In this document: piece after piece, positions 1 to 16,169 of the stretch
Position numbering within the stretch: the stretch's first letter is position 1
Layout: the number at the start of each line of letters is the position of its first letter
Source: an uncultured Mailhella sp.
Lineage (GTDB): Bacteria > Desulfobacterota > Desulfovibrionia > Desulfovibrionales > Desulfovibrionaceae
Reading direction: 5' to 3'
Assembly (NCBI GenBank): GCA_944324625.1
Contig: CALUWZ010000019.1
Location: 1-16,169, forward strand
Length of the DNA stretch: 16,169 bases
The notes under the pieces: generated by a model
The model's input: only the letters and a program-made list of their open reading frames with translations
The model's database searches: none
What the model was told of the DNA's origin: nothing
Translations under genes and position numbers: made by a program

Positions 1-116
1 CGGTCTCGGGTAATCCCCGCCCTGTCGTGGGTAATGGCGCGGTTGCTTCGGATAAGTCTATTAAAAAGAGTGGATTTGCCCACATTGGGGCGGCCCATCA
101 AAACGATTTTATACAT
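1..116 (-). CDS. der: GTPase Der (EngA), N-terminal fragment
   Basis: Only the first 38 codons are inside the window; the gene runs off the left edge. The translation opens with [20 protein letters not shown], a G1/P-loop (GRPNVGKS) typical of the first GTPase domain of Der, followed by the G2-region sequence [11 protein letters not shown], which is characteristic of Der. Der is a double-GTPase protein that helps mature the 50S ribosomal subunit. The ATG at 116 is favoured because GAGG sits five bases upstream. The gene has its own apparent promoter (178-206) and is separated from the minus-strand cluster upstream by a terminator. A related single-domain GTPase such as Era cannot be fully excluded from so short a piece, but the GITRDR sequence points to Der. 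Confidence 0.85.
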
Positions 117-173
117 AAACACCTCATGGGGGTGAACAGTTGCAATTTAAGCTCAGCAGCAAATAATACGAAC

Positions 174-190
174 AATAAGCATAGCTTATT
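174..190. promoter_or_regulatory. Inverted repeat over the der -10 box (possible operator)
   Basis: AATAAGC-ATA-GCTTATT is a perfect dyad with 7-bp arms and a 3-bp centre. It covers the predicted -10 hexamer and start-proximal part of the der promoter. The placement is that expected for a repressor site, but the binding protein is unknown and an AT-rich dyad may occur by chance. Confidence 0.35.
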
Positions 191-206
191 TTCCCTGCTT
201 TGTCCA
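178..206 (-). promoter_or_regulatory. Predicted sigma-70 promoter of der
   Basis: On the minus strand, TGGACA (201-206, five of six matches to the -35 consensus) is followed after exactly 17 bases by TATGCT (178-183, four of six matches to the -10 consensus). Transcription would begin near 171 and give a leader of about 55 bases before the der start codon. No experimental support is visible. Confidence 0.55.
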
Positions 207-222
207 TTCCTGCAGAATGCAT

Positions 223-247
223 AAAAAAAGGGGGCCTGCCCCTTTTT
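223..247 (-). terminator. Rho-independent terminator after the LtaS-like gene
   Basis: An A-run, a GGGG/CCCC stem (230-233 with 239-242) with a 5-base loop, and a T-run form a hairpin that can extend to 9 bp. Read on the minus strand, the stem is followed by seven T residues. It lies 20 bases past the stop codon of the LtaS-like gene and closes the minus-strand cluster before the der promoter. It could also act in the plus direction because it is nearly symmetrical. Confidence 0.85.
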
Positions 248-266
248 GTTTTCCGCTTGCAGTTTG

Positions 267-2444
267 TTATTTTTGAACATACCTTCTTTTTTGATTGTTC
301 AGAAGCAAATATTTGCAGGTATAGTAATAATCATCGGAAAGCTGCCGCATAGTCCGAGCCAGTTCGGGAAATTCGTCTTTCAGGTTTTTGGCGTCGTCGC
401 GGCTAACGTCGTACAGGAGGTCAAATTTTCCTTTCGGATCGTATATATTGGATAAATACACAAAATTATCCTTGTGCAGAATATTCAAACCCTCGCTTTC
501 CGCCACATACACATAGTTTCCGAATGCCTCGTCAAGCGCCCTGCTGTACACATATTCGGTTTTGCCGTTTTCTTCCCTTTCTTCAAACTCACGGGGAATA
601 AATGTTCCGTCAGGCAGTTTTTTGAGCATGGGACTGCCGAGCGTTGTATTCAAAAAGTCCACGCCCGCAATCTGTGCCGCCGTGGGAAAAATATCCGCCT
701 GTGAATGCAGGGCTGGATTTACGCCCGCACGGACATATTTCGGACAATGGATAAAAAACGGAATATGCCAAAACTGGGAACGGGCAGACAAATACGACTT
801 CGTCATCACCGCATTGCGTTCTGTCGTGCCGTGATCGCCGAACAGAATAAAAACTGTGTCTTCATACCAATCTGTTTTTTTCGCTTCCTCGAAAAAGCGC
901 ATAAGGGCATGATCCACAAAACGAAGCGCCTGATATTCTTCCGCACCCACAAAACCCCATGCATCCAGAATTTCTTTGGAAGGCACGGGTGCAGGCTTAA
1001 ATCCGTCATTGTCGTCGGGAACAGTAAAAGGTCTGTGATATCCCGCAGTCTGAATAAATGCGATAAAAGGCTTTTTGCTTTCACTTAAAACCCCTGCGCT
1101 CTCTTTGAACAATGCCAAATCGGAAATGCCCCACACATCCACATTGGGAGCTTTCCAGTCGCTTTCTTCCAAAAGGTGCAGACCGTCAATATTGTTTTGG
1201 AACACGCCGCGGATATTGGCCCAGCTGGCACTGCCGCCTATCATGTAATACCGTTCATATCCTTTGAATTCATTGAAAATAATATGCTGATCCACCATCT
1301 TGGGATTGCGCGAAGAGGCCGTAGCCAAAAAGTTCACGTCCGCAATGCCCGTCAGCGTAGACAAAATGCCGCGCGCCGTGGTTCGGGCATTGGCATAAAA
1401 ATTGGGATAATACAGGGAGGTTTTCAGCAGTTCTTCGGAAAACGGCGTGGTATTGAGGTCAAAACCGTCAGGATAGGCCGTATGATCCGCAAAATCCTGC
1501 TTTGCGCCGCTGCCGTGGGGCAGTGTGGTTTTCGGCGTTGTCCATGACTCCATCATAATGATAACCACATTAAGGGGCTTCTGCGGTTTTTGTCCTTCCG
1601 TATAACGGGAAAAATCCACAGCCTTATTGGCTTCGGGCACACCGACGATTTTTTTCATTCTGTCAAAAGCGGCAAAAGCGTACTTTTCATCAGGAATGAT
1701 AAAATCCACTGCTTTTCTGGTATCATACAGGTTCTGGATGGGGTTTAACGCAATAAGGGCAATGCTTTTGTCCACGCTGAAATAAGCATTGCTCCAGCGA
1801 AGCGGAAAAAGGTTGGAACTTATTTGACCGTATCCCAATACGAACAAAGCCAAAAGCAGACAAAAACGCCAAAAAACCGCAAAAGACAAGGAAGAACTCG
1901 GCTCGGGTCCTTTGGGCTGTCTGCGCCTGCGCACGGGAAAGGGCACATGCTTTTGATACATTCTGTTCCAAAAATACCAGTACCCTGCCAGCACTGCGGC
2001 AAACGCCAAAGCAATGCGCACTACAGGATAGGACTGCCAAACCATGGCAAAACCGATGTCCGCTTCCTTTGTCAGATCCAAAAGCGTCAGGTCAACACGC
2101 TGATTCAGATAGAAATAAACTATGAAATCAACAACATAAACAAGCAGCATGGCAAAAAACAAAGCGGACTGCACAAAAAGGACAATGCCCCTGAACAGCC
2201 TGCTTTTTGTCAGCATACGCTCAAGCGGCGGAATTATCAGACAAAGGCAGGGAATTAAAATCAAAAAGACCACATAGCGGGCATCAAATTTCAGCCCGAT
2301 ATACAAAGCTTCCAAAATGGCGTCATGATCGGTAATCTGAGGATAAACAAAATAAAACAGCACCAAGCGGAATACAAAAAATAACGCCAGATGAGCCAAA
2401 AACAGCAATGCCATAAAAGAGGCAGGGGAAAATTTTCTGAGCAT
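267..2444 (-). CDS. LtaS-like membrane phosphotransferase (sulfatase/alkaline phosphatase fold)
   Basis: This 725-residue protein has about five N-terminal membrane helices (roughly residues 10-34, 56-72, 86-113, 142-160, 188-206). These are followed by an extracytoplasmic alkaline-phosphatase-superfamily domain from about 290 onward. That layout is shared by lipoteichoic acid synthase, OpgB and related phosphoglycerol or phosphoethanolamine transferases. Visible metal and catalytic landmarks are NVVIIMMES (E299), the Thr pair in ANARTTARG (T355/T356, probable nucleophile), GYHRPF (H470) and LFGDHGT (D537, H538). A Gram-negative host would not make lipoteichoic acid, so the likely substrate is a periplasmic glucan, lipopolysaccharide or other envelope glycan; this is inference. 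The gene starts one base after the recR stop (TAACATG), implying translational coupling, and is the last gene of its cluster. Family membership is confident; the donor and acceptor are not known. Confidence 0.85.
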   Translation of the reverse strand: MLRKFSPASFMALLFLAHLALFFVFRLVLFYFVYPQITDHDAILEALYIGLKFDARYVVFLILIPCLCLIIPPLERMLTKSRLFRGIVLFVQSALFFAMLLVYVVDFIVYFYLNQRVDLTLLDLTKEADIGFAMVWQSYPVVRIALAFAAVLAGYWYFWNRMYQKHVPFPVRRRRQPKGPEPSSSLSFAVFWRFCLLLALFVLGYGQISSNLFPLRWSNAYFSVDKSIALIALNPIQNLYDTRKAVDFIIPDEKYAFAAFDRMKKIVGVPEANKAVDFSRYTEGQKPQKPLNVVIIMMESWTTPKTTLPHGSGAKQDFADHTAYPDGFDLNTTPFSEELLKTSLYYPNFYANARTTARGILSTLTGIADVNFLATASSRNPKMVDQHIIFNEFKGYERYYMIGGSASWANIRGVFQNNIDGLHLLEESDWKAPNVDVWGISDLALFKESAGVLSESKKPFIAFIQTAGYHRPFTVPDDNDGFKPAPVPSKEILDAWGFVGAEEYQALRFVDHALMRFFEEAKKTDWYEDTVFILFGDHGTTERNAVMTKSYLSARSQFWHIPFFIHCPKYVRAGVNPALHSQADIFPTAAQIAGVDFLNTTLGSPMLKKLPDGTFIPREFEEREENGKTEYVYSRALDEAFGNYVYVAESEGLNILHKDNFVYLSNIYDPKGKFDLLYDVSRDDAKNLKDEFPELARTMRQLSDDYYYTCKYLLLNNQKRRYVQK

Positions 2445-2445
2445 G

Positions 2446-3051
2446 TTACAATTCCTGTCTGTACTGCAAGGATTGGCGGAGCGTTTCCTTATCCATGAAT
2501 TTCACTTCCGCGCCAAGGGGAATGCCTTGGGCAAGACGGGTCACTTTTATCTGCGGATAACGGGCAGACACTTTTTCGCGTACGTAAACCGCCGTGGCTT
2601 CCGCTTCCGCCGTGGCGCCGAGTGCCAAAATAAGCTCCTGCACCTCTCCCCGCTCCAGCCTCTGCATGAGCCTGTCCATTTCCAGATAATCGGCACTGCG
2701 GCTGTCCAAGGGAGAAAGAAGTCCGCCGAGAATAAAATATTTGCCTTTAAAAAATCCGCCTTCTTCCAAGGTCAGCAGGCTGTCCCACTCGGAAACAAGA
2801 CACAGCACGGCATCGGAGCGCAGAGGATCGGAACAGACAGAACAGGGGTCGGTATCGGAAAGGGCGCCGCACTCGCCGCATAAATGCAGGCTGCTGCGCA
2901 GTTCGTAAATATTTTTGCCAAGACGCATGGTTTCGGCTTCAGGCCACTTGAGCAGGGTCATGGCCGCGCGCATGGCGGATTTCGGACCGAGTCCCGGCAG
3001 GCGGGCGATCTGATCCACAAGAATTTTTAGGGGTTCGGGTATTCTTTGCAT
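2446..3051 (-). CDS. recR: Recombination mediator protein RecR
   Basis: The 201-residue product matches RecR in length and domain order. It has an N-terminal helix-hairpin-helix segment (IARLPGLGPKSAMR, about residues 15-28), a four-cysteine zinc finger (C58, C61, C70, C73), and a Toprim domain starting near VLCLVSEWDSLLTLE with the GGLLSPLD segment. A conserved C-terminal tail (TRLAQGIPLGAEVKFMD) follows. RecR works with RecO, and in some settings RecF, to load RecA on gapped DNA. The ATG is supported by AGGA six bases upstream. recR often follows dnaX and the nucleoid gene ybaB, but here it lies nine bases after the M99 carboxypeptidase gene and one base before the LtaS-like gene, so its usual partners are elsewhere. 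Confidence 0.97.
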   Translation of the reverse strand: MQRIPEPLKILVDQIARLPGLGPKSAMRAAMTLLKWPEAETMRLGKNIYELRSSLHLCGECGALSDTDPCSVCSDPLRSDAVLCLVSEWDSLLTLEEGGFFKGKYFILGGLLSPLDSRSADYLEMDRLMQRLERGEVQELILALGATAEAEATAVYVREKVSARYPQIKVTRLAQGIPLGAEVKFMDKETLRQSLQYRQEL

Positions 3052-3060
3052 GACATTCCT

Positions 3061-4431
3061 TTATTTTAATGGAGAAAAAACAGGATGCTCCGGCAGATTT
3101 TCACTGAAGCAGAGCACAAAAGTGCCGGCGTATGCATTGCCTTTATACACTTCCAAACGGTATTGCCTGCCGAATGTATCCAGAGAAAAACGTTCCTGAA
3201 AATCTTTTCTGTAAATTGTTATATTGCTTTCGTCGCCCCTCGGGCCATTGCCGACCACGGCACCTATGGCATTAAGCCTGCAGCCTTTTTGCGGAAGCAC
3301 TTTCACATGCTTTTCAACATAAAGCACATCCCCGAAAGAAGCGAAATATTTTTTTCCGTCAAGTTCCACATGCATACCTTCAAGCGACGTGTCAAGCTCC
3401 AGCCATTCCACTTTAAAATTAGTCAGTCTGTTGTTTCCGTAATGAACCTGCATGCGGTTTTTATCTGCCACGGCCGTCATAATAGGACTGTTGCCCCTGA
3501 CTTCGTATTCCTTCTGCATGGGAAAGACACCAAGCTGGGGACGGCGTATGTCGTCAAGAGGCAAAACAAGGCGGTTTCCCATAAATCCCAAATACATGTC
3601 AGTATTCAGAACCTTGCGTATGCCCTCGGCGGAAAGCTCAAAATCGCGTACAAACGAAATCCCCGCTTCTGCCAAAAACGCCTCAACGGCATGCAGATGA
3701 TAATATACGCGGCCCGGCACATTGATATTTTTTGTGGCCTCTATCCCAAACGCGGGCTTGCCCTGGCCTATGGCAAACCATGTCAGGGATTTTTCCATTT
3801 CCTTGTCGCCCTTGGCCGTTTCCGTATTTTTCAGATGATAGGAATGACCGTCGGCAAGCAGATTTTCATTGACTTTTGCCACCACGTTTCTGCCGATTTC
3901 TTCCAAATTGCCGAAACGGGCATTTTCGCAGACTTCCTGATCAATAATCACGGAATTGCCCCAGCGTTTGGGATTTTGCCATTCATTGACATAGGTCGGA
4001 TGATAAAACCCGCCGCCGTCGTGCAGATTTAAAATCAAATCCACTTCAGGCGAACGGATAAGTTCCTGCACGCGCCTGACGGCATGATAATCGGGATCGT
4101 CTTTGCTGATTTTGGCAAATTTCCTGTTCATGTCGCCGAAAGAGCCGCGGTTTCTGTTGATAATGGAAAGAAAATTCAGATTCGGGATAATGGTTACGAA
4201 ACCGTTTTTAAACTCATAATGCGTGCCGAGAAGCGCGGCAGCGGAAAATCCGCCCGGCTCATCGCCCTGTATGCCGCCGATAATAAGAACATGCGGAACG
4301 TTTTCCCCGTCCTCTGCCTGTCCGCCAAGCCGCAGAACCGTAAAATCCAAGGGATGAGCAAAACTTTTTTCCGCACAGGCAAAAAAGCACAGCAAAAAAG
4401 CAATGGCCGTAAAAATGAAATTTTTGTTCAC
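3061..4431 (-). CDS. M99-family peptidoglycan carboxypeptidase (Csd4/Pgp1-like)
   Basis: This 456-residue protein has a secretion signal (hydrophobic run at residues 5-20, probable cleavage after SFA at 25), so it should act in the periplasm. The catalytic domain carries the M99 signature IIGGIQGDEPGGF, with Q55 and E58, and LNLHDGGGFY with H137. These match the unusual Gln-Glu-His zinc site described for Helicobacter pylori Csd4. FGIEATKN (E231) is the likely catalytic glutamate. In Helicobacter and Campylobacter (Csd4, Pgp1) this enzyme trims peptidoglycan tripeptides to dipeptides and is needed for helical shape; a role in cell curvature here is inferred. The start codon is GTG with AGGA six bases upstream. 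The C-terminal third (about 270-456) is beta-rich and less familiar. The gene is 33 bases after sfsA and 9 before recR. A more distant M14-like deacylase is the main alternative. Confidence 0.8.
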   Translation of the reverse strand: MNKNFIFTAIAFLLCFFACAEKSFAHPLDFTVLRLGGQAEDGENVPHVLIIGGIQGDEPGGFSAAALLGTHYEFKNGFVTIIPNLNFLSIINRNRGSFGDMNRKFAKISKDDPDYHAVRRVQELIRSPEVDLILNLHDGGGFYHPTYVNEWQNPKRWGNSVIIDQEVCENARFGNLEEIGRNVVAKVNENLLADGHSYHLKNTETAKGDKEMEKSLTWFAIGQGKPAFGIEATKNINVPGRVYYHLHAVEAFLAEAGISFVRDFELSAEGIRKVLNTDMYLGFMGNRLVLPLDDIRRPQLGVFPMQKEYEVRGNSPIMTAVADKNRMQVHYGNNRLTNFKVEWLELDTSLEGMHVELDGKKYFASFGDVLYVEKHVKVLPQKGCRLNAIGAVVGNGPRGDESNITIYRKDFQERFSLDTFGRQYRLEVYKGNAYAGTFVLCFSENLPEHPVFSPLK

Positions 4432-4464
4432 AAATTGTCCTGACGAGTGAAATAATAAGGCATA

Positions 4465-5256
4465 TTATCCTTTAAAATAACAAGGCGCAAGCTTCAGATA
4501 GCCGCCGAAATAAATTCCGTCTTTCCGGACATCGGCTGTGACGGCATAAATTTCCACTCCCTGCGCATAGGCCTGCAGAAGTTTGCGGGCATACTCGGGG
4601 TCAATGAATTCCGCAGGCATGAAACATGCCGCGTCCGTTCTCTGCACCACATAAAACATCACAGCCCGCTCCCCTTCCGCCTTCAGGCGCATAAGGGTTT
4701 CCAAATGCTTCTGCCCGCGTTCGCTCACGGCATCGGGAAAGCAGGCGGCATCATATTCCGTCATGGAAACATTTTTGCATTCAATCCACAGTTTCGGGCT
4801 GTTTTCCTCGTTATAACAGCAGGCATCCAAACGGCTTTCCCCGTTTTTGGCTTCCATTTTTATATGGGCATAATCCTTGGCAAAGGGCAGAAGACCGTAA
4901 TCATAATCTTTGTTCAGATAAAAAAGTTCCTGCAGAAACCTGTTCGGCACGGACGTATTCACCCCGAGCCACAAAGGCTTTTCCCCTTCCCCGTTTAAAT
5001 TAATCGCTTCAAGGGTACAGGCAAGCTTCCGCTTCGGATTGTCTGACTTTGAAAGCAAAATCCTGCGGCCTTTTTTGATAAGCCCCATCATGGAACCCGT
5101 ATTGTTGGTATGGGCAAAATCATAAGAACACGTGCCCGATTCAATTTCGGACAGCGGCGTTTCCGATTCCGCAAACTTGATGAAAAAACGGCGTTCGCGG
5201 CCGATAAGCTTCGCTTCCAGAAGTTCCTGACCGAAGGACAAAACTTTTAATGCCAT
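4465..5256 (-). CDS. sfsA: SfsA family DNA-binding/nuclease protein
   Basis: The protein is 263 residues from the ATG at 5256, which I prefer to an ATG at 5295 because GGAG lies five bases upstream and the longer form would overlap the preceding gene. SfsA hallmarks include HTNNTGSMMGL (about 49-59), DNPKRKL, LGVNTSVPN, and WIECKNVSM with FPDAVSERGQKHL. D144, E159 and K161 would form the PD-(D/E)XK-type nuclease site proposed for this family. SfsA was first named as a sugar fermentation stimulation protein in Escherichia coli; nuclease activity has since been reported, but its cellular role is unsettled. The protein is about 30 residues longer than the E. coli form. It lies 13 bases after the hisC-cmk gene, which suggests cotranscription. 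Confidence 0.92.
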   Translation of the reverse strand: MALKVLSFGQELLEAKLIGRERRFFIKFAESETPLSEIESGTCSYDFAHTNNTGSMMGLIKKGRRILLSKSDNPKRKLACTLEAINLNGEGEKPLWLGVNTSVPNRFLQELFYLNKDYDYGLLPFAKDYAHIKMEAKNGESRLDACCYNEENSPKLWIECKNVSMTEYDAACFPDAVSERGQKHLETLMRLKAEGERAVMFYVVQRTDAACFMPAEFIDPEYARKLLQAYAQGVEIYAVTADVRKDGIYFGGYLKLAPCYFKG

Positions 5257-5269
5257 ATTTTCTCCGTGC

Positions 5270-7072
5270 CTATTGCCCCTCGGCGGCTTTTTCACGGCAA
5301 TGACTCATCAGCACAGTGAAAACACCGTCAATATCAAGATCGGAAGTATCCACGATCACGGCATCTTTGTGGGGAACAAGGGGATCAACAGCCCTGTTTC
5401 TGTCCTGTTCGTCGCGGGCGATGATATTTGCCAAAATGCTGTCATATCCTTCATTTTGCCCTTTGGCGGAAAGTTCGTCAAAACGGCGTTTTGCCCGGAC
5501 TTCGGGACGGGCGTCAAGGAAAAATTTTACGGACGCATCGGGAAATACCGCCGTACCCATATCCCTGCCCTCTGCCACCAGAGAAATGTTTCTGCCTATC
5601 TCTTTCTGGAATTTTTGCAGGGCTCTGCGTGCTTCGGGCAGTTTTCCCATAAGCGAGGCCAGACGGCCGGCTTTTTCGGTACGGATTTCTTCGCCGATTT
5701 TTTCGCCGTTGCAGTAAAGAACATAGTCATCCCCTTCTTTTTTCAGGGCATAGGAATACTTGGCAAATTCTTCCTGCATTTTTTTGTCCGACATGTCGGC
5801 AATGCCCGCTCCCACGCGAAGTCCCAGACTGCGGTACATGGCTCCCGTATCCAGATAGGCAATGCCGAGTTCTTTGGCAAGCTTTTTGGCAAGCGTGCTT
5901 TTGCCGACGCCCGCAGGCCCGTCCACGGTCACGATAAAATTTCCCTTTCCGAAAAGCTCGCGCAGTGCAGAAAGAAATTCGTCATTTTCTTCCGCCGTTC
6001 CCACGGAAACACGCACCAAATGCCCAAGCCCGTAACTGGACAAGGCGCGGACAATAATGCCTTTTTCAAGCAGTTTTTGACAAAGCTCCTTGGCAGTCAG
6101 GCCCTTGGGCTCAAACATGATAAAATTGGACCATGAGGGATATACGGCAAAGCCGAGCCGTTCCAGTTCCAAAGACAGGCGTTTCCTCTCCTTCACGGTA
6201 TGGCTTACGGTCATCTGCTTAAACTCTTCGTCGGCCAAAGCGCAGATTCCTGCCTCCTGAGCAAGGATATTGACGGAAAAAGGCAGGCGTATGCGCCACA
6301 TGTAATCCGCCACGTTTTCAGGCAGGAAAATATAGCCGAGCCGCATGCCCGCAAGGCCGTAAACCTTGGAAAACGTGCGCATTACCGCAAGATTGGAAAG
6401 GTCTGCAAGTTCACCCAGCATGGAACAGTCTTCTTCGCTTCCCGCAAATTCAATATACGCCTCGTCCACAACCAAAAGACAGGATTTGGGCAGGCTGCGG
6501 GCAAAAGCAAGCAGTTCTCCTTTGTCGGCAAGGCGTCCGCTTGGATTGTCCGGGCTTGTCACAAAGCAAAGGGCGGTATTTTCATCCACAAGGCTGCGCA
6601 GGGCATTAAAATCAAAAGAAAAATCTTCCCTGAGGGGCGTGCTGCGCATTTCGCAGTTCTGCACTTTTGCCTGCGTGGAATATAAGCCGAAACAAGGATT
6701 AAACATGACGGCATTGTGCTTTCCGGGTATGGTCAGGGTTCGGAAAAGCAGGTCGATGATTTCATCGGAACCGTTGCCCGCAAAAATTTGTTTTTCCGTC
6801 AGGAACGGATATTTTTTATGGTAATATTCAAAAAGAGCACGAATTAAACGGGGATTTCCCGACTGCGGATAACGGAACGCATTAACGGCCTCCTGCCTGA
6901 TTTTGTCCGTGACAAGCTTGGAGCAGCCGAAAGGATTTTCGTTGCTTGCCATTTTAATGACGTGGGAAAGACCGTATTTTTCCTTGATTTCGTCAATGGA
7001 CAGGCCGGCCTCATAAGGCTTGAACGATTTAATGTGTTCGCAAACCGAAATATGATTTTTTTCTGCAGACAT
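5270..7072 (-). CDS. Histidinol-phosphate aminotransferase-cytidylate kinase fusion (HisC-Cmk)
   Basis: A single 600-residue reading frame joins two enzymes with almost no linker. Residues 1-374 are a class II PLP aminotransferase of the HisC type: MASNENPFG, SPDNPSG, VVDEAYIEF and TFSKVYGLAGMRLGY with the PLP lysine at K236. Residues 379-600 are cytidylate kinase: P-loop GPAGVGKS (385-392), YLDTGAMYRSL, AEGRDMGTAVFP (R503, D504) and the lid RDEQDRNR (553-560). HisC makes histidinol phosphate in histidine synthesis, and Cmk phosphorylates CMP and dCMP. Both halves keep their key residues and near-normal lengths. The junction reads ELFGKGNFIVTVDGPAG. A GTG codon at 5932 (residue 381), preceded by GGAAAGGGAA, could start a separate Cmk chain. 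I chose the ATG at 7072; an in-frame TTG at 7084 is less likely. Sequencing error removing a stop cannot be excluded from one sequence. Confidence 0.9.
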   Translation of the reverse strand: MSAEKNHISVCEHIKSFKPYEAGLSIDEIKEKYGLSHVIKMASNENPFGCSKLVTDKIRQEAVNAFRYPQSGNPRLIRALFEYYHKKYPFLTEKQIFAGNGSDEIIDLLFRTLTIPGKHNAVMFNPCFGLYSTQAKVQNCEMRSTPLREDFSFDFNALRSLVDENTALCFVTSPDNPSGRLADKGELLAFARSLPKSCLLVVDEAYIEFAGSEEDCSMLGELADLSNLAVMRTFSKVYGLAGMRLGYIFLPENVADYMWRIRLPFSVNILAQEAGICALADEEFKQMTVSHTVKERKRLSLELERLGFAVYPSWSNFIMFEPKGLTAKELCQKLLEKGIIVRALSSYGLGHLVRVSVGTAEENDEFLSALRELFGKGNFIVTVDGPAGVGKSTLAKKLAKELGIAYLDTGAMYRSLGLRVGAGIADMSDKKMQEEFAKYSYALKKEGDDYVLYCNGEKIGEEIRTEKAGRLASLMGKLPEARRALQKFQKEIGRNISLVAEGRDMGTAVFPDASVKFFLDARPEVRAKRRFDELSAKGQNEGYDSILANIIARDEQDRNRAVDPLVPHKDAVIVDTSDLDIDGVFTVLMSHCREKAAEGQ

Positions 7073-7082
7073 GAAAAACCCC

Positions 7083-7120
7083 AAAGAAACAAGAGAGCTT
7101 TGACCGAAGCCAAAGCCCTC
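7083..7120 (-). terminator. Terminator-like hairpin between usp and hisC-cmk
   Basis: On the minus strand a 10-bp stem (7111-7120 with 7093-7102, one G-U pair) closes an 8-base loop and is followed by TTGTTTCTTT (7083-7092). It ends the usp transcript about 20 bases past its stop codon. It lies only about ten bases upstream of the hisC-cmk start, so any transcript entering hisC-cmk from usp must read through it. It may therefore work as a partial terminator. Confidence 0.75.
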
Positions 7121-7141
7121 TGAAAAAAATTATCGGAAAAA

Positions 7142-7585
7142 TTATGCTTTCGGACGGATGGTCAATACCGGAATGGGAGAGTTTTTAACAACTTTTTCTG
7201 CAACGGAACCGAAGAGCATGCGGTCAATGCCGGTTCTGCCGTGCGTGCCCATAACGATAAGGTCGGCGCCTTCCCTGTCGGCGCAGGCAAGAATTTCTTC
7301 AGCGGCATAGCCGATAACGATATCGGAACTTACATTAATGCCTGAAAAATTTTCTTTCATGAATTGTTCCATGGTGGCTTTGGCACCGTCCACGATTTCG
7401 CTTACAAAGCTGTCAATGGAGTTGGGCGGAACATGGAAGCCCGTATATTGAGTCATGGTAGGCGCAACATAAATAGCGATAACAGAAGCATCTGAAAGTT
7501 TTGCAAGCATGCTTGCATAAGAGGCAACTTCCTTGCTGTGTTCGGCTAAATCCAATGCACAAATAATTTTCTTAAAAGATGCCAT
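7142..7585 (-). CDS. Universal stress protein, UspA family (ATP-binding type)
   Basis: This 147-residue protein is a single-domain Usp. It opens with FKKIICALDLAEHS (conserved D11 at the end of strand 1). It carries the nucleotide-binding motif G-2x-G-9x-G-S as GTHGRTGIDRMLFGS at 113-127, and ends with the typical SPIPVLTIRPK strand. The motif marks the ATP-binding branch (like MJ0577) rather than the non-binding UspA branch. Usp proteins are small dimeric cytoplasmic proteins whose levels rise under starvation or stress; the precise role is usually unknown. The ATG at 7585 is set by AAGGAG seven bases upstream. A longer in-frame form from 7660 would begin within the promoter region and is rejected. 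It is the first gene left of the divergent control region. Confidence 0.95.
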   Translation of the reverse strand: MASFKKIICALDLAEHSKEVASYASMLAKLSDASVIAIYVAPTMTQYTGFHVPPNSIDSFVSEIVDGAKATMEQFMKENFSGINVSSDIVIGYAAEEILACADREGADLIVMGTHGRTGIDRMLFGSVAEKVVKNSPIPVLTIRPKA

Positions 7586-7631
7586 AAAAATTCTCCTTCC
7601 GGATTTAAAGTTATTAATACTTCTTGACTTT

Positions 7632-7660
7632 ATAATAGGTATTTTTTTCCGCATGCACAA
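7632..7660 (-). promoter_or_regulatory. Predicted sigma-70 promoter of the usp gene
   Basis: On the minus strand, TTGTGC (7655-7660) and TATTAT (7632-7637, five of six) are separated by 17 bases. The expected start site is near 7625, giving a leader of about 40 bases that ends with the strong AAGGAG ribosome-binding site of usp. The -35 match is weak (three of six). Confidence 0.5.
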
Positions 7661-7773
7661 GCAATTTATTTAAATTTTTGCAAAAAAAAATTCATTGGGG
7701 AAAAAATTACATGGTTTTAACAGGTTATGCCAAAACTATTTAAAACATTAACTATATTAAATAAATATGTTAG

Positions 7774-7791
7774 AAAAAGTCTAGACTTTTT
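7774..7791. promoter_or_regulatory. 18-bp perfect palindrome abutting the sigma-54 promoter
   Basis: AAAAAGTCTAGACTTTTT is a perfect palindrome whose last base is the first T of the -24 element. A direct repeat AGACTTTT occurs at 7783-7790 and again at 7796-7803, so half of the palindrome is repeated inside the promoter. It could be a protein-binding site that blocks or modulates sigma-54 polymerase. The flanking stretch from about 7661 to 7782 is very AT-rich, and no clear activator site was found there apart from a weak GTTTT-N13-AAAAC dyad at 7714-7736. Confidence 0.45.
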
Positions 7792-7806
7792 GGCAAGACT
7801 TTTGCA
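7791..7806 (+). promoter_or_regulatory. Sigma-54 (RpoN) promoter
   Basis: TGGCAAGACTTTTGCA matches the -24/-12 consensus TGGCACGNNNNTTGCA at every fixed position except one (A for the sixth-position C). GG (7792-7793) and GC (7804-7805) are separated by exactly ten bases as required. Transcription should start near 7817 and read the 175-residue gene at 7950. Sigma-54 promoters need an enhancer-binding ATPase, so this gene is probably conditionally expressed. Confidence 0.8.
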
Positions 7807-7816
7807 TAAAGCGTTG

Positions 7817-7949
7817 CAACCAAGAAATAACACTATACTTTTTGCCCCGTGCACGGTATAGTTTTTCATGGACTGCGTTGGGGGACAGCCTCGTCCCCAC
7901 GGGCGGCGCCCAAGGTTCAGACCGCAGAGCAAAGCCCAAGGAGTGAAAT
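7817..7949 (+). promoter_or_regulatory. Structured 5' leader of the sigma-54 transcript
   Basis: The roughly 133-base leader can form several hairpins. ACTATAC (7832-7838) pairs with GTATAGT (7856-7862), followed by TTTTT. CTGCG (7873-7877) can pair with CGCAG (7923-7927), enclosing GGGGAC/GTCCCC (7881-7886 with 7893-7898) and GGGC/GCCC (7901-7904 with 7908-7911), which would make a three-way junction. GCCCAAGG occurs twice (7908-7915 and 7934-7941); the second copy overlaps the AAGGAG ribosome-binding site. TTGGG (7878-7882) can pair with either copy, so the leader could switch access to the start codon. It matches no riboswitch class I recognise. Confidence 0.4.
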
Positions 7950-8477
7950 ATGAAGATTAACTCAGAACTGGAAAGAATTCTTCGTGCCGAACAGCAGGCC
8001 CACCCTGCCGTTCAAAAAAGCACTGACAGCTCCGCCGCTTTTGACAATGTTCTGCAAACGGCATTGCAAAAGCCTGACGCAAATTCCGAAAAGGGCACGT
8101 TTCTTCCCGTAACCGCCTACAATGCCGATTTGCTCGCCATGCAGCAAATGCAGGCAAATGCCGTTCAGGCAAGCGCACCGCAGGCCGTTTCCCAAGCCGA
8201 AGAAACATATTCCGTTCAGGCACTTTTGTCTGATATCGAAAATTCCCTTTCAGGCCTTGATGCCTACACCAAGAGCCTGCACAATCTCGGAACCGGTTCC
8301 GATTTGAAGCAGGCATGGCAGAACCTTTCGGCTTTCAGCCAAAGCGTGGGCAGCCTGCGTCAGAATTATGCAGGTCTTTCTCAACAGGATTCTTCATTGG
8401 ATGCCATGATTAATGATTTGGAAATCATGGCAGTTACAGAAACGTATAAGTTTAACCGCGGTGATTACAGTCTGTAA
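7950..8477 (+). CDS. Hypothetical protein under sigma-54 control
   Basis: I do not recognise this 175-residue protein. It has no signal peptide, membrane segment or cysteine, and is rich in Gln, Ser and Ala in the first half (about residues 18-90, probably disordered). The second half is predicted helical (about 88-165). It ends with the distinctive tail INDLEIMAVTETYKFNRGDY. The start is secure: AAGGAG lies six bases before the ATG. It is a single-gene transcript with a sigma-54 promoter upstream and a strong terminator downstream. Sigma-54 often drives flagellar and nitrogen genes. The short, Gln-rich, membrane-free character and a segment like FDNVLQTALQ resemble flagellar structural or assembly proteins (FliK- or FliE-like N-termini), but this is a weak resemblance and not an assignment. 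Codon and base composition look like those of its neighbours. Confidence 0.85.
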   Translation: MKINSELERILRAEQQAHPAVQKSTDSSAAFDNVLQTALQKPDANSEKGTFLPVTAYNADLLAMQQMQANAVQASAPQAVSQAEETYSVQALLSDIENSLSGLDAYTKSLHNLGTGSDLKQAWQNLSAFSQSVGSLRQNYAGLSQQDSSLDAMINDLEIMAVTETYKFNRGDYSL

Positions 8478-8492
8478 TTTTTCTCCAAACAG

Positions 8493-8523
8493 AAAAAAGG
8501 AAGTCCGAGGACTTCCTTTTTTT
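8493..8523 (+). terminator. Rho-independent terminator after the sigma-54-controlled gene
   Basis: An A-run, GGAAGTC (8499-8505), loop CGAG, GACTTCC (8510-8516) and a run of seven T residues form a perfect hairpin starting 16 bases past the stop codon. It isolates the gene at 7950 from tgt. Confidence 0.92.
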
Positions 8524-8538
8524 GTTTAATCGGCAATT

Positions 8539-8570
8539 TTTTCTTTTCAACAAACGGGATTTATTATAAA
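8539..8570 (+). promoter_or_regulatory. Possible promoter of the tgt-secF cluster
   Basis: Because a strong terminator precedes tgt, a new promoter is expected in 8524-8625. The best -10 candidates are TATTAT (8562-8567) and the overlapping TATAAA (8565-8570). No good -35 lies at the right spacing (TTTTCT at 8539-8544 is 17 bases away), so the exact site is uncertain. Confidence 0.3.
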
Positions 8571-8625
8571 ATCCAGCCGAAACAACGATACTGCACTATG
8601 CGAAATCCCAAAAACTGAGAGAAAA

Positions 8626-9819
8626 ATGGACAGAACACAAATCGGTAATTTTACCCTTCAAGCCACTGACGAAAATGCCCGTGCAGGCCTTCTGCAGACA
8701 GCCCACGGAACCATAGAAACCCCTATTTTCATGCCCGTAGGCACTGTGGGCAGCGTAAAAGCCATTGCGCCCGACGACCTAGAAAACATCGGCGCCCAAA
8801 TCATTCTCGGCAATACCTATCATTTGTACCTGCGGCCCAATGACGAACTTGTGGCGCGCAGGGGCGGCCTGCATAAATTTATTGCATGGGACAAACCCAT
8901 TTTAACGGACAGCGGCGGCTTTCAGGTCTTCAGCTTAAGTTCCCTGCGCAAAATGACCGACGAACACGTGGAGTTCCGCTCCCACCTTGACGGCTCCAAA
9001 CACATTTTTTCGCCCGAAAAAGTCATTTCCATCCAGCGCAATCTGAATTCGGACATCATGATGCAGCTTGACGAGTGCATAGGCTACGGCGCTTCGGAAA
9101 AAGACGCCCTGAAAGCCGTGGAACGGAGCACAGCATGGGCTAAACGCTGCCGTGACGCCTACCCTCCGCATTTGGTCAACGAAATGCCCAAAGACGAAAA
9201 CGCCGTGGGCGAACATTCACGGGGCAATCTTCTTTTCGGCATCGTGCAGGGCGAAACCTATCCCCACCTCAGGGAGATGAGCGCCAAATCCCTTATGGAC
9301 ATCGGCATGGAAGGCTATGCCATAGGCGGTCTCGCCGTGGGCGAGCCGAAACATAAAATGGTGAAAATCATCAGCCACCTGAACCCCATACTGCCAAGCA
9401 CAAAACCCCGTTATCTCATGGGCGTGGGCACACCCTTGGACATTCTGTACGGCATTGAAAACGGCGTGGACATGTTCGACTGCGTTCTTCCCACACGAAA
9501 CGCCCGCAACGGCACGCTGTACACCCACAACGGCAAAATCAACATCAAGCGCAAAGAATTTGCCGAAGACGACAGCCCCCTTGACGAACACTGCAGCTGC
9601 TACACCTGCAGAACCTTTTCAAAAGCCTATCTGCGCCACCTGTACGTCAGTCAGGAAATTCTGTCCTTCCGCTTAAATTCCCTGCATAACCTGACCTTCT
9701 TCCTGAACCTTGTCAAAGGAGCAAGAAAAGCCATTTTTGAAGGCAGATTCAAAGAATACAAAGCCCATTTTGAAAAAGCCTATGCCGACGAAAACGAAAA
9801 ATTTCTTATGGAAGATTAA
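8626..9819 (+). CDS. tgt: tRNA-guanine transglycosylase (queuine tRNA-ribosyltransferase)
   Basis: The 397-residue protein is a bacterial Tgt. It has the substrate-binding [11 protein letters not shown] (D95), GIVQGE, GGLAVGE, and the nucleophile region [16 protein letters not shown] (D285). The zinc site is C323-x-C325-x2-C328 with H354. Tgt replaces guanine at wobble position 34 of GUN-anticodon tRNAs (Tyr, His, Asn, Asp) with preQ1, the first tRNA step of queuosine formation. It is about 20 residues longer than the E. coli enzyme, partly owing to a segment around [12 protein letters not shown] (188-199). It opens a cluster with a thioesterase gene, mnmE, yajC, secD and secF; tgt next to yajC-secD-secF is a common bacterial arrangement. 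I see no preQ1 riboswitch upstream. Confidence 0.97.
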
Positions 9820-9859
9820 TAAAACCTACAAAAAATAACCGAGAGCAAACGGAAAAAAC

Positions 9860-10318
9860 ATGTATACGCCAAGCAAAGAAGAACTGCAGAAACTTATTGA
9901 AGAAAAAGATATTGTCAGCAAATATTTTGAAATACGCGTGGAAGAATTTGACGCACAATATGCCTCCTGTTCCATGCCGCTGACCGAAAAACACAGAAAC
10001 CCCCTCGGCATAGCCCACGGCGGAGCCATTTTCAGCCTTGCGGACATGTGCTTTGTAACAGCCTGCCATGCCGCGGGACGCTGCTGCGTAAACAGCCAGA
10101 CTTCCCTGTCTTTTCTGAATAAAGGCGTTGGGGACAGACTGTATGCCAAAGCAAGCCTGCTCAAAGGCGGCTCCAAAATGGTCGTTTACCAAATGGCCGT
10201 AACAGACAGCCAAAATACGCTTGTGGCCCACGGTCAGATCACGGGCTATTGCCTCGGCACCGTGGAAGAACTCATGGAAAAAGAACGCCTGTCCGAACAA
10301 AACAATAAAGAAGCATAA
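9860..10318 (+). CDS. Hotdog-fold thioesterase, PaaI family
   Basis: The 152-residue protein has the hotdog signature NPLGIAHGGAIFSLADM (48-64), with H53-G54-G55 and D62 where PaaI-type acyl-CoA thioesterases keep their oxyanion-hole helix and catalytic acid. A beta-strand region with SLSFLNKGVGDRLYAKASL follows. Such proteins hydrolyse acyl- or aryl-CoA thioesters in the cytoplasm as homotetramers; the substrate here cannot be told from sequence. The last 20 residues are a charged tail not needed for the fold. It follows tgt by 40 bases and its stop codon is one base before the mnmE start, so it is probably translated together with mnmE. Its place between two tRNA-modification genes has no obvious functional reason and may simply reflect operon history. 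Confidence 0.88.
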   Translation: MYTPSKEELQKLIEEKDIVSKYFEIRVEEFDAQYASCSMPLTEKHRNPLGIAHGGAIFSLADMCFVTACHAAGRCCVNSQTSLSFLNKGVGDRLYAKASLLKGGSKMVVYQMAVTDSQNTLVAHGQITGYCLGTVEELMEKERLSEQNNKEA

Positions 10319-10319
10319 C

Positions 10320-11873
10320 ATGACCAGTCAAAAAGATACCATAGCGGCCATTGCCACGGGAGCGTCAGCAGGAGGCCTCGGCGTTATCCGCATTTCAGGG
10401 CCGAAGGCAAAAGAAATTCTCGGCACTGTCTTCCGATCCCGCAAAAGCGGTGAAAACTTTTCCTTCAAGCCCCGCTATATGCATTACGGCTCCTTTGTCT
10501 GCAAAAAGCACGGAGAAAGCCTGATTATGGACGAGGTGCTTGCCGTCTATTTTCCCGCCCCGCATTCCTACACCGGCGAAGACGTGGCGGAAATCCACGC
10601 CCACGGCAGCAGCATTTTGCTGCATGCCATGCTGGAATACCTGCTCAGCCTTGGAATACGGCAGGCCGAAGCTGGCGAATTTACCAAACGGGCATTTTTG
10701 AACGGCCGCATGGATTTGTCCCAAGCAGAAGCCGTGGCGGAAATCATTGCCGCACCGAGCATGGAAGGCCTGCGCCTTGCCGCCTCCAAGCTTCACGGCA
10801 GCCTCGGAAAACGCATTGAAGAACTGCGCACGCAGATCGAATACATACGCAGAAGACTGTGCCTTGCCATAGATTTTCCCGAAGAAGAAGGCGAATGCCT
10901 GCCCCATGACGAATTTCACAGCCTTGTCAGCACCCTGCAGGACAATATCATGGCGCTCATTAATGCCTATGACAGGGCAAAACCGTGGCAGGAAGGCGCT
11001 CTGGTTGTTTTGGCAGGCCAAGTCAATGCGGGAAAATCCAGTCTGATGAATGCTCTTTTGGGGCGGGAACGCGCCATAGTCACCGATCAGGCAGGCACTA
11101 CCCGCGACTATCTGGAAGAAACAAGCTTTCTGGCAGGCCTTCCCGTCCGCCTCACCGACACGGCAGGCCTTCGGGAAATGGCATGGATTATGGAGCATTA
11201 CCACAATACTTCCGCCTATTTTGACGAAGAACGCACCAAGGAAATCATTGCCTCCCTGCAGAACAATGCGCTGAAAGGGGAAAATACCCCCATCAACCCC
11301 ATTGAAGCGGAAGGCATCTGCCGTTCCCTTTCCCTCATGGAAAAAGCGGACATTGTTTTTCTGGTTTTTGACGGAAACGGCATTTTGGAAGAAACAGGCA
11401 AAGACCTTGAAAAAATATGCCGCCACATGCAGGCCGAACTTTCCCTTCTTCCCGAGCACAGCAAAACAATCTGCATTTGGAACAAGGCTGACCTTGCTCC
11501 CCTGACCCGAGAAGAAGCGGCGAAACTGGAAGAAATGCTGGGCCATGCCCTCATCTGCCTGTCCGTGCGGGAAAAGAAAGAAGGCGGTTATTTCCGCCAA
11601 AGCATAGACGACCTTGCAAAAAAAGCCTGTTCCATGCTTATTAAAAGCGACGGTCCGAAAAACGAAATCGCCCCCAACCGCCGTCAGGCCCTTCTGCTGC
11701 AGAAAGCCCACGACGAACTTGCCGTTCTGCACACGGAAATAGACATACTTCCGCCAGACATAACGGCCATACGGCTTGAAAGCGCCGCGGCGTTCCTTTC
11801 CGCCATTACGGGGCTCTGCAGCGTGGACGAAACATTCAACGCCATTTTTGAAGAATTCTGCATCGGCAAATAG
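10320..11873 (+). CDS. mnmE: tRNA uridine-5-carboxymethylaminomethyl(34) GTPase MnmE, with G-domain insertion
   Basis: MnmE with MnmG installs the cmnm5 group on wobble uridine 34 of certain tRNAs. The N-terminal formyl-tetrahydrofolate-binding domain (DTIAAIATG..GVIRISG, about 1-120) is followed by a helical domain split around the G domain. The C-terminus FCIGK carries the essential cysteine. G motifs are GQVNAGKS (233-240, with the potassium-binding Asn N236), AGTTRD (258-263), DTAG (280-283) and NKAD (388-391). The protein is 517 residues against about 455 in most bacteria. The excess is mostly an insertion of around 40 residues after DTAGLRE (about 287-327), beside switch II; the usual sequence resumes at IEAEGICRSL. 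The ATG at 10320 follows the thioesterase stop by one base. An upstream in-frame extension from 10221 overlaps that gene and is rejected. Confidence 0.95.
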   Translation: MTSQKDTIAAIATGASAGGLGVIRISGPKAKEILGTVFRSRKSGENFSFKPRYMHYGSFVCKKHGESLIMDEVLAVYFPAPHSYTGEDVAEIHAHGSSILLHAMLEYLLSLGIRQAEAGEFTKRAFLNGRMDLSQAEAVAEIIAAPSMEGLRLAASKLHGSLGKRIEELRTQIEYIRRRLCLAIDFPEEEGECLPHDEFHSLVSTLQDNIMALINAYDRAKPWQEGALVVLAGQVNAGKSSLMNALLGRERAIVTDQAGTTRDYLEETSFLAGLPVRLTDTAGLREMAWIMEHYHNTSAYFDEERTKEIIASLQNNALKGENTPINPIEAEGICRSLSLMEKADIVFLVFDGNGILEETGKDLEKICRHMQAELSLLPEHSKTICIWNKADLAPLTREEAAKLEEMLGHALICLSVREKKEGGYFRQSIDDLAKKACSMLIKSDGPKNEIAPNRRQALLLQKAHDELAVLHTEIDILPPDITAIRLESAAAFLSAITGLCSVDETFNAIFEEFCIGK

Positions 11874-11923
11874 AAAAAATTTTTTCTGCCTTAATAACTA
11901 ATGCATTTATTTTAAAATTAAGC

Positions 11924-11955
11924 TATACTTCTTTCCTGATATTGCCAAAATATCA
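11924..11955 (+). promoter_or_regulatory. Possible yajC promoter -10 and downstream dyad
   Basis: TATACT (11924-11929) is a fair -10 hexamer in the AT-rich gap between mnmE and yajC, but no good -35 is present. Just downstream, TGATATT-GCCAA-AATATCA (11937-11955) is a perfect 7-bp-arm dyad that would lie at about +2 to +20, a position typical of operators. An AT-only palindrome at 11872-11887 directly after mnmE is too weak to be a clear terminator, so readthrough from mnmE is also possible. Confidence 0.35.
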
Positions 11956-12007
11956 AAGATGATTATCTTATTCCTACCGTTTGGTAAATTCTCATTTGGA
12001 GGCTTGA

Positions 12008-12367
12008 ATGCTTACCTCTATTGCTTATGCCGCAGCCGGAAACCCCGGCGGAGCGCCTGCAGACGCAGGCGGAATGTTTGCTTCATTCGTACCCCTTATT
12101 CTGATGTTTGTCGTGTTCTATTTCCTGCTGATCCGTCCTCAGCAAAAAAGAGCAAAACAACACAAAGAAATGCTTAATGCCCTCAAAAAAGGCGATTATG
12201 TCATTACCACCGGCGGTCTTCTCGGCCGTATCGTTGAAGTTAACGGCGACATCTTCACCATTGACCTCGGCGAAACCAAAGTCCGCACTCCCCGTTCCTA
12301 CGTAAGCGGAACCTATGACCCTAAACATTTGGATAAAGTTTCTGAAGAAAACAATCCCGACAAATAA
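12008..12367 (+). CDS. yajC: Preprotein translocase subunit YajC
   Basis: This 119-residue protein has one membrane helix (about residues 24-42, FASFVPLILMFVVFYFLLI). The YajC hallmark RPQQKRAKQH follows, and then a small cytoplasmic beta domain (KGDYVITTGGLLGRIVEVNGD). YajC joins SecD and SecF in the complex that associates with SecYEG and the insertase YidC. The N-terminus before the helix is a short Gly/Ala/Pro-rich stretch (8-22), longer than the minimal form, which should lie outside the cytoplasm. GGAGG seven bases before the ATG fixes the start. It is followed by a terminator-like hairpin before secD, so it may be made in excess of SecDF. Confidence 0.97.
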   Translation: MLTSIAYAAAGNPGGAPADAGGMFASFVPLILMFVVFYFLLIRPQQKRAKQHKEMLNALKKGDYVITTGGLLGRIVEVNGDIFTIDLGETKVRTPRSYVSGTYDPKHLDKVSEENNPDK

Positions 12368-12379
12368 TAAACAAACTTG

Positions 12380-12411
12380 CCTCTCCTCTCTGCAGGAGAG
12401 GTTTCTTTGTT
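12380..12411 (+). terminator. Terminator-like hairpin between yajC and secD
   Basis: CCTCTCCT (12380-12387) and AGGAGAGG (12394-12401) form a perfect 8-bp stem with a 6-base loop, followed by TTTCTTTGTTT. It starts 12 bases after the yajC stop and 30 bases ahead of the secD start. No promoter is evident between it and secD, so it is probably a partial terminator that lowers secD-secF transcription relative to yajC. A site for RNA processing is the alternative. Confidence 0.7.
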
Positions 12412-12441
12412 TCAGAACGCCATTTTAATTTGGGACATTTC

Positions 12442-14022
12442 ATGAAATCAGTAAAATTCCGTTTATTCCTGTCCGTTGTCATTCTCGCGGCAGGACTTTG
12501 TTATTCCCTGCCCAATATTCCTGCCATAGGAAACAGTTTTCTGCAGGGCATTTTGCCAAGCCAGCGCATCAATCTCGGCCTTGACCTCAAGGGCGGCATG
12601 AACCTCACCCTCGGCGTTGACGTGGAAAAAGCCATTGAAAATACCCTCTCCATTATGGGACAAGGCATTCGGGAACGTATTATTTCCGAAGGCTACAGCA
12701 TTCTGCGTCCGCGCATGGCAGACGGAGAACTGGAAATCGTTGTCCCCAAAAAGGAAAACGCTGCCGCCATCAGGGACATCATACAAAAATGGTATCCCAA
12801 CATGCAGCTTGTTGCCGAAAATGCTTATAATGCAGGGTCTGCCCAAGGACTCAGCTTGAAATACGTGCTTACGGACGCCGCCCGAAAAGAAGCGGAAAAC
12901 CTTACCCTTGACCAAGTTGTCCGCACAATCAGAAACCGTATCGACCAATTCGGCGTGGCAGAACCCGATATCCGAAAACAGTCCAACAATCAGGTTCAGG
13001 TGCAGCTGCCCGGCCTTACGGATACGGCCCGCGCCATTCAGATTGTCGGCCAGACCGCCCATCTTGAATTCCGCCTTGTGCGTGACGACGTAAATCCGTC
13101 AAGCATGGTTCTTCCCGCAGGAACATCACGTTTCCCCATGCTGGACAGACAGGGCGGCGAGTCCACCATTATCCTTGACAATGAAGTTCTGCTCACAGGC
13201 GCAGACATTGCCAACGCACGCCCCTCCTTCGACCAGTTCGGCTCTGCCTACGTTTCCCTGAAATTCAGTCCGCAGGGCGCCGTAACCTTTGAAAAAATCA
13301 CGGGCGACAACATCAAGAAACGCCTTGCCATCGTGCTTGACGGCGAAGTATATTCCGCTCCCGTCATCCAAGACAGAATCGCAGGCGGCGAAGCCAGCAT
13401 CAGCGGCGATTTCACAACTGACCAAGCCAATGACCTTGCCGTTGTTCTGCGTGCGGGCTCTCTTCCCGCTCCGGTCAGCATTTTGGAAGAACGCACGGTC
13501 GGCCCTTCCCTCGGTCAGGAATCCATTGACAGCGGCGTGCTCGCATCCGTTGTGGGTGCAGTGCTCGTTCTCGGCATGATGCCCCTGTTCTACAGTTTTT
13601 CAGGCCTTGTGGCCGACATTCTGCTAGTGGGCACGCTTTCCCTTATGTTTGCGGGGCTTTCCATGTTCGGCGCAACCCTCACCCTGCCCGGCATTGCGGG
13701 CGTCGTCCTGACAATAGGCATGGCGGTTGACGCCAACGTGCTTATTTTTGAACGCATACGCGAAGAACTGCGGCTCGGCATGAGCACTGCGGAAGCCATT
13801 TATGCAGGTTTCAGCAGGGCAAGCATTTCCATTATCGACTCAAACCTTACCACCATTATTGCCGCCATTATCCTGTACCAGTTCGGCACGGGCCCCATAC
13901 GCGGCTTTGCGGTAACCCTGAGCCTCGGCATTATCGCCTCAATGTTTACGTCCGTTTTTGTCTGCCGCGCCATTTTTGAATGGTGGTCTGAACGAAACCC
14001 CGACAAAACCCTGAGCGTCTAG
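12442..14022 (+). CDS. secD: Protein translocase subunit SecD
   Basis: SecD is an inner-membrane RND-family protein. Together with SecF it uses the proton gradient to pull exported proteins out of SecYEG on the periplasmic side. The 526-residue product has TM1 (about 8-26), the conserved INLGLDLKGGMNLTLGVD, and a large periplasmic region with RTIRNRIDQFGVAEP and DFTTDQANDLAVVLRAGSLPAPV. Five C-terminal membrane helices (about 365-515) follow, containing TIGMAVDANVLIFERIREEL with the proton-relay aspartate D430. Length is normal for the compact bacterial form. I chose the ATG at 12442; an in-frame TTG twelve bases upstream is possible but has no better ribosome-binding site. secF starts nine bases after its stop. 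Confidence 0.97.
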   Translation: MKSVKFRLFLSVVILAAGLCYSLPNIPAIGNSFLQGILPSQRINLGLDLKGGMNLTLGVDVEKAIENTLSIMGQGIRERIISEGYSILRPRMADGELEIVVPKKENAAAIRDIIQKWYPNMQLVAENAYNAGSAQGLSLKYVLTDAARKEAENLTLDQVVRTIRNRIDQFGVAEPDIRKQSNNQVQVQLPGLTDTARAIQIVGQTAHLEFRLVRDDVNPSSMVLPAGTSRFPMLDRQGGESTIILDNEVLLTGADIANARPSFDQFGSAYVSLKFSPQGAVTFEKITGDNIKKRLAIVLDGEVYSAPVIQDRIAGGEASISGDFTTDQANDLAVVLRAGSLPAPVSILEERTVGPSLGQESIDSGVLASVVGAVLVLGMMPLFYSFSGLVADILLVGTLSLMFAGLSMFGATLTLPGIAGVVLTIGMAVDANVLIFERIREELRLGMSTAEAIYAGFSRASISIIDSNLTTIIAAIILYQFGTGPIRGFAVTLSLGIIASMFTSVFVCRAIFEWWSERNPDKTLSV

Positions 14023-14031
14023 GAGAACATC

Positions 14032-15165
14032 ATGCCTATCCAGCTTATCAAAGAAAATGTCAATATTGATTTTGTCGGTTACAGAAAAATAGCCTATATT
14101 CTTACCTCTCTGGTTATTCTTATAGGTCTTGCCGCCATTATTATGAACAAAGGCCTCAGCTACGGCGTTGACTTTGCAGGCGGCGTCATGGTGCAGATCG
14201 AGTTCAAAAACGAAGTAAGCGACAATGACGTAAAAACTGCCCTCAAAGATATAGAAATGCCCGGACTGACCGTGCAGAAAATAGGTACGGACAATCACCA
14301 TTATCTGCTGCGTTTCAGTGCCTCCGAACAGGGACATAAAAACCTGCGCGCGGATCTGACTGCCGCCCTTGAACAAAGCTTTGCGGACAATGAAGTCAGC
14401 ATTACCCGTCTTGAAATGGTCGGCCCGAAGGTCGGCTCCGAACTGCGCGACATGGCCATTGAAGCGGTGTTTTACTCCATTTTGCTGATTACAGTGTATA
14501 TTTCAGGCCGTTTTGAACACAGCTGGTTCACGGCCGCAGGCATTGCCGTGCTCCTTTGGGGCATAATCTTCATCATGGATTTTCTGGCAAGCCGTTTCGG
14601 CATTGTGCTGTTCAACAAAATGTACGCAATATGCATAGCCCTTGCGGTAACGCTGATTCTGTCGTGGAAAGTCAAGCTCAATTATTCTTTGGGCGCACTG
14701 CTTTCCCTTATCCACGACGTTGTGGTAACCCTCGGCCTGCTGACCCTTATGGGCAAGGAAATCGACCTTAACGTCATTGCCGCGCTGCTGACTCTTGTGG
14801 GCTATTCCCTCAACGATACCATTATCGTGTATGACCGCATACGCGAAAACATTTCCGCAGTCAGCAAAAAAGAACACAAACCTACCATGGGCGAAATCAT
14901 TAACCTGAGTGCCAACCAAACCTTGGCCCGTACGCTGATGACATCCTTAACTACGCTGGTTGCCTGCCTCAGCCTCTATCTTTTGGGCGGAAGCGTTATC
15001 AATGATTTTGCCCTGACCATGCTTATCGGCATTTTGGTCGGCTCTTATTCTTCCATTTTTGTGGCAAGCCCCATTCTTATGGCTTTCGGTGACATTGATT
15101 TGTATATCAGTCAGCAGGCCACCCATGAAGAATACGAAAAACCCGGTGCCCACGGCATGGTATAA
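14032..15165 (+). CDS. secF: Protein translocase subunit SecF, enlarged form
   Basis: SecF partners SecD in proton-driven Sec export. Conserved segments are TM1 (about 19-38), YGVDFAGGVMVQIEF (44-58), the periplasmic VGPKVGSELR (130-139), and GYSLNDTIIVYDRIREN (257-273), with the functional Asp after SLN at D262. The start is clear: AGGAG overlaps the secD stop, with the ATG nine bases beyond that stop. At 377 residues it is about 60 longer than most SecF proteins (around 310-320). The extra length lies between TM2, ending near GRFEHSW (159-165), and the conserved GALLSLIHDVVVTLG (221-235). It contains two more hydrophobic segments (about 167-186 and 197-212), giving eight predicted helices instead of six. 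I believe related Desulfovibrio SecF proteins have a similar insertion, but could not check. Confidence 0.96.
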   Translation: MPIQLIKENVNIDFVGYRKIAYILTSLVILIGLAAIIMNKGLSYGVDFAGGVMVQIEFKNEVSDNDVKTALKDIEMPGLTVQKIGTDNHHYLLRFSASEQGHKNLRADLTAALEQSFADNEVSITRLEMVGPKVGSELRDMAIEAVFYSILLITVYISGRFEHSWFTAAGIAVLLWGIIFIMDFLASRFGIVLFNKMYAICIALAVTLILSWKVKLNYSLGALLSLIHDVVVTLGLLTLMGKEIDLNVIAALLTLVGYSLNDTIIVYDRIRENISAVSKKEHKPTMGEIINLSANQTLARTLMTSLTTLVACLSLYLLGGSVINDFALTMLIGILVGSYSSIFVASPILMAFGDIDLYISQQATHEEYEKPGAHGMV

Positions 15166-15185
15166 GGTTTTTAATATTGCAAAAG

Positions 15186-15214
15186 AAAAGCCCCGATCCT
15201 TCGGGGCTTTTTTT
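15186..15214 (+). terminator. Rho-independent terminator after secF
   Basis: AAAAGCCCCGA (15186-15196), loop TCCT, and TCGGGGCTTTT (15201-15211) form a perfect 11-bp stem followed by further T residues. It starts 20 bases after the secF stop and closes the tgt-to-secF cluster. Confidence 0.95.
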
Positions 15215-15420
15215 ATTCCGTTCCTTACCATATACAACAATCTGCAGGACTGTATGCCGCTGTTTTCAGATTGCCGCCCGAAATCACTTGCCATGACAGA
15301 ACCGTTTGCCTTCAGCAATATTAAAAAACGGTATGCCCTTGCAAAATATTCCCCTGCATAAAATTCTGCCGAACATATAATCAGCACTGCGCCGCCTGCA
15401 TGAACATGGATTTATAACCT
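15215..15420. other. Intergenic spacer between convergent genes
   Basis: This roughly 200-base stretch lies between the secF terminator and the terminator of the convergent minus-strand gene. I find no convincing gene, promoter, repeat or RNA in it. Short open frames crossing it on either strand lack ribosome-binding sites and overlap secF in other frames. Confidence 0.5.
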
Positions 15421-15450
15421 GAAAAAAAGACCTGCTCAAAAAGCAGGCCT
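15421..15450 (-). terminator. Rho-independent terminator of the right-edge minus-strand gene
   Basis: On the minus strand AGGCCTGC (15443-15450) pairs with GCAGGTCT (15428-15435, one G-U pair) around a 7-base loop and is followed by a run of T residues (15422-15428). It begins 13 bases past the stop codon of the gene at 15464. Confidence 0.88.
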
Positions 15451-15463
15451 TATTCAAATTCCG

Positions 15464-16169
15464 TTATTTCAGATGTATGTCTGTATCGGATTTTTTGTCT
15501 TTATCCACAGGGAAAAATGACAGCTGCACAAGCCTGTCATCATGCACTGCCCCGTTTTCCTTGGCTTCCGCCTGACGGGATTTTACGGAATAATCGAGCA
15601 TGATATCAAGTCCGACTTTCTCTTCTTTTTCCTTTTTCTTTCGGCGCATTTTCTTCTTGTGTCTGTCGGCGCTGCCGTTTTCTTCCGTTTCCCCGAGCAC
15701 CAGCTTGTCAAAATGTTCCTCCTGCCTTGTTACCAGCATATCTTGGGACAAATCAATAATGACAGGCTGTTCCGCCCAAACGGACTCATTTTCGGGCAAA
15801 ATTTCATCCCTATCCTTTATTCCGTCAGACGTCAAATCAGAAAGTTCAATATCCAAACCTGTCCGGCTGTTTTGTGAAAGTGATTTTTCCGAAGTTAATT
15901 CGGAAATTTCAGTTTCTCCCAGACTGTCTTCACTGTTTTGCGCTTGGTCAGCCGTACCGAAAGCCGCAGGCTGTTCTTCCTCTTGCAGGGTAACAAGCCC
16001 TGACTGCACAAAAACAGACTGCTCGGAAATTTCTTCCGCCGGCTCGGCAGCTTCCACAGCATTCTGAACGCCAAGAGGCGGCAAATCCTCGTCAGGGTTT
16101 GCCGTGTATTCGTTTTCAACAGGCAGAAAATGCAGAGAAAAAATTTCTGCCTTATCCGCCGCAGCTTCC
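15464..16169 (-). CDS. Charged, probably disordered hypothetical protein (5' end outside window)
   Basis: The frame is open from the right edge to its stop at 15464, giving at least 235 residues; no ATG with a ribosome-binding site is visible, so the true start lies beyond the window. I do not recognise the family. Most of it is acidic and rich in Glu, Ser and Asp. It includes similar short blocks (ISELTSEKS, ELSDLTSDG) and the pair GLDIELSD and GLDIMLDYS. A dense basic patch, RHKKKMRRKKKEKEEK, sits about 65 residues from the C-terminus. The tail LVQLSFFPVDKDKK is more hydrophobic. There is no cysteine or membrane helix in the visible part. Such composition suggests a flexible region, perhaps the C-terminal extension of a larger protein. 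It faces secF convergently and has its own terminator. Confidence 0.7.
   Translation of the reverse strand, partial: EAAADKAEIFSLHFLPVENEYTANPDEDLPPLGVQNAVEAAEPAEEISEQSVFVQSGLVTLQEEEQPAAFGTADQAQNSEDSLGETEISELTSEKSLSQNSRTGLDIELSDLTSDGIKDRDEILPENESVWAEQPVIIDLSQDMLVTRQEEHFDKLVLGETEENGSADRHKKKMRRKKKEKEEKVGLDIMLDYSVKSRQAEAKENGAVHDDRLVQLSFFPVDKDKKSDTDIHLK

Follow-up and report, generated by a model that had tools for sequence, protein, structure and literature searches.

What does the long reading frame on the minus strand of this contig encode, and how did two enzymes of unrelated chemistry come to share it? The window, i.e. the whole stretch of 16,169 nucleotides analysed here, is an entire contig of a 237-contig draft assembly (G000, a genome 88.7% complete). 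One open frame without internal stop runs from an ATG at 7072 to a stop codon ending at 5270. We conclude that it very probably encodes a single polypeptide with two complete enzymes, HisC followed by Cmk, which would have arisen by the loss of a stop codon in an old hisC>cmk gene pair and been kept since the ancestor of the fused clade. The relevant features are the following.

5270..7072, minus strand: fused hisC-cmk gene, 600 aa, in a single frame; the same gene is found in genomes G001, G003, G004 and G005.
5957..7039, minus strand: HisC domain, residues 12-372, matched by TIGR01141 and PF00155, with fold-search hits on 3get and further HisC structures.
5936..5950, minus strand: linker, residues 375-379, between the last HisC helix and the first Cmk strand, placed from the secondary structure of the model and the junction spacing.
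5306..5941, minus strand: Cmk domain as matched by TIGR00017 (the PF02224 match spans 5300-5932); it aligns with solved CMP kinases.
5941..5950, minus strand: GGAAAGGGAA, a Shine-Dalgarno-like run overlapping the linker codons, present as claimed in an earlier note on this DNA; its pairing energy is ordinary and unconserved.
5930..5932, minus strand: in-frame GTG, codon 381 (Val), the proposed internal start, assessed by codon identity, pairing and comparison with unfused genes.

Both halves exceed curated equivalog cut-offs over nearly the full length of the models. The HisC half scores 329.5 bits with TIGR01141 (cut-off 276.55; model positions 2-348 of 349) and the Cmk half, at residues 378-589, scores 194.9 bits with TIGR00017 (cut-off 135.55; model positions 2-214 of 217), while PF02224 covers residues 381-590 of the fused protein. 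The segment TFSKVYGLAG of the HisC half aligns with TFSKLYGLGG of 3get, and its K236, which we take to be the PLP lysine of a fold type I aminotransferase, is invariant across 12 aligned rows. Over its whole length the Cmk half can be aligned with CMP kinases of solved structure, among them 1cke and 4e22, including the motifs GPAGVGKST (P-loop), GRDMGT and RDEQDRNR. The AlphaFold model, built on a 77-row alignment, has a mean pLDDT of 92.8 and a pTM of 0.75; its final HisC helix stops at residue 374 and the first Cmk strand starts at 380. The best 50 matches of the fold search are HisC enzymes and their near aminotransferase kin, hence the assignment of Cmk rests on sequence. These results bear out the earlier claim of two complete enzymes in one frame; the turn that we find between them has about five residues. 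The same note had described the two as coming from unrelated pathways. This holds for the chemistry, but they are not a random pair, as hisC>cmk adjacency is common across the order. The whole fusion has a computed mass of 66.9 kDa, and a Cmk begun at the GTG would have 24.2 kDa.

By these assignments, the first part would be a histidinol-phosphate/imidazole-acetol-phosphate aminotransferase and the second a (d)CMP kinase, both with presumably active sites. HisD and HisB domains are present in all six genomes of the genus; the HisC half could serve aromatic transamination, besides or in place of histidine synthesis. A terminator-like hairpin of 12-13 pairs (window 7092-7121, minus strand) lies upstream of the fused gene, about 20 nt from its ATG, and is also found with a variable loop in G001, G003 and G004 and not seen in G002; a usp terminator and a leader element are the suggested alternatives. 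Elsewhere in the window, an MnmE at 10320-11873 (plus strand) matches NCBIfam models in two stretches and scores 334.1 of 380 bits, below the PRK05291 cut-off, as if its GTPase region held extra sequence.

We then asked how the two genes are arranged in relatives. Of the 59 genomes searched, the comparison took in the 57 with both genes (lack of a good HisC match excluded G023 and G027). Five of these are fused, all in the window's genus, and the other 52 are split. The earlier note had held that separate genes in all close relatives would count against a fusion; instead, five of the six genomes of the genus are fused, G002 being the split one. Two of the five fused genomes are from Taurinivorans muris or very near it, and we refer to the fused part of the genus as the Taurinivorans type. 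One of the five, G003, is a single contig of 2.17 Mb; it and G005 come from one species or from two very close ones, and over 4.8 kb it shares 99.6% identity with UBA8003, a genome that the available text of PMC10507020 assigns to Taurinivorans muris, a species cultured from the mouse gut as strain LT0009. Very probably, then, G003 is Taurinivorans muris. Across 288 genomes of the family (185 matching at the 1e-100 limit), the stop-free full-length matches listed come from the same five fused genomes, and nine further matches in the list extend over both genes in a single frame that holds stops. UBA8003 is the only fused locus among the 80 named GTDB loci listed, a set that perhaps leaves the window's nearest kin outside.

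Searches of protein collections extended this picture. When proteins of 330-1050 aa were searched with the Cmk region, at least 46 HisC-Cmk clusters came out on top, including the window's own and some fragments; for two of them the exact protein is present on 111 and 114 contigs. The first protein search had scored 8000 candidates, of which the best 120 were taken. The third, with 263 candidates, recovered one of the 46 Taurinivorans-type clusters and therefore says nothing on the absence of HisC-Cmk elsewhere. Several candidates for further fusions were rejected. G045 and G053 have frames of 725-729 aa that resemble fusions but hold stops at the junction, with gaps of 276 and 372 nt; the loci of Desulfobulbaceae and Elusimicrobia have adjacent but split genes; and P0105 (581 aa) reads by eye as unrelated, GC-rich sequence in the middle of HisC, as after a frameshift. 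A candidate that stands as a lead is P0062, a fused fragment of 407 aa on a contig of 1654 bases, which falls in the Mailhella clade.

The partners are long-standing neighbours of unrelated chemistry. In all 52 unfused genomes compared, hisC and cmk are neighbours on the same strand. The same is true in 101 split loci, a set that overlaps the 52 and reaches Desulfobulbaceae and Elusimicrobia. A hisHb>cmk pair was already described in Desulfovibrio vulgaris in 2005, and the available text of that paper reports that other members of the gene string are fused, including hisHb-tyrA in Rhodobacter (PMC1173090). The spacing is usually tight: measured between the stop of hisC and the first Cmk residue in the alignment, it spans -14 to 372 nt over the 52 split genomes, and the two genes share a frame in five of them. 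One such case is G002, where hisC and cmk lie in one frame, parted by a TAA directly before ATG ATG; hence the loss of one stop would join them. We infer that the fusion arose in this way, by loss of the stop codon in an old and tightly spaced hisC>cmk pair, and that the Taurinivorans type would have retained it from its common ancestor onwards. A quick tree of the concatenated sequences places the fused rows in a single, fully supported clade of 14, with the split G002 as sister; in the tree of Cmk only, a fused clade of 13 holds (100/97) and the position of G002 is without resolution.

Both halves are under purifying selection. Compared with G001, the window has a dN/dS of 0.154/1.26 in HisC and 0.112/1.24 in Cmk, and comparison with G003 gives similar values; these ratios are rough because dS exceeds 1 and is saturated in the comparison with G004. 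Apart from the fusion, none of the five fused genomes has a Cmk above the TIGR00017 cut-off or a HisC above the TIGR01141 cut-off, the absence of second copies being less firm in G000 and G005, which are incomplete (88.7% and 80%). A weak second match to the Pfam family Cytidylate_kin in G000 (L002) was considered as a second Cmk and turned out to be a shikimate kinase. Sub-cut-off HisC-like matches occur within open frames of about 850-915 aa (G003:C1:833826-834899, G000:C49:8059-9135 and others); such frames are found in many genomes of the family and are possibly another aminotransferase fusion.

Is the fusion itself of any use? The stop may have been lost by chance, leaving halves that work as before and a tether without function, and we give this neutral account an even chance. 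The genes were already tightly spaced (47 of the 52 unfused pairs lie within 52 nt), so that fusion is a small step, and in three of four pairs it is the linker that changes fastest. On the other hand, there is no re-split in the fused clade as sampled. Moreover, of 48 clusters, 44 have 22 residues between the RVSxG motif of HisC and the TxDGPAG motif of Cmk, and the other four have 24, i.e. the junction varies by 0 or 2 residues, against the wide range of distances in unfused pairs. This constancy decides neither way, because it is also expected if any change of frame would lose Cmk. Neutral and adaptive fusion are equally likely. Whichever holds, a bifunctional HisC-Cmk protein can be pictured in some detail. 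HisC enzymes are dimers, hence the HisC part would be expected to dimerise, with one tethered Cmk per chain. Substrate channelling would not be expected, because the two reactions share no substrate. The benefit, if any, would be production at a fixed 1:1 ratio.

The fused gene might also yield a free Cmk beside the fusion, if ribosomes initiated internally at GTG 5932 or on some other start-like codon near the junction. We consider this improbable. As the earlier note had seen, GGAAAGGGAA (5950-5941, minus strand) lies 8 bases ahead of the GTG (5932-5930), in frame with Cmk. Its predicted pairing with the 16S tail, at -5.3 kcal/mol, is near the median of 13 annotated starts (-5.6). Both the purine run and the GTG are retained in G003 and G005 (-5.6 kcal/mol). 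In G001 the GTG is retained, and in G004 an ATG stands at the place of the G002 ATG. However, the purine run is gone in G001 (-3.4 kcal/mol) and in G004 (0.2 to -2.7), and such energies are common: of the internal start-like codons in 13 genes of the window, 46 of 286 reach -5.3 kcal/mol, as do 14 of the 107 that are GTG. The codon itself varies: of 47 Taurinivorans-type clusters, 43 have Val at this position and four have Ile. A start codon and ribosome-binding site conserved together at the junction were thus not found among the fused relatives, nor was an excess of synonymous conservation at the 19 junction codons. The claim that the GTG aligns with the starts of free-standing Cmk proteins did not hold either. 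It lies 3 codons before the D of DGPAG, while the nearest ATG of the unfused genes is at least 5 codons before it and most often 9 (13 of the 40 genes with an ATG in the range examined; 12 of the 52 have none there). Eleven of the 52 unfused genes have the same GTG, each with another start-like codon further upstream. Finally, the GTG is within the first Cmk strand, and a start there would cut into it. The idea that selection maintains an internal start finds no support: the isoleucine codons and a pairing that is neither exceptional nor conserved speak against it. Most likely, GTG 5930..5932 is an ordinary valine codon of Cmk strand 1, and regulated production of a separate short Cmk is improbable.

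That the fusion is an error of assembly or base calling that deleted a stop codon, as one might suspect of a complete short contig in a fragmented draft, is extremely unlikely: for the Taurinivorans type it is ruled out by independent genomes and contigs, with the same junction in five genomes, including the single-contig G003, and in at least 46 clusters, although synonymous sites have diverged past a dS of 1. Such an error may still lie behind P0048 and P0062, each known from a single contig.

P0048 is a further HisC-Cmk protein, of 588 aa, outside the Taurinivorans-type clade. In the Cmk tree, it groups with six MoaC-bearing Cmk proteins (100/99). A single fusion event for all HisC-Cmk proteins was rejected, as their grouping in one clade has a p-AU of 0.009, a value that is optimistic because the choice of group followed an earlier quick tree, in which P0048 stood on a long branch. 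To judge from this protein alone, on its one contig, P0048 looks like an independent HisC-Cmk fusion.

Cmk has other partners in the family. A C-terminal MoaC is present in L008 (G002), L064 (G220), L081, L096 from Bilophila and L098 from Mailhella, and in proteins P0122, P0123 and P0196-P0205; below the HisC-Cmk clusters in the Cmk-region search, precomputed Pfam annotation gives MoaC in 54 of 74 rows among the matches listed. Other Desulfovibrionaceae have a C-terminal hydroxyethylthiazole kinase (PF02110; L104, L107 and L108) or a C-terminal pyridoxamine-oxidase-like domain (PF12900; L110 and L118). Many Cmk proteins of the Mailhella clade (L073, L075-L080, L082-L085) carry a tail of about 120 aa of no clear family. 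One of the five such tails scanned has a MoaC match, below cut-off, and four have none; our guess, from inspection by eye, is that these tails are eroded MoaC. The five fused genomes encode MoaC separately (e.g. G000:C114:3989-4396), with 46-48% identity to the G002 tail, whereas the MoaC of four other family members are 56-60% identical to it. These separate MoaC form a long, fully supported branch, as if they had been acquired elsewhere and had replaced the family's own.

Taken with P0048, a single contig in a group picked post hoc, this suggests that fusion and partner exchange have been repeated in the family. A bolder and rather doubtful reading is that the Cmk of Desulfovibrionaceae is a partner-swapping fusion hub. 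A C-terminal MoaC would have been present in the window's clade and lost at least twice (in the Taurinivorans type and in P0048) as an N-terminal HisC was gained, and the Taurinivorans type would now use an unrelated, separate MoaC. If true, the recurrence would mean that tethering Cmk is useful, e.g. with CMP/CTP status acting on the partner.

Fusions of a complete Cmk to an enzyme of another pathway, as in the window, are known: PanC-Cmk (NF010004), AroA-Cmk (NF008816), Cmk-Der (NF007071) and Cmk with an acyltransferase (PF01553). Proteins pairing Cmk with PF02569, PF01553 or GTPase domains were among our search matches. In PanC-Cmk and AroA-Cmk the kinase is C-terminal, as it is here. The PanC-Cmk, AroA-Cmk and Cmk-Der models do not contain HisC, the window's partner, and the window scores 187.5 of 524, 163.4 of 943 and 141.5 of 953 bits with them, respectively, with matches in the Cmk part only. 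Also comparable are the Cmk-MoaC proteins of Desulfovibrionaceae (Mailhella, Bilophila and G002), one of which was already labelled 'MoaC/cytidylate kinase' by JGI. They belong to the same Cmk lineage as the window and are also fused to another enzyme, but unlike in the window the partner is at the C-terminus and HisC is encoded separately. A protein with HisC, Cmk and MoaC together was not found among those compared. A precedent in gene order is the hisHb>cmk pair of the ancestral supraoperon, with the same genes in the same order as in the window; these genes are separate, and the available text mentions no hisHb-cmk fusion (PMC1173090). Our search of the open-licence literature for a report of a HisC-Cmk fusion found none, and as a fusion it is apparently undescribed there. 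HisC is thus an added partner in the known set of Cmk fusions. The step from pair to fusion is caught inside one genus, as the stop that parts the genes in G002 is missing from five of its relatives. Provided that both halves are functional, the level of one protein sets that of the only HisC and the only Cmk that score above cut-off in the genome. Alongside the fusions of Cmk to MoaC, hydroxyethylthiazole kinase and the pyridoxamine-oxidase-like domain, the case makes it testable why Cmk fuses often and with such diverse enzymes. HisC-Cmk joins a known class of Cmk fusions, and is made from a known gene pair.
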